Positions 1-64,000 of a stretch of 64,000 bases of DNA are shown here, one piece after another (position 1 is the stretch's first letter; every line of letters starts with the position of its first letter). The position numbers were made by a program, and so were the translations under genes. Below the pieces are notes generated by a model. The model had not been told where the DNA came from. It ran no database searches and saw only the letters and a program-made list of their open reading frames with translations. Origin of the DNA: Streptomyces sp. 71268 (GTDB taxonomy: Bacteria > Actinomycetota > Actinomycetes > Streptomycetales > Streptomycetaceae); contig NZ_CP114200.1 of NCBI RefSeq assembly GCF_029392895.1, forward strand, positions 2,015,001-2,079,000. The letters are read 5' to 3'.

Positions 1-187
1 GCGATCGGTAGTCATATCCGGTATTAGACCCCGTTTCCAGGGCTTGTCCCAGAGTGCAGGGCAGATTGCCCACGTGTTACTCACCCGTTCGCCACTAATC
101 CACCACCGAAGCGGCTTCATCGTTCGACTTGCATGTGTTAAGCACGCCGCCAGCGTTCGTCCTGAGCCAGGATCAAACTCTCCATGA
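1..187 (-). rRNA. 16S ribosomal RNA, 5' end (partial)
   Basis: The minus strand reads the universal 16S start, GAGAGTTTGATCCTGGCTCAG, followed by the actinobacterial CGAACGCTGGCGGCGTGC and the V1 region. The gene runs off the left edge, so only about 187 nt of roughly 1.5 kb are present. The exact mature 5' end is set by similarity to other Streptomyces rRNAs and may be off by a few bases. Confidence 0.96.
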
Positions 188-405
188 ATGCCTCCGGGAT
201 ATCCCGGCAAACACACACGATAAGAGCGGAACACCGACCGGAATAAGATCAGTGTTCACAGCGTCCTCGCTGTGTCGCCCCCCAACCCCATCACAGGATC
301 GGGAGGACTTTTCAAAGGAACCTCGCCCCCACAATGTGTGGGAGACGGGGTATCAACATATTCGGCGTTGACTTTTGGCACGCTGTTGAGTTCTCAAGGA
401 ACGGA
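188..405 (-). promoter_or_regulatory. 16S rRNA leader with boxA-type antitermination region and processing palindrome
   Basis: Reading on the minus strand, 405 to 362 carries TTCCTTGAGAACTCAACAGC and then GTGCCAAAAGTCAACGCC. This is the conserved actinobacterial pre-16S leader block with a boxA-like antitermination signal. Closer to the rRNA, positions 194-207 form the perfect palindrome CCGGGATATCCCGG, a plausible part of the RNase III processing stem. There is no protein gene here; the short open frames are spurious. Confidence 0.75.
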
Positions 406-462
406 CGCTTCCTTCGGTCCCGTTTCACCGGGCCCTCCGGGCGCTTCCCTTCGGTGTTTCCA

Positions 463-600
463 ACCTTACCAGATCCTTTTCCCGGTCATTTTCGACTGGA
501 ATTTGTTTCCGATGGCCGTTGGAGAGCCTTTGCCTTTCGGCGTGATTTCGACTTTACCAGATTTCTCTGAGTCGAATTCCCACCCGCTTCGGTCCCTTCC
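463..600 (-). promoter_or_regulatory. candidate tandem rrn promoters
   Basis: Two near-identical minus-strand motifs, TCTGGTAAAGTCGAAA (-10 candidate TAAAGT, complement at 551-556) and TCTGGTAAGGTTGGAAA (-10 candidate TAAGGT, complement at 463-468), lie about 90 bp apart upstream of the rRNA leader. Tandem promoters are the rule for Streptomyces rrn operons. The -35 boxes are not clear by eye, so this is a candidate assignment only. Confidence 0.45.
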
Positions 601-644
601 GTGCGCACAACGGCGACGGGTTCCCGATCCGGTGGAGCCGTAAA

Positions 645-702
645 CGTACTGGACGGCTGCGGTTGGAGGCAAATCGGCTCCGGCCGCAGCCGTCCACGTA
701 CG
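645..702 (-). terminator. terminator hairpin downstream of rnj
   Basis: A long inverted repeat pairs 651-662 (GGACGGCTGCGG) with 684-695, and an outer CGTAC/GTACG pair extends the stem to 645-702. It lies just 3' of the rnj stop and upstream of the rrn promoters, so it probably insulates the two units. There is no long T-run, as is usual for Streptomyces terminators. Confidence 0.7.
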
Positions 703-712
703 TGAGGGAGTG

Positions 713-2398
713 TCAGACCTCGACGACGACCGGGAGGATCATCGGTCGGCGGCGGTAGCTCTCGGAGACCCACTTGCCGATCGCCCGGCGCACCAGCTGC
801 TGGAGCTGATGGGGCTCGCCGACGCCGTCGGCCGCGGCCTTGGCCAGCGAATCCTCGATCTTCGGGGTCACCGCCACGAAGGCGGCGTCGTCGATGCCGG
901 TGCCCCGGCCCTGGATGTGCGGGCCGCCGACAATCTTGCCCGTCGTGCTGTCCACCACCACGAAGACGGAGATGATGCCCTCGTCCCCGAGGATGCGGCG
1001 GTCCTTGAGGGAGGATTCCGTGACGTCGCCTACCGAGAGGCCGTCCACGTACACGTATCCCGCCTGGACCTTGCCGGAGATCTTGGCGATGCCGTCGACC
1101 AGGTCGACCACCACGCCGTCCTCGGCGATGACCACCCGGTCCTTGGGCACGCCGGTCAGGGCGCCGAGTTCGGCGTTGGCCCGGAGGTGGCGCCATTCGC
1201 CGTGGACCGGCATCAGGTTGCGCGGCTTGCAGATGTTGTAGAAGTACAGCAGCTCGCCGGCCGACGCGTGGCCCGAGACGTGCACCTTGGCGTTGCCCTT
1301 GTGCACGACGTTGGCGCCCCATCTGGTGAGGCCGTTGATCACCCGGTACACCGCGTTCTCGTTGCCCGGGATCAGCGACGAGGCGAGGATGACGGTGTCG
1401 CCCTGCACGATGCGGATCTGGTGGTCGCGGTTGGCCATCCGGGACAGCGCGGCCATCGGTTCGCCCTGCGAGCCCGTGCACACCAGCACGATCTCGTGCT
1501 CCGGGAGGTCGTCCAGGGTGCGTACGTCCACCACGAGCCCCGGCGGTACGCGCAGATAGCCCAGGTCACGGGCGATGCCCATGTTGCGGACCATGGAGCG
1601 GCCGACGAAGGCCACGCGGCGTCCGTACTCGTGTGCCGCGTCCAGGATCTGCTGGATGCGGTGCACGTGACTGGCGAAGCTCGCCACGATGATGCGGCGG
1701 TCGGCGCTGGCGAAGACCTGGCGCAGCACGTTGGAGATGTCGCGCTCCGGCGCCACGAAGCCGGGGACCTCGGCGTTGGTGGAGTCCGACAACAGCAGGT
1801 CGATGCCCTCCTCGCCGAGCTTGGCGAAGGAGGGCAGGTCGGTGAGGCGACCGTCCAGCGGCAGTTGGTCCATCTTGAAGTCGCCGGTGTGCACGGCCAT
1901 GCCGGCCGGGGTGCGGATGGCGACCGCGAGGGCGTCCGGGATCGAGTGGTTGACCGCGACGAACTGGCAGTCGAAGGGGCCGATACGCTCGCGGTGCCCC
2001 TCCGTGACCTCCAGCGTGTAGGGCCGGATGCGGTGCTCCTGGAGCTTCGCCTCGATCAGGGCGAGCGTCAGCTTGGAGCCGATGAGCGGGATGTCCGGCT
2101 TCTCGCGGAGCAGGTACGGCACGCCACCGATGTGGTCCTCGTGGCCGTGGGTGAGCACGATGCCGTCGATGTCGCCGAGCCGGTTTCGGATGGACGTGAA
2201 GTCCGGCAGGATCAGGTCAACTCCGGGCTGCTCCTCCTCGGGGAAGAGCACTCCGCAGTCGACGATCAGCAGCCGTCCGTCGTACTCGAAGACCGTCATG
2301 TTGCGGCCGATCTCGCCCAGGCCGCCCAACGGGGTGACGCGCAGGCCGCCCTTGGGGAGCTTCGGCGGAGGACCGAGTTCTGGGTGCGGATGACTCAA
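713..2398 (-). CDS. rnj: ribonuclease J
   Basis: 561-aa metallo-beta-lactamase/beta-CASP nuclease of the RNase J family, with 5'-exonuclease and endonuclease activity in mRNA turnover and rRNA maturation. The metal-binding motif HGHEDH is at residues 84-89, preceded by the beta-lactamase strand LLIVDCGVLFPEEE. Length is typical of the family. The start is a TTG (MSHPHPEL) chosen because AAGGAGAG stands 6-7 nt before it. It follows dapA in the same direction with a 125-bp spacer that holds a large imperfect hairpin. The rRNA operon lies next downstream on the same strand. Confidence 0.97.
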   Translation of the reverse strand: MSHPHPELGPPPKLPKGGLRVTPLGGLGEIGRNMTVFEYDGRLLIVDCGVLFPEEEQPGVDLILPDFTSIRNRLGDIDGIVLTHGHEDHIGGVPYLLREKPDIPLIGSKLTLALIEAKLQEHRIRPYTLEVTEGHRERIGPFDCQFVAVNHSIPDALAVAIRTPAGMAVHTGDFKMDQLPLDGRLTDLPSFAKLGEEGIDLLLSDSTNAEVPGFVAPERDISNVLRQVFASADRRIIVASFASHVHRIQQILDAAHEYGRRVAFVGRSMVRNMGIARDLGYLRVPPGLVVDVRTLDDLPEHEIVLVCTGSQGEPMAALSRMANRDHQIRIVQGDTVILASSLIPGNENAVYRVINGLTRWGANVVHKGNAKVHVSGHASAGELLYFYNICKPRNLMPVHGEWRHLRANAELGALTGVPKDRVVIAEDGVVVDLVDGIAKISGKVQAGYVYVDGLSVGDVTESSLKDRRILGDEGIISVFVVVDSTTGKIVGGPHIQGRGTGIDDAAFVAVTPKIEDSLAKAAADGVGEPHQLQQLVRRAIGKWVSESYRRRPMILPVVVEV

Positions 2399-2412
2399 AA
2401 GACTCTCCTTAC

Positions 2413-2474
2413 CACGCGCGCCACATGTCCCCTGCTCCGCCGGGAGCGGGGCAGGGAGGCACGTGGCGCGGGTG
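2413..2474 (-). promoter_or_regulatory. large hairpin in the dapA-rnj spacer (rnj leader or dapA terminator)
   Basis: Positions 2413-2424 (CACGCGCGCCAC) pair with 2463-2474 with one mismatch, and the interior (TGTCCCCTGCTCC against GGGAGCGGGGCA) pairs imperfectly, giving a stem of about 60 nt. It ends about 15 nt before the rnj Shine-Dalgarno. It may be the dapA terminator or an RNase-sensitive leader that controls RNase J synthesis. The sequence alone does not decide. Confidence 0.5.
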
Positions 2475-2523
2475 TCATTCGTGCACTTGCAAATGGGTCG
2501 GTATTCGGTTGTGAAGTCCGTGG

Positions 2524-3423
2524 TTAGAGCTGTACCCCGCCGGCGGCAAGATCTCGCTTGAGCTGCTCGGTCTCGTCCGCGGACAGCTCGACGAGGGGCA
2601 GCCGGAGCGGGCCTGCGGGCAGGCCCTGGAGGGCGAGCGCGGCTTTGGTCGTGATGACGCCCTGGGTGCGGAACATGCCGGTGAAGACCGGGAGCAGCTT
2701 CTGGTGGATCTCGGCCGCCTTGGCCACGTCGCCGGTCAGGTGCGCGTCGAGGAGGGCGCGCAGCTCGGGGCTGACCAGGTGCCCGACGACGGAGACGAAG
2801 CCGACGGCGCCGACCGACAACAGCGGGAGGTTCAGCATGTCGTCGCCGGAGTACCAGGCCAGCCGCGAGCGGGCGATGGCCCAGCTCGCCCGCCCGAGGT
2901 CGCCCTTGGCGTCCTTGTTGGCGACGATGCGCGGGTGCTCGGCGAGCCGCACGATGGTCTCGGTGCTGATCGGGACGCCGCTGCGGCCGGGGATGTCGTA
3001 GAGCATCACGGGCAGTTCGGTGGCGTCGGCGATGGCCGTGAAGTGCCGGAGCAGGCCCTCCTGCGGGGGCTTGCTGTAGTACGGCGTGACGGCGAGCAGG
3101 CCGTGCGCACCGGCCGCCGCGGCGGCGCGGGCCAGTTCGATGCTGTGCCGGGTGTCGTTGGTGCTGGCTCCGGCCACGATGTGGGCGCGGTCGCCGACCG
3201 CCTCGACGACGGCCCGTACGAGGTCGGCTTTCTCCGCATCGCTGGTGGTCGGCGACTCGCCGGTGGTGCCGTTGATGATCAACCCGTCGTTGCCCGCGTC
3301 CACGAGGTGGGCGGCAAGTCGCTGGGCGCCGTCGAGATCGAGCGCGCCGTCAGCCGTGAACGGCGAGACCATGGCGGTCAGCACGCGCCCGAAGGGGGTC
3401 TGCGATGTGGAAGTCGGAGCCAT
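2524..3423 (-). CDS. dapA: 4-hydroxy-tetrahydrodipicolinate synthase
   Basis: 299-aa class I aldolase-fold enzyme that condenses pyruvate with aspartate semialdehyde in the lysine/diaminopimelate pathway. The sequence shows the N-terminal GRVLTAMVSPF strand, INGTTGES pyruvate-binding loop, VTPYYSKP active-site Tyr and IVANKDAKGD with the Schiff-base Lys. The open frame continues 87 bp upstream, but the ATG at 3423 (MAPTSTSQTPFG) gives the normal N-terminus. It lies between thyX and rnj on the same strand, with dapB about 2.8 kb away, so the lysine genes are clustered but not adjacent. Confidence 0.96.
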   Translation of the reverse strand: MAPTSTSQTPFGRVLTAMVSPFTADGALDLDGAQRLAAHLVDAGNDGLIINGTTGESPTTSDAEKADLVRAVVEAVGDRAHIVAGASTNDTRHSIELARAAAAAGAHGLLAVTPYYSKPPQEGLLRHFTAIADATELPVMLYDIPGRSGVPISTETIVRLAEHPRIVANKDAKGDLGRASWAIARSRLAWYSGDDMLNLPLLSVGAVGFVSVVGHLVSPELRALLDAHLTGDVAKAAEIHQKLLPVFTGMFRTQGVITTKAALALQGLPAGPLRLPLVELSADETEQLKRDLAAGGVQL

Positions 3424-3553
3424 GGGCACCACGCTACTCGCAGCACGCCCCCGCACGCTCCCTCGGGTGAGTATCGGTGTCGGACAAACCGGCACGAAGT
3501 GCGGCTTCACCGGGCTACGGACGGGCCGTGGGCGAGCGGCGAAGCGGAAGGCA

Positions 3554-3589
3554 CCGGCACTGCCTGCTCGGGGGTTCAGACAGTGCCGG
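3554..3589 (-). terminator. hairpin between thyX and dapA
   Basis: CCGGCACTG at 3554-3562 pairs with CAGTGCCGG at 3581-3589. After one mismatch three further pairs extend the stem inward over a loop of about 10 nt. It sits 120 bp downstream of the thyX stop and 130 bp upstream of dapA, consistent with termination of thyX. I see nothing else in the 287-bp spacer. Confidence 0.6.
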
Positions 3590-3710
3590 GCCCATTCGTC
3601 AGCCTAGATGAAGTCCCTTAAATGCCGCAATCTGGACAGTTAGCAGGAGGCGAGGCCAGCACGCGCTGCGTGTACGGGGTGCGTGGGGCGCCCGGGCGGG
3701 CGGCGCGGGG

Positions 3711-4451
3711 TTACGGGGCGACGCGTCCGTTGGCGTTGAACGCCGCGTGGGTGAGCGGCATCAGCCGGGCCCACTCCGCCTCCATCAGCTCGCCCACCAT
3801 CTCGATCTCCCGCTGCGGGAACGAGGGCACGGCCGCCTGCTCGTGCTGCGTGCGCAGGCCGAGGAAGTGCATCAGGGAGCGGGCGTTGCACGTCGCGTAC
3901 ATCGAGGAGTAGAGGCCGACCGGCAGTACGGAGCGGGCCACCTCGCGGGCGACGCCGGCGTCCAGCATCTCCTGGTACGCCTCGTACGCGTGGACGTACG
4001 CGTCCTCCATGACCTTGCCCGTCAGCTCCTGCTGCGCCCGGGTGCCCTCGACGAACCGGTACTTGCCCGGGCGGCCCTCCTGTACGAGCTTGCGCGACTC
4101 GTTCGGGATGTAGAAGACGGGCTGCAGCTCGCGGTAGCGGCCGGACTCCTCGTTGTAGGACCAGCCGACGCGGTGCCGCATGAACTCACGGAAGACGAGG
4201 ATCGGGGCGCTGATGAAGAAGGTCATCGAGTTGTGCTCGAAGGGGCTGCCGTGCCGGTCCCGCATCAGGAAGTTGATCAGGCCCTTGGAGCGCTCGGGGT
4301 CCTTGGTCAGCTCGTCCAGGGACTGCTCGCCCGCCGTGGAGACGCGGGCGGCCCACAGCACATCGGAGTCGGCGGCGCTGTGCTTGACCAGCTCGACGGT
4401 CATGTCACTGCGGAAGCTCGCCGTGGTGCTCTCGGCGGCGGTGTCGGTCAC
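3711..4451 (-). CDS. thyX: flavin-dependent thymidylate synthase
   Basis: 246-aa FAD-dependent ThyX that makes dTMP from dUMP using methylene-tetrahydrofolate and NAD(P)H. The diagnostic RHR...S signature is visible at about residues 92-103 (MRHRVGWSYNEESGRY). HGSPFEH near residue 67 and the C-terminal ARSLMHFLGLRT segment also match the family. I chose the GTG at 4451 (VTDTAAES) because GGAAGGA precedes it by 6-7 nt; an in-frame ATG at 4472 lacks such a site. The upstream space to 4733 is divergent. Confidence 0.96.
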   Translation of the reverse strand: MTDTAAESTTASFRSDMTVELVKHSAADSDVLWAARVSTAGEQSLDELTKDPERSKGLINFLMRDRHGSPFEHNSMTFFISAPILVFREFMRHRVGWSYNEESGRYRELQPVFYIPNESRKLVQEGRPGKYRFVEGTRAQQELTGKVMEDAYVHAYEAYQEMLDAGVAREVARSVLPVGLYSSMYATCNARSLMHFLGLRTQHEQAAVPSFPQREIEMVGELMEAEWARLMPLTHAAFNANGRVAP

Positions 4452-4732
4452 TGAGGGTCCTTCCAGTCGCATCGTTTCGCGTCACGCTCGGGGCGGCGCC
4501 CAGCTTACGGGCCCGTCCGCGCGCCCCTCGCCTCGTACGCCCCGCCCTCGCCTTGCGAGACAAAACGGACCCCGATGGCGGAGCCGGGCATGGCAGTTGA
4601 TATTTTTTCCCCTAAGCAGTCGAAAACGGGCATGTTCGGGGCAGCTCAGACGTTCTCCGTACACCTGGCCCGTCGCCCCAGCCGGTTCCCGCCTGATCCG
4701 CACGCGGCCCGAGACCCGAGGAGAGCGTCCGT
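4452..4732. promoter_or_regulatory. divergent spacer between thyX and a small membrane-protein gene
   Basis: 281 bp with no gene. An AT-rich tract at about 4595-4620 (TTGATATTTTTTCCCC) stands out from the surrounding 70 percent GC and is the likely promoter area for one or both genes. I cannot assign -35/-10 hexamers with confidence. No heptamer repeats occur here. Confidence 0.35.
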
Positions 4733-4975
4733 ATGTTCCGACGGCGAGAGTCCGTGCCGTTCGCCTTCGTGGCGGAGGCCGACCGTTTCCGCAGCAATGT
4801 GGAGCCGCCGCCCAAGGCGCCGTCCACCCGGGGGCAGATAGCCGGTCGGGCGCTCATCGGGCTGACCATCGCGGCGGGCTTCGTGGGCGCGCTGCTGTTC
4901 GGGCTGCCGTCGCTGGACACCCAGTCGCACCCGACCCGTCAGATACCGAGCGCTGAGGCGGCCGACGGGCGCTGA
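4733..4975 (+). CDS. small single-pass membrane protein
   Basis: 80-aa protein, MFRRRESVPF..., with a charged N-terminus, a proline-containing middle and one hydrophobic segment at about residues 38-58 (RALIGLTIAAGFVGALLFGL). The C-terminus is short and hydrophilic. Its position beside thyX resembles that of a conserved Streptomyces hypothetical gene, but I recognise no domain. It is codirectional with the next gene (52-bp gap), so the two may be cotranscribed. Confidence 0.75.
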   Translation: MFRRRESVPFAFVAEADRFRSNVEPPPKAPSTRGQIAGRALIGLTIAAGFVGALLFGLPSLDTQSHPTRQIPSAEAADGR

Positions 4976-5027
4976 CGGTAGCCTCACCCCCGCACAGCCG
5001 AGTGTGCTGGTGAGTGAGGACGGGCCC

Positions 5028-5588
5028 GTGCCTTTGACCATTCTGACTGCCGACCGCGAGTTCGACGACGCCGCGGCCGGCCCGCCGCCGTTGCCGCACG
5101 AGGGCCGCGAGCAGTGGCGCCGCCCCTACCGGCCGGGGCCCTGGCGGGTGGGACTGGCCGCGGTGTTCCTGTTGCTGGCCTCGTTCGTCCTGCTGTCGGC
5201 CATGGTCATCGCGATGGCGGGCTCCGCCACGGGCGCGGCCACGTGCGCCGCCGTCGCCGCCGTCGTGATCACCGGCGCGCTGCGGCTGCTACGGATGGGC
5301 GTCTGGGTGAGCCAGCACGGGCTGCGGCTCACGAGCTTCCTGTCCACCTCGACGCTGCCCTGGTCGCAGGTGGCCAGCGTGCGCACCAGGCAGCAGCCGG
5401 TGAAGCTGCTCGGCCTGCCGCGCACCGTGCAGGGACAGGCCCTGGTCATCACCACCACGCGGGGTGCCGTGCCGCGCGCGCTGGTCACCGACCACAACAG
5501 CGACTTCCTCGGCCGCGGGCCGGCCTTCGACCGGGCGGCCGACGCGGTCGAGGCGTGGGCGGCGGAACACGCCTCGCCACGCCCCTGA
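5028..5588 (+). CDS. PH-domain-like (bPH) membrane protein
   Basis: 186-aa protein with two adjacent hydrophobic segments near residues 40-85 (VGLAAVFLLLASFVLL and TCAAVAAVVITGALRLL). These are followed by a beta-rich cytoplasmic part beginning GVWVSQHGLRLTSFLSTSTLPWSQVASVR, the pattern of bacterial PH-like (DUF2581/bPH) membrane proteins. The function is unknown. The GTG at 5028 is preferred because GAGGA lies 7 nt before it; an upstream in-frame GTG at 5004 would add eight residues without a clear ribosome site. Confidence 0.75.
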   Translation: MPLTILTADREFDDAAAGPPPLPHEGREQWRRPYRPGPWRVGLAAVFLLLASFVLLSAMVIAMAGSATGAATCAAVAAVVITGALRLLRMGVWVSQHGLRLTSFLSTSTLPWSQVASVRTRQQPVKLLGLPRTVQGQALVITTTRGAVPRALVTDHNSDFLGRGPAFDRAADAVEAWAAEHASPRP

Positions 5589-5720
5589 CGACACAGGACC
5601 CCGTCGACAGCGGCGCCCCGCGCACGCGCCCCACGCGGGCGGGCGTGCGCGGGGCGCGTGAGATCGGCGTACGGGCCACCGCCGCGGAGCGCCGGCTGCC
5701 GGTCCCCCGGCCCGTGGCGG

Positions 5721-6173
5721 TCAGCCCCGTACCGGCTCGCCGTCGTACAGGTTGATGGCGCGCTGCATCGCCTTGCGGGCCCTCGGGGTGTCCCGGGCGT
5801 CGTGGTAGGCGATCGCCAGCCGGAACCACGCGCGCCAGTCGTCCGGGGCCGCCTCCGCCTCCGCGCGACGCCGCTCGAAGACCGCGTCCGCCGAGTCCCG
5901 GTCGATCCGACCGCTGGGCGTGCGCACCAGCTCGTCGACCGGCAGCGCCCCCTCCGCCTCGAGCGTCCTGGCCAGCCGGCCGGCGTTGCGGGCGAACTTC
6001 GTGCTCTGCCACAGGAACCAGGCGCCGATGAGCGGCAGCACGAGCACACCTACCCCGAACGCGATGGTCAGCAACGTGCCCTGCTGGATCAGCAGCACGC
6101 CGCGGCTGCCGACGAGCACGAAGTAGACGATCAGGACGGCGGCGAGGGTGAAGTAGGTGATCTTTGCGCGCAC
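5721..6173 (-). CDS. membrane protein with C-terminal TPR-like region
   Basis: 150-aa protein starting GTG (MRAKITYFTLAA). Two transmembrane segments fill residues 5-60 (AAVLIVYFVLVG and ILL-rich TIAFGVGVLVLPLIGAWFLW). The soluble tail has a helical repeat around DDWRAWFRLAIAYHDARDTPRARKAMQRAI that resembles a TPR motif. It begins 5 nt after the dapB stop and is probably translated from the dapB message. No specific function can be given. Confidence 0.8.
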   Translation of the reverse strand: MRAKITYFTLAAVLIVYFVLVGSRGVLLIQQGTLLTIAFGVGVLVLPLIGAWFLWQSTKFARNAGRLARTLEAEGALPVDELVRTPSGRIDRDSADAVFERRRAEAEAAPDDWRAWFRLAIAYHDARDTPRARKAMQRAINLYDGEPVRG

Positions 6174-6178
6174 TGTTC

Positions 6179-8575
<2,397 letters not shown>

Positions 8576-8576
<1 letters not shown>

Positions 8577-10792
8577 CACTGGGCGGCTTCGTCCTTCTGG
8601 TCGTCGCCGTCCTCGCCCTCGATCACGGGGATCAGGGAGAGCTTGCCGCGCTGGTCGATCTCGGCGATCTCGACCTGCACCTTGGCGCCCACCGCGAGCA
8701 CGTCCTCGACGTTCTCCACGCGCTTGCCACCGGCGAGCTTGCGGATCTGCGAGATGTGCAGCAGGCCGTCCTTGCCCGGGAGCAGGGAGACGAACGCGCC
8801 GAAGGTCGTGGTCTTGACGACCGTGCCCAGGTAGCGCTCGCCGACCTCCGGCATGGTCGGGTTGGCGATGCCGTTGATCGTGGCGCGCGCGGCCTCGGCG
8901 GCCGGGCCGTCGGCGGCACCGATGTAGATGGTGCCGTCGTCCTCGATCGTGATGTCGGCGCCGGTGTCCTCCTGGATCTGGTTGATCATCTTGCCCTTGG
9001 GGCCGATGACCTCACCGATCTTGTCCACCGGGATCTTGACGGTGATGATCCGCGGCGCGTTCGGGGACATCTCGTCCGGAACGTCGATGGCCTCGTTCAT
9101 CACGTCGAGGATGTGCAGCCGGGCGTCCCGGGCCTGCTTGAGCGCGGCGGCCAGCACGGAGGCGGGGATGCCGTCGAGCTTGGTGTCGAGCTGCAGCGCG
9201 GTGACGAAGGTCTTGGTGCCCGCGACCTTGAAGTCCATGTCACCGAACGCGTCCTCCGCACCGAGGATGTCGGTGAGGGTGACGTAGTGCGTCTTGCCGT
9301 CGATCTCCTGCGAGATCAGGCCCATGGCGATGCCGGCGACCGGGGCCTTGAGCGGCACACCGGCGTTCAGCAGCGACATCGTGGACGCGCAGACCGAGCC
9401 CATCGAGGTCGAGCCGTTGGAGCCCAGCGCCTCGGAGACCTGACGGATCGCGTACGGGAACTCCTCGCGCGTCGGCAGCACCGGCATCAGGGCGCGCTCG
9501 GCGAGCGCGCCGTGGCCGATCTCGCGGCGCTTGGGCGAGCCCACGCGGCCGGTCTCACCGGTGGAGTACGGCGGGAAGTTGTAGTTGTGCATGTAGCGCT
9601 TGCGCGTCACCGGCGACAACGTGTCGAGCTGCTGCTCCATGCGGAGCATGTTCAGCGTGGTGACGCCCAGGATCTGGGTCTCGCCGCGCTCGAACAGGGC
9701 CGAGCCGTGCACCCGCGGGATCGCCTCGACCTCGGCGGCGAGCGTACGGATGTCCGTGACGCCGCGGCCGTCGATGCGCTTCTTCTCCTTGATGACGCGC
9801 TCACGGACCAGGGTCTTGGTCAGCGAACGGTACGCGGCGGAGATCTCCTTCTCGCGGCCCTCGAACTCCGGCAGCAGCTTCTCGGCGGCGAGCGCCTTGA
9901 CGCGGTCCAGCTCGCTCTCGCGCTCCTGCTTGCCGGCGATGGTCAGCGCCTGGGCCAGCTCGGTGCGCACGGCCGCGGTCAGCGCCTCCAGGACGTCGTC
10001 CTGGTAGTCGAGGAAGACCGGGAACTCGCCGGTCGGCTTCGCGGCCTTGGCGGCCAGCTCGGCCTGGGCCTGGCAGAGCGCCTTGATGAACGGCTTGGCG
10101 GCCTCGAGGCCGGCGGCCACGACCTCCTCGGTGGGAGCGTCGGCGCCGTCCTTGACGAGCTGGATGGTCTTCTCGGTGGCCTCGGCCTCGACCATCATGA
10201 TCGCGACGTCGCCGTCGTCCAGGACGCGACCGGCGACGACCATGTCGAAGACGGCGTTCTCCAGCTCCGTGTGGGTCGGGAAGGCGACCCACTGGCCGTT
10301 GATCAGCGCGACCCGGGTGCCGCCGATCGGGCCGGAGAAGGGCAGGCCAGCGAGCTGCGTGGAGCAGGAGGCGGCGTTGATGGCGACCACGTCGTACAGG
10401 TGGTCGGGGTTGAGCGCCATGATCGTCTCGACGATCTGGATCTCGTTGCGCAGGCCCTTCTTGAAGGAGGGGCGCAGCGGGCGGTCGATCAGGCGGCAGG
10501 TGAGGATCGCGTCCTCGGAGGGGCGGCCCTCACGACGGAAGAAGGAGCCGGGGATCTTGCCGGCTGCGTACATCCGCTCCTCGACGTCCACCGTCAGCGG
10601 GAAGAAGTCGAGCTGGTCCTTCGGGTTCTTCGAGGCGGTGGTGGCCGACAGCACCATGGTGTCGTCGTCCAGGTAGGCCACGGCGGAGCCGGCGGCCTGG
10701 CGGGCCAGACGGCCCGTCTCGAAGCGGATGGTGCGGGTGCCGAAGCTGCCGTTGTCGATGACGGCCTCGGCGTAGTGGGTCTCGTTCTCCAC
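8576..10792 (-). CDS. pnp: polynucleotide phosphorylase
   Basis: 738-aa phosphorolytic 3'-5' exoribonuclease and polymerase. In order: a first RNase PH domain from residue 15 ([17 protein letters not shown]), an alpha-helical linker, a second RNase PH domain starting near [13 protein letters not shown], a KH domain ([16 protein letters not shown], about residue 610) and an S1 domain ([21 protein letters not shown], about residue 660). The tail is acidic. In Streptomyces this protein has been called GpsI after a reported guanosine pentaphosphate activity. It follows rpsO after a long spacer and overlaps the M16 peptidase gene. Confidence 0.98.
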
Positions 10793-11426
10793 CAGGAAAA
10801 TCTCCTCGTCTGCGTCCCTCGTCCGTGTGACGGGGGACGTTGGCGGAGGAGCGCTCGGTCTGCCGCTGGGTCCGGCGGCCGGGCCGGTCTTCGATCGAAG
10901 CTACCGGAATTGCCAGTTCCGGGAGCCACTACCGAGGACCGGCGCCTGCGGCCTCGATTCGGCGGGAAGAGGGCGCTCCCCCTCGTTCGTTATGGCGTTA
11001 TGGGACCAGACTACAAACCTTCAGCCGCCGCCACGACGGCTGAGACGTCTGTCCCGGGGCCGCGACGTCGCGGCCCTGCCGGGTGCGTGGGCCCCGGATG
11101 AGGCACACGCGCCGCGTGCTGTCCGGCTCGCCCGCGGGCGCTCTGCGCGCTACGGACGACCGGGGTGCGGCGCCCGCGGTGGCCGGGCGGGCGACCGTGT
11201 GGCGGACGGTGCGGGCGCGAGGCGAGCGCCGGGCGCCGGGTCTGTCGCCCGATCGGGGCGACGGGGTGCGGTCTTTCGCGACAGGCGGTCGGCACGGGGG
11301 CGCGATCCGGTGTCTGCCGCGCGTCGCGGGCCCGCGCACCGCACGGTGCGGGCCCGTGGTCGTACGAGGACCCCTTCGGCCGCTGTGTGTGCGGCTGGCG
11401 AGCGGGGCCGGTGCCCGTACGGCAAA
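10793..11426 (-). other. long rpsO-pnp spacer with a candidate processing hairpin
   Basis: More than 600 bp with no supportable gene. A hairpin at 10904-10922 (CCGGAA, 7-nt loop, TTCCGG) lies about 110 nt before the pnp start, next to an AT-richer tract at 10985-11025. In Streptomyces and other bacteria this spacer contains an RNase III-cleaved stem and a separate pnp promoter. I infer the same here but cannot place the promoter. The part from about 11050 to 11420 is GC-rich without visible structure. Confidence 0.4.
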
Positions 11427-11456
11427 GGAGCGGCTCCCAGGTGTGGGAACCGCTCC
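11427..11456 (-). terminator. rpsO terminator
   Basis: A 13-bp stem pairs GGAGCGGCTCCCA (11427-11439) with TGGGAACCGCTCC (11444-11456), with one C-A mismatch and a GGTG loop. It starts 12 nt after the rpsO stop. The position and strength fit an intrinsic terminator, with no strong T-run. Confidence 0.8.
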
Positions 11457-11468
11457 CTCCACGGCGTG

Positions 11469-11756
11469 TTACTTGGCGCCCGCCGCACCACGGCGGATGC
11501 CGAGGCGCTCGACGAGCACGCGGAAGCGCGCGATGTCCTTCTTCGCCAGGTACTGCAGCAGGCGGCGGCGCTGACCGACCAGGAGCAGCAGACCACGGCG
11601 GGAGTGGTGGTCGTGCTTGTGCGTCTTGAGGTGCTCGGTCAGGTCCGAGATGCGACGCGAGAGCATGGCCACCTGGACCTCGGGGGAGCCGGTGTCACCC
11701 TCCTTGGTGGCGAACTCGGCCATGATCTGCTTCTTCGTTGCGGCGTCGAGCGACAC
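11469..11756 (-). CDS. rpsO: 30S ribosomal protein S15
   Basis: 95-aa primary 16S rRNA-binding protein of the small subunit platform. The sequence runs [15 protein letters not shown], then [17 protein letters not shown], then [22 protein letters not shown], all diagnostic for S15. The start is a GTG at 11756 with GAAGGAG 6 nt upstream; the longer open frame has no support. It is followed by a strong hairpin and then pnp, the classic rpsO-pnp order. Confidence 0.98.
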
Positions 11757-12103
11757 GCATACTCCTTCAAGGATTCTCGTTTGGCCACCGAGTGCCCCCG
11801 GTCTCATTCGCGGGGGAGCTTCCATGACTCGGAAGGCGGGGTCCGCTGAGCGCAGCTTCCAGAGCCTCCGGAAGCGCGTACACACACGGCCGTCACACAG
11901 CGTACCAGCCATGCGGGTGAGCCCTCACCGCGGGCGACCCACGGGCCGCGCCGGGGCCTCACCGCTCCGCCGTGGGCCGGCCGGGTGGGCCGGGTGAGCC
12001 GGGTGGACTTACGGGCGGGACGCCGTGGGGCACGGGGCCGGTCTCGCGGAGCGCGGGGCTGGACGTACGGGGCACGGGGTCAGCGCCAGGGAGCGCGCCT
12101 CGC

Positions 12104-12138
12104 GGGGCACGGGGCGCGGGGCACGGGGCACGGGGCCA
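12104..12138. repeat. degenerate heptamer array, GGGGCAC/GGGGCGC
   Basis: Four units with one A-to-G change (GGGGCAC, GGGGCGC, GGGGCAC, GGGGCAC) and a partial fifth. A lone GGGGCAC stands at 12069. The array begins 58 bp downstream of the eccD stop (minus strand) and well upstream of rpsO. It looks like a decayed member of the family. Confidence 0.75.
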
Positions 12139-12195
12139 GCCTCGCGGGGCGGCGGACTACAGGGTACGGAGCCTCGGGGCGCGTCCAGCCGGTGG

Positions 12196-13665
12196 TCAGC
12201 CGCTCGTCATGCTCCGCGCCGAGGAGTAGACGTCGAGGACGGCCAGGCACAGCGGCACCAGCGAGAGCAGCAGCGCGCCCTCCGCCAGGTCCGAGACGCG
12301 GCCCCAGAAGGGGGTCAGCCCCTTCTTCGGGATGATCAGGCCGAGCGCGACGATCAGCGCCGCTCCGGCGGCGATGGCGCCCACCAGCCACACGGTGCGT
12401 ACGTCCATCCCGGTCCGGTCGCCGCCCAGCAGCTCCGCCCGCAGGTGGTCGGGGGCGTGCAGCGCGAGCCCGAGCACGAGGAGGCCGATGGCCGCGATCC
12501 CCGCGACGAGGACGCTGGCGACCTGCGAGGTGTAGCGGAAGAGCCTGGCCCGCAGCAGCATGGCCAGGCCGGTGGTCAGGGCGAGTATCTGGCCCCACAC
12601 CGAGTCCGAGAAGCCCAGCACCGCCGCCGCGCCGATCACGACCACGCTGCATCCGCCGACCAGGCCGAGCAGCATCTCGTGCCCGCGCCGCGCCTGCGCC
12701 GCGATGCGTTCGGCGTCGATCGGGTCGGGAGACGGCGGGTCGTCGGGGTCGGCGTCGAAGTCCACGCTGGTCGCGCTGTACGGCGACGCGTAGCCGATCG
12801 GCAGCCGCGCGAAGCGGGTGGAGAGCCCGGGCAGGAAGGCCAGGGTGCCGATCGCGACCGGCGCGCAGACCGCGGCGGCGTCGGTGGCGCTGGCGTCGGC
12901 GAGGATGGCGCAGAACGTGGCGAGCGTCCCGATGGTCGCGGCGAAGGCCGTGGCGACGAACGGCGCGTCACCGTCGGGCGTGAGCGCCACGAGCAGGACG
13001 GACGCCACCAGGACGCAGACGCAACCGAGCAGGAACTGCAACCGCCCGGGCTCCGCGCCCGGGTCCGCCTCGATGATCCCGGAGCCGGCGACCAACAGGT
13101 GTGGCATGGCGCCGAGCCCCAGCGCGATAGCCGACGGGCGGTCGTCGTACACCCGGGCCCGCACCCCGGCCAGCGCCGTCAGCAGCACCGCGGCGACGCC
13201 GGCGACGATGCCGGGCAGGCCGTGCATGGAGTGCCGGTCGGGGTCGGCGTACCAGAGCACGAGGGCCATCAGGACGATCAGCAGCACTCCGCCCACCAGA
13301 CCGGCGCCGCGCAGCATGTCCTCGCGCCACAGGTGCCGGTCGCGGGTGACGGCGGTGGCCACGGCGTCGGACACGTCGTCGAAGACGGTCGGCGGCAGGG
13401 AGTCCGCGAACGGGCGCAGGCTGAGCAGCTCGCCGTCGAGGACGCGCTGCGCCGCGAGCGAGCGGGCGCTGTCGAGGACGGTGCCGTCGCGGCGCAGCAG
13501 GTGGTAGCCGGTGGGCGCGCCCGGAGGCTGGGTCTGGCCGGTCAGCCGAAGGATCTCGGGGTAGACGTCGGCAACCGCGATGTCGTCGGGCAGCGCGACG
13601 TCGATGCGGCTGTCGGGAGCAACGACGGTGACCCGACAGAAGCCGGTCGTTGCGGTCGAACTCAC
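12196..13665 (-). CDS. eccD: type VII secretion integral membrane protein EccD
   Basis: 489-aa membrane component of the ESX translocation pore. Residues about 10-85 form a ubiquitin-like YukD domain (CRVTVVAPDSRIDVALP through LLSLRPF). After a linker, about eleven hydrophobic segments fill residues 118 to 485 (for example GGVLLIVLMALVLWYA and LLVAGIAAIGLLVLGLAL). The GTG start has GAGGGG upstream. It is divergent from eccC with a 175-bp space, a natural place for the two operon promoters. Confidence 0.95.
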   Translation of the reverse strand: MSSTATTGFCRVTVVAPDSRIDVALPDDIAVADVYPEILRLTGQTQPPGAPTGYHLLRRDGTVLDSARSLAAQRVLDGELLSLRPFADSLPPTVFDDVSDAVATAVTRDRHLWREDMLRGAGLVGGVLLIVLMALVLWYADPDRHSMHGLPGIVAGVAAVLLTALAGVRARVYDDRPSAIALGLGAMPHLLVAGSGIIEADPGAEPGRLQFLLGCVCVLVASVLLVALTPDGDAPFVATAFAATIGTLATFCAILADASATDAAAVCAPVAIGTLAFLPGLSTRFARLPIGYASPYSATSVDFDADPDDPPSPDPIDAERIAAQARRGHEMLLGLVGGCSVVVIGAAAVLGFSDSVWGQILALTTGLAMLLRARLFRYTSQVASVLVAGIAAIGLLVLGLALHAPDHLRAELLGGDRTGMDVRTVWLVGAIAAGAALIVALGLIIPKKGLTPFWGRVSDLAEGALLLSLVPLCLAVLDVYSSARSMTSG

Positions 13666-13840
13666 CAGAGTGCCCCTCTGTTTGGCGTCTGTTGGACAGG
13701 TGCGCGCCCGGTCACCCTACCTACCTTGGTGTCAGAGCGTGTCAGTAGGATCACGCATACGAGGTGAGAAGCCGGCACTACGGGCGCTTCTGTCCGGAAT
13801 TTCCCGAAGTCGCCGCCGTAATACGGGGATTGGTGCACCG

Positions 13841-16800
13841 GTGAGTCAGATCGTCGTCAAGCGTCCGCCGCGCGCGTTACCTTCCGAGGTGCCATCGGAC
13901 GAGCTGCGGCTCGAACCGCCGCCCGAGCTGCCCCGCGGGCAGCAGGAGGGCGTGCTGATGCAGCTCCTGCCGATGCTCGGCATGGGGTCGTCCGTGGTGT
14001 TCTTCTTCATGCCGGGCGCGGCGCCGTTCATGCGGATCATGGGCGCGCTGATGCTGGTCTCCACGGTGGGCATGGTGATAGCGCAGATCGTGCGCTACCG
14101 GCGTGGCACGCAGGGCCAGTTGGCGGACGTGCGCCGGGACTACCTGAAGTACCTGGCCCAGACCCGGCGCCAGATCCGGCGCACCGCGCGGGCCCAGCGT
14201 GACGCCCAGTTCTACCTGCATCCCGCGCCGGACCAGTTGTGGTCCCTGACGGTGGACGCGAGCGCGCGCCCGTCCGGTGACGCGGCGAGCCGGGTGTGGG
14301 AGCGGCGGATCAGCGACGCGGACTTCGGGCAGGTACGGGTCGGGCTCGGCGCACAGCAGCTCGCCACGCCGCTGGTGACCCCCGACACGGCGCCGGTCGA
14401 CGAACTGGAGCCGCTGTCGGCCGGCGCCATGCAGCGGTTCGTGGCGGTGCACGGCGCGCTGGACGGGCTGCCGATGGCCATCTCGCTGCGCCGCTTCTAC
14501 CACCTGACCGTCTCGGGGGAGCCACGTTCGGCGCACGGCCTGGCGCGGGCGCTGGTGGCCCAGTTGGTGGCGCTGCACTCGCCGGAGGACCTGCTGGTCG
14601 CGGTGGTGGCGGCGCCGGGCGCGGTGCCGCGCTGGGACTGGACGAAGTGGCTGCCGCACGCGCAGCTGCCCCAGGCGGTGGACGGGGCGGGCTCGAAGCG
14701 GCTGTTCGGCGACGACCTCGGCGAGTTGGAGGAGCTGCTCGCCGGGCGGCTCGACGGGCGGCCCCGGTTCAACCGCGACGGCCAACCCCTGCTCGACCAG
14801 CCACACCTGGTGATCGTCCTCGACGGCGGGGTGGTGCCGCCGGACTCGGTGTTCGCGGCGCCCGAGGGGCTGCAGGGCGTCACCATCGTCGAGGTGGTCT
14901 CCGGCGAGCTGGACGAGCTGCGCGGCGGCCTGTCGGTGGACGTGCGCCCGGGCCGGCTGACCCTGGACTCCGGCACCGGGGTGCGGTACGAGGGCGTGCC
15001 GGACACGCTGTCGCCGGAGGCGGCGGAGGCCCTGGCCCGCCAGCTCGCCCCGCTGCGGATGGGCGGCGGGGACGACGACGAGCCGCTGCTGGCCAACCTG
15101 GACTTCACCGACCTGCTGGGGCTCGGCGACGCGGCCGCCGTGGACGTCACGCGCACCTGGCGCCCGCGCACCCAGTCGGAGCGGCTGCGGGTGCCGATCG
15201 GCGTGGGTGAGGACGGCCAGCCGGTGATGCTCGACCTCAAGGAGGCCGCGCAGGAGGGCATGGGGCCGCACGGGCTGTGCGTCGGCGCGACCGGCTCCGG
15301 CAAGTCGGAGCTGCTGCGCACGCTGGTGCTGGGGCTCGCGGTGACGCACTCGTCGGAGACGCTCAACTTCGTCCTCGCCGACTTCAAGGGCGGCGCCACC
15401 TTCACCGGCATGTCCCGCATGCCGCACGTCTCCGCGGTGATCACCAACCTGGCGGACGACCTCACGCTGGTCGACCGGATGGGCGACTCGATCCGTGGCG
15501 AGCTCCAGCGCCGGCAGGAGTTGCTGCGTTCGGCCGGCAACTTCGCCAACATCCACGACTACGAGAAGGCGCGCACCGCCGGGGCCCCGCTGGAGCCGCT
15601 GGCCTCGCTGGTCCTGGTCATCGACGAGTTCAGCGAACTCCTCACCGCCAAGCCGGACTTCATCGACATGTTCATCCAGATCGGCCGCATCGGCCGCTCG
15701 CTCGGCGTGCACCTGCTGCTGGCGTCGCAGCGCCTGGAGGAGGGCCGGCTGCGGGGCCTGGACACCTATCTGTCGTACCGGATCGGGCTGCGTACCTTCT
15801 CGGCCGCCGAGTCCCGCACGGCCCTCGGCGTGCCGGACGCGTACCACCTGCCATCCGTCCCCGGATCCGGCTACCTGAAGTTCGGCACGGAGCAGATGAC
15901 CCGCTTCAAGGCGGCGTACGTCTCCGGCGCGTACCGCACGGGCGCGCCGGCCTCCCCCGGTGGTCCGCTGCCGATCGAGCGGCGCCCCGTGGTGTTCACG
16001 GCGGCGCCGGTCCCCATCGCGTACGGCCTGCCGGACCCGCGGACCTCGGCGACCGCGCCCCACACGGGCGAGGACCCGATGGTCGACACGGTGCTCGACG
16101 TGATCGTGCGCCGCCTGGAGGGGCAGGGGCAGCCGGCGCACCAGGTGTGGCTGCCGCCGCTGGACGAGGCGCCGTCGCTCGACCAGTTGCTACCGCGGCT
16201 GTCCACCTCCCCCGAGCGGGGCCTGCACGCGCCCGAGTACACGCGCCTGGGCGGCCTCGTCGCCCCGCTCGGCCTCATCGACAAGCCCTTCGAGCAGCGC
16301 CGCGAGGTGCTGTACCGCGACTTCTCCGGCGCCGCGGGGCACATGCTGGTCGTCGGCGGCCCGCAGTCCGGCAAGTCCACGCTGCTGCGCACCCTGATCG
16401 CCTCGTTCGCGCTCACCCACACGCCGCAGGAGGTGCAGTTCTACGGGCTCGACTTCGGCGGCGGCGGCATGTCCGCCCTCGCGGACCTGCCACACGTGGG
16501 CGGCGTCGCCTCGCGCCTGGACCCGGAGCGGGTACGGCGCACGGTCGCCGAGGTCGCCGGCGTGCTCGCGCGCCGCGAGGAGTACTTCCGGGCGAACGGC
16601 ATCGACGGCATCGGCTCCTACCGCCGCCAGCGCGCCGCCGGGCACCTCCCCGACCAGCCGTGGGGCGATGTCTTCCTGTTGATCGACGGCTGGGGGCCGT
16701 TCAAGCAGGAGTACGAGATGCTGGAGGGCGTCGTGACCGACATCGCGGCCCGCGGCCTCGGCTACGGCGTGCACATGGTGATCACCGCCTCGCGGTACAT

Positions 16801-17821
16801 GGAGCTGCGGGCCAACCTCAAGGACCAGCTCCTGGGACGCCTCGAACTCCGCCTCGGCGACTCCTTGGACTCCGAGTTCGATCGCAAGGTGGCCGCCAAC
16901 GTGCCGGCCGGGGTGCCAGGTCGCGGCCAGGTACCGGAGAAGCTGCACTTCATGGCGGCGCAACCGCGCGTCGACTCAGCCAGCGATCCGGACGGCCTCT
17001 CCGACGCCACCGCGAACCTGGTGCGCGCCGTCAGCACGCACTGGCCGGGCCCGCACGCCCCCGCCGTCCGCCTCCTGCCCCGCCGGCTCTCCTCCGACCG
17101 TCTGCCCAAGGGCTTCGAGTTCCCCGAGCGCGGCATCGCCATCGGCATCGACGAGACCAACCTGGAGCCGGTGTACGTCGACTTCGAGACCGACCCGTTC
17201 TTCCTCATCTTCGGCGAGAGCGAGTCGGGCAAGACGGCGCTGCTCCGCCTCATGGCGAAGCAGATCACGGAGCGGTACGGGGCGGACGAGGCGAAGATCG
17301 TCGTGGGCGACTACCGGCGCTCCCTTCTGGAGACCATCCCCTCGGAGCACCTGTTGGAGTACGCGCCGGTCGCCTCCGCGCTCCAGACGCACATGGACGC
17401 CATCAACACCGTGATGGAACGCCGCGCGCCGCGCTCCGACGTGACCCCGCAGCAGTTGCGGGACCGTAGCTGGTGGTCGGGTCCGCAGTTGTTCGTCCTG
17501 ATCGACGACTACGAGCTCGTCTCCACCAGCAGCGGAAACCCCCTCGCCGTGCTCACGGAGAATCTCCCCTTCGCGCGCGACGTCGGCATCCGCTTCATCA
17601 TCGCCCGCAACTCGGCCGGCGCGTCCCGTTCGTCCTTCGAGCCCTTCATGCAGCGCATCAAGGAGCTCGGCGCCCAGGGCGTCGTCCTCTCCGGCGACCG
17701 AGGCGAGGGCGAGGTCCTGGGCAACGTCCGCCCCCGGGCCCTCCCTCCTGGCCGGGGCGTGTTCGTCTCCCGGCGTCGTGGGACGCCGCTGGTGCAACTG
17801 GGCTGGTTGCCGGAGAACTGA
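13841..17821 (+). CDS. eccC: type VII secretion ATPase EccC
   Basis: 1326-aa FtsK/SpoIIIE-type motor that recognises and drives WXG100 substrates. Two transmembrane helices lie near residues 45-85 (VVFFFMPGAAPF, MGALMLVSTVGMVIAQIV). Three ATPase domains follow with Walker A motifs GATGSGKSE (about 483), GGPQSGKST (about 838) and GESESGKTA (about 1124). The first also has the Walker B string LVLVIDEFSELL. All three P-loops are intact and the two halves are fused in one polypeptide, as in most actinobacteria. The GTG at 13841 (MSQIVVKRPP) is preferred to the 87-codon upstream extension that overlaps eccD. Confidence 0.97.
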   Translation: MSQIVVKRPPRALPSEVPSDELRLEPPPELPRGQQEGVLMQLLPMLGMGSSVVFFFMPGAAPFMRIMGALMLVSTVGMVIAQIVRYRRGTQGQLADVRRDYLKYLAQTRRQIRRTARAQRDAQFYLHPAPDQLWSLTVDASARPSGDAASRVWERRISDADFGQVRVGLGAQQLATPLVTPDTAPVDELEPLSAGAMQRFVAVHGALDGLPMAISLRRFYHLTVSGEPRSAHGLARALVAQLVALHSPEDLLVAVVAAPGAVPRWDWTKWLPHAQLPQAVDGAGSKRLFGDDLGELEELLAGRLDGRPRFNRDGQPLLDQPHLVIVLDGGVVPPDSVFAAPEGLQGVTIVEVVSGELDELRGGLSVDVRPGRLTLDSGTGVRYEGVPDTLSPEAAEALARQLAPLRMGGGDDDEPLLANLDFTDLLGLGDAAAVDVTRTWRPRTQSERLRVPIGVGEDGQPVMLDLKEAAQEGMGPHGLCVGATGSGKSELLRTLVLGLAVTHSSETLNFVLADFKGGATFTGMSRMPHVSAVITNLADDLTLVDRMGDSIRGELQRRQELLRSAGNFANIHDYEKARTAGAPLEPLASLVLVIDEFSELLTAKPDFIDMFIQIGRIGRSLGVHLLLASQRLEEGRLRGLDTYLSYRIGLRTFSAAESRTALGVPDAYHLPSVPGSGYLKFGTEQMTRFKAAYVSGAYRTGAPASPGGPLPIERRPVVFTAAPVPIAYGLPDPRTSATAPHTGEDPMVDTVLDVIVRRLEGQGQPAHQVWLPPLDEAPSLDQLLPRLSTSPERGLHAPEYTRLGGLVAPLGLIDKPFEQRREVLYRDFSGAAGHMLVVGGPQSGKSTLLRTLIASFALTHTPQEVQFYGLDFGGGGMSALADLPHVGGVASRLDPERVRRTVAEVAGVLARREEYFRANGIDGIGSYRRQRAAGHLPDQPWGDVFLLIDGWGPFKQEYEMLEGVVTDIAARGLGYGVHMVITASRYMELRANLKDQLLGRLELRLGDSLDSEFDRKVAANVPAGVPGRGQVPEKLHFMAAQPRVDSASDPDGLSDATANLVRAVSTHWPGPHAPAVRLLPRRLSSDRLPKGFEFPERGIAIGIDETNLEPVYVDFETDPFFLIFGESESGKTALLRLMAKQITERYGADEAKIVVGDYRRSLLETIPSEHLLEYAPVASALQTHMDAINTVMERRAPRSDVTPQQLRDRSWWSGPQLFVLIDDYELVSTSSGNPLAVLTENLPFARDVGIRFIIARNSAGASRSSFEPFMQRIKELGAQGVVLSGDRGEGEVLGNVRPRALPPGRGVFVSRRRGTPLVQLGWLPEN

Positions 17822-17892
17822 CGGGGGTGGGGGTGGGAACGGGCCCGCCCCCGCCCCCGCACTGGGTCGGTGGCGCACAGGCCCGGCACGCG

Positions 17893-17929
17893 CGTCGGCC
17901 CGACGGTTCGGGGAACCGTCGGGCCGACG
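17893..17929. terminator. bidirectional terminator between eccC and esxA
   Basis: A perfect 17-bp stem pairs 17893-17909 (CGTCGGCCCGACGGTTC) with 17913-17929 over a GGG loop. It lies between the convergent eccC (plus) and WXG100 genes (minus), about 70 nt and 20 nt from their stops, so it can serve both. Confidence 0.85.
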
Positions 17930-17949
17930 TGTGCGTGCTGCGGGGAACC

Positions 17950-18237
17950 TCAGATGCGGAACTGGGCCGCGGCGGCCTTGTCCGTGGCGCGGTAGCCCTC
18001 CGTCGCGTCGTCCAGGGCGCGCGCGATCTGGTGCAGCGTGCTGGTCAGCTCGTTGACCGAGGTGTTCCACTGCGTCTGGGTCTCGTGGAAGGCGATCTGC
18101 GCGTCACCCTCCCACGTCGAGACGACGCGCTCCACGCGCCGGTGCAGCTCGTCGAGTTCGGTCTTCAGCGTGTTCGCGGTCGTACGGACGTCATTGGCGG
18201 CCGTGGTCACGGTCTCGTACGTAACGAGCAGGGACAT
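17950..18237 (-). CDS. esxA: WXG100 family type VII secretion protein, EsxA-like
   Basis: 95-aa helical-hairpin protein secreted by ESX systems, usually as a dimer with a partner WXG100 protein. The turn motif WEG is in STWEGDAQ near residue 43. The C-terminus carries YRATD, which fits the YxxxD/E secretion signal that EccC recognises. The ATG at 18237 has AAGGAGAG just before it. It is the last gene of a five-gene minus-strand unit, 37 bp after the other WXG100 gene. The name follows Streptomyces usage by position; in mycobacteria the partner with YxxxD is called EsxB. Confidence 0.92.
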   Translation of the reverse strand: MSLLVTYETVTTAANDVRTTANTLKTELDELHRRVERVVSTWEGDAQIAFHETQTQWNTSVNELTSTLHQIARALDDATEGYRATDKAAAAQFRI

Positions 18238-18274
18238 CTTCTCTCCTTGGGTCAGTTCAGAGGAATGGTGGTCG

Positions 18275-18616
18275 TCAGGCCATGTCGAGAATGCGACTCT
18301 GGCCGCCGCCCTCGCCGCCCTGCATGTTCTTGAACTTCTGCAACTGGTCCAGTTCTTGCTGCGAGAACCCGTCACGGCTCATCTTCATCGCCTGCTCGAT
18401 GAGGACCAGCAGCTCACGAATCTTGCGGGCATGCAGGTTGACCCCACTCTGAAGCTGGTTGTACGCCCCCGCGGCCGAACCCTTCCAGCCGCTCTCGATC
18501 CGGTCCACCACAGCATTCAGTGACCGGATCTTGTTTTCCAGCGAACTCTCCATCAGGTCCAGGTCGTTGATGAGCTGCGTGAGTTCGGCCTCGGTTACCT
18601 TCAGATTTCCGGCCAT
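18275..18616 (-). CDS. esxB: WXG100 family type VII secretion protein, EsxB-like
   Basis: 113-aa WXG100 protein: MAGNLKVTEAEL, a first helix, the turn WKG in ESGWKGSAAGAYNQL near residue 45, then a second helix. An extra C-terminal stretch of about 20 residues (QGGEGGGQSRILDMA) has no YxxxD/E motif, so secretion probably depends on pairing with the neighbouring 95-aa protein. The gene follows the first mycosin by 45 bp. The ATG is preceded by GGAGGGAAG. Confidence 0.92.
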   Translation of the reverse strand: MAGNLKVTEAELTQLINDLDLMESSLENKIRSLNAVVDRIESGWKGSAAGAYNQLQSGVNLHARKIRELLVLIEQAMKMSRDGFSQQELDQLQKFKNMQGGEGGGQSRILDMA

Positions 18617-18661
18617 GACGTGCTTCCCTCCGTTTTTCGTACGTTGAGTCGTGCTGGTCGG

Positions 18662-19939
18662 TCAATACATGCTTGAGCGAGGTTGGCGCCGTCGCAGATA
18701 GAAGACAGCCCCACCAATGACCGCGATGCCGGCGCCCGTTCCCAGCACCGGCCACAGAAGGCCGGACCCTCCGTCGTCACCCCCGTCGCCACCGCTGACC
18801 GCGACCCCCTCGGCCGCGCGCTGCGCGTCTTCGGAATCCGAGCCCTTGTCGCTGCCCGGAGCCGATCCGGAAGGCGCTGCGGACGGCTGCTGCGTTGGCT
18901 TCGCCTGCTCCTTCTCCTTGGGCAGCAACGGGTTGACATCGGGATCACCCGGATCACCCTTGCCGTCAATCAGCACCTGCCCCGGCCGGATAATGCCGTA
19001 CCCGATGTACTTACTGGGTACTTTCCCCTCCGGCTTACTCGCGGTCTGCATCATCACGCGGAGGACCTGGTTGTTCGTCCAGGTGGGGTGCTTGGACCAG
19101 ATGAGGGCAGCGGAGGCGGAGGCTAGGGCGGTGGCGGGGCTGGTGCCGCCACTTCTGCAAAGCCCTTGGCCGCTCTTGCACCTTGCTGGAATGTCCACGC
19201 CGGGGGCTGCCAGCTTCACTTGCGGCCCGTAGGTGGAGAATTTAGCCACCTTTCCAGAGCGATCAACCGCCCCTACGCCAACCACTCCGGGAAAGCTCGA
19301 TGGATATCCAGGGGCGTTACTCCTTTCAGCATCATTCCCTGTCCCCGCGAAGATCAAGAGACCTTTTCCGCGAGCATAGTCGACAGCACTCTTGAGCTGT
19401 CTCAGTGGTCGATCGAGTGAGCCTGCCGTCCCTGGCACCAAGGCTCGCGAAGTCTGCGAGAAATTAATAATGCGTGCACCATTATCAGCAGCATATCTAA
19501 TGGCCTGAGCCCAGACTTCCGCAGACCCGCCGATCGACGTACCGCCGTAACCGGTCTGCAAGGACATGACCCTCGCCCCGGGGGCGATGCCTTGCACACC
19601 TCCCGAGCTGGCTGTGCCAGCGATCAACGAGGCCATCGCCGTTCCGTGACTGCGGCCACTGCCGCCGTTCGCCGGCGGATCGCCGGCAAAGTTTCTCTCA
19701 TCCACTACACGCCCTCGCAATTCGGGAACCTGATCTACACCCGAATCGATAACGGCGATAGTCACTCCCTTCCCCGTACTCACTGGCCATAACTCTTCAA
19801 CGCTCATCGCGTCGAGATGCCACTGGCGATCCTGAAAGTCGTCAGCAGCAGCGGGAGAGACCGTCCATATCGACCCAACTCCTAGGAGCACGAGCAGGTG
19901 GACTACGCCTCGTCGCCAATGGCTCAGTGAAGAAGGCAT
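18662..19939 (-). CDS. mycP: type VII secretion-associated mycosin (S8 serine protease), first copy
   Basis: 425-aa membrane-anchored subtilisin-like protease. It has a signal peptide (to about residue 33), the catalytic triad Asp65 (AVIDSGVD), His98 (GRSHGTAMAS) and Ser267 (GGTSPATALAS), and the oxyanion Asn202. A Pro/Ser/Asp-rich linker (residues about 335-385) leads to a C-terminal transmembrane helix and an RRRQPR stop-transfer tail. Mycosins stabilise the ESX membrane complex and process substrates. AGGAGAA lies 8 nt before the ATG. Codon use is oddly AT-rich in places (19455-19500). A second mycosin is at 24511-25818. Confidence 0.93.
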   Translation of the reverse strand: MPSSLSHWRRGVVHLLVLLGVGSIWTVSPAAADDFQDRQWHLDAMSVEELWPVSTGKGVTIAVIDSGVDQVPELRGRVVDERNFAGDPPANGGSGRSHGTAMASLIAGTASSGGVQGIAPGARVMSLQTGYGGTSIGGSAEVWAQAIRYAADNGARIINFSQTSRALVPGTAGSLDRPLRQLKSAVDYARGKGLLIFAGTGNDAERSNAPGYPSSFPGVVGVGAVDRSGKVAKFSTYGPQVKLAAPGVDIPARCKSGQGLCRSGGTSPATALASASAALIWSKHPTWTNNQVLRVMMQTASKPEGKVPSKYIGYGIIRPGQVLIDGKGDPGDPDVNPLLPKEKEQAKPTQQPSAAPSGSAPGSDKGSDSEDAQRAAEGVAVSGGDGGDDGGSGLLWPVLGTGAGIAVIGGAVFYLRRRQPRSSMY

Positions 19940-19974
19940 GCGCGCTATTCTCCTGGTGATTCAGCAGGGTGTGG

Positions 19975-21489
19975 CTACTCAACAACCGGGGGGACCGTGT
20001 CCCGCCCCAGAGGCCACTCGTCGCCTTGCTCGCGTCGCTCGGGCCGATGCGACTGCTGGGCCCCCTGTTGCGACGCTGGCGCAACACTTGACCCACGAAC
20101 CAGTCCAGTCCCGCCAGGTGTGAAGTCAGTGCTGCGCAACGGACTCACACGCCTAGCTGCGGCTGTACCACCCGGTTCCATGGCCAACCCTTGCCCTGCC
20201 CTACCGCCGCCAGGGCCTCTCGTGCCACCCGAGCCTCCGACGGGCATACCACCGGCTGCCCCGGGAAGCGGCCCTCTGGCTGTCCCACCTCGCTCCTCAC
20301 CAGCGACTACGCCCCGTGGAGAGTTCGCGGCCACCGGGGTTGATGAGCCGGGGGGCTGCGAGACAGTGTGGTCGTAACCCCGTCGGTTTCCCCCAGGGTT
20401 ACCGCCCATCACAGGAGTGCCTCCCGCAGGCGGAACGCTGCCGGGCGTGGACCCTCGCGCGAAGGGAGCACGCTCCTCCCCTACGGTCAGCCCTCGCGGC
20501 AGTCGAGAGCCACCCGGCAAGCCGTGCGGGTTACGGAGGTGCCCACCCGAGATACCGGGCAAGTTGGACGGCTGCCGGCGCTTGGCCTGCAGATTAGACC
20601 GCGCTTGGCCGATTGGACCGTCGGAAGGTGTGCGAGTTGTAGGTGTGCGCCCCTCCCCAGGGGCACTCGGCTTCTGGAGTTCGGGCATAGGCATTACGCG
20701 AGCAGGCACTGTAGGCAGCGATAGCCCCGGCCGCGAAGGCTCTGCAGGCGTCGGAAGAGGCGCCGGCAAGTCGCGAGCATGAGGTGGCAGCCTCTCCACT
20801 CCATCGAGACCCACCCCTACCTTCTCTCCTGACGTGCCACCATTTTCAAGGTTAGGGAGAATGGGCAAGCCGCCGTGACTGTTCACTCCAACCGCCGAAA
20901 CGGACTGGGGTTGAACACTCGTCGCACCGCGTGAATGCTGCATAGCGGGAGTCGAATCCGATTCGTACGGCGTCTCAGGGATGACAACCCCATCACCGAA
21001 CTGCAACGGCTTGAACTCCGGCTCCCGCTCAGCCGCCATGTCCTCTTTGGCCGCCCGGTAGTAGGAAGAAAGCCGCTCCATCTGATGGATGGCCTGTTGG
21101 AGCTTGGTCGTGCCGTCGGCGATGTGCGCCTTGTCCGCGTCAGGGTCCCCGTGCGCCTTCTCCGCGTCAACGGGCTTTGGTACGGCCGCCTTGGCCTCGG
21201 ACAACGCTTGCCCCGCGTTGACCATGTGGTTACCGACGGCGCCTGTGAACTCCCCTAATCGCATCACTTCCAAGGCGAAGTGATGCGACCACTCGCGGAA
21301 GCTCTCGGCACCTTCGCCACGCCACTCAACACGCGTTGCGTGGCTCCGCAGGTAGTTGCCGACCTCTGCGATCTTCGGGGCCGCGTCGTTGAGCGCGTTC
21401 CCCGCGTTCGCCAGCTTGGCCGGATCTGAGCCCGCCAGCATCGCGTGCAGGCTCTCAAGGGACTGACCCTCGAACTCCCCGTTCCCCAT
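19975..21489 (-). CDS. large WXG-type protein with Gly/Pro-rich C-terminal tail
   Basis: 504-aa protein. The first 150 residues are helical, with a WXG-like turn VEWRGEGAESFREW near residue 55, and resemble the N-terminal domain of PPE/LXG-type type VII substrates. Residues from about 170 to the end are rich in Pro, Gly, Arg and Ser without transmembrane segments. No toxin domain is recognisable. It starts the block 504 aa - mycP - esxB - esxA after the 161-aa gene (21-bp gap), with AAAGAGGGGGC before the ATG. I infer a type VII substrate or surface-associated factor, not an enzyme. Confidence 0.8.
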   Translation of the reverse strand: MGNGEFEGQSLESLHAMLAGSDPAKLANAGNALNDAAPKIAEVGNYLRSHATRVEWRGEGAESFREWSHHFALEVMRLGEFTGAVGNHMVNAGQALSEAKAAVPKPVDAEKAHGDPDADKAHIADGTTKLQQAIHQMERLSSYYRAAKEDMAAEREPEFKPLQFGDGVVIPETPYESDSTPAMQHSRGATSVQPQSVSAVGVNSHGGLPILPNLENGGTSGEKVGVGLDGVERLPPHARDLPAPLPTPAEPSRPGLSLPTVPARVMPMPELQKPSAPGEGRTPTTRTPSDGPIGQARSNLQAKRRQPSNLPGISGGHLRNPHGLPGGSRLPRGLTVGEERAPFARGSTPGSVPPAGGTPVMGGNPGGNRRGYDHTVSQPPGSSTPVAANSPRGVVAGEERGGTARGPLPGAAGGMPVGGSGGTRGPGGGRAGQGLAMEPGGTAAARRVSPLRSTDFTPGGTGLVRGSSVAPASQQGAQQSHRPERREQGDEWPLGRDTVPPVVE

Positions 21490-21510
21490 GCCCCCTCTTT
21501 CCGCTGTCCG

Positions 21511-21996
21511 CTACCTGAAGTCCGAGCCGGAGCCGCCCGTCTCGCCACTCCCTGCCTCCACCGGTCCTGTTCCCTGGTCGGCGGGCTGACCCTGCTTCGT
21601 CGTCGGGTACTCCTCACGCGCACGGCGCTGGATCTCATGCAGCCGTGCGGCCTGTTTCGCGTCGATGCTGTCGTAGCCGCGGTCCGCGATCTGCACCGCG
21701 ATGCCGAGTGCCTCCAGTTGGTCCCCCAGGGTCTGGGAGAACTTCTCCAACCGCCCGTGCACCTTGTCGTACATGCTCGCGAGATCGTCCGCCGCGCTGA
21801 AGCCCGTTCCGTAGGCAGCGCGCGTGATGGTCTGGTCGCCGATCTTGCTCTTCGCTGCCGGAGACGACTCCAGGTCAAGGAGGATCTTGTCGATCTTTCC
21901 CTTGAAGTAGCTCAGCGTCTCGGCCTCGCGCGCGAGGTCAGCTCCACCCCGCCTGCCACCTACGTCGCGGCCACCGTTCTGGTCTTGTTCGCCCAT
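21511..21996 (-). CDS. small helical protein of the type VII locus
   Basis: 161-aa hydrophilic protein, first gene of the five-gene unit, with GGAGGCGGAG before its ATG. A helical core (residues about 22-125) is flanked by Gly/Arg-rich and Gly/Ser-rich ends. It contains YDSID near residue 108, matching YxxxD, though this is a weak motif on its own. It could be a WXG100-fold partner or chaperone of the 504-aa protein. I recognise no family. Confidence 0.75.
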   Translation of the reverse strand: MGEQDQNGGRDVGGRRGGADLAREAETLSYFKGKIDKILLDLESSPAAKSKIGDQTITRAAYGTGFSAADDLASMYDKVHGRLEKFSQTLGDQLEALGIAVQIADRGYDSIDAKQAARLHEIQRRAREEYPTTKQGQPADQGTGPVEAGSGETGGSGSDFR

Positions 21997-22275
21997 CTCA
22001 CTCCGCCTCCCCGTACGGCGCAGATGACTTCGCGTACCACTCTAACCACTCGGAGCGACGTCGCGCGCAGCGATAAGTGACCACGCCAACGATTACTGGC
22101 CGTTGAGTACGTCCCCACGTAGCGCCAGGCCGCCCCTGCTCCTGACGGGTGGTCTGAAATGCCCCCGCGAGGGCGATTAGTGGCGCCGCCCGGACGGGCT
22201 TGCCCCCGGCCGGCCGGCCCCGGGAGCCCCCCAACTCCCGGGCAACGGGGGAATGCGCGCGCGTAGACAACACGA
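21997..22275. other. spacer upstream of the five-gene type VII unit
   Basis: About 280 bp without a gene, between the ATG of the 161-aa gene and the terminator of the beta-propeller gene. It is less GC-rich near 22020-22110 and probably carries the promoter of the five-gene unit. I see no repeat or clear hexamer pair. Confidence 0.3.
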
Positions 22276-22307
22276 AGGGGGCGTACACCAGTTGGCGTAC
22301 GCCCCCT
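22276..22307 (-). terminator. terminator of the beta-propeller gene
   Basis: AGGGGGCGTAC (22276-22286) pairs with GTACGCCCCCT (22297-22307), an 11-bp stem with a 10-nt loop, located about 33 nt after the stop at 22340 on the minus strand. Confidence 0.75.
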
Positions 22308-22339
22308 CAGCTCGTTCGGGCAGAGCTACCCGGGGCTCC

Positions 22340-24082
22340 TCAGGGGCCGAAGGCCATGATGAGCTTTTCCTTCTCCTCGTCGCCGGTCAGGCGCTCGGAG
22401 GCCATGTAGAAGCGGCCTCGCTCGTCGAAGACGCGGCGCGTGCGGTAGAAGCCGTTCTCCGCTTCCCTGGTTGCCGCGGGCAGTTGGAGCACCGTCTTCT
22501 GTGGCTTGCCGCCGCTCGGGGAAATGCTGACGATCGTGCCGGCCTTGTCGTACGTGGGCTGCTGATAGGCGATCAGGTTCTTACCGTCCATGCGCAACGG
22601 GGACATCATGCGCCCGTCGGTCTTCGACTCCCATTTCTTCTTACCGGTGTTGAGGTCGAAGGCGTGAATCTCGGTGGTGAGCCCGGAGGAACTGCTCTTA
22701 CCCAACGCGGTGGGCAGGAAGAACGTGTCGTCGGAGGCCACGACGCCCTGGCAGGACCCCATATTCGAGCCGAAGATGCTCATGCCGCAGTCCGGCTGGT
22801 AGCTCTGTCCGCCGAGGTCGAGGGCGGAACGCTCCTTTCCGCCCTCCTTGACGGCGATGAGGCCACCCGACTTTCGGTCCTCGTTGACGAGATGGATGAC
22901 CACCGGACTGGTGGAGTAGATCTTCGCCACCTCGTACCCCTTTCGCACGGGGTACGTCCACGCGACCTTCCCGGTCGCCGGGTCCACCTTCTGCAGTTTG
23001 GCGGTGCCGTCATTGCAGGAGTACGCGCGCAGGAGGGCCTTGCCGCCCGCCCAGCCCTTGACGGAGCACGCGGCGGTCAGTTCCTGGACCGGAAGCGGGT
23101 TGCCGTCCTTGACGCTCACCAGGGCGGAGCCGCCGAACCAGGAGAGGCCCACCGCGTCGCCGCTCTGGGCCATGCCCAGGCTGTTGTATCCCCCGCCGAA
23201 CATCCCGCCCTCGGGCGCCGGCTTGTCCCAGAGCTTCTTTCCTGCCTTGAGGTCGATCAGCGCGAGCTGACTGCATTCGTTCTTCTTGCGCCCCTCGTAC
23301 GCGACGACGACCTTTCCGTCGTCATTAGCGGTGGTCGGGGCCGCGCACACCGTCTTCGGCAGCGGGACGTTCCACTTTTCCGCGCCACTGTTGTCGTACG
23401 CGACGATCTTGGTCTGAACGGCCTTCACCACGTAGTCGTCCATAACCCAGAAACCGGGCACGTCCTCGCCGCTGCGCGCCACCTTGGGAGCTGGTGTCTG
23501 GAAGAGGACCTTCGCCTCGCCGTCCTGGCGGATCTCGTTCGGGTCGAGTTCCTCTTCCTCGGGGGTCGCGGATTCCTCGGGCGCCTTGCTCGGCTCCGTC
23601 GACTCCTTCTTCTCGGGCTCCGTGCTCTGCTGTGCCTTGGGCTCCTTGTCGCCGTCGTCGCCGCCCACCACGGCCCACACGCCGCCACCCGCCGCCAGTA
23701 CGGCCGCCACCGTCGCGGCGACGATGATCGCCGTGCGCTTCTTACGCTGACCGCCCTGACCGCCGCCAGGGGCACCGGGCATTGCGGGCCCGCCCGGCCC
23801 TGGCGCACCGTAGGGCGGCTGGCCCGCCGGCGGGTAGCCGTACTGGGGCTGCTGGACGTACGGGTTCGGCTGCGTCGGATGCTGCGCGTACCCGCCGGCG
23901 CCGCCCCATGCCGGCGCGGGCGTCGGCGCGCCAGGCGGAGCCGGTGGGGGCGTCGGCGGGGCCTGTGGCGCGGCCGGCGGCACGTGCGGCTGCTGGGGTG
24001 CGCCAAAGCCGCCCAGCGACGGTTCCTGCGGCGCACCGAAGCCGCCGGGCGGCTGGTTTGGGGGCTGTGGCGGCTGCGACAT
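22340..24082 (-). CDS. PQQ-like beta-propeller membrane protein of the type VII locus
   Basis: 580-aa protein. A cytoplasmic Pro/Gly/Gln-rich N-terminus (about 110 residues) precedes a basic patch GGQRKKR and one transmembrane helix (TAIIVAATVAAVLAAGGGVWAVV). An acidic linker and a large outside domain follow. The latter has repeated strands such as KIVAYDNSGAEKWNVPL, LALIDLKAGKKLWDKP, LQKVDPATGKVAWTYP and IHAFDLNTGKKKWES, each a PQQ-type propeller blade. Such proteins are usually structural or sensory rather than quinone enzymes. The position between two mycosins suggests a role in assembly of, or signalling to, the secretion system, which is an inference. Confidence 0.85.
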   Translation of the reverse strand: MSQPPQPPNQPPGGFGAPQEPSLGGFGAPQQPHVPPAAPQAPPTPPPAPPGAPTPAPAWGGAGGYAQHPTQPNPYVQQPQYGYPPAGQPPYGAPGPGGPAMPGAPGGGQGGQRKKRTAIIVAATVAAVLAAGGGVWAVVGGDDGDKEPKAQQSTEPEKKESTEPSKAPEESATPEEEELDPNEIRQDGEAKVLFQTPAPKVARSGEDVPGFWVMDDYVVKAVQTKIVAYDNSGAEKWNVPLPKTVCAAPTTANDDGKVVVAYEGRKKNECSQLALIDLKAGKKLWDKPAPEGGMFGGGYNSLGMAQSGDAVGLSWFGGSALVSVKDGNPLPVQELTAACSVKGWAGGKALLRAYSCNDGTAKLQKVDPATGKVAWTYPVRKGYEVAKIYSTSPVVIHLVNEDRKSGGLIAVKEGGKERSALDLGGQSYQPDCGMSIFGSNMGSCQGVVASDDTFFLPTALGKSSSSGLTTEIHAFDLNTGKKKWESKTDGRMMSPLRMDGKNLIAYQQPTYDKAGTIVSISPSGGKPQKTVLQLPAATREAENGFYRTRRVFDERGRFYMASERLTGDEEKEKLIMAFGP

Positions 24083-24405
24083 GAGCGCCTACCTCTTCAC
24101 GCGGACCCGCCGACCGATCGGCCTCCTCCCGCAATTCGGATGATCTTTCCCCCGAAAAGGAGCGAACCGGTCGCGGAGCCCGCCATGCAATGACTGATCG
24201 AGCGGGGGTTCTTTCTACCATTACCGGCCAAGAATGCCTTGATGAGGTAGCGGGTCATGGATGTTGGTGATAGCGAGCCGCTTGATCATCAGGTCCGCTA
24301 TTCACTTCCGCGGCGGGCTCGCGCCATCCGCTCGACGGGGCGCGGAGCACGGAGCGCGGGGCGGTTACGGGAGCACGGAGCCGGCCCGACGCACGCGCCC
24401 TCGCG

Positions 24406-24461
24406 CACGGGGCACGGGGCACGGGGCACGGGGCACGGGGCACGGGGCACGGGGCACGGGG
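24406..24461. repeat. heptamer array, GGGGCAC x8
   Basis: Eight perfect CACGGGG units on the plus strand, 50 bp downstream of the second mycosin's stop. A decayed stretch of GGAGCAC/GGAGCGC-like units stands at about 24339-24381. Eight G4 tracts with 3-nt CAC loops fit the G-quadruplex pattern on the plus strand. The remaining spacer to 24083 holds nothing else I can identify. Confidence 0.95.
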
Positions 24462-24510
24462 CAGTGTCGACGAGACGGGGCGTACGGGGCGAGGGTGCCG
24501 TTGCCGGGGG

Positions 24511-25818
24511 TCAGCCTGTCGCGCGGCGTTCGGCGCGGCGGCGCCGGTCGCGGAGGATGACCGCCGTGCCGGCGATGACCGCGACGGTCACGGCCGTGGC
24601 GCCGAGCGCGTACGTGGCCAGTCGCTCGCGCCGCTCCTGTGCCGTCTCGCCGAGCGTGAGCCGCGCCGGCTCCGGGGCGCTCTGCCGGCCTGGAGCCCTG
24701 TCCGGCGCGGGCGTCGAGATCGGGCTGACCCTGCCGCCGAGGGCTCGTACCGGATCGACGACGCCCCAACCGACGTTGTTGTCCCGGCCGTTGATCGACC
24801 GGTTCGCGGTCTGCTTGATCCAGGCGACGACCTCGTGCTCCTTCCAGTTCGGGTATTTGGCGCGCAGTAACGCGGCGACGCCGGCCACGTACGGCGCGGA
24901 GAAGCTGGTGCCGTTGTCAACGCACTGACCATTTCCGGGAACGGTCGAGACGATGTCCACGCCCGGTGCCGCGACCCCGACGAAGTCGCCGCGCTGGGAG
25001 AAAGGGGCGCGTTCGTTGTTGCGGTCGGAAGACGCCACGGCCAACACGCCCGTGTAGGCCGCCGGATAGGTTTCCTTCACCTTGTTGTCGAGACCGTCGT
25101 TACCCGCCGACGCCACAACGACGATGTCCCTTTGCCGCGCCCTTTCCACCGCCATCGCCAGATCGGAATGGTGCGAGAGTGGCTTGGCCGTGTCCTGCGA
25201 GATGTTGATAACCCGGGCCCCCTCGGCAATGGCGTGCTCGATGGCCACCACCATGGTCTTCGTCGTGCCCGTGCCCTTCTCGTCGTTCTGCCGGATCGGA
25301 ATGATGGTCGATTCCGGCGCCAGACCGACGAAGCCCGTGCCCCGCCGCGGGCTGGCGGCGATGATGCCCGCGACCTTCGTGCCGTGTCCCACGGCGTCGG
25401 CTGTCGGGTCCTTGCGCTTTCCCTTGCTCACCAGGTCGAGGCCGCTCCCGTCGTCCACCGCGGGCGCCAACTGCGGATTCGCGTCGTCCACCCCGGTGTC
25501 GATGACCGCGACCTTCACGCCCTCGCCCTTGGTTTCCTGCCACAGCTCGTCGAGTACGACGCGCTGAAGCGCCCACGGACGAGCGGCGAACTGCTTCTTC
25601 ATCGGGTACGTGCACTCGCCCCCGCCGTTCGGGGTGAGGCCGATATCCCGCACGGGGGCAGCGGACTCGCGGCCGGTCACCGACTGGGCCCGGCCCTCTG
25701 GTGCGGGTTCCCCCACGTCGGCCGTCACCCCGTTGGCGGGAGAAGCCGCCCCGAGGCTCGTCAGCAGCGCGGCGGCCGACAGCGCCACCGACCGGGTTGC
25801 CTGGTGCGTCGTCCACAT
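24511..25818 (-). CDS. mycP: type VII secretion-associated mycosin (S8 serine protease), second copy
   Basis: 435-aa subtilisin-like protease with a signal peptide (cleavage near residue 30), triad Asp107 (AVIDTGVD), His145 (VGHGTKVAG) and Ser305 (NGTSFSAPYVAG), oxyanion Asn240, and a C-terminal transmembrane helix followed by RDRRRRAERR. It has the N-terminal extension (residues about 35-85, with a Cys in GGECTYP) typical of actinobacterial MycP. Its codon use is ordinary for the chromosome, unlike the first mycosin. It follows eccB on the same strand, with a composite heptamer element in the spacer. Confidence 0.94.
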   Translation of the reverse strand: MWTTHQATRSVALSAAALLTSLGAASPANGVTADVGEPAPEGRAQSVTGRESAAPVRDIGLTPNGGGECTYPMKKQFAARPWALQRVVLDELWQETKGEGVKVAVIDTGVDDANPQLAPAVDDGSGLDLVSKGKRKDPTADAVGHGTKVAGIIAASPRRGTGFVGLAPESTIIPIRQNDEKGTGTTKTMVVAIEHAIAEGARVINISQDTAKPLSHHSDLAMAVERARQRDIVVVASAGNDGLDNKVKETYPAAYTGVLAVASSDRNNERAPFSQRGDFVGVAAPGVDIVSTVPGNGQCVDNGTSFSAPYVAGVAALLRAKYPNWKEHEVVAWIKQTANRSINGRDNNVGWGVVDPVRALGGRVSPISTPAPDRAPGRQSAPEPARLTLGETAQERRERLATYALGATAVTVAVIAGTAVILRDRRRRAERRATG

Positions 25819-25926
25819 CGTCGTTCGTCCCTCTCCCGTGTTCCCGTTCCTACGCCCCGGAGCGCGGCGCCCCGTGCCCCGTCGCCGCGCGGACGCCCCC
25901 CGGCGCCCGCCCCCGCCGCCGCTCCG

Positions 25927-26104
25927 CCCCGTGCCCCGTGCCCCGTGCCCCGTGCCCCGTGCCCCGTGCCCCGTGCCCCGTGCCCCCAGGCAGGATCACC
26001 GCTCCGTGCTCCGTGCTCCGTGCTCCGTGCTCCGTGCTCCGTGCTCCGTGCTCCGTGCTCCGTGCTCCGTGCTCCGTGCTCCGTGCTCCCGGGCAGGATC
26101 GCCG
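25927..26104 (+). repeat. composite heptamer element: (CCCCGTG)8 - linker - (CTCCGTG)12 - linker
   Basis: Eight CCCCGTG units (25927-25982), the linker CCCCCAGGCAGGATCACCG (25983-26001), twelve CTCCGTG units (26002-26085) and a second linker-like CTCCCGGGCAGGATCGCCG (26086-26104). Two more loose CCCCGTG units lie at 25869-25882. It fills the eccB-mycosin spacer and ends 16 bp after the eccB stop. This is the clearest full copy of the element. Strand is given for the CCCCGTG-first polarity. Confidence 0.95.
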
Positions 26105-26119
26105 CCCCGTACGCCGTGG

Positions 26120-27694
26120 TTACGCTCCCTGCGGCTGTCGGGCCGCGGTGGTGTCCAGACGGGGGCCCTTGGCCAGGAAGGACGACCACTCGATGGGCAC
26201 GCGGGCCGGCTTGACGTCTCGGTATCCGAGGCGGATGCGCGCCTGGTCGACCTCGCGCTGGGCCTGCTCGTCCGCCTTCTTCGGCTTGCCGTCCGTGCCG
26301 ATCACGCTCTCCTCGGAGCTGCTGTCGTTGTTCGTCTGCACCGCGTAGCGCAGCCCGGTGTCGGTCACCAGGAAGAGCGAGCCGGAGGTGGACTGGTGAC
26401 CGCGGATCTCGCGGTAGAGCAGCCCGGTGCCCGGCGTGACGTAGGTGGTGCTGCCGCCCTCCGCGATCGTCGCGGGAAACCCCTTGCCAGCCCAGGTACT
26501 CAGCTTCGTGGTGCCGTTGGCCCTCACGTCGCGCAGGACGCTGCACACCGTGTCGCGGGCTGACTCGCCTCCGAGCGAGTTGACCTGCGCCGCCTTCGCC
26601 TGTGGCCACGCGCGGTCACCGTAGAAGGAGTCTTCGGCGCCCTCGGGCGTAAACGCCTGGGCGTCGACGTCCCTGGCCTGTCCGGCCTGATTCAGACGGT
26701 CCGTTTCGGGCGAGCTGAGGAGCAGTTCGGCGGTGAAGTCCGAGACAGGGAGCACCTTGCCGGGGAGCACGACGTAGTGCTGGGGCCCGGTGCCGGTCTT
26801 CGCCCTGAGCACCATGCCCACGCGCCCCTCCTCCTCGCTGAGCCCGTCGATGCCCGCGTCGGCGGCGACGGTGCCCGGAAGGTGCGGGAACGTGATCGGG
26901 GTGCCGTCGCGCAGCGTTTTCAGCCAGTCGTCGGTGACGCTCTGCGGATGGGCGGACCTGTTGCCGACCAGGGTGCGCAGCAACAGCTTGTCGTACGCGG
27001 AGGTGTAGTCCTTCGAGCGTTGGCGCCAGTCGGAGCCCCCGATCAGGTACTTGGAGCCCTTGCCGTCCACGAGGTAGCGCGCCCCGTTCTGGGCCCGTAC
27101 GTACATCACCTGACCGTCGCGCAGCCGCTCCGTACCCTCCACCTTCGACGTCTCGCGATCGGCCAGGACGAACGTCGCCTTCTGCACCGTGCTGCCGCGA
27201 CCGCCTGGCTGCTCGCACACCGCCCAGCGCTTGGCCTTGCCCGCGTCGCCCGCGTCGGGCAGCCGGTCGGGGGCGTAGGGGATGCCGATGGTGGGGCCGT
27301 GCGGGATCTTCCCGTTGTCCAGCACCTTCTCGTCGACCTTGATGACCTTGCCCTTGTCGGGATTGAGCAGGAGCTTGGCCGAGGCGAGGTTGAGGACGGG
27401 GTGGAGTTGCGCCTTGCCGTTGGTCTCCAGGACCACGTACCGGGTGGTGGAGTCGCTGCCGATGATGACGTTCGTCTTCGGCTCGTCCCAGCCCTTGGGG
27501 GCCTTGGGTTTGAACATGCCCCACGCGCCGAATCCGGCCAGGATCAGGGCGCCGACGATGGCCCCGGGCAGTACGGCGCGCAGCGCGCGGGGCGCCCCCT
27601 CCTCGGTGCCAGCAGGCGTGGGCTGCAGGAAGGCAGCGACCACCCGTTTCCTGGCGAAGGTGTACGCGTTGAGCTCGTCCCGCCGTGATGCCAT
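26120..27694 (-). CDS. eccB: type VII secretion protein EccB
   Basis: 524-aa core component of the ESX membrane complex. The N-terminus MASRRDELNAYTFARKRVVA is the family signature. A single transmembrane helix lies near residues 43-60 (VLPGAIVGALILAGFGAWGMF), and a large outside domain follows with two Cys (WAVCEQPGG, RDTVCSVL) that probably form the disulfide known in EccB. GGAGGAA lies upstream of the ATG. It is divergent from eccE across a 474-bp space. Confidence 0.96.
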   Translation of the reverse strand: MASRRDELNAYTFARKRVVAAFLQPTPAGTEEGAPRALRAVLPGAIVGALILAGFGAWGMFKPKAPKGWDEPKTNVIIGSDSTTRYVVLETNGKAQLHPVLNLASAKLLLNPDKGKVIKVDEKVLDNGKIPHGPTIGIPYAPDRLPDAGDAGKAKRWAVCEQPGGRGSTVQKATFVLADRETSKVEGTERLRDGQVMYVRAQNGARYLVDGKGSKYLIGGSDWRQRSKDYTSAYDKLLLRTLVGNRSAHPQSVTDDWLKTLRDGTPITFPHLPGTVAADAGIDGLSEEEGRVGMVLRAKTGTGPQHYVVLPGKVLPVSDFTAELLLSSPETDRLNQAGQARDVDAQAFTPEGAEDSFYGDRAWPQAKAAQVNSLGGESARDTVCSVLRDVRANGTTKLSTWAGKGFPATIAEGGSTTYVTPGTGLLYREIRGHQSTSGSLFLVTDTGLRYAVQTNNDSSSEESVIGTDGKPKKADEQAQREVDQARIRLGYRDVKPARVPIEWSSFLAKGPRLDTTAARQPQGA

Positions 27695-28168
27695 GGCCTC
27701 AGTTCCTCCCCCAGGCTGAAACGGTGCTGGCCGTGCGGCACCCGCGTTCGGGCGCCGCTGTCAGACCGGCCCCCTACTATGCCGGTAAGCGTTCGGTGCG
27801 TGACGCTCGGGTCACTCCGCGCAAGATTGGGGGTCCCGGGCTTGGGCGCGCGGGCGCTACGGTCTACGGTCAGTGTGCGCACGACAGCGGGGTGTGTGGG
27901 GCGCGGGGTGGCAGAGCGACCGGGGCGGCAGTCTGCGGTGGCGCGGCGCGAGGGGGCGTACGGACATGACACGCATGGTCTGTGGGTGCTTACGGGCGCT
28001 CCGGTCATCCCGACAACGCGCCGATGCCGCGGGCGATGTGACGGGGCGCCGCCGTGCGACGTGCCCCGAGCGGGACGGGGGCCACGGACGGGGCGGGGGC
28101 CGGGGGCGTGACCTCGGTCGGACGCCGGGCCGGGGCCGGGATCGGGGTCGAGGGCGGAGCTGGGGGCG
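27695..28168. promoter_or_regulatory. divergent eccB/eccE control region with a G-tract cluster
   Basis: 474 bp without a gene. The plus strand has four G-runs of four or five at 28077-28081, 28090-28093, 28095-28099 and 28102-28106, about 65 nt before the eccE start, so the eccE leader could fold a G-quadruplex. I could not assign promoter hexamers. No heptamer arrays are present, in line with their absence from other divergent spaces. Confidence 0.4.
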
Positions 28169-29494
28169 ATGACGGGAACAGCGGTCGCGGGTGGGGCGAC
28201 GGGAGCCGGTAGGACCACCGTGGGAACGCCGGGCCAGGGGCGTGGTGTGCCGGCGGGGCCCGGCGCGGCGACGACGGCCGTGCCGCGCAAGGCGGCGCGG
28301 GCGGGTGGGTTCAGCGCCTTCCCGTTGCGCCAACTCGTGCTCGTGGAGATCGCCGCCGCCGTGCTGCTCGTGGCCTGGGTCGTCGACACGCTGCTGGTGG
28401 TGCCCGCCGCGGCCGTCGCCACCGTGCTGGTGCTGGTCGCCGTGGTGCGCCGGCGCCGGCGCTCGTTGCCGGAGTGGCTGGCGACCGCGCGGGGCCTGCG
28501 TCAGCGCACGCGCCGGGCCGCTTCGGTACGCGTTCCGGCCGGCACCGACCCGGGGCTCGCGCCGGTCCTGGAGTGCGAGCCGGCGCTGCGCACGTACTCC
28601 TTCGCCGGCCGTTCACGGCGCGACGTGGGCATGATCGGGGACGGCACGTTCCTGACGGCCGTGTTGCGCGTGGAGGCCGCTGACCACGGCCTGCGGCCGG
28701 CGGGTGGCGAACGTTCGCTGCCTCTTGAGCTGTTGCGTGAGGCCATGGACGTGGACGGCGTACGGCTGGAGTCGACCCAGGTCGTGCAGCACACCCAACC
28801 AGCGCCCGCGCCCCATCTGCCACAGCAGACGGCGGCCATGCGTAACTACGGCCCGCTGCAGGCCCAGTCGGGCGCGCCCGCGCTGCGCGTGACCTGGGTC
28901 GCGCTGAAGCTCGATCCGGAGCTGTGCCCGGAGGCGGTCGCCGCCAGGGGCGGCGGGTTGGGCGGGGCGCAGCGGAGCCTGTTGCGCGCGGCCGACCAGT
29001 TGGCCAGCCGACTGATAGGCGCCGGCTTCCGGGCGGACGTGCTCTCCGAGGCGGAGCTGATCGCGGCCGTGGCCGCCGCCGCGTGCGCCAACCCGATCGC
29101 CGCCGCGTCCGGCGGCTCGTCGGGCGGGCCGGCGCGGCGCACCGTGGAGACCTCCCGTACCTGGCGCTGTGACGACCGTCGACACACCACATACTGGGTC
29201 GGCCGGTGGCCCCAGTTGGGCACCAGCGCGACGCCGTTGGCTCGCCTGGTGTCGCTACTGACGGCCGTGCCGGTGCTGGCGACGACGTTCAGCCTGACCC
29301 TCGCGCGCGGCGGCAGCCAGGAGGTCGCCCTCAGTGGACACGTACGGATCACGGGGCGCAGCGACGATGAACTAGTCAGCGCGCGGCGCGAGTTGGAGCG
29401 TACGGCGCGCGAGGCCAAGGCCGGCCTGGTCCGGCTGGACCGTGAGCAGGTGCCCGGCGTACTGGCCACCCTGCCGCTTGGGGGGACCCGCTGA
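28169..29494 (+). CDS. eccE: type VII secretion protein EccE
   Basis: 441-aa peripheral membrane component of the ESX complex. After a flexible Gly/Thr-rich N-terminus of about 45 residues come two adjacent transmembrane helices (LVLVEIAAAVLLVAWVVDTLL and VVPAAAVATVLVLVAVV, residues about 55-95). The cytoplasmic domain that follows matches EccE in order and length, including DVGMIGDG and TTYWVGRWP. Its stop overlaps the next start (TGATG), so translation of the 386-aa protein is coupled. Confidence 0.9.
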   Translation: MTGTAVAGGATGAGRTTVGTPGQGRGVPAGPGAATTAVPRKAARAGGFSAFPLRQLVLVEIAAAVLLVAWVVDTLLVVPAAAVATVLVLVAVVRRRRRSLPEWLATARGLRQRTRRAASVRVPAGTDPGLAPVLECEPALRTYSFAGRSRRDVGMIGDGTFLTAVLRVEAADHGLRPAGGERSLPLELLREAMDVDGVRLESTQVVQHTQPAPAPHLPQQTAAMRNYGPLQAQSGAPALRVTWVALKLDPELCPEAVAARGGGLGGAQRSLLRAADQLASRLIGAGFRADVLSEAELIAAVAAAACANPIAAASGGSSGGPARRTVETSRTWRCDDRRHTTYWVGRWPQLGTSATPLARLVSLLTAVPVLATTFSLTLARGGSQEVALSGHVRITGRSDDELVSARRELERTAREAKAGLVRLDREQVPGVLATLPLGGTR

Positions 29495-30654
29495 TGACCA
29501 CACCTCCATCCACGCCCGGGGCCTCTGGCTACCCGCCGGACGCGGCCGGTCCGTACCCCGGGGCGCCCATGGCAGGGGGCGCGGCCCCGAACACCTTCGG
29601 CGCCCCCGGCGCTTCGGGGGGCGCGGGGGCGCCCGGGTCCGCGCGTACGCCGGGAGGCGCTGGCGGCCCGGCACCAACTGGCAACGGGGGTGCGGTGGGC
29701 GGCGCCGGCGTGGTCGCTGGGCAGGGACGGCCGGCACCGGCCACGCCCGGCCCTGCGTCCGGGGCGCCGTTCGCTCACCCCGGCGCGGGCCCCCACACGG
29801 CACCCGCCCCGGCACCCGCCGGGCCCGGCACGCTGGCCCTGGGCCAGCTCGCGCCCGCCGCCTCGCCGCCGGCGTCCACCCCGCCGGGGCCCGTGCCAGC
29901 GGGGGGCGGCACGCCTGGTGACGGGGCAACGGCCGGGGGGCGGCGCGGCGTTCGGGCCAGGTTCGGCTTCGGACTGATCGGCCCGCGCCGCGACCGTCAC
30001 GTGCTGCGGGCCAGTCAACTGTCAGCGTTATCCCTGCCGATCGGCGATGACGGCGTGGTGATCGGGGCCGACCAGCAGCAGCGTCCCGTCACGCTCGGGC
30101 TCAGTCGCCCGGCCCCGTATGACGTCGTGCTCGTCGGCGGGTTGTGGACCGCGCAGGCCCTGGCGCTGCGGGCGGCGGGTACGGGTCTGCGGGTGGCCGT
30201 GGAGACCGGGCGCGCCCAGTCCTGGGGTCCGCTCGTGCAGGCCGCTGGCGGCGGCCACCCCTGCATGGTGACGCACGAGGTGGGTCGGGTGGCACCGCAG
30301 GGGCCGTCGGTGCGCGGCCCCGTGTTGGTCGTACGCGACTGCGGGATGCGCCCGCCACGGGGGCGGGTCACCTCGACGCCCTGGCAGTCGGTCCTGACGT
30401 TGCTGCCCTACGTCAGCCCGGTGGCCCCGCGCCTGCTCGAACATGCCGATCTGGTGGGTATCCAGCGGGTTTCGCCTGACGAGGCCAGCGCGGTGGGCCA
30501 AGTGCTGGCGCTGCCCCAGGCGGATGTGAACGCGCTGTCGTCGCTGCCCGACGAGGTAACTCTGTGGTGTACACGGCGTTCACGGCAGTACGTCACGATA
30601 CGGGCGACGGATATCGAAACGGCGCTCCTGGGCGCACCGCGCCGCGTGGACTGA
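29494..30654 (+). CDS. uncharacterised protein coupled to EccE
   Basis: 386-aa protein without transmembrane segments. Residues 1-150 are a low-complexity Pro/Gly/Ala region. From about residue 155 a folded domain begins (RARFGFGLIGPRRDRHVLRA), with alternating strands and helices such as DVVLVGGLWTAQALALRAA and GPVLVVRDCG. These suggest a Rossmann-like fold without a visible P-loop. It overlaps eccE and precedes the EspI-like ATPase, so it is probably a cytoplasmic accessory of the secretion locus. I do not recognise the family. Confidence 0.8.
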   Translation: MTTPPSTPGASGYPPDAAGPYPGAPMAGGAAPNTFGAPGASGGAGAPGSARTPGGAGGPAPTGNGGAVGGAGVVAGQGRPAPATPGPASGAPFAHPGAGPHTAPAPAPAGPGTLALGQLAPAASPPASTPPGPVPAGGGTPGDGATAGGRRGVRARFGFGLIGPRRDRHVLRASQLSALSLPIGDDGVVIGADQQQRPVTLGLSRPAPYDVVLVGGLWTAQALALRAAGTGLRVAVETGRAQSWGPLVQAAGGGHPCMVTHEVGRVAPQGPSVRGPVLVVRDCGMRPPRGRVTSTPWQSVLTLLPYVSPVAPRLLEHADLVGIQRVSPDEASAVGQVLALPQADVNALSSLPDEVTLWCTRRSRQYVTIRATDIETALLGAPRRVD

Positions 30655-30978
30655 CGCCCCCGGGTGGTCGGTTCGCGCGCCGGGTGAGGCTGACGGGGCG
30701 CAGATGTGCCGGGTGCTCCGAGACGCCGGGCCTGGAGCGCACGGGGCGCGGGGGCCGCGATCGCCGGGCGGACACCGCCGGTTCCCCTCGCGTGGACCGG
30801 GGCCAGGGGGCGGGCCTGCCGTTGTTGCGCTCATGGTGATTAGTCTTGGTGTGGAGTGCGGAGAACCTGATTGCGGTGGCTCCGCGTCCCCATGGGGGAA
30901 AGCCGAGCGGTCGTGCGACGGGAACGGTCGGCCCGCCGGAAAATTCGAGGGTGCTCGACCACACCAGCAGGAGGCATT
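30655..30978 (+). other. spacer upstream of the EspI-like gene
   Basis: 324 bp of GC-rich DNA. The only clear signal is the ribosome site GCAGGAGG at 30967-30974. A less GC-rich patch at about 30830-30860 (GTGATTAGTCTTGGTGTGG) is the best place for a promoter, but no hexamer pair is convincing. Confidence 0.3.
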
Positions 30979-33900
30979 GTGAACAGCGATCGGGACGAGA
31001 TCCGCACGGGCGGAACCAACCCGGGCGAGGATCAGTCCGACGCGGACGCCGAGCACACGGGCGAGTTCACTATCGACTACACCCCGCCTGCCTGGTATAC
31101 GCAGAACGCTGCCTCCTCTTCGCCTTCCTCTTCGTCGTCGCCTTCCTCGGCGTTCGCCTCGTCCACACCGCCGCCCCCGCCGTCGAGTTCGGCTTCTGCC
31201 TCACCGTGGCCGCCCATGCCGTCGGTGCCCGCGACGCCTCCACCATCCGGCGGTCACGACGCGGCCTCCGGCTCCACCGCTCCCCCGCCGCCGACCGGGA
31301 GCCCCGTAGCGGTGCCGGGGCTGCCCGCGCCGGACGCGTACCAGTCCTCCTGGGCGCCGCCTGCGGTGACACCGAAGGTCGACGTGTCGACACCACCGGC
31401 GGCGGACGAGTCGGGCGCAACCGGCGCGCCGGAGGCCGGAACGAGGTCGGAATCCGCTTCCACTTCGAATTCCGGTTCGGTTTCCGCTTCGTCTTCGGGC
31501 GCGGTCCTCGACAAGGAGGGCTCCGACGCGGGCGGCGGCGCGGCGCGCGATGCCGTAGGCGCGGGCGTGGATGCGGAGGCGGACGCGACCGCGGGTGGCG
31601 ACGGAGCGGGTACCGACGCCGCGAAGCCGGCCGACACGGACGCCGCGCCCGCAGGCGCCGCCGAGTCGTCAACCGACGCCCGCGGCGGTGCGCGGGACGA
31701 TGCGGACGGCGCGGCCGAGGCCGTGGCGGACCGCGAGCCGAGCACGGGTGGGGGCCCCGCCGCGACTGAGCCCGGTCAGAGCCCCTCCACCGTGCGCTTC
31801 TCCACCGCCTCGCTCCAGCGCGACATGGAGGAGATCGCGGCACGCGGAAACGCCGATCGGGCGGACGGGTCCGTGGGTGAGGTACCGAGTTCGTCCGGCG
31901 GACAGGAGTCGTCCGCCAGCGCGCGGCCCGAAGCGTCCTCCAGCGCCGGGTCGGTGACCGGCGCCGCCGGCCCTGGCACCATGCGGTTCTCCACCGCGGC
32001 GATGCGGCGCGAGGCGGCGGAGCGCGGAGCGGGCGGCAACGAGGCCGCCTCGCCCGACGCCACCGGGGCGGATGCCGCGCGCGAGGCCGGCGCCGGGGCG
32101 CCGTCCGACGCCGCGTCGCCGGGCGCCCCTGCACCCGCCACACCGCCGTACGCTCCCGACGCCCAGCCCGCGACGGCCTGGCCGCCGGCTGCCCCGCAGA
32201 CCGGCCTGCCGCCGCTGCCGCCGAACTTCGAGCGGGCCACACCGCCGCCCGCCGGACAGTCCGGCCCCGCGGCACACGGCGCCGCCGGCCCCGCCGCGTC
32301 GCCGCCGCTGGGTACACAGTGGGGCGCGGACCAGTCCGCCGCACCGCACGCGGGCGGTGCTCCCGGGCAGGCGTCGGCCGCTTCGGACAACGCCGCCGCA
32401 TCGGGCGCGGCGCCCGCCGCCGCGCCGGCGCCGCAGCAGAGCGGGCCGTGGGCGCCGCCCACGCCGCACGCACAGCCCCAGCCCGGCCTCGCGCCGCCGC
32501 CCGGACAGCAGCACCAGGCGCCCAACGCGGCGCCACAGCAGGGCGGTTACGGCTACCCGCAGCAGGGTGGCCCCGGCGCGGCAGCGCCGTTCCCCGGCGC
32601 ACAGCCGTCCGACGCACAGTCCGTCGCCGATCACGCCGCCGCCCAGCACGCACCGTCCGCGCAGCACACGCCAGGCGGCCCCGGCCATGACCCGAGGAAC
32701 GGCGCGCCCGGCCAGGTGGCCGGCCCCGGTCCGCAGGCCGGCGGCGCGCCCGCGCAGGCGGCAGCCCACGGGCAGCCCGGCCCCGCCGCCCCGTCCGGCT
32801 ACGGCTACCCGCTGGCCGCCCCGACTTCGGCCCCAGGCCCGGCGGGCAGCGCTGAGCAGCAGCAGGCGGCCCCGGCCACCGCTCACCCGGGCGCGGCGCC
32901 GGGCGGCTACGGCTTCCCGCAGTCCGGGGCGCCGAACGCGGCCCCCGCAGCCGGCGGCCAGGGCGCCGTGCCGCCGGGCGGGTACGGGTTCCCACAGCCC
33001 ACCGCGCCCACCCCCGAGCAGGGGCAGTCCGGCCAGCAGGCGCAGCACGGCGCGGCCGGCCCGTACGCGGGGCAACAGGCGGCGCCCGCGCAGGGGCACG
33101 GGGCCGCAGCACAGCCGCACGGGGCCGGTCCCGTTGACCCGCGCTCCGGGGAGTGGCCGACCGCGCCGGCCGACCAACGCGCGCGCACGGGGCACGGGGC
33201 CGGCGCCCCGCTCGGCTACACCGCGGCCGTCGAACTGTCCTCCGACCGCCTGCTGCGCGCCAAGCAGAAGCCCAAGAAGCAGGGCGGGGCGGCGTCGCGG
33301 TTCAAGTTGGGTGGCAAGAAGGAGGAGGCGGAGCGGCAGCGCAAGCTGGAGCTGATCCGTACGCCGGTGCTGTCCTGCTACCGGATCGCGGTCATCAGCC
33401 TCAAGGGCGGCGTCGGCAAGACCACGACGACGACGGCGCTCGGCGCGACGCTCTCCACGGAGCGGCAGGACAAGGTCATCGCCATCGACGCCAACCCGGA
33501 CGCCGGTACGCTCGGCCGCCGCGTCCGGCGCGAGACCGGGGCGACCATCCGCGACCTGGTCACGGCGATCCCGTACCTCAACAGCTACATGGATATCCGG
33601 CGGTTCACCTCACAGGCCCCGTCGGGCCTGGAGATCCTCGCCAACGACGTGGACCCGGCCGTCTCGACGACCTTCAACGACGAGGACTACCGCCGCGTCA
33701 TCGACGTGCTCGGCAAGCAGTACCCGATCATCCTCACCGACTCCGGCACCGGCCTGCTCTACAGCGCCATGCGCGGCGTCCTCGACCTCGCGCACCAGCT
33801 CATCATCATCTCCACGCCGTCGGTCGACGGCGCGAGCAGCGCGAGCACCACGCTCGACTGGCTCTCCGCGCACGGTTACGCCGATCTGGTGTCGCGCAGC

Positions 33901-34590
33901 ATCACCGTCATCTCCGGCGTCCGCGAGACCGGAAAGATGATCAAGGTCGAGGACATCGTGTCGCACTTCGAGACCCGCTGCCGCGGCGTGGTCGTGGTGC
34001 CGTTCGACGAGCACCTGGCGGCGGGCGCCGAGGTCGATCTGACGATGATGCGGCCCAAGACCCGTGAGGCGTACTTCAACCTCTCCGCGCTGGTCGCCGA
34101 GGACTTCACCCGGGCCCAGCAGGAGCAGGGCCTGTGGACGACGGACGGCAGCGCCGCCCAGCCCCCGCACGTGGCCCCGCCGATGCCGGGCCAGCAGGGC
34201 GCTCCTCCCGCCACGGGGTACCCGGCGCAGCAGCAGCCCCCCGGCTACGGGCAGCAGCCCGGCGACCCGTACGGCCAGCCGCAACCGGGCCCCGGCGGGG
34301 CGGCGTACCCGCAGCACCAGGGCTTCCCGCGGCAACCGGGCCCGCAGCCGGGGCAGAGCTGGCAGCAGCAGCCTCCGGCGCCCCAGCCCGACCCTCAGGG
34401 GCAGGCGGGCCAGTACGGGGCGCAGCAGGCCGCCCAGCCGGCCCCGCAGGGGCAGCAGCCCGGGCAGGCCCCGTACGGGTACGGCTACCCCCTGCCCGGC
34501 CAACCCGGCGCGCACCAGCAAGCGGGCCAGGACAACCAGCAAGGCGCCGGCCAGGGCGGCTGGCCGCAGCCGCCGGCGCCGCAGCAGTAG
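30979..34590 (+). CDS. EspI-like ParA/MinD-family ATPase with very long disordered arms
   Basis: 1203-aa protein. Residues 1 to about 770 are Ala/Pro/Gly/Gln/Ser-rich and repetitive, with recurring GGYGFPQ and GYGYPL motifs and two copies of TMRFSTA/TVRFSTA. At about 808-815 the deviant Walker A KGGVGKTT opens a MinD/ParA domain to about residue 1045 ([45 protein letters not shown]). A Gln/Pro/Gly tail of about 150 residues ends the protein. Mycobacterial EspI has the same plan of a Pro/Ala-rich arm plus a MinD domain, and modulates ESX-1 activity. The GTG at 30979 has AGGAGG just upstream. Confidence 0.87.
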
Positions 34591-34609
34591 GCAGCGGGAC
34601 ATACGACAG

Positions 34610-34669
34610 CGGGGCCCGCACCGTCGCCCGGACACCCTCTGGTGTCCGAGCGCCACGGTGCGGGCCCCG
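34610..34669. terminator. strong compound terminator after the EspI-like gene
   Basis: CGGGGCCCGCACCGT (34610-34624) pairs with 34655-34669. Inside, CGGACACC (34629-34636) pairs with GGTGTCCG (34641-34648) over a CTCT loop. It lies 20 bp after the stop and between convergent genes, so it may also stop ribF transcripts. Confidence 0.85.
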
Positions 34670-34847
34670 TCGTTCGCGACCCCGCTCGTGCGCGGACAGT
34701 GCCATAGCGCCCCGGGCGCCGACGCCACGGAGCAAGCCGCGCTCTACTCGCAAGGCCCGCCCCGGGCGCGCGCCCCGGCCGCCGCCGAGAGCCCCTGGAG
34801 CCGGGCGCTCCGGCTGGCTCAGGCCGCTTGCCGGGGCGCTGCCCGGT

Positions 34848-35825
34848 TCAGGACTGCTCGGCGCCGTCGTGGGCGGCCACGAGTTCCCGGGCGCGCCGCA
34901 CATCGACGGCCATGCGCTCCAGCAGCGCCTCGATGGTCGCGAACTTCTCCTGCCCCCGCAGGAAGGCGAGGAAGTCGACCTCCACGTGGAGCCCGTACAG
35001 GTCGAGCCCGACCCGGTCGATCGCGTACGCCTCCACCGTCCGCTCCGTGCCGTCGAACTGCGGGTTGGTGCCGACCGAGATGGCCGCCGGCATCGCCTCC
35101 CCGTTCGCCGTGAGCCAGCCGGCGTAGACGCCGTCGGCCGGGATCGCCGTGTGCGGCAGGGTCTCCAGGTTGGCGGTGGGATAGCCGAGCTCGCGCCCGC
35201 GCTGCGCGCCCCGTACGACGACGCCCTCCACCCGGTGCGGGCGACCCAGCACCTCCATGGCGCCCGCCACGTCGCCCTCGGCGACGAGCTTGCGGGTCAA
35301 CGTCGACGAGAACGGCTCGCCGCCTCCTGCCTCGCCCCGCTCGTAGAGGTCGACGATCTCGACCTCGTAGTCGTAGGTGCGGCCGAGTTCCCTGAGCGTC
35401 TCCACGTTGCCGGCGGCCTTGTGCCCGAAGCGGAAGTTCGGGCCCTCCACGACCACCTTCGCGCGCAACTTGTCCACGAGCACCTTGACCACGAACTCGC
35501 TCGGCGGGAGCTTCGAGAACTCCATCGTGAACGGCAGGATCAGCACCGCGTCCACTCCCAGCTCCGCCATCAGCTCGGCGCGCCGGTGGTGCGGGGCCAG
35601 CAGCGGTGGGTGGCTGCCGGGGCGCACGACCTCGCTCGGGTGCGGGTCGAAGGTCACCACCACCGCGGGTACGCCGAGCTCGCGCGCCCGCGCCACGGCC
35701 CGACCGATGATCAACTGGTGCCCGCGGTGCACGCCGTCGTACGAGCCGATGGTGACCACGCTGCGTCCCCCAGACCCAAAGAATGCTGCCTCGGGGATGT
35801 CCTCCAAGCCACGCCAGCGTTGCAC
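34848..35825 (-). CDS. ribF: bifunctional riboflavin kinase/FAD synthetase
   Basis: 325-aa enzyme that makes FMN and then FAD. The N-terminal adenylyltransferase domain has the nucleotide-binding GSYDGVHRGHQ (about residue 28) and FDPHPSEV. The C-terminal riboflavin kinase domain has GRPHRVEGVVVRGAQRGRELGYPTAN, with the PTAN motif, and a second half with DGVYAGW. Length is standard. It lies at the end of the nusA-infB-truB group, 326 bp after truB. Confidence 0.96.
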   Translation of the reverse strand: MQRWRGLEDIPEAAFFGSGGRSVVTIGSYDGVHRGHQLIIGRAVARARELGVPAVVVTFDPHPSEVVRPGSHPPLLAPHHRRAELMAELGVDAVLILPFTMEFSKLPPSEFVVKVLVDKLRAKVVVEGPNFRFGHKAAGNVETLRELGRTYDYEVEIVDLYERGEAGGGEPFSSTLTRKLVAEGDVAGAMEVLGRPHRVEGVVVRGAQRGRELGYPTANLETLPHTAIPADGVYAGWLTANGEAMPAAISVGTNPQFDGTERTVEAYAIDRVGLDLYGLHVEVDFLAFLRGQEKFATIEALLERMAVDVRRARELVAAHDGAEQS

Positions 35826-35960
35826 TGTGCCCGCTCCTCACCCGAACTCTTGTCTGTCCAATGACGCAGGTCTAAGACTGCCATGCCCACGTCCCGTCCC
35901 CGCCATCACCCACCCGTCCCCGCACGCCCCGGGCTCACCCACCGCGGGAGCCTGCCAGGG

Positions 35961-35988
35961 CTCCGTGCTCCGTGCTCCGTGCTCCGAG
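35961..35988. repeat. short heptamer array, CTCCGTG x3 plus CTCCGAG
   Basis: Three perfect units and one degenerate unit on the plus strand, in the truB-ribF spacer (both genes on the minus strand). It is the shortest CTCCGTG array in the window and has no CCCCGTG module or linker beside it. Confidence 0.85.
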
Positions 35989-36049
35989 TATGGCGCGACA
36001 AGGACGACGTACCCGCGGACAGCACAGCTCCCGTCGGCGGGCAGCGCGA

Positions 36050-36085
36050 AGCCGCCGGCTCCGTCACGGGACGGGGCCGGCGGCT
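36050..36085 (-). terminator. truB terminator
   Basis: A 16-bp stem pairs 36050-36065 with 36070-36085 over an ACGG loop (AGCCGCCGGCTCCGTC against GACGGGGCCGGCGGCT, one T-G pair). It lies 67 nt after the truB stop. It suggests that ribF is largely transcribed from its own promoter. Confidence 0.8.
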
Positions 36086-36151
36086 GGGGTGCCTGATGGC
36101 GGCGGCGTACGGCGGCGTGGGGCCGTGGCACGGCCTCGCGGCGGGCGGTTC

Positions 36152-37054
36152 CTAGGCGAAGACCGCCAGGCTCTTGGCCTTGCCGTCCCGTTCCTCGATG
36201 AGTGCCAGGAACCGACCGTCGGGGTCGAAGACCGCGACGGGGCCCTCGACGCCGAGCCCAGGGCCCTTGAGGCGGACGCCGTTGCCCAGAAGGCGCGCCT
36301 GTTCGGCGCTGACGTCCCAGCGGGGGAAGGCCGCCGCCGCGGCGTCGGCGATCGGGAGCACCGTCAGCGACGCCTCCAGCTCCTCCAGCGAGTACGCCCC
36401 GGACAGGCCGTAGGGGCCGACCCGGGTACGGCGCAACGCGGTGAGGTGGCCCCCGGTGCCGAGGTCGGTGCCCAGGTCGCGGGCGAGCGCCCGGATGTAC
36501 GTACCCGAGGAGCACACGACCGTGACGTTGAGGTCCACGACGCGCGCGCCGTCGGCGGCGACCGCCTCGCGCATCTCGTGCACGTCGAAGGTCGAGACCG
36601 TCACGGGGCGGGCCGGGATCTCGAACTCCTCGCCCTCCCGTACCCGTGAGTACGACCGCTTGCCGTCGATCTTGATGGCGCTGACCTTGGACGGAACCTG
36701 CTGGATGTCGCCGGTCAGCTTGGCCACGCCGGCGTCGACGGCCGCCCGCTCCAGGCCCTCGGCGCCTGCGGACGCGGTGATCTCGCCCTCGGCGTCGTCG
36801 GTGACGGTGCTCTGGCCGAGCCTGATGGTCGCCGCGTACTCCTTCTCGGTGAGCGCCAGGTGACCGAGGAGTCGGGTCGCCTTCTCCACGCCGATGACCA
36901 GCACGCCGGTCGCCATGGGATCGAGCGTCCCGGCGTGTCCGACCCGGCGCGTTCCCGCGAAGCGACGCAGTTTGGCCACGACGTCGTGCGAGGTAAAGCC
37001 GGCCGGCTTGTCCACGATCACCAGTCCGTCCGGACCGGTTCCCTTGCGCTTCAT
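36152..37054 (-). CDS. truB: tRNA pseudouridine(55) synthase
   Basis: 300-aa enzyme that forms pseudouridine 55 in the T arm of tRNAs. The N-terminal [15 protein letters not shown] and the catalytic motif [16 protein letters not shown], with the essential Asp, are at residues about 12-52. [12 protein letters not shown] near residue 188 is also diagnostic. The start overlaps the rbfA stop (ATGA), so the two are coupled. Confidence 0.97.
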
Positions 37055-37527
37055 GCCTGTGTGGTGCCCTCGCTGCCGGTCTCGGCCTCGGGGGCCTCGT
37101 CGTCGTCCTCGTCCGGCTTGCGGTACGGGTCGGCGTCGCCGGCGTACGTGGCGCCCTCGGACGCCTCGCGTACCTGCGCGTCGGCCGCCTTCGCCTTGGC
37201 GAGCAGGTCGTCGATGGTGCGGGCGTTGTCGGGCAGCGCGTCCGGGACGAACGTCAGCGTGGGGGTGAAGCGGACGCCGGTCTGGCGGCCCACCTCGGAG
37301 CGCAGCACTCCCTTGGCGCTCTCCAGCGCCGCGGCCGACGCGGTGCGCTCCTCCTCGTCGCCGAAGACCGTGTAGAAGACAGTCGCCTCCCGCAGGTCAC
37401 CGGTGACCCGGGTGTCCGTGATCGTCACGTAGCCCAGCCGCGGGTCCTTGATGCGTCGCTGCAGGGTCTCCGCGACCACGACCCGGATGCGGTCAGCCAG
37501 CTTGCGTGCCCGCGCGGTGTCGGTCAT
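37051..37527 (-). CDS. rbfA: 30S ribosome-binding factor A
   Basis: 158-aa factor that matures the 30S subunit and 16S 5' end. The KH-like core ([49 protein letters not shown]) ends near residue 118. It is followed by an acidic tail rich in Glu and Asp, common in actinobacteria. The gene overlaps truB by 4 nt. Confidence 0.96.
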
Positions 37528-37678
37528 GCGTCTTCTTCTCTCTTCTTCGGTTCACGTATCAAGTCGTCGGACGCGGCGCCGTGGCTCCCCGCGCCGTCGC
37601 GGGGCCCCGTTGCGAACCGCCACCGGCCCAGCCACCGCGGGCCCGCCGCGAGGTCGGGCGGTGCCCCGACGGTCACGG

Positions 37679-37972
37679 TCAGTCGTCGTCGCCGTGGTAC
37701 CGCCGTCTGACTGACAGCAGCTCCACTTCGGGGCGAGCGGCGACCCAGCGTTCGCATCGGTCGAGCACGTCCGCGAGGTGCCCCGTGTCCCCGGAGACCG
37801 CCGCCAGACCGATCTCGGCCCTGCGGTAGAGGTCCTGGTCGCCGACCTCCGCCACGCTCACCGCGTACTTGCGGTACAGCTCGGCGACGATCGGGCGGAC
37901 GACGGAGCGCTTCTCCTTCAACGACCGTACGTCGCCGAGGAGCAGATCGAAGGACAAGGTCCCTACATACAT
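37679..37972 (-). CDS. ylxP: DUF503 protein, YlxP-like
   Basis: 97-aa protein, MYVGTLSFDLLLGDVRSLKEKRSVV, of the DUF503 family. The same small gene sits between infB and rbfA in Bacillus, where it is called ylxP. Its role is unknown, with a link to ribosome maturation inferred from position. The ATG at 37972 gives the conserved N-terminus; the longer open frame would add 24 unlikely residues. No strong ribosome site is visible. Confidence 0.92.
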   Translation of the reverse strand: MYVGTLSFDLLLGDVRSLKEKRSVVRPIVAELYRKYAVSVAEVGDQDLYRRAEIGLAAVSGDTGHLADVLDRCERWVAARPEVELLSVRRRYHGDDD

Positions 37973-38073
37973 GTCTGTCCGGTTAACCCGCCGGTTCGGG
38001 GTAGCCCCCCGCCACTGCTTGGCAGGGACACCAGAACCGTACACGCAACGGCCGAGGCCGATCGACGGGATTT

Positions 38074-38105
38074 CCCCTCCGCCGCTGTCACCAGCGGCGG
38101 AGGGG
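38074..38105 (-). terminator. infB terminator
   Basis: A perfect 14-bp stem (CCCCTCCGCCGCTG at 38074-38087 with 38092-38105) over a TCAC loop, 42 nt after the infB stop. On the minus strand it is followed by GAAATCCC. Confidence 0.85.
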
Positions 38106-38146
38106 GCCCGGCCGACCGGCCCCGGACCGTTACGGGTCAGACGAGA

Positions 38147-41100
38147 TCAGCCGCGCGGCTTCTCCCGCATCTCGTACGTCGCGATGACGTCGTCGACCTT
38201 GATGTCGTTGAAGTTGCCGAGGTTGATACCACCCTCGAACCCTTCGCGGATCTCGGTGACGTCGTCCTTGAAGCGGCGCAGGCCCTCGATGTTGAGGTTC
38301 TCCGCCACGACCTTGCCGTCGCGCAGCAGGCGTGCCTTGGTGTTGCGCTTGACCTCGCCGGAGCGGATGAGGACACCCGCGATGTTGCCGAGCTTGGAGG
38401 AGCGGAAGACCTCGCGGATCTCCGCCGTGCCCAGCTCGACCTCTTCGTACTCCGGCTTGAGCATGCCCTTGAGGGCCGCCTCGATCTCCTCGATCACCTG
38501 GTAGATGACCGAGTAGTACCGGACGTCGACACCCTCGCGCTCGGCCGCCGACGTGGCGCGGCCCTCGGCCCGCACGTTGAAGCCGATGACGATGGCGTCG
38601 GAGCCCGCCGCCAGGTCGATGTCGGTCTCGGTGACCGCACCCACACCGCGGTGCAGGATGCGCAGGTCCACCTCTTCGCCGACGTCGAGCTGGAGCAGCG
38701 AGGACTCCAGGGCCTCGACCGAACCGGACGCGTCGCCCTTGATGATGAGGTTGAGCTGCTGCACCTCGCCGGCCTTGAGCACCTTGTCCAGGTCCTCCAG
38801 GGAGACCCGGCGGGTGCGCTTGGCGAACGCGGCGTTGCGCTCGCGGGCCGCACGCTTCTCGGCGATCTGCCGAGCCGTCCGGTCCTCGTCGACGACCAGG
38901 AAGTTGTCGCCAGCGCCCGGCACGTTGGTCAGACCGAGCACCAGGACCGGGGTCGAGGGGCCGGCCTCTTCGAGCTGGGCGCCGGTGTCGTCGAGCATCG
39001 CCCGGACCCTGCCGTACGCGTCGCCCGCCACCATCGTGTCGCCGACGCGCAGGGTGCCGCGCTGGACCAGCACGGTGGCCACGGCGCCACGGCCACGGTC
39101 GAGGTGGGCCTCGATCGCGATGCCCTGCGCGTCCTGCTCCGCGTTGGCGCGCAGGTCGAGCGAGGCGTCAGCGGTCAGGACGACCGCCTCCAGGAGCTGG
39201 TCGATGTTGAGGCCCTGACGCGCGGAGATGTCGACGAACATGGTGTCGCCGCCGTACTCCTCGGCCACCAGACCGAACTCGGTGAGCTGACCGCGCACCT
39301 TGGTCGGGTCGGCACCCTCGACGTCGATCTTGTTCACCGCGACCACGATCGGCACGTCGGCCGCCTTGGCGTGGTTGAGCGCCTCGATCGTCTGCGGCAT
39401 CACACCGTCGTTGGCGGCCACCACGAGGATCGCGATGTCCGTCGACTTCGCACCACGGGCACGCATGGCGGTGAACGCCTCGTGACCCGGGGTGTCGATG
39501 AAGGTGATCTTGCGCTCTTCGTTGTTGACCTCGGTCGAGACCTGGTACGCACCGATGTGCTGGGTGATGCCACCAGCCTCGCCCGCGACCACGTTGGTCT
39601 TGCGGATCGCGTCGAGCAGTCGCGTCTTACCGTGGTCGACGTGACCCATGACGGTCACCACCGGCGGACGCGCGACGAGCATGTCCTCGCCGCCCTCGTT
39701 CTCGCCGAACTCGATGTCGAAGGACTCGAGCAGCTCGCGGTCCTCCTCCTCCGGGCTGACGATCTCGACGTTGTAGTTCATCTCGTCGGCGAGGAGCTGC
39801 AGCGTCTCGTCCGAGACCGACTGGGTCGCGGTGACCATCTCACCGAGGTTGAGCATCACGGCGACGAGCGACGCCGGGTTGGCGTTGATCTTCTCCGCGA
39901 AGTCGGTGAGCGAGGCACCACGCGACAGGCGGACGGTCTGTCCGTTGCCGCGCGGCAGCATCACGCCGCCGACCGACGGGGCCTGCATGGCCTCGTACTC
40001 CTGGCGCCGCTGCCGCTTCGACTTGCGACCGCGCCGCGCCGGACCGCCGGGACGACCGAACGCGCCCTGCGTGCCACCACGGCCACCCGGGCCACCGGGA
40101 CGACCGCCGAAGCCGGGACGGCCACCGAAGCCGCCGCCACCGCCACCGGGACGACCGGCGAAACCGCCGCCGCCACCGGGACGACCGCCGCCACCGCCAC
40201 CACCGGGACGACCGGCGAAACCGCCGCCGCCACCGGGACGGCCAGCGCCACCGCCACCACCGGGGCGACCAGCGCCACCGGGGCCACGACCGCCGCCACC
40301 GGGGCCCGGACGCGGACCCGCGGCCGGACGCTGCGGCATCATGCCCGGGTTCGGACGGTTACCACCGGGGCCACCAGGGCCGCCACCGGGACGCGGGACG
40401 CCGCCGGGGCCGCTCTGCGGACGGGGCATCGAGCCGGGGCTCGGACGGGCGCCGCTCGGACCGGGACGCGGACCGGCGTGACCGCCCTGACCGCCACCCT
40501 GCGGGCGCGGACCACCCTGGCTCTGACCACCGGGGCCGGGCCGCGGGCCACCCGGACGGGGCGCCTGCGGGCGGGACATGCCGGTGCTGCCGCCGGAGGT
40601 GAAGGGGTTGTTGCCCGGGCGCGGGCCGGAGGGGCGCCCGCCCGGACGGGGAGCGCCACCCTGGCCGCCGGGACGCGGCGCGCCGGAGCGCCCGCCACCC
40701 TGACCCTGACCGCCGCCCTGACCGGGCGTGCTGGGACGGGCGCTGGGACGCGGGCCCGGCGTCGCGCCGGGCTTGGCGCCACTGGGCCTGGGGGACGCGG
40801 CCGGAGCCGCGGGGGGCGCGGTGAACTCGGGCTGCGCCGGCGCGGACGGCGCCGCCGGGGCGGGGCCGGGGCGCGGAGCCGAGGCCGGCGTCGGGCTCTT
40901 CGGGCCCGGAGTGGGGCGCGGACCCGGCGTGGGGGCCGCACCAGTGCCGCCCGCGGGACCGCTCGACGCCGGCTTGGGGCCGGGCGTCGGGGCCTTCGGG
41001 GCAGCGGGACGGGCCGCCTGCGGAGACGGCGCAGACGGCTTGGCGGGCGACGCCTTGCGCGGCGCCGCGGGCTTGCCAGCGGAACGGCCGGAACCGTTGC

Positions 41101-41257
41101 CCTGCTGGAAAGCGTCAGTCAACTTGCGCACAACCGGCGCCTCGATCGTCGAGGACGCTGAACGTACGAATTCACCGAGTTCAGTGAGCTTGGCCATGAC
41201 GACCTTGCTCTCGACGCCGAACTCCTTAGCGAGTTCGTATACCCGGACCTTAGCCAC
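38147..41257 (-). CDS. infB: translation initiation factor IF-2
   Basis: 1036-aa GTPase that delivers fMet-tRNA to the 30S subunit. An IF2_N helical motif ([17 protein letters not shown]) opens the protein. A very long Pro/Ala/Gly arm follows to about residue 420, including a stretch of RPGGGGG-type repeats. The G domain has G1 GHVDHGKT, G3 DTPGHEAF and G4 NKID, followed by domains II-IV. The GTG at 41257 is chosen because AAAAGGAG precedes it by 6 nt. The long arm is typical of Streptomyces IF-2. Confidence 0.98.
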
Positions 41258-41309
41258 ATCGCTCCTTTTAGGTCCGGGGTTCACCGCCGGACCGTCGCTA
41301 CTTCATGGG

Positions 41310-41342
41310 CGTACTCATCGCGTACTCATCGAGTGCTCATCG
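41310..41342. repeat. three tandem 11-bp repeats upstream of infB
   Basis: CGTACTCATCG occurs twice in a row (41310-41331), followed by AGTGCTCATCG (41332-41342). The run lies in the 153-bp ylxR-infB spacer, about 55 nt upstream of the infB start. The function is unknown; it could be in the infB leader RNA. Confidence 0.7.
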
Positions 41343-41410
41343 CAATCTCGACCTACTTCCAACTCGCGAGGTACCTGACCGCACGGTGTCCCGTGCCGTT
41401 CTTCCAACTC

Positions 41411-41689
41411 TTACGGTGTTACCTGCTCGACGTAGCCCCGCAAGGCGGTCGTGTCGAGCGGGCCCTGGACCCGGAAGGCCCGGGGAAACGCCCGGCGGCG
41501 AACCGCCAGGTCGTGACAGACCAGTGTCGGGTGCACGTACGCACCCCGGCCGGGCAGCGTACCGCGCTGATCGGGGACACATCCGCCCTCGACCACCACG
41601 ATGCGCAGTAGATCGCCCTTTACCGCACGCTCCCGACATCCCACACAGGTTCGTTCAGGGCATGCGCTGACGCGCGTCCGGCCAGACAC
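41411..41689 (-). CDS. ylxR: YlxR family RNA-binding protein
   Basis: 92-aa DUF448/YlxR protein. The diagnostic RTCVGCRERAVKGDLLRIV (residues about 13-31) and LPGRGAYVHP (about 44-53) are present, with a Cys in each half. YlxR proteins are nucleoid- or RNA-associated and usually follow nusA directly. Here nearly 1 kb separates them. The GTG at 41689 is the first plausible start; a second GTC-to-GTG choice is not available. Confidence 0.93.
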   Translation of the reverse strand: MSGRTRVSACPERTCVGCRERAVKGDLLRIVVVEGGCVPDQRGTLPGRGAYVHPTLVCHDLAVRRRAFPRAFRVQGPLDTTALRGYVEQVTP

Positions 41690-41860
41690 TGTTTTAGTCT
41701 ACCTCCCCGCGTCGACCCCACCCGTTTAGGGCAACGATCGAACGGTCGTCGTTATGCCGCTTCGCTGAGCCCGTCGCTCGCTCGGCGACGACTCCGCGTT
41801 CCTGGTGCCGCACAGCGTGCGACACCGGCCCACCAACCGGACACGGCCGGCATCCAGCCG

Positions 41861-42047
41861 CCCCGTGCCCCGTGCCCCGTGCCCCGTGCCCCGTGCCCCG
41901 TGCCCCGTGCCCCGTGCCCCGTGCCCCGTGCCCCGTGCCCCCAGGCAGCATCGCCGCTCCGTGCTCCGTGCTCCGTGCTCCGTGCTCCGTGCTCCGTGCT
42001 CCGTGCTCCGTGCTCCGTGCTCCGTGCTCCGTGCTCCGGCCAGTCTC
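41861..42047 (+). repeat. composite heptamer element: (CCCCGTG)11 - linker - (CTCCGTG)12
   Basis: Eleven CCCCGTG units (41861-41937), the linker CCCCCAGGCAGCATCGCCG (41938-41956) and twelve CTCCGTG units (41957-42040), ending in CTCCGGC. It lies in the nusA-ylxR spacer, 170 bp upstream of ylxR. It has the same order and nearly the same linker as the element at 25927. Confidence 0.96.
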
Positions 42048-42675
42048 GCCGTGCGGGGGCTGCGGTGGGCGACGGTGCCGCATGTCTCGAGGGGTCGGGC
42101 CCCGAGGCTTCAGGGTGCCGAGCCTCAGGCTCCGGGCGCTTGGCGGCGGGACCGTGTGGATGGAGATCACGGGGTGGTGAGACCCTGTGCCGCCCCGCTC
42201 GCGCCCACTGGCCGCCGGTTCTACGTCGCTGGCTCCGACACGCGGCCCACTCGGCGAACGTGGCCGCTGGGCTCCCTGCCTCGCTCTGCGTGCTGGACGC
42301 CCCGCTTGGCGCAGTCGGCGACTTCGGCGTACGAGGGGTACGACGCGAGCCGGGTCCGGAGGCGGGGCGCCGGATCGTCGGGCCCACGAGAGGGGCGGTT
42401 CTGGCCCGATGCGATTGGGTGACGGTCTCGTTCCGGGGCCCGCCATCCAGTGCCGGCGCGCCGTACGCATGGCGCCACGTTCCATATCGGCTCCGCCCCG
42501 GGGCGGAGCGCTCGGCAGCAGTGCGCCAACCGGCCCGCTCCGTGGCGCATGACACACGAGCGGCGTGCGCCGCACGCCCCCCGTACAGGCTCGTGCGCCC
42601 TCGCGCGGACCCGCAGCCTCCGCACCGGCCCCGCGCGCTCCGTCGTACCCCCGCGCGACCGCGCGGGCGTGGGGC
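42048..42675. other. remainder of the enlarged nusA-ylxR spacer
   Basis: 628 bp with no supportable gene on either strand and no transposase remnant that I can recognise. Long open frames run through in several phases because of the GC content. A promoter for ylxR-infB could be here, but I cannot point to one. Confidence 0.4.
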
Positions 42676-43680
42676 TCAGCTCTGGCCGGCCGGCTGCTGC
42701 TCGGTGTCGGGGCGGATGTCGATGCGCCAACCCGTGAGACGCGCGGCGAGGCGGGCGTTCTGCCCCTCCTTGCCGATGGCGAGCGAGAGCTGGTAGTCCG
42801 GCACCGTCACGCGCGCGGAACGCGCCGACAGGTCCACGACCTCCACCTTGCTGACCCGCGCCGGCGACAGCGCGTTGGCCACCAGCTCGGCCGGGTCGTC
42901 CGACCAGTCCACGATGTCGATCTTCTCGCCGTGCAACTCCGCCATCACGTTGCGCACCCGCCCGCCCATCGGACCGATGCAGGCACCCTTGGCATTGAGA
43001 CCGGAACGGGTGGAGCGTACGGCGATCTTCGTACGGTGCCCCGCCTCACGCGCGATGGCCGCGATCTCCACCGAGCCGTCCGCGATCTCCGGCACCTCCA
43101 GCGCGAAGAGCTTGCGCACGAGGTTGGGGTGGGTCCGCGAGAGCGTGACCGACGGGCCGCGTACGCCCTTGGCCACCCGAACGACGTAGGTGCGCAGGCG
43201 GGTGCCGTGGGTGTACTCCTCGCCGGGGACCTGCTCCTGCACCGGCAGGATGGCCTCCAGCTTGCCGATGTCCACCAGCACGTTCTTGGGGTCCTTGCCC
43301 TGCTGGACGATGCCCGCGACGACATCGCCCTCGCGCCCCGCGTACTCACCGAAGGTCACCTCTTCCTCGGCGTCCCGCAGGCGCTGCAGGATGACCTGCT
43401 TGGCGGTCGTCGCGGCGATCCGCCCGAACCCGGACGGCGTGTCGTCGAACTCCTGCGGCTCGGCGCCCTCCTGGGCGTCCTCCAGGTCGGCGGCGTCCTC
43501 CTTCGCCCACACCGTCACGTGACCGGTCTGGCGATCCAGCTCAACGCGCGCCTGCCGGCGGCTGCCCTCGGTGCGGTGGTACGCGATGAGGAGGGCCGCC
43601 TCGATCGCCTCGACCAGCAGGTCGAACGAGATCTCCTTCTCCCGCACCAGACCCCGCAGGGCACTCATGTCGATGTCCAC
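42676..43680 (-). CDS. nusA: transcription termination/antitermination factor NusA
   Basis: 334-aa RNA polymerase-binding protein. The N-terminal domain ([27 protein letters not shown]), S1 domain, KH1 ([31 protein letters not shown], about 215-245) and KH2 ([21 protein letters not shown]) are in order. It lacks the C-terminal acidic repeats of E. coli NusA, as usual for actinobacteria. It starts 2 nt after the rimP stop and is surely cotranscribed with it. Confidence 0.97.
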
Positions 43681-43682
43681 GG

Positions 43683-44198
43683 CTACGCCTCCTCTTGGCT
43701 CTCGTCGTTCTGCTTCTCACTGGCCTTGCGATTGAACTCGATCTCCACTCGTGCCTTGGAGATCTCGCTGAAGGCAAGGCGGCGCTCCGTGGGCTTGCGA
43801 CCCTTCACACCCGGGACCTCCAGGTCGAGCCCGTCGGCGTCCACCGCGACGATCCGGGCGAGCAACTCCCCGCCCTCGACGAGCTGTGCCTTCATGAGGC
43901 GACCTGTGGCGCGGCGGTAGTGGCGCGGCTCGGTCAACGGCCGGTCGGCGCCGGGCGAGGTGACCTCAAGGACGTACGGTGCGCCGCCCATGACGTCCGT
44001 TTCGTCGAGGGTCTGCGAGACCGCTCGGCTCAACTCCGCACACGCGTCCAACTGCACGCCCTCGTCGGAGTCCACCACGATACGGAGCACGCGCCGCTTC
44101 CCGGCCGGGGTCACCTCGATCTCTTCCAGATCCAGGTCCCGCGCGCTGACAAGCGGTGTCAGCAGTCCGCGCAGCCTCTCGCTCTGGGTGGTGCTCAT
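43683..44198 (-). CDS. rimP: ribosome maturation factor RimP
   Basis: 171-aa protein needed for 30S maturation. N-terminal domain: [29 protein letters not shown]. The middle [26 protein letters not shown] and [14 protein letters not shown] are diagnostic. A C-terminal SH3-like domain and acidic tail follow. The ATG at 44198 has GAGGAG upstream. It is first in the minus-strand operon, divergent from the lipoprotein gene over 207 bp without heptamer repeats. Confidence 0.95.
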
Positions 44199-44405
44199 CC
44201 GGGTGACTCCTCGGCCGCGTGTGCTGTTGTGGGAACGTCGCGTGTCAGACCAAAGCCTAGCTGTTCCGACGACGGGCTGACGATTCGGCAGTCGCGTCGC
44301 GCCCCGTCCCCGTGGTGCGGGCCGTACGGGGCGGCCTGCGGCGGGGGCAGCGGCACTGTGACGCGTGTGATGGGTACGCTCGCCTGCGGTGATCACGAGC
44401 AGGGG

Positions 44406-44966
44406 ATGAGGAACGTGCCGCTCACGAGAACAGCGTCAGGCCCCACGGGCCCGCGCAGACGCAGCCTGCTCGCGCTCGCCGGCGGCTCGGTCGGGGCCGT
44501 CGGCGTCGGGGCGTTTCTGACCGGCTGCACCGACGGTAGCGACGACGGGGCCGACTCGGACGGGCGAGCCTCGGCCGACGAACGCCTGCGCGGCGAGGCG
44601 GCCCGAGGCTCACTCAACCTGCTCGCCCACTACGACGCGACCATCACGGCGCACCCCGCACTCGCCAACCGGCTCCGTCCGCTCCGTAGCGAAGTGGCTC
44701 GACACGCCGAGGCGTTCGGCTCGCCCCCGCCGTCGGCTTCCGCGTCCCCCTCCGCGACCCGTGAAGGGAGCGGCCCACGCCGCACCGTCGAGGTGCCCCG
44801 GGACGCCCGCAGGGCGCTGACCACACTGGCCACGGCGGAGCGCCGGACGGCGGACGCGCGCACGGCGGCCCTCGCCACCGCCTCGCCCGAACTCGCCCGG
44901 CTCCTCGCCTCCGTAGCCGCCAGCGGCGCGGCTCACGCCTACCTGCTGGCGGAGAGCCACACGTGA
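44406..44966 (+). CDS. Tat-type lipoprotein
   Basis: 186-aa exported protein. The N-terminus has twin arginines (GPRRRSLLALAGG), a hydrophobic stretch and a lipobox LTGC near residue 39, so it is probably a Tat-dependent lipoprotein. The rest is Ala/Arg/Ser-rich and helical (SLNLLAHYDATITAHP, ALTTLATAERRTADARTAAL) and resembles ferritin-like helical-bundle proteins often found here, but metal ligands are not obvious. Start ATG 44406; a GTG at 44415 is possible. It probably pairs functionally with the ferritin-like gene at 45284. Confidence 0.75.
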   Translation: MRNVPLTRTASGPTGPRRRSLLALAGGSVGAVGVGAFLTGCTDGSDDGADSDGRASADERLRGEAARGSLNLLAHYDATITAHPALANRLRPLRSEVARHAEAFGSPPPSASASPSATREGSGPRRTVEVPRDARRALTTLATAERRTADARTAALATASPELARLLASVAASGAAHAYLLAESHT

Positions 44967-44990
44967 GCCCCCGGAGCGGAGCGCCGCGTC

Positions 44991-45010
44991 GGGTCGGGTC
45001 GGGTCGGGTC
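44991..45010 (+). repeat. pentamer repeat, GGGTC x4
   Basis: Four tandem GGGTC units with a further GG, 25 bp after the lipoprotein stop. GGG tracts separated by TC fit the short-loop G-quadruplex pattern. It is a second, unrelated simple repeat, 100 bp before the heptamer array. Confidence 0.85.
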
Positions 45011-45108
45011 GGCCAGCGCCTCGCCCACACCGTCCGTGCGCCACGGGGCGCGGGGCGGGGCGTGTGGAGGGTGCGGCGCTCGGGGCGTGCGAGACCGTCC
45101 GGCGCGGC

Positions 45109-45192
45109 CACGGAGCACGGAGCACGGAGCACGGAGCACGGAGCACGGAGCACGGAGCACGGAGCACGGAGCACGGAGCACGGAGCACGGAG
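45109..45192 (-). repeat. heptamer array, GGAGCAC (CTCCGTG) x12
   Basis: Twelve perfect CACGGAG units on the plus strand between the lipoprotein and the ferritin-like gene, both on the plus strand. It has no CCCCGTG module or linker. Twelve units is also the count in the two large composite elements. Confidence 0.95.
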
Positions 45193-45283
45193 CATCCGAC
45201 GATGACGGGCTGACGTGCCGCACCGCAAGTCAGGGACGAGACGAACCGCGCAGTGGACGGGACATGGCAGAAAGGTCGCCCAT

Positions 45284-45847
45284 ATGAGCAGGGCCCGACA
45301 GCGTACGGCGGAGGCCGGTGGCGTCAACAGCGCCATGGCCGCCGAAGGCAGCGCGCGCGAACGGAGCCGCGACGCGTCGACGGAGCCCACGCTGCGGGCT
45401 ACCCAGGCGGCTCTGGCGGCTGAACATGCCGCCGTCTACGGATACGGCGTGGTCGGCGGTCGCATTGAGGACCAGCGGCTACCCGAGGCACGCGAGGGCC
45501 TGACGGCCCACCGGGCACGCCGGGACGCGCTGGAGCGCGACGTGCGGGCCCTCAAGGGCGAGCCCGTCAGCTCCGCAGCCGCCTACGCGCTGCCCTTCCC
45601 CGTACCTGACGCCGCCGCGGCAGCCCGGCTCGCGGGCGAGATCGAAGCCCGGCTCTGCTCCGTCTACGCCGACCTGGTCCGGGCCGCCGAGGGCGCAGCC
45701 CGCCGGGAAGCCGCCGCCGCTCTGCGCGAGGCAGCGGTGCGAGCGGTGCGCTGGCGCGGCAGCAGCGTAACCTTCCCTGGGCTCACCGAACGGGCTGCCG
45801 GCGGCGTTCCCTCAACCACCACGAGCGACGTAGCCGACGCGTTGTGA
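45284..45847 (+). CDS. ferritin-like (DUF4439) domain protein
   Basis: 187-aa cytoplasmic helical-bundle protein. The core TLRATQAALAAEHAAVYGYGVVGGRI (about residues 38-63) with its Glu-His pair, then LTAHRARRDAL, matches the ferritin-like DUF4439 family that follows rimP in Streptomyces. The role is unproven. ATG 45284 is weakly supported by AAAGG; an internal ATG at 45335 just before the core is an alternative start. The array at 45109 separates it from the lipoprotein gene. Confidence 0.82.
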   Translation: MSRARQRTAEAGGVNSAMAAEGSARERSRDASTEPTLRATQAALAAEHAAVYGYGVVGGRIEDQRLPEAREGLTAHRARRDALERDVRALKGEPVSSAAAYALPFPVPDAAAAARLAGEIEARLCSVYADLVRAAEGAARREAAAALREAAVRAVRWRGSSVTFPGLTERAAGGVPSTTTSDVADAL

Positions 45848-46012
45848 GGCGCCGTTCAGCGGCCTCCGGCCGCGCGGGAGTGACGGGGCTCCGGAACGGG
45901 AGAGGGCACGCTCTCGCGGCGTACGGCGCGAGTCGTCCCCGTCCCCGCCCCGCTGGAGCACCGAGCACGCCGGCTCCGCGCCCGCCCATCCGAGCACGGC
46001 GCCACCGCCCCG

Positions 46013-46047
46013 CACGGGGCACGGGGCACGGGGCACGGGGCACGGGG
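46013..46047. repeat. heptamer array, GGGGCAC x5
   Basis: Five perfect CACGGGG units between the ferritin-like and APH-fold genes, both on the plus strand. Five G4 tracts lie on the coding strand, so the transcript itself would carry the G-rich form. The rest of the 372-bp spacer shows no gene. Confidence 0.93.
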
Positions 46048-46219
46048 CAGGCTAATCGTCGGTGAGCAGGTGCGAGAGCGGGACGTCCGGGAGGTGCGCG
46101 TGCACGCCTCGTTCCGCGCAGCGGAGGCAGACTGTCGCCGCACGGTGGCGGGCCGCACTGGGGCGGCGGGGCACGTTCGTACGCGGCACCGTCAGGTAAC
46201 GGAAAGGGACAGCTCGGGA

Positions 46220-47173
46220 ATGGCAACAGCACCGCACGAGGGTGGCTCGGGGTCCACGGGAGGAGTTCCGGTGGAACCGCCGCAGCGCCTGGCCCGCGCT
46301 GTACAGGACGAACACGGGGCAGCTGGCGGAGCCTGGCTGGCGACCGTGCCCGAGCGCGTCCAGGGCCTGCTCGACCGCTGGAAGCTGACCGTCGAGCGGG
46401 TCTGGACACCGGGTGGCCGCGGGAGCCTGCTGGTGCTGGTGTACCAAGCCGACGGGGCTCCGGCCGTACTCAAGCTCGGCGCGAACGCGGAGCGCGTCGA
46501 GCGCGAGTGCGCCGCGCTCACTCACTGGGGCGGCTCCGGCGCCGTACGGATCCTGCGGAGCGAGTGCCCCGAGGGTGCCCTGTTGCTCGAACGGCTGCAC
46601 GGCGAGGTGAGTCTGCGCTCCCTCCCGGAACCGAAGTCCATGCTGGAGGCGGCCGAAACGGTTCGGCGCTTGTGGGTGCCGCCGCCAACGGGGCATGCGT
46701 TCCCCTCCGTCTCCGACCACACGGCCGCCCAGGCCGCGGCGCTACGCGCAGCACGCGACCAGCCCTGGGCAGCCGATGTCGGGCCACTGATCGACGAGGC
46801 ACTCGCGGTGCACGCCGAACTCATCGCCGCTTCGCCCGAGTCGCTGCTGCTGCACGGCGCATACCAGCAGGGCAAGGTACTCGCCGGCGATCGGACCCCC
46901 TGGCTCGCGATCGCGCCCGAGCCGGTCGTCGGGGAGCGCGCGTACGACCTGGCCTGGCTGGCTCGGGACCGTCTCGACACCTTGATCGCACTCCCCGGCG
47001 CCTCCAACGCCGCCCGCCGGCGCGTCAACAAGCTCGCCGACTCGCTGGAGCTGGACCGGGACCGCCTACGCGGCTGGGCCCTGTTCCGCTCCGTAGCCGC
47101 CGGCGTGCGGCGTCTGTCCCGGAGCGAGCGCGACGAGGGAGAGTTGCTGTTGGAGTTCGCGGGTTGGCTGTAG
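46220..47173 (+). CDS. APH-fold protein lacking catalytic residues (probable pseudokinase)
   Basis: 317-aa protein of the aminoglycoside/streptomycin-6-kinase fold. The ATP-site Lys85 (PAVLKLG) and helix-C Glu96 (ERECAAL) remain. The catalytic loop that should read HGDxxxxN is HGAYQQGKV (212-220), so Asp becomes Ala and Asn becomes Lys. The metal-site DPKP is APEP (232-235). The surrounding framework (PWLAIAPEPVVGERAYDLAWLARDR) is well kept, so the gene looks selected but not for phosphotransfer. I expect a binding or scaffold role. Start ATG 46220 is chosen because an open frame 150 bp longer has no support. Confidence 0.83.
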   Translation: MATAPHEGGSGSTGGVPVEPPQRLARAVQDEHGAAGGAWLATVPERVQGLLDRWKLTVERVWTPGGRGSLLVLVYQADGAPAVLKLGANAERVERECAALTHWGGSGAVRILRSECPEGALLLERLHGEVSLRSLPEPKSMLEAAETVRRLWVPPPTGHAFPSVSDHTAAQAAALRAARDQPWAADVGPLIDEALAVHAELIAASPESLLLHGAYQQGKVLAGDRTPWLAIAPEPVVGERAYDLAWLARDRLDTLIALPGASNAARRRVNKLADSLELDRDRLRGWALFRSVAAGVRRLSRSERDEGELLLEFAGWL

Positions 47174-47199
47174 CAGCCTCCCGCTCCGTGCATCCATCG

Positions 47200-47253
47200 C
47201 CCCGTGCCCCGTGCTCCGTGTCCGCCGCAGAGCACGGAGCACGGGGTACGGGG
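47200..47253. terminator. bidirectional hairpin built of inverted heptamers
   Basis: CCCCGTG, CCCCGTG and CTCCGTG (47200-47220) face CACGGAG, CACGGGG and TACGGGG (47233-47253), giving a 21-bp stem with one T-G pair and a 12-nt loop. It lies 27 bp after the APH-fold stop and 57 bp after the proS stop, between convergent genes. It is the only place where heptamers are inverted. Confidence 0.85.
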
Positions 47254-47309
47254 CACGGGTCCAAGCAAGACGGGGCGGGGGTACCGGCAGCGGCAGGCGC
47301 ACGGCGCCG

Positions 47310-49022
47310 TTACGCGGTGAGGCGTGCCACCGCCTCGTCGATGGCGAGCTCCTCACGCTCGCCCGTCCGTCGGTCCTTCAGCTCGACCACGCCGTTCGCC
47401 GCCCCGCGCCCGACGACCAGGATGGTCGGCACGCCGATGAGTTCCGCGTCCGTGAACTTCACGCCGGGTGACACCCCGGCCCGATCGTCAACGAGCACCC
47501 GCACGCCAGCGCCGCCCAGCCGCTCGGCGACATCGAGCGCGAGTTCGTTCTGCAGGGCCTTGCCCGCCGCGACGATGTGCACGTCGGCCGGCGCCACCTC
47601 GCGCGGCCAGCACAGCCCCGCCCCGTCGTGGGTCTGCTCCGCGAGTGCCGCCACGGCGCGCGAGACGCCGATGCCGTACGACCCCATGGTGACCCGCACC
47701 GGCTTGCCCTGCTGTCCGAGCACGTCCAGTTCGAAGGCGTCGGCGTACTTGCGGCCGAGTTGGAAGATGTGGCCGATCTCGATGGCGCGGTCGAGTGTGA
47801 TGCCGGCGCCGCAGGCGGGGCACGGGTCGCCAGGCTCCACGACGACCACGTCCAGGTACTCGTCCACCTCGAAGTCCCGGCCGCAGACGACGTTCCGAGC
47901 GTGTGTGTCGGCCTTGTTGGCGCCGGTGATCCAGGCCGTGCCCGGGGCGACCCGCGGGTCGGCGATGTAGCGGAACGCCTTGCCCGCCATGCCCTGCGGG
48001 CCGACGTACCCGCGCACCAGGTCGGGCCGGTCGGTGAAGTCCTCGGCCGTGACCAGTTCAACGGTCGCCGGCGCCAGGTGCTCGCCCAGCTTGCCGAGGT
48101 CCACCTCACGGTCGCCCGGCACACCGACCGCGACGATCTCGCCGTCCACCTTGACCAACAGGTTCTTCAGCGTCGCGGAGGCGGACACCCCGAGGTGTAC
48201 CGCCAGGGACTCGATGGTGGGTGTGTCGGGCGTGTCCAACTCCTCGACGGGGCCGTGCGCCGCCCCGTCCCCGGCCGACGGCGCCGCGAAGGTGACGGCC
48301 TCCGTGTTGGCCGCGTAGTCGCACGCGGGGCAGTCCACAAAGGTGTCCTCGCCGGCCGCCGCAGGCGCCAGGAACTCCTCCGACGCCGAACCGCCCATCG
48401 CCCCGGAGACCGCCGACACGATCCGGTAGTCCAGGCCCAGGCGCTCGAAGATGCGGGTGTACGCGTCACGGTGCAGCCGGTACGACTCGGCCAGGCCCTC
48501 GTCCGTGACGTCGAACGAGTACGAGTCCTTCATCTGGAACTCGCGCCCACGCAGCACGCCCGAGCGCGGCCTGGCCTCGTCCCGGTACTTCGTCTGGATC
48601 TGGTAAACGATCACCGGCAGGTCCTTGTACGACGTGCACTGGTCCTTGACGGTGAGCGTGAAGATCTCCTCGTGGGTGGGGCCGAGGAGGTAGTCGGCGC
48701 CCTTGCGGTCCTTGAGCCTGAAGAGCAGGTCGCCGTACTCGTCCCAGCGCCCACTCGTCTCGTACGCCTCCCGTGGCAGCAGCGCGGGCAGCAGCACCTC
48801 CTGAGCGCCGATCGCGTCCATCTCCTCGCGCACGATGCGTGAAACGTTGTCCAGCACGCGCTTGCCCAGCGGCAGCCAGCTCCAGATTCCCGCCGCCGTG
48901 CGCCGGACGTACCCGGCGCGGACGAGCAGCTTGTGGCTGGCGGTCTCGGCGTCAGCCGGGTCGTCGCGCAGTGTCTTGAGCAGCATCGTGGACATGCGCT
49001 GGACGTTGACGGCATGGGCCAT
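47310..49022 (-). CDS. proS: prolyl-tRNA synthetase
   Basis: 570-aa bacterial-type class II synthetase. Motif 2 lies at [20 protein letters not shown] (about residue 140). A YbaK-like editing insertion (residues about 230-385; [21 protein letters not shown]) is followed by motif 3 ([17 protein letters not shown], about 445). The anticodon-binding domain ends the protein. AGGAGA stands 7 nt before the ATG. It is convergent with the APH-fold gene. Confidence 0.97.
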
Positions 49023-49097
49023 GGGGATCTCCTGCGTGCGAGGTGCGGTGAGCGAGAGGTTAGCCGGAGCGGGTCACGCCGAGGAAATGAGTCGCGG

Positions 49098-49266
49098 CCC
49101 CGTGCCCCCGAGCAGGAGCCGCCCCGTGCCCCGTGCCCCGTGCCCCGTGCCCCGTGCCCCGTGCCCCGTGCCCCGTGCCCCGTGCCCCGTGCCCCGTGCC
49201 CCGTGCCCCGTGCCCCGTGCCCCGTGCCCCGTGCCCCGTGCCCCCAGGCAGGATCGCCGCTCCGTG
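49098..49266 (+). repeat. composite heptamer element: CCCCGTG - linker - (CCCCGTG)17 - linker - CTCCGTG
   Basis: One CCCCGTG unit (49098-49104) and a variant linker CCCCCGAGCAGGAGCCG (49105-49121) precede seventeen CCCCGTG units (49122-49240). The linker CCCCCAGGCAGGATCGCCG (49241-49259) and a single CTCCGTG (49260-49266) follow. This is the longest CCCCGTG array, with an almost lost second module. It lies between proS and a GNAT gene, both on the minus strand. Confidence 0.96.
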
Positions 49267-49401
49267 CTCGGCTCACCGCGTGTCCCATGGTCTGTGCCGG
49301 CCTCGGCTCCCGCCCGATCCTCGCACCGTGCGCTGGCCCGCACGCCCCGGAGCGCTCAGCCGGCCGGTGCCGGGCCCGCTCCGCGCTCCCCCGGCCGGGT
49401 G

Positions 49402-49980
49402 CTACCGCCGCCGCAGCGGCAGGTGCGCTCCCATCACGACGTACGGGCTCCGTGCGCTCGGGAAGTGCACCGGGCGGGCCAGGTCGCGGTAGCCCAGGTC
49501 GCGGTAGAGGCCGCGGGCCGGGGTCTCCGCGTCGATCGCGGACAGGATGCTGCGGGGTTGGACTGCCACGTCGGTCAGCATGGTGATCAGGGCCCGGCCG
49601 ATGCCGTGCTTCTGGTGGGCCGGATGGACGTGTAGTTCGGTGATGACGAAGGAGTCGTCCAGCCAGTCCTCGTGGCCCTCGGCTCGGAGGTACGGGGCGA
49701 CGATCGTGGACCACCAGTAGGAACGGTGGTTCGGCAGACCGTAGACGAAGCCGACAAGGCGGCCGGTCTCGGTGGTCGCACCGAGGGCACGCGCGCCCGG
49801 GGTCGCCAGATGTCGGAGGACGATGTGGCGCCGCACTCCGATCTCGTCGTCCGTCAGCCCGAAGGCGAGGGCCTGGACTGCGAGCGCGTCGTCCACGCGA
49901 GCCGCGAGGTCGAGTGGCCCGACGGTGACGTCTCGGGGAGCTGGGGGTGGGCCCGCGGCGGGGTGCGACATGAGCGGCAC
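49402..49980 (-). CDS. GNAT family acetyltransferase
   Basis: 192-aa protein with the GNAT fold: beta strands [12 protein letters not shown] and [25 protein letters not shown] (about residues 110-135), the latter with the acetyl-CoA loop QKHGIGRA. The C-terminal [15 protein letters not shown] is also typical. The substrate is unknown. Start could be GTG 49980 or ATG 49971 (MSHPAAG); neither has a strong ribosome site. Confidence 0.88.
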
Positions 49981-50003
49981 ACTACTGGCCGGCCCGGACG
50001 GAG

Positions 50004-50849
50004 TCAGAACAGGACGCTCATGAACGCGCCGACCTCACGGAAGCCGACGCGCCGGTACGCGGCTCGGGCCGCCGCGTTGAAATCGTTGACGTACAGGCTG
50101 ACGACCGGGGCCACCTCGCGCAGGGCGTAGCTGAGTACGGCGGCCATGCCGGTCTCGGAGAGGCCGCGGCCCCGGTACTCGGGGGCGACCCAGACGCCCT
50201 GGATCTGGCAGGCGTGCGGGGTGACGGCGCCGACCTCGGCCTTGAAGATGACCTGTCCGTCTTCGACGCGGGCAAAGGAGCGGCCGGAACCGACGAGCTC
50301 CGCGACGCGCGCCTGGTAGAGCAGACCACCGTCGCCCGCCAGCGGTGAGACGCCGACCTCCTCGGTGAACATGGCCACACAGGCGGGCATGATCACGTCC
50401 ATCTCGTCCTTACGGACGCGGCGCACCAGAGGGTCGGGGGTGACGTTCGACGGCATCGTCGTGGTGATCATCAGCGGCTGGTGGCCGCGCACCTCGCGCG
50501 CCGGGCCCCAGCTCGGCTCCAGCAGGGCCCAGAGGTCAGCGGTGGCCTCGGCGGGCCCGACGATCGAGGAACAGCGGCGTCCGGAGCGGCGCGCGCGGTC
50601 GGCGAAGGCGCGCACGGCGTCGGGGGTGGCGCAGATGGGAACGAGGTTGGCCCCGGCGTAGCACAGCGATTCCAGCCGTCCGTCGGCGTACCAACCCCAC
50701 ATCTCGCCGCCGAGCCGCCACGGATCCAGACCTGCCGTCTGGACCCGTGCGGCGACGAAGGCATTGGCCACCGGGTCGCGGTCGAGGACGGCGAGCGCCG
50801 CATCGAGCTCACCCGGCTCAAGGACCCTGGTGGTGGTCGTCGTCAGCAC
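50004..50849 (-). CDS. two-domain GNAT acetyltransferase (DUF4081 plus GNAT)
   Basis: 281-aa protein. Residues 1-125 match the DUF4081 half found before GNAT domains in actinobacteria (NAFVAARVQTAGLDPWRLGGEMWGW). Residues about 135-281 are a GNAT domain with VWVAPEYRGRGLSETGMAAVL as the acetyl-CoA loop and VNDFNAAARAAYRRVGF at the end. The target is unknown. It is the neighbour of ispG in this order in Streptomyces, but no functional tie is evident. GTG start. Confidence 0.9.
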   Translation of the reverse strand: MLTTTTTRVLEPGELDAALAVLDRDPVANAFVAARVQTAGLDPWRLGGEMWGWYADGRLESLCYAGANLVPICATPDAVRAFADRARRSGRRCSSIVGPAEATADLWALLEPSWGPAREVRGHQPLMITTTMPSNVTPDPLVRRVRKDEMDVIMPACVAMFTEEVGVSPLAGDGGLLYQARVAELVGSGRSFARVEDGQVIFKAEVGAVTPHACQIQGVWVAPEYRGRGLSETGMAAVLSYALREVAPVVSLYVNDFNAAARAAYRRVGFREVGAFMSVLF

Positions 50850-50968
50850 GTGTCGGTATGCCTCGTGGTTGCGGGCCTGCGGGCCACAGGGGACTCGGTT
50901 TCCGCACTGTACCTCGCTCCCCCGCGCCGCACCCCCGCAACCGTGAACGAGGCAACGACCGGCACACG

Positions 50969-52123
50969 TCAGCTGACGGATACCTCGGGTTCGCCGGAGG
51001 CCACGCCGGCCTTCTCCATCTCTTCGGCGATCTTCATGGCCTCGTCGATCAGGGTCTCCACGATCTTCGACTCCGGCACGGTCTTGATGACCTCACCCTT
51101 CACGAAGATCTGCCCCTTCCCATTCCCCGAAGCCACACCCAGATCAGCCTCACGCGCCTCACCCGGCCCGTTGACCACACACCCCATCACCGCCACCCGC
51201 AACGGCACCTCCATCCCCTCAAGCCCAGCCGTCACCTCATCAGCCAGCTTGTACACATCCACCTGCGCCCGCCCACACGACGGACACGAAACGATCTCCA
51301 ACCGACGAGGCCGCAGATTCAACGACTCCAAAATCTGGATACCCACCTTGACCTCCTCCACCGGAGGCGCCGACAACGACACCCGAATCGTGTCCCCGAT
51401 CCCCTCCGCCAACAACGCACCAAAAGCCACCGACGACTTGATCGTCCCCTGAAACGCCGGACCCGCCTCCGTCACACCCAAGTGCAACGGATAGTCACAC
51501 CGAGCCGCCAACTGACGGTAGGCATTGACCATCACCACCGGATCGTTGTGCTTCACCGAGATCTTGATGTCCCGAAACCCGTGCTCCTCGAACAACGAGC
51601 ACTCCCACAACGCCGACTCCACCAACGCCTCCGGCGTGGCCTTGCCGTACTTCGCCAACAACCGCTTGTCCAACGACCCCGCGTTGACCCCGATCCGAAT
51701 CGGCACCCCCGCATCCGAAGCCGCCTTCGCGATCTCCTTCACCTTGTCGTCGAACTGCCGGATGTTCCCCGGATTCACCCGCACCGCCGCACACCCCGCG
51801 TCAATCGCCGCGAACACGTACTTCGGCTGGAAGTGAATGTCAGCGATCACCGGGATCTGCGACTTCTTCGCGATCGCCGGCAACGCCTCCGCGTCATCCT
51901 GCGACGGGCACGCCACCCGCACGATCTGACAACCCGACGCCGTCAACTGCGCGATCTGCTGCAACGTCGCGTTCACATCAGCGGTCAACGTCGTCGTCAT
52001 CGACTGCACGGACACCGGGGCATCACCCCCGACAGGCACCGAGCCCACCTGGATCTGGCGGCTCACCCTACGGTCAGCAAGCTTGGTCGGAACGGACGGC
52101 ATTCCAAGCGAAATCGCAGTCAT
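50969..52123 (-). CDS. ispG: 4-hydroxy-3-methylbut-2-en-1-yl diphosphate synthase
   Basis: 384-aa [4Fe-4S] enzyme of the MEP isoprenoid pathway (GcpE). The TIM-barrel part has [14 protein letters not shown] and VRVNPGNI; the cluster Cys lie in SCPSCGRAQ and [11 protein letters not shown] near the C-terminus. The ATG at 52123 gives the usual N-terminus. Between about 51115 and 52005 its codons end mostly in G or T (GCG, TTG, GGG, GAT), unlike the neighbouring genes, while the protein is normal. It groups with dxr and rseP. Confidence 0.97.
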
Positions 52124-52730
52124 CTGGCGAGCAACCCCAAGGTGTGTAACGAGGTCCCGAGATCGGCGGGCTCCGGTCTTCGAGATTACGGCACCCGCCC
52201 CGGACACAGCGCACCCAGCCTCTAACCTCACACGATCGGTGATAGCCGGACGAATACGCCATGCCAGAACTTCGCCCCTTCGTGGCACGCACGTCAGCCA
52301 GTCGAAAGATCAACACTCCGCGCCGCCCACCACGGCGCCGGCGGCTTGCGGCCCCGTCCCTGTACGCTCACCGCCCCGTAGGCCAGCGCCCCAGCCGCCA
52401 GCGCACGCGGCAGGGGCGGGCAGCGAGCGCCTTGGGTGGGCTGGTTGTGCCGTTCCGTACCGTGCCGTCGCATCGCCAGGGAATGCAACGGGCTACGCCG
52501 AACCGACCCATTACCATATGCGCTCATTACGTGACGCCGAGTGACCCTCTTGGCGATATGGGACACGTGTCACGTCGTGCGGAGCGGGTGGCGGCGCGGT
52601 CGCCGGGGGCGCGCCGTCGGGGCGCTGTGGCCCCGTTCCGGCGGGTCCAGGCGGTCGCGACGAAGCCTCGGCCGGACTGCGCCCACAGCGGCTGACGAAG
52701 GCGGCGTACGGCTGGGCCAGAGGCTCGGTA
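52124..52730. other. long ispG-rseP spacer
   Basis: About 600 bp without a supportable gene. Near 52180 the minus strand has GCCGTAATCTCG, a possible -10 region for ispG, without a matching -35. No heptamer arrays occur here. The rest shows no structure I can name. Confidence 0.35.
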
Positions 52731-52756
52731 CACGGGGCCGCGGTGATGGCCCCGTG
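52731..52756 (-). terminator. rseP terminator
   Basis: CACGGGGCC (52731-52739) pairs with GGCCCCGTG (52748-52756) over an 8-nt loop, 54 nt after the rseP stop. The stem arms contain single heptamer-like units (CACGGGG/CCCCGTG), which may be chance or kinship with the arrays. Confidence 0.65.
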
Positions 52757-52809
52757 ACGTAGCCGCGCTCAGGGCGACGCGCTTGCTGGCGCCGCCCCGA
52801 GCGGCGGCG

Positions 52810-54111
52810 TCAGGTGATGCGTACCGGGTTCACCACGTCGGCGATGAGGACCAGCAGGGTGAAGCAGATGAAGATCCCCGCGACGACGTACGCGACCGGC
52901 ATGAGCTTGGCGACGTCGAAGGGGCCCGGGTCGGGGCGGCGGAAGACGCGCGCCGTCTTGCGCCGTACGGACTCCCACAGCGCGCCCGCGATGTGCCCGC
53001 CGTCCAGGGGCAGCAGCGGCAGCATGTTGAACAGGAACAGCGAGAGGTTGAAGCCCGCCACCAGGAACAGCATCGTGGCGACCTGTTGCTCGGGCGGAAT
53101 GTCGAGGTTGAACACCTCGCCGCCGACGCGTGCGGCGCCCACCACGCCCATCGGCGAGTCGGCCTCGCGCTCGGCGTCACCGAAGGCGGCGTTCCACAGG
53201 TCGGGGATCTTGGACGGGAGCGCCACCAGCGACTCGACGCCGGATTCCACCATGTCGCCCATGCGCTCGACGGACTCGCCGAAGGACTGCTGGACGACGC
53301 CCGTGGCGGGCGCGAAGCCGAGGAAGCCGGCGGTGACGTACTCGTCCCTGACGTAGCCGCCGTCGCCGTCCGACTTGGCCACCTTGTTCTTGATGAGGTC
53401 GGCTTGCAGCGTCTTGTGCGCCCCGTCCCGCTCCACGGTGATGGTGGCGGGCCCCGTGGTGTCGCGGATGTCACGCTGGAGCGTCTGCCAGTCCGGGGTC
53501 GGCTGACCGTTGAACGCCACGATCTTGTCACCGGGCTTGAGCCCCGCCGCCTTGGCCGGGGAGTCCTTGGCCCCCTTCGGGCACGTGTCCGTGTTGGCCG
53601 AGGCGGGGATCACACACTCGGAGACGGAGCCGACGGTGGTGGTCTGCGTGTTGACACCGAAGGTCATCATCACGCCGATGAAGATCACCACGGCGAGCAC
53701 CAGGTTCATGAACGGCCCGGCGAACATGACGATCACGCGCTTCCACGGCTTGCGCGTGTAGAACAACCGCTTCTCGTCGCCCGGCTGGAGCTCCTCGTAC
53801 GCGGCTGACCTGGCGTCCTCGACCATGCTCCGCCACGGCGAGGTGGAGCGCGCCGTGACCTTGCCGTCGTCGCCGGGCGGGAACATGCCGATCATGCGGA
53901 TGTAGCCGCCGAGCGGGAGGGCCTTGATGCCGTACTCCGTCTCGCCCCTCTTGCGCGAGAAGATCGTCGGCCCGAAGCCGACCATGTACTCCGGTACCCG
54001 GATGCCGAACAGCTTGGCGGTCGAGAGGTGTCCCAGCTCGTGCCAGGCGATGGAGAAGAGCAGGCCGACGACGAAGACGATTATCCCAAGAATCGTCATC
54101 CAGGTCGTCAT
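52810..54111 (-). CDS. rseP: site-2 metalloprotease, RseP family
   Basis: 433-aa intramembrane zinc protease that cleaves anti-sigma factors or similar membrane substrates. HELGH is at residues 24-28 in the first transmembrane helix. A second one precedes a PDZ domain ([15 protein letters not shown], about 185-200), and the third ligand motif PLDGGH is near residue 370. The ATG at 54111 overlaps the dxr stop (ATGA). The order dxr-rseP-ispG is common, although here ispG is far downstream. Confidence 0.94.
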
Positions 54112-55397
54112 GCGCGTACCTCCGATGTTGCCTTCGCCGCCCGTGCGGCCAGTTCCCGGGCGCGGGCGCGCGCCCATGTCTCCGCTTCGAGGACGTCAGT
54201 CACCGAGAGCGAGGTTCCATCATGGCGCTTTTTCACGGCGCCTGAGGCCAGTCCTTCGGAGACCACGGCGGCCACCGTGTCCACGATCCCGGTGAAGGGC
54301 AGTCGCTCGGCCAGGAACGCGTCCACGCACTCCTCGTTCGCCGCGTTGAACACCGCGGGGGCGGTGCCACCCAGGTCGCCCACGTGGCGCGCCAGGGCCA
54401 CGGAGGGGAACGCCTCCGTGTCGAGCGGGAAGAACTCCCACGTCGACGCCTTCGTCCAGTCGCAGCCCGGCGCAGCGTCCGGCACCCGGTCCGGCCATCC
54501 CAGGCCGAGTGCGATGGGCATGCGCATGTCGGGCGGGCTGACCTGGGCGAGCGTCGAACCGTCGGTGAACTCGACCATGGAGTGCACGTACGACTGCGGG
54601 TGGACGACGACCTCAATGCGGTCGAAGGGGATGTCGAACAGCAGGTGCGCCTCGATGACCTCAAGGCCCTTGTTGACCAGGGTCGCCGAGTTGATGGTGA
54701 CGACGGGGCCCATGTCCCAGGTGGGGTGGGCGAGCGCCTGGCGCGACGTGACGGCGGTCAGCTCCTCCCTGCTACGCCCGCGGAACGGCCCGCCGCTGGC
54801 CGTGACGACCAGCTTGCGCACCTCGGCCGGGGTGCCGCCCATCAGGGCCTGGAAGAGCGCCGAGTGCTCCGAGTCGACCGGGACGATCTGGCCCGGCTTG
54901 GCCACGGCCTTGACCAGTGGTCCCCCGACGATCAGGGACTCCTTGTTCGCGAGGATGAGCACGCTGCCGGCCTCCAGGGCGGCCAGCGTCGGGGCGAGCC
55001 CGATCGAACCGGTGATGCCGTTGAGCACGGAGTGGCACTCGCTGCCCGCCAGCTCGGTGGCCGCCTCGGGCCCCGCGAGAATCTCGGGCAGCGGCTCGGC
55101 CCCGTACCGCGCCCGCAGCGCCTCACGGAGCGCGGGCACGACATCCTGCCGCGCGACGGCGACCGTACGGACCCGCAACTGGTGCGCCTGCTCCGCGAGC
55201 AGCTCCACCCGCCCACCGGCGGCGGACAGCCCCGTGACCTGGAACCGGTCGGGGTTGCGCAGCACCACGTCGATGGCCTGGGTTCCGATCGAACCCGTTG
55301 AGCCGAGGATCACGATGGTGCGCGGGGCCTCCGGGGCTGCGGAGGCGTCAAAGGCAGCGGCGAAGGGCTGGTGCGGCGAGGCGAGGGAGTCCGTCAT
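54108..55397 (-). CDS. dxr: 1-deoxy-D-xylulose 5-phosphate reductoisomerase
   Basis: 429-aa NADPH-dependent enzyme, second step of the MEP pathway. The nucleotide motif GSTGSIGTQ is near residue 33. ANKESLI and PVDSEHSA (metal and substrate site), SGGPFRG and [22 protein letters not shown] are all present. It lies in a translationally coupled pair with rseP. The N-terminal 25 residues are an extra actinobacterial extension. Confidence 0.97.
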
Positions 55398-55597
55398 CCC
55401 CCCATTGTGGCCGCTCCGTCGCGGGATTTGGGGGGCGCACCCCTAGTAGGACTCTGCCATAGCGGGGAGGGGGCGAGCCAGGGGCGTCGCGGCGCGGAGC
55501 GGGCGGTCTCCTCGGGGGTCGCAGGTGCGAACGCGTGCGCCGGACGGCGCACGCGGGCAGGGCGGGCGACCGGGCCCGCGGTGTCGGGGGTGGTGGG

Positions 55598-55693
55598 GCC
55601 CGTGCTCCGTGCCCCCAGGCAGGATCACCGCTCCGTGCTCCGTGCTCCGTGCTCCGTGCTCCGTGCTCCGTGCTCCGTGCTCCGTGCTCCGTG
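55598..55693 (+). repeat. composite heptamer element: decayed module - linker - (CTCCGTG)9
   Basis: A degenerate GCCCGTG and one CTCCGTG (55598-55611), the linker CCCCCAGGCAGGATCACCG (55612-55630), identical to the one at 25983, and nine CTCCGTG units (55631-55693) ending in CTCCGGC. It lies between dxr and the acyl-CoA dehydrogenase pseudogene, both on the minus strand. The first module is almost lost here. Confidence 0.95.
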
Positions 55694-55932
55694 CTCCGGC
55701 GGGACTGTGCCGCGGGTGGTCCGTGCGTGGGAAGCGGTACGGCGCGTGGGCGGCAGGCGAAGTGGGCGGATCTGGGCGCGACGTACGCACACCCGTGGGG
55801 CGGGCCGCACTCCTACATGCCGGCCCCGTACGCCCGGTATGCCGGGCGTCGCCAGGATGCGGCGTATTGCTGTGCGGCGTAGCGCGGTGCTGTCAGCGTG
55901 CGCGGGAGGCGGGGTGGGTAGCGAGAGGCGCG

Positions 55933-57891
55933 TCAGCGGACGGGGCGGTGGACGGTGGGTACACGGGCGGGTCCTGGTGTGGTGTCGGCGATCCAGGGGC
56001 CGTCGCCGCTGGGGTCGAGGATGCCTTCCTCGACCCAGGTGTAGGCACCGCCGAGTACGCCTGAGGCCACTTTGCGGTCCAGAGCGTCGGTGTTGCTCCA
56101 CAAGCGTCCGAACAACTCCTCGACACGCACGCGGGACTGCTGGCAGAAGGCGTCGGCGAGCCGATACGCCTCGGCGCCGTGCGCCCCGTCCAGCCGTAGC
56201 CGCTCGGCGCGTACGCAGGCGGCGCTCATCGCGAACAATTCGGCGCCGATGTCGACGATGCGCCCGAGGAAGCCCTGCTTGGCCTCCAGTCGGCCCTGCC
56301 AGCGCGACATGCCGTAGAAGGTGGAGCGGGCTAGTTTGCGTGCGCCGCGCTCTACGTAACGCAGGTGGCAGGCGAGGTCCTGGTGCCCGGGTGAGTGGAA
56401 CTGCGCGTACGAGCGCGGAAGCTGGCCCGCACCCGCCACGAGTCGAGGCAGCCAGCGGGCGTAGAAGCCGCCCGCCTTCGCGCCTGCCTTGGCCTTGTCA
56501 CGGAGCGGCGTATCCGGGGCGATCAGGTCGCCCGCCACCGACAGATGTGCGTCGACGGCCTCGCGTGCGATGAGGAGGTACATGATCTCCGTGGACCCCT
56601 CGAAGATCCGGTTGATCCGCAGGTCGCGTAGAACCTGTTCGGCGGGCACCGCACGCTCGCCTCGTGCGGCGAGCGAAGCCACGGTCTCGAACCCGCGACC
56701 GCCGCGAAGCTGCGCCAGTTCGTCGGCCATCAGCCAGCCCATCTCCGCGCCGTACAGTTTGGCGAGCGCCGCCTCGATGCGGATGTCGATGCGGTCTTCG
56801 TCGGCCATGTGGGACGACAAGTCGACAACGGCCTCCAGGGCGAACGTCGTCGCGGCGATGAAGGCGACCTTCGATCCCACGGCCTCATGCCGGCCGATCG
56901 GTTTGCCCCACTGCTCCCGGGCGGCCGACCACTCCCCGGGCGATCTTCAGGCACCACTTTCCCGTGCCGACGCACATGGCGGGCAGCGACAGGCGCCCCG
57001 TGTTGAGGGTGGTGAGGCGATCTCAGGCCGGCGCCCTCGGGCCCGATACGGTGCCGGGTCGGCACGCGGACGTGGTGGAACCGCGTGACGCCGTTCTCGA
57101 TGCCGCGCAGCCCCATGAAGGCGTTCCGGTTCTCGACGGTGACCCCGTCGGCCGCGGCTCGACGACGAAGGCGGTGATGCCGCCCTGGTGGCCGTCGCCC
57201 GCCGGCACCTGGCCATGACGACGAGGAGGTCGGCGACGACGCCGTTGGTCGTCCACAGCTTGACGCCGTCCAGTACGTAGTCCTCGCCGTCCGGCACCGC
57301 GGTGGTCGCCAGTCGCGCCAGGACGGAACCGACATCGGGCTCGGTCAACAGGAACGCCGAGATGTCGGTACGGGCGCACCGTGGCAGGAAGACGTCGCGT
57401 TGCTCCTGCGTACCGAACATCTTCAGCGGCTGCGGCACCCCGATGCACTGGTGCGCGGAGAGCAGCGCCGCAATGGCGGGACTGACGGAACCGACCAGCG
57501 CCAGGGCCCGGTTGTAGTAGACCTGGCTGAGGCCGAGCCCGCCGTACTAGGTGCCGATCTTCATGCCAAGGGCGCCGAGCTTCTTGAGACCGTTGATCGT
57601 CTCGTCGGGGATGCACGTTTCGCGCTCGATCCGAGCACTGTCGACCCTCGTCTCGCAGAACGTCCGGAGCTTGGCGAGGAACTCTTCGCCGCGCTGGACG
57701 CTCTCGGCCGAGAGCGCTGGATACGGGTGGATGAGGTCGAGCCGGAAACGGTCGAGGAACAGTTCCTTGGCGAAGCTCGGCTTGCGCCAGGTCGCTTCCC
57801 GGGCGGCTTCCGCGACCTGGCGCGCCTCGCGCTCGGACACGGCCGGGGGTGTCGGGGGCGTCGGCGGGGGCGTTGCGGATGGAGCGGTCAT
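55933..57891 (-). pseudogene. acyl-CoA dehydrogenase, inactivated
   Basis: Remains of a roughly 650-aa acyl-CoA dehydrogenase. The N-terminal part (57547-57891) ends in TAG where GAG is expected (GMKIGT, stop, then YGGLGLSQV in the same frame). Further on, single-base losses near 57213 (AGGTGCC for AGGGTGCC), 57161 (CGGCCGAC for CGGGCCGAC) and 57015-57026, and an extra G near 56938, change the frame. The last 315 codons from 56880 (GSKVAFIAATTFALEAVV) are open. The flavin-fold strings FLLTEPDVGS and LKMFGTQEQRD can be read through. A working protein cannot be made without several rescues. Confidence 0.85.
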
Positions 57892-58255
57892 CGGGAACTC
57901 ACCTCGCCGCGTCGTGGGGCCGGAGTAGACGGGGCGACCATCCGCGCGGGGCCCCCGGATGCCTGCCCCGTGGCCGGTGGAGCGCCATCCCGTTCTGCTG
58001 GTCGGCGTGTACCCGATCTCAACACCCCGTATCGGCCGGCGCGCCTCAGCCCGACGGACGGCGTAACGGATGCCGGCACGGCGGGCTTCGGGGGCGCGAA
58101 GCGGCGGGGACAGCAGGGTGATGCGGGCGGGTCGCGAGACGCGTTACGGGGCGAGTGGCGTGGTTTCGGCGGCGCCAAGTGACGGGGCGCGAGGCGGCAC
58201 GCCGCGTTGGAGAGAGCGGCGGGGAGGGGGCGTGGGGCGCCGGCCCCGTCCCGGG

Positions 58256-58370
58256 CACGGAGCACGGAGCACGGAGCACGGAGCACGGAGCACGGAGCGA
58301 TGGTCCTGCCGGGGCACGGGGCACGGGGCACGGGGCACGGGGCACGGGGCACGGGGCACGGGGCACGGGG
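58256..58370 (-). repeat. composite heptamer element in reverse: (GGAGCAC)6 - linker - (GGGGCAC)8
   Basis: Six CACGGAG units (58256-58297), a 17-nt linker CGATGGTCCTGCCGGGG (58298-58314) and eight CACGGGG units (58315-58370) on the plus strand. Read on the minus strand this is (CCCCGTG)8 - CCCCGGCAGGACCATCG - (CTCCGTG)6, the same polarity as the other copies with a divergent linker. It lies in the ALDH-pseudogene spacer. The remaining spacer (57892-58604) has no gene. Confidence 0.95.
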
Positions 58371-58604
58371 CCAGCGTGCGGGAGCCGGAGGGGGCACGGG
58401 GGTGGGGCGCGGCAGGGGGCGGAGTGGGCAGGGGCCCGGACGCGAGCGGTGCCTCATCGCGCGGGGCGTTGGGAACGGAGCGACGGCTGGAGCGAGGTGT
58501 TCACTCCAGCCGTCGCCTGCACCGCCATGGTGACTTCGGCGCCAGTTCCTCGATGCCGAGCCTGCCGTCGGCCTCGTACTGAACTGTCGAACCGCCGAAT
58601 CGCC

Positions 58605-60065
58605 CTACAGGTCGATGCCGGTGAACACCATGACGCGCTCGTAGGTGTAGTCGTCCATGGCGAAGCGGACGCCTTCGCGTCCGACGCCGGACTGCTTGGC
58701 GCCGCCGTACGGCATCTGGTCGGCCCGGTAGGAGGGAACATCGCCGATGATGACGCCGCCGACCTCCAGCGCGCGGTGCGCGCGGAAGGCGGCTCGGGTG
58801 TCGTGCGTGAAGACGCCCGCCTGCAAGCCGTACTTGGAGTCGTTGACGGCCTGGAAGGCCGCGTCCTCACCGTCGACCTTGTGGAGCGTCAGCACGGGGC
58901 CGAAGATCTCCTCGCGGGCGAGGGTGGTGTCGGCGGGGACGTCGGCGAGGACGGTCGGGGCGTAGGAGGCTCCGTCGCGCTTGCCGCCGGTGAGCAGCGT
59001 GGCCCCGCCCCGTACGGCCTCTTCAACCCAGGATTCGACGCGCTTCGCGGCGTCCTCGCTGACCAGTGGGCCGACCTCGGTGGCCTCGTCTGAGGGGTCG
59101 CCCGTGACCTGCGCCTCGACGGCGGCCACGACCTTGGGGACGAGCCGTTCGTACAGCGACGCGTCCGCGATCACGCGCTGGACGGAGATGCAGGACTGGC
59201 CGCCCTGGTAGTTGGAGAACGTCGCGATGCGGGTCGCGGCCCAGTCGAGGTCCGCCTCGGAGGCGAAGTCCGGGAGGACGACGGCCGCCCCGTTGCCCCC
59301 GAGTTCCAGCGTGCAGTGCTTGCGCGGCACCGACTCCATGATCGCGTAGCCGACCTTGTCGGAACCCGTGAAGGAGATGACCGGCAGCCGCTCGTCCTGC
59401 ACCAGTGCGGGCATGCGGTCGTTGGGTACGGGCAGCACCGACCAGGAACCCGCCGGGAGGTCGGTCTCGGCCAGCAGCTCGCCGAGCAGCAGAGCCGACA
59501 GCGGAGTGGCGGGTGCGGGCTTCAGGATGATCGGCGTGCCGACGGCGATCGCCGGGGCGACCTTGTGCGCGCAGAGGTTCAGCGGGAAGTTGAACGGGGC
59601 GATGCCCAGCACGGTGCCGCGCGGGAAGCGACGCGTGAGCGCCAGCCGCCCGACCCCGCCGGCGTCGGTGTCCAGGCGCTGGGCCTCCCCGCCGTTGAAC
59701 CGGCGGGCCTCCTCCGTCGCGAAGCGGAACACGGAGATCGCCCGCCCAACCTCGCCACGGGCCCACTTCATGGGCTTGCCGTTCTCGGCGGAGATGAGTT
59801 GAGCGATCTCCTCGGTGCGCTCGGCAAGGCGCTTCGTCACGTGGTCGAGGGCGGCGGCCCGCACGTGCGCGGGGGTGGCCGAGAACTCGGCCTGCACCGC
59901 TACGGAGGCGGCCACGGCCTCCTCGACCTGGGCCTCGGTGGGAATGCTCACGGTGCCGACGAGCCGGTTGTCCCAGGGGGACGTGACGTCGAAGGTGTCC
60001 TCGCCGGTCGCCGCGCGGCCAGCGAGCCAGAAAGCGTGGGTGGCAGATTCTTGAGTGACTGACAC
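58605..60065 (-). CDS. aldehyde dehydrogenase (NAD(P)+)
   Basis: 486-aa ALDH-superfamily enzyme. The catalytic Glu motif LELGGNGAAVV is near residue 263 and the Cys motif GGQSCISVQRV near 295, and the cofactor loop has FTGSDKVG. EEIFGPVLTL is also present. The substrate cannot be told; succinate-semialdehyde-like or aminoaldehyde substrates are plausible because a PucR-type regulator lies beside it. The GTG start (MSVTQESA) is the first plausible one. Confidence 0.93.
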   Translation of the reverse strand: MSVTQESATHAFWLAGRAATGEDTFDVTSPWDNRLVGTVSIPTEAQVEEAVAASVAVQAEFSATPAHVRAAALDHVTKRLAERTEEIAQLISAENGKPMKWARGEVGRAISVFRFATEEARRFNGGEAQRLDTDAGGVGRLALTRRFPRGTVLGIAPFNFPLNLCAHKVAPAIAVGTPIILKPAPATPLSALLLGELLAETDLPAGSWSVLPVPNDRMPALVQDERLPVISFTGSDKVGYAIMESVPRKHCTLELGGNGAAVVLPDFASEADLDWAATRIATFSNYQGGQSCISVQRVIADASLYERLVPKVVAAVEAQVTGDPSDEATEVGPLVSEDAAKRVESWVEEAVRGGATLLTGGKRDGASYAPTVLADVPADTTLAREEIFGPVLTLHKVDGEDAAFQAVNDSKYGLQAGVFTHDTRAAFRAHRALEVGGVIIGDVPSYRADQMPYGGAKQSGVGREGVRFAMDDYTYERVMVFTGIDL

Positions 60066-60420
60066 AGCGAATCCCGGCCCTTCTGATTGATGGAGGTGGT
60101 GCGGTTAGTGATCGCAGAACGAGTGCTAGACGGCCGGCGGCGGTACGGGGCGGCCATCGCCGACCGGCCCCGGCACCGCTCAGCCTCGCCCGGGCCGAAC
60201 GGCGCAGTTCAGCCCGCATCGCCTGCGCCCTGGGCAGACGGACCACGTACCGGAGTGCTGACACACGCTCTGCCCACACCGTAGGGGCGAATCACGCGTA
60301 CGGCGTTTGTCCGACCCGTAGCACTGCCCGCCCGCCTCGTGCCGGATTGGCACGTGCGGACTGCTCCGTGGGGCTACATGGGCGCTCTCTTCGCGTTCCG
60401 TCGTGGAGGCGACCGTCAGG

Positions 60421-60469
60421 CACGGGGCACGGGGCACGGGGCACGGGGCACGGGGCACGGGGCACGGGG
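60421..60469. repeat. heptamer array, GGGGCAC x7
   Basis: Seven perfect CACGGGG units on the plus strand in the 578-bp spacer between the PucR-type gene and the ALDH gene, both on the minus strand. No linker or CTCCGTG module is attached. I see no gene in the spacer. Confidence 0.95.
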
Positions 60470-60643
60470 CAACGCGCGAAGGCGGCGTGCGGGCACGGGG
60501 ACATTCGAGATTGGCCCGCTCGGCAACGCGTCACGCACCTCGGCGTCTGCCGTACGGGCCTTGCCAGCTCCAATGCCGTCAGCGCGCTCGCGGTCCCTTG
60601 GTGGGCGGTCACTGGTCAGCCGTACAGCGACCCGCGTGCGCGG

Positions 60644-62524
60644 CTACATGCCGGTGGCCTTCAGGGCCAGCCAGAGTTCCATGCGGACGTCGGGGTCGTC
60701 GAGCGAGCGGCCGAGGATCTCCTCGACTCGGCGCATGCGATAGCGCAGCGTGTGGCGATGGACCCGGAGTTCGGCGGCCGCGGCGTCCCACTGGCCGTGC
60801 CGGGAGAGCCATGCCCGGAGGCTCGCCACGAGGTCGCCCCGTCCCGTCGCGTCGTGGTCGTACAGCGCGCGGAGCAGGCCGTCGGCGAAGGCCCGTACGG
60901 CGTCGTCGGCGAGGAGCGGCAGCACCGAACCGGCGGCGACCTGTTCGTGTTCGACGAGTACGCGACCGCGGCGGCGAGCCACGGAGAGGGCTTGCTCAGC
61001 CTGCCGGTAGGCGGTGGCCGCTGCCGTGGGGCCGGCGGGGGCGGAAAGTCCGATGACGAGGCCGTCGTCCGCTGGAGCGCTGCCCCGGGCGCGGGGGCGC
61101 GCCGTACCGCCGCGGCGTGCCTCGGCCGCCTCGGCGTGCTCCGCGCACGCCCTGACCGCCGCTCCCCCATCAGTGGCGAGCACGATCAGGCGCGCCCCGT
61201 CCGGCACGATGAGCACGGCCTCCCCGGTGCGTGCGGTCGCCGCCTCGATGGTGTCCACGAGCGAACCGAGCGGATCGGCCGGCGCCGTGGCCGGCGCGCC
61301 GCCGGAGAGAGAGGCGGCGGAGCTGAGCGGCTGTGCCGGGGGCGTTGCCATGAGCGGGAGGTCGTCCACGGTCGGCGGGGCGCCGGACGCCGCCGCATCG
61401 GACGCCGCCCCGTGAGCCTCCTGCGCGGTGCCGGGTTCCGCGGTCGGCGCGGCATGAGCTTCCCTCGTGGCAGAGGCGGCGGAGGGGGACGGAGCGGCGG
61501 ACGGGGCCGCCGTGTCGGCCCCGTGGGGCGCCGACGGGGCCGCGTGCGGCGTGCTGGCCGGCCCCTCGGCGACGAGCACGCGGAACGGGGCGTCGAGCAG
61601 TTCGCCGTAGAGCTGGCCCGCCACGGCCCGCGCGTGGTCGGGCTCACCAGCGAGGAGCATGCGGAGCAGGGCCGCCCCGAGTCGTTGTTCGGCCTCGCGC
61701 AGCGCACGGGAGCGCTCCGTGGTGAGGGTGAGCAGGGCGACCGCAGAGTGGACGGCGTACCGTTCCGCGGTGCCCAGCGGCGCCCCCGTGCCCACGGCGA
61801 GGACGCCCCGGGTGCGCCGGCCGATGCCCAGCGTCTGGAGCTCTACCCGGTCGGCCACCTCCTCCTCACCCCCGTCCGCTCCGCCGCCCCCGACGACGGC
61901 ACTGGCGGGGGCGGCTCGCTCACGGAGCCGCTCGACGTCGCTGGTGAGCTTGGCCGCACGGCGCGCCGCCCAGTCGGGCGCGGAGCCGATGAGCGTGCCG
62001 GAGGCGTCGTAGAGGGCTGCCCAGCCGTTGAGGTGGGCGGCGAGTCTGGCCAGCAGCGCCGTGGGGCCCTCGGCGCCGATGGCGGCGCGGGTCAGCTCGC
62101 GCTGTGCTTCGAAGCCCGCGGTCACGGCGCGGTACTGGTCGGCGGCGATGGCGGCCGAGACGACCTTGCTGATCGCGATGAACGGGGTACGGCGCGGGAC
62201 GCCGAGCAGCGGCAGTCCGGCCTCGCTGGCGGCCCGTACCAGGGCCGTCGGGACCTGCTCGTAGTTGACGCCGACCGCGAAGCCGAGGCCGACGACGCCC
62301 GCGTCGACGAGCCGCCGCACGTAGCGGCGCATCGCCTCGGGATCTTCCGCGTCCAGCTTCATCGCGGTGATCAGCAGCAGTTCGCCGCCGTCCAGGTACG
62401 GCACGGGGTCGGGGAGCTCGCTGACATGCGCCCACCGCACGGGCGTGTCCAGCCGCCCCTCACCCGCGAGCACGGTCAGCTTCAGGGTGGAGTGGTGGAC
62501 GAGTGAGGCGAGCGTGGGAGGCAT
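60644..62524 (-). CDS. PucR family transcriptional regulator
   Basis: 626-aa regulator. The N-terminal PucR domain (MPPTLASLVHHSTLKLTVLAG, WAHVSELPDPVPYLDGGELLLITAMKL) spans about residues 1-125. A long Ala/Pro/Ser-rich insertion (about 350-440) separates the central GGDEF-like CdaR region. The C-terminal PucR-type helix-turn-helix is at about 570-626 (AAAELRVHRHTLRYRMRRVEEILGR). Such proteins activate purine, proline or GABA catabolism genes; the adjoining ALDH is the likely target. GAAGGTGAC lies 5 nt before ATG 62524. Confidence 0.93.
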   Translation of the reverse strand: MPPTLASLVHHSTLKLTVLAGEGRLDTPVRWAHVSELPDPVPYLDGGELLLITAMKLDAEDPEAMRRYVRRLVDAGVVGLGFAVGVNYEQVPTALVRAASEAGLPLLGVPRRTPFIAISKVVSAAIAADQYRAVTAGFEAQRELTRAAIGAEGPTALLARLAAHLNGWAALYDASGTLIGSAPDWAARRAAKLTSDVERLRERAAPASAVVGGGGADGGEEEVADRVELQTLGIGRRTRGVLAVGTGAPLGTAERYAVHSAVALLTLTTERSRALREAEQRLGAALLRMLLAGEPDHARAVAGQLYGELLDAPFRVLVAEGPASTPHAAPSAPHGADTAAPSAAPSPSAASATREAHAAPTAEPGTAQEAHGAASDAAASGAPPTVDDLPLMATPPAQPLSSAASLSGGAPATAPADPLGSLVDTIEAATARTGEAVLIVPDGARLIVLATDGGAAVRACAEHAEAAEARRGGTARPRARGSAPADDGLVIGLSAPAGPTAAATAYRQAEQALSVARRRGRVLVEHEQVAAGSVLPLLADDAVRAFADGLLRALYDHDATGRGDLVASLRAWLSRHGQWDAAAAELRVHRHTLRYRMRRVEEILGRSLDDPDVRMELWLALKATGM

Positions 62525-62706
62525 GTCACCTTCGTTACGGCTTCGGGCGGCTTCGCTTCGGCGGGATGCGAAGAGTGCGCCGTCTCGTACGAACGGCTCC
62601 TTCCGATTCTGCCTCAATGGAGGAAAGCGCAGGTATCCCGTGTGCGGTAGGGGAGACGGGCAGGGGGTCAGGCCCCTGCCCGCGCACCCTCAGCGGGGGT
62701 CGGTGA

Positions 62707-64000
62707 TCAACCGTTCAGGTTGACCAGCACGGGTGGGGCGCTGTGGCCGCGTACGGAGGTCAGCGACAGCACGGCGTGCCCGGGCGGTACCGCGTGCGCG
62801 AGCTCCGATGCCGACCAGCGCTCCCGCTCCACCGTCCGTACGGTCACCGACTGCGCGGTCGCGGCCTTGCCCGTCGCGACCCGGCGGATGAAGTGCAGCA
62901 CCTTGGTCAGGGGCTCGTCCGAGATGATCTGCCGGTCGGTGACATCGCGCGTCTCCACCCACTCCTTGCCCCACACCTCGGCGAAGTGCGCCCCGTCCCA
63001 CGTCGTCAGCCCGGCGTACGCCATGCGACAGCCCACCGCGCCGAGCAGGGCACTGCGCAGGGCCTGCGGCACGTCGTCGAGGGTACGGAGGGTGAGGACC
63101 GCGCCGGCGTTGGCCGAGCGCAACCGCTGAATGGCGCGCAGGGCCTCCGGGGTGACGGTGTGGGAGGCGTCATCGAGAACGAGGCAGGCGAACAGTGACC
63201 GGTCAGCGCGGCTGACGGCGCTTTCGGCGAACTGCGCCAGGACGAGGCGCGCGAGCAGCCGAGAGGCTTCGGCGTAGCCCCGCTCCGGTAGGTCGATGCG
63301 CACCCGCACCGGATGTTCCAGGGCGCGCAGCGAGAAGGGGCGGCTGGCTCCGTCGGTCTTGAAGAAGTGCGCGAAGGCGGGTCGGTCGAGGAGCGCGAGT
63401 CGCTCGGCGAGCACGGTGCCGATGTCGCCGGGCCGGGCGGCCTGACGCTCCCTGGCGTCGAGTTCGCGGGCCTGCGCCTGCTGCCCGGTGGCTTCGAGCA
63501 CCTTACGGAGCGCCAGCAAGGCCGCCGGCGCGCCTTCCAGGAGCTCGCGCAGTTCGAGAACGGACGGGAAACGGCCGTGCGCCGCCCGGAAGGGGCCGAG
63601 GAGCTGTGCGATGGCGGTGCTGGCGCGCTGGCTCTCCCCGCCGGGCAGGGTGAGCGTCAGGTCGCCGAGCAGCGCTTCGGCCAACATGCCGCCTGCCTCG
63701 TCCGCGTCGGCGGCCCCGCCGTACAGGTCCAGGTCGTATGCCGAGTCCGGCCGCCCGATCTTCACCACGACGTCGAACGCCTCGTCCGGCCCCAGGCCGG
63801 CTCCGGCGGCCCCGACCACCACGACCGCGGCCTGGCCAGCGAGCGCCTGCAGGCACAGCGCCTCCACGACGGGGCCCACCAGCCGCGCCGTCTTCCCGGC
63901 CCCGGGCGGCCCGACCGCCAGCAGGGACGTCCCGAGCACCCCGGGATCGACGGCCAAGCCGACGCCACGGTGCTGGTACGGGTTACGCGGGTCGTCGGCG
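62707..64000 (-). CDS. ATP/GTP-binding protein, C-terminal part (5' end outside window)
   Basis: At least 430 codons open to the right edge. The visible N-terminal part reads DPRNPYQHRGVGLAVDPG and then the Walker A GPPGAGKTARL. A Walker B-like FACLVLDDASHTV lies about 270 residues later. The layout resembles TraG/FtsK-type ATPases annotated as ATP/GTP-binding proteins in Streptomyces. There is no transmembrane segment in the part seen. The function is unknown. It is codirectional with the PucR gene, 182 bp upstream of it. Confidence 0.8.
   Translation of the reverse strand, partial: ADDPRNPYQHRGVGLAVDPGVLGTSLLAVGPPGAGKTARLVGPVVEALCLQALAGQAAVVVVGAAGAGLGPDEAFDVVVKIGRPDSAYDLDLYGGAADADEAGGMLAEALLGDLTLTLPGGESQRASTAIAQLLGPFRAAHGRFPSVLELRELLEGAPAALLALRKVLEATGQQAQARELDARERQAARPGDIGTVLAERLALLDRPAFAHFFKTDGASRPFSLRALEHPVRVRIDLPERGYAEASRLLARLVLAQFAESAVSRADRSLFACLVLDDASHTVTPEALRAIQRLRSANAGAVLTLRTLDDVPQALRSALLGAVGCRMAYAGLTTWDGAHFAEVWGKEWVETRDVTDRQIISDEPLTKVLHFIRRVATGKAATAQSVTVRTVERERWSASELAHAVPPGHAVLSLTSVRGHSAPPVLVNLNG

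Follow-up and report, generated by a model that had tools for sequence, protein, structure and literature searches.

The described sequences that come closest to those reported here are the heptamer repeats of GGGNATC type, rich in G, of Xanthomonas and Nostoc. These repeats are reported to be mostly non-coding, to comprise 2–26 units with a preference for four, to occur all over the genome, to be under-represented between divergent genes and to lie between the same genes in relatives while the unit number changes; repeats of this kind fold into G-quadruplexes in vitro (PMC4692102). Other bacterial satellites include the (GATAGRA)n family of Chloroflexus aurantiacus and the satellites of Clostridioides difficile, which cluster in two regions (PMC6749651). 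The TAACTGA direct repeats of Beggiatoaceae form many intergenic heptamer repeat sets (PMC4679880). Finally, the clt loci of Streptomyces plasmids carry direct repeats of 7–9 bp that are recognized by TraB, an FtsK-like translocase, and similar sequences are reported from the chromosomes of Streptomyces as well (PMC4170104, PMC3583192).

The chromosome of Streptomyces sp. 71268 carries heptamer repeats that share with the Xanthomonas/Nostoc kind a tandem seven-base unit, a G-run on one strand, a mostly non-coding location, retention between the same genes in relatives and a variable unit number (PMC4692102). They differ from it in being confined to one field of the chromosome instead of spread genome-wide, in having two unit types, one of which (B) gives no G-run of three, in carrying a polar shared linker and in the enrichment of the single unit in genes. 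Their avoidance of divergent spacers is only a tendency (arrays in 3 of 31 divergent spacers versus 35 of 153 others, Fisher 0.14). The satellites of C. aurantiacus and C. difficile offer a parallel for a heptamer-derived family and a precedent for regional clustering, but the C. difficile clusters consist of unrelated satellites with long repeats, whereas here one heptamer family fills the field (PMC6749651). Many intergenic heptamer sets are common to the Beggiatoaceae repeats and to the present ones, although the unit differs (PMC4679880). Short direct repeats are likewise common to the clt loci (PMC4170104, PMC3583192), but the repeat sequences differ and composite 1 (see below) has no plasmid match. 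No paper on this heptamer/linker element was found in the open-licence literature.

The window, i.e. the whole stretch of 64,000 nucleotides that was analysed, corresponds to positions 2,015,001–2,079,000 of a single-contig chromosome of 8,379,354 bp. The array units, A (GCCCCGT) and B (GCTCCGT), are one base apart; GCCCCGT is taken as the natural phase because only two arrays of at least three units genome-wide follow a base other than G. On the opposite strand, A reads as runs of GGGGCAC and B gives GG only. A preliminary description had proposed that five sites of the window carry a composite in the fixed order A – linker – B with a common linker. The order is strict at four of them, site 4 having a B unit before its linker, and a linker close to the proposed one is found at four sites too (not the same four), that of site 5 being different and 17 bp long. 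The positions were right to about 1 bp, except at site 4, where only degenerate sequence starts at 55,598 and the linker is preceded by one degenerate unit and one B unit. The composite does exist, but it belongs to a larger feature; on the other strand, most simple A arrays lack the linker (Table 1).

Table 1. Heptamer arrays and composites of the window (A, GCCCCGT; B, GCTCCGT; numbers after A and B are units)
Feature	Position in window	Strand	Remark
Site 1, A array (GCCCCGT)8	25,926–25,981	+	read directly
Site 1, linker GCCCCCAGGCAGGATCACC	25,982–26,000	+	read directly
Site 1, B array (GCTCCGT)12	26,001–26,084	+	read directly
Site 1, second linker-like sequence GCTCCCGGGCAGGATCGCCG 3' of the B array	26,085–26,104	+
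Site 2, composite: A11, linker GCCCCCAGGCAGCATCGCC with GCATCG, B11	41,860–42,032	+	between called nusA and infB
Site 3, composite: A1, degenerate linker, A17, linker with GATCGCC, B1	49,097–49,265	+	upstream of proS
Site 4, composite without true A array: one B unit, linker, B9, trailer GCTCCGGCGGGACTGTGCCGCGG	55,604–55,715	+	upstream of dxr
Site 5, inverted composite: A8, variant 17-bp linker GCCCCGGCAGGACCATC, B6	58,257–58,371	-
Simple A8 array without linker	24,407–24,462	-
Simple B12 array	45,110–45,193	-	orthologous S. buecherae site is A8
Simple A5 array	46,014–46,048	-
Simple A7 array	60,422–60,470	-
Short B3 array	35,960–35,980	+
Short AAB array	47,199–47,219	+
Short BAAA array	7,056–7,083	-

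The second linker-like sequence of site 1, GCTCCCGGGCAGGATCGCCG, is also present at the orthologous site of S. philanthi and, with one change, at that of S. buecherae. The genes adjoining the composites of the window include infB, nusA, proS, dxr and the type VII secretion genes for EccB and mycosin. The infB call (38,147–39,988) is probably too short; longer-period repeats (27, 30 and 57 bp) lie about 90 bp beyond it at 40,079–40,306 and may be an unread N-terminal part of infB. A structured RNA at the linker was considered and rejected, as three stretches of 46–56 bases around the site 1 linkers show nothing unusual (fold z-scores of -0.49, 0.37 and -0.02) and Rfam gives no match there. At gathering thresholds, the only Rfam matches in the window are 16S rRNA and an Actino-pnp RNA leader (RF01688; 10,883–10,943, minus strand).

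The arrays are almost entirely restricted to a field of about 360 kb, at 1.947–2.31 Mb of the 8.38-Mb chromosome, with edges near 1.947 and 2.305–2.31 Mb. When any four consecutive units (A or B) are searched for genome-wide, 181 forward and 62 reverse matches are obtained, overlaps included, of which 180 and 61, respectively, lie in the 400 kb at 1.9–2.3 Mb (4.8% of the genome). Tandem Repeats Finder detects 56 period-7 arrays in these 400 kb, 54 of them made of units A/B, which is far above chance: 400 kb on the other arm contain two such arrays and the orthologous 400 kb of an outgroup Streptomyces contain one, none of them A/B. The single heptamer follows the same field even when arrays are masked, being 2.15–5.23 times its Markov expectation in 17 of the 19 20-kb pieces at 1.94–2.32 Mb. 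The other two (1.66 and 0.53 times) contain a stretch around an rRNA operon. The field has sharp edges and, around this operon, an internal gap. Among the 80 pieces examined, the heptamer is also raised in the four at 2.46–2.54 Mb (2.13–3.90 times), and the remaining 57 range from 0.44 to 1.67 times. This second, smaller stretch holds four arrays of at least three units, within or close to reading frames of great length (as much as 16 kb) that would be PKS/NRPS-like judging by their length only. The field itself holds core genes, such as infB, nusA, proS, dxr and type VII secretion genes.

Within the field, the arrays are mostly non-coding. According to gene calls predicted in this analysis from codon usage, 64 of 68 arrays of at least three units lie outside genes (44 between tandem, 13 between convergent and 7 between divergent genes), and an array of at least four units is found in 38 of the 184 field spacers of at least 60 bp. 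The longest arrays seen have up to 29 units. In forward arrays of at least four units that end in B, GCTCCGG comes next, often inside a trailer near GCTCCGGCGGGATGGTGCCGCGG, in 5 of 12 cases here, 9 of 20 in S. buecherae and 4 of 5 in S. philanthi. Two arrays have an eight-base unit, (GCTCCGTG)22 at genome position 1,979,743 and (GCCCCCGT)7 at 2,153,812.

The preliminary description held that the composite had probably been copied or is under selection. Copying is borne out: the linker pattern GCCCCCRGGCAGGATCRCCGC (at most 2 mismatches) is found genome-wide at 18 places, all forward and within 0.17 Mb, and the same polarity recurs in two other species. In S. buecherae 18 copies have one orientation and a single copy the opposite one; in S. 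philanthi nine copies agree and the only opposite match is a distant one. Moreover, 51–62 bp (extended linker or trailer) are common to the two members of each of three site pairs, and some linkers have a longer form common to several sites. Dispersed copies with one polarity are found, but only within one chromosome field. The association of the linker core with heptamers is also a property of the field. Of the 36 exact copies of GCAGGATCRCCG in the genome, 15 belong to the field, are all forward and, for 14 of them, have 3–15 heptamer units within 60 bp, whereas the 21 others have no fixed strand (9 forward, 12 reverse) and none of the 15 examined among them has a unit within 60 bp on either strand. 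With a 20-base linker allowing up to 4 mismatches, the 400 kb give 22 forward and no reverse matches, versus one in each of two 400-kb controls. Units directly precede 20 of these 22 fuzzy linkers, 21 of 23 in S. buecherae and 7 of 11 in S. philanthi; the full two-sided composite is not the rule, as units flank both sides of only 15 of 22, 12 of 23 and 5 of 11 linkers, respectively.

Selection on the linker finds less support. Orthologous linkers are 0.933 identical in one species comparison (12 sites) and 0.912 in the other (8 sites), versus 0.930 in 123 and 0.933 in 97 array-free spacers, respectively, although taking linkers at up to 4 mismatches and the closest pair per spacer favours high values. 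The linker as a whole thus appears to change between species at the ordinary spacer rate. Linkers of different sites within one genome are less alike (0.861, 0.854 and 0.839 in the three species) than orthologous ones, which indicates that the spread mostly predates the separation of the species. By contrast, the AGGATC columns depart from the consensus in 6 of 336 cells versus 96 of 784 in the 14 other columns of 56 linkers (Fisher 6e-10, with rows that are not independent). A constraint on this core is possible, and its lower variation speaks against a linker that is purely a passenger. GGCAGGATCACC resembles the 3' end of 16S rRNA; this likeness was set aside as chance, 24 of the 56 linkers having G at the A of GATCACC.

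Collinear blocks with the same field and the same polarity are found in S. buecherae and S. philanthi (median amino-acid identities of reciprocal best hits between blocks of 97.8, 97.0 and 96.5%). Among 294 congeners searched with a 29-base pattern (at most 2 mismatches), the linker was found only in S. buecherae, and 6 of 295 Streptomyces genomes (own included) have any five-unit array, four of the six having two matches each. An exact 23-letter pattern searched in a collection of 84,980 species, which may leave out the window's own genome, gave 13 stretches: 9 from S. buecherae, 3 from S. philanthi and 1 from a member of Phycisphaerales, which has no heptamers within 110 bp. In orthologous spacers where both partners carry arrays of at least four units, the strand is identical in 45 of 45 pairs (30 with S. 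buecherae and 15 with S. philanthi, so that the same spacer may enter both) and the unit string in only 1 of 45. Arrays occur in one partner only in 5 spacers here versus 7 in S. buecherae, and in 11 here versus 2 in S. philanthi. At one reverse site, B12 here corresponds to A8 in S. buecherae, which is a wholesale turnover of units, and a given site may be array-only in one species and linker-bearing in another. The S. philanthi field has 23 period-7 arrays (versus 56 and 58 in the others) and a coding fraction of 0.69 (versus 0.76 and 0.78); both values would fit a symbiont with a decaying genome. Its B arrays reach 26 and 29 units, more than any others seen.

The polarity also shows in the A-ending arrays. 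By a permissive match to the linker core, linker-like sequence follows 19 of 21 forward A-ending arrays of at least four units but 1 of 15 reverse ones (Fisher 4e-7); the corresponding values are 16 of 20 versus 1 of 13 in S. buecherae and 4 of 7 versus 0 of 9 in S. philanthi. A polarity that would simply be antisense to genes was rejected, as the linker is still forward in 3 of 24 linker spacers that lie between two plus-strand genes (spacers with a fuzzy linker in any of the three species; the numbers are small and one of the three cases is likely a chance match). The field lies to the left of dnaA here (4.16 Mb) and in S. buecherae (4.24 Mb), and to the right of it in S. philanthi (3.15 Mb), where it is inverted. 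With a replication start near dnaA, which is assumed here, the lagging-strand template would carry the G-rich strand of forward arrays in each of the three species; these are not three independent observations but a single one, because the field was moved as a unit.

Taken as a whole, these data are best explained, with a probability of roughly 0.5, by a heptamer satellite specific to this clade, which multiplied locally and in a single orientation in an ancestor and is now turning over by slippage. The following scenario can be drawn. One founder cassette, A(n) – linker – B(m), would have been copied from spacer to spacer, mostly before the split of the three species, probably by recombination or by replication template switching between nearby heptamer arrays. 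Copying would have used arrays of one orientation, or one strand of the fork (with the G-rich strand as lagging-strand template), and the copies would for this reason all point the same way along the chromosome, irrespective of the direction of adjacent genes. Unit numbers would later have changed by slippage, and the linker would mainly be a passenger, the AGGATC core perhaps excepted. This scenario accounts for the location in spacers, the shared sites, the shared strand and the changing numbers, and gene order in the field matches that of the outgroup as far as compared. No copying event with both an empty site and a donor was caught in the compared species. A plasmid or viral origin was rejected, as BLAST against a plasmid collection gave no match to composite 1 (a low-complexity filter weakens this search) and an exact-pattern scan of viral contigs gave no linker match. 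The satellite leaves the sharp edges of the field unaccounted for. What speaks against it is the enrichment of single heptamers in conserved genes, which neither slippage nor cassette copying predicts; these heptamers are distributed over the whole length of the genes, and their distance to arrays is like that of random points in coding sequence (1,984 versus 1,918 bp).

These single heptamers are about threefold enriched in the genes of the field. Among genes with an outgroup orthologue, the heptamer density per kb is 1.91 and 1.63 in the two parts of the field, compared with 0.60 outside it and 0.38 in its gap; the outgroup genes have 0.26–0.51. Strongly called genes hold 374 heptamers in 212 kb inside the field (164 genes). 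The flanks, from which 2.46–2.54 Mb was excluded, have 146 in the 236 kb of their 196 strongly called genes (Mann-Whitney 9e-12); the 16 strong genes of the excluded stretch have 2.16 per kb. The rise is real, but the steps of the scenario do not explain it, and it points to an additional pressure that acts locally on the motif. Either copying might also write single units through short template switches, which would fit the satellite, or the 7-mer might be favoured there, which would fit the rival considered next.

The same enrichment favours the main rival, a domain mark, in which a putative DNA-binding protein would recognise GCNCCGT and thereby organise, segregate or move the region, arrays and composites being dense site clusters. 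Macrodomain motifs, or the repeats that guide FtsK-type translocases, would be comparable in action; such a mark is possible, though rather doubtful. Macrodomain motifs of the matS kind are over-represented in one chromosome domain, genes included, their sites are kept by selection and a dedicated protein binds them. Over-representation in one domain, genes included, is indeed observed (2.46–2.54 Mb being raised too). When strongly called field genes are compared with the flanks, A and B rank first and second of 2,823 7-mers (z 9.3 and 6.4), and GCACCGT and GCGCCGT rank 4 and 6. Against the orthologous outgroup genes, the array heptamers rank 1 and 5 of 2,552 inside the field, whereas outside it A ranks only 180 of 1,222 and B is too rare to rank; several other enriched words in this comparison are palindromes that the outgroup may avoid. 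Heptamers are also found where the outgroup amino acids are identical (96 of the 212 gene heptamers of the field), and the sharp edges, the gap around the rRNA operon and the lower variation of AGGATC all fit a mark. However, gene heptamers lie on both strands, and species differ freely in the number of units and in whether a linker is present. Moreover, the retention of gene heptamers from one species to another is slightly below that of the median 7-mer (0.74 versus 0.80; 0.78 versus 0.82), so that no purifying selection on single sites in genes is seen. In a wider form, which is to be regarded as unlikely, GCNCCGT would be a candidate field-defining signal in the genes and spacers of the 0.36-Mb stretch, read by a protein or a replication-repair process confined there, with arrays and polar composites as its densest sites. 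We know of no clade-specific, sharply bounded motif domain in the middle of a chromosome arm.

An introgressed segment, i.e. a field acquired by homologous replacement from a lineage whose whole genome is rich in the heptamer, is improbable. A mosaic of this kind would fit the sharp edges, the internal gap and the enrichment in both genes and spacers, and the nearest match outside the clade is lower for dxr inside the field (80–81%, 392 genomes) than for one gene outside (84–85%, 295 genomes). This gap is taken to reflect a probable difference between genes, introgression being another possible source of it. In a coarse comparison of two stretches with seven outgroups, no clear discordance appears: a 5.4-kb stretch outside the field gives 81–83% (four full-length matches) and, in three outgroups, pieces of 79–90%, and proS inside gives 83–85%. 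Against replacement, gene order is unbroken across the left edge relative to one outgroup (this being the edge that the comparison covered), and median amino-acid identity to the outgroup per 20 kb is 63 (3 genes), 81, 79 and 81% left of the edge and 66–87% inside. Codon usage is nearly alike inside and outside, the small excess of GCT (3.9 versus 2.4 per thousand) and CGT (6.8 versus 5.0) being what the heptamer itself would give. Lastly, the other 293 congeners include no heptamer-rich donor.

It is highly improbable that the composite is a mobile element of MITE or REP type that a transposase has inserted. The dispersal of copies and their fixed core would agree with this, and single-strand transposons of the IS200/IS605 kind are known to keep one strand with respect to replication. 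However, the copies are confined to one field with no genome-wide dispersal in both orientations, many keep their sites across species, and one and the same site can carry arrays only in one species and a linker in another; furthermore, the three short stretches around the site 1 linkers show no unusual fold and no hairpin core. Pure slippage of unrelated seeds, with linkers alike by chance, has a negligible probability: it would explain the varying numbers of heptamers but is refuted for the linker by its strand-biased excess over the controls.

The nearest described heptamer repeats are reported as spread genome-wide (PMC4692102), whereas here one family fills a single, sharply bounded stretch that holds core genes. 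A sub-chromosomal boundary thus becomes visible in sequence alone, which offers a way to test if processes such as copying, mutation or selection may act on only one portion of a bacterial chromosome. As only 1 of 45 unit strings is identical between species, the arrays should serve as fast-changing strain markers. Heptamers that fill about a third of a million bases in a few related Streptomyces and are almost absent elsewhere are an unusual form of local repeat spread.
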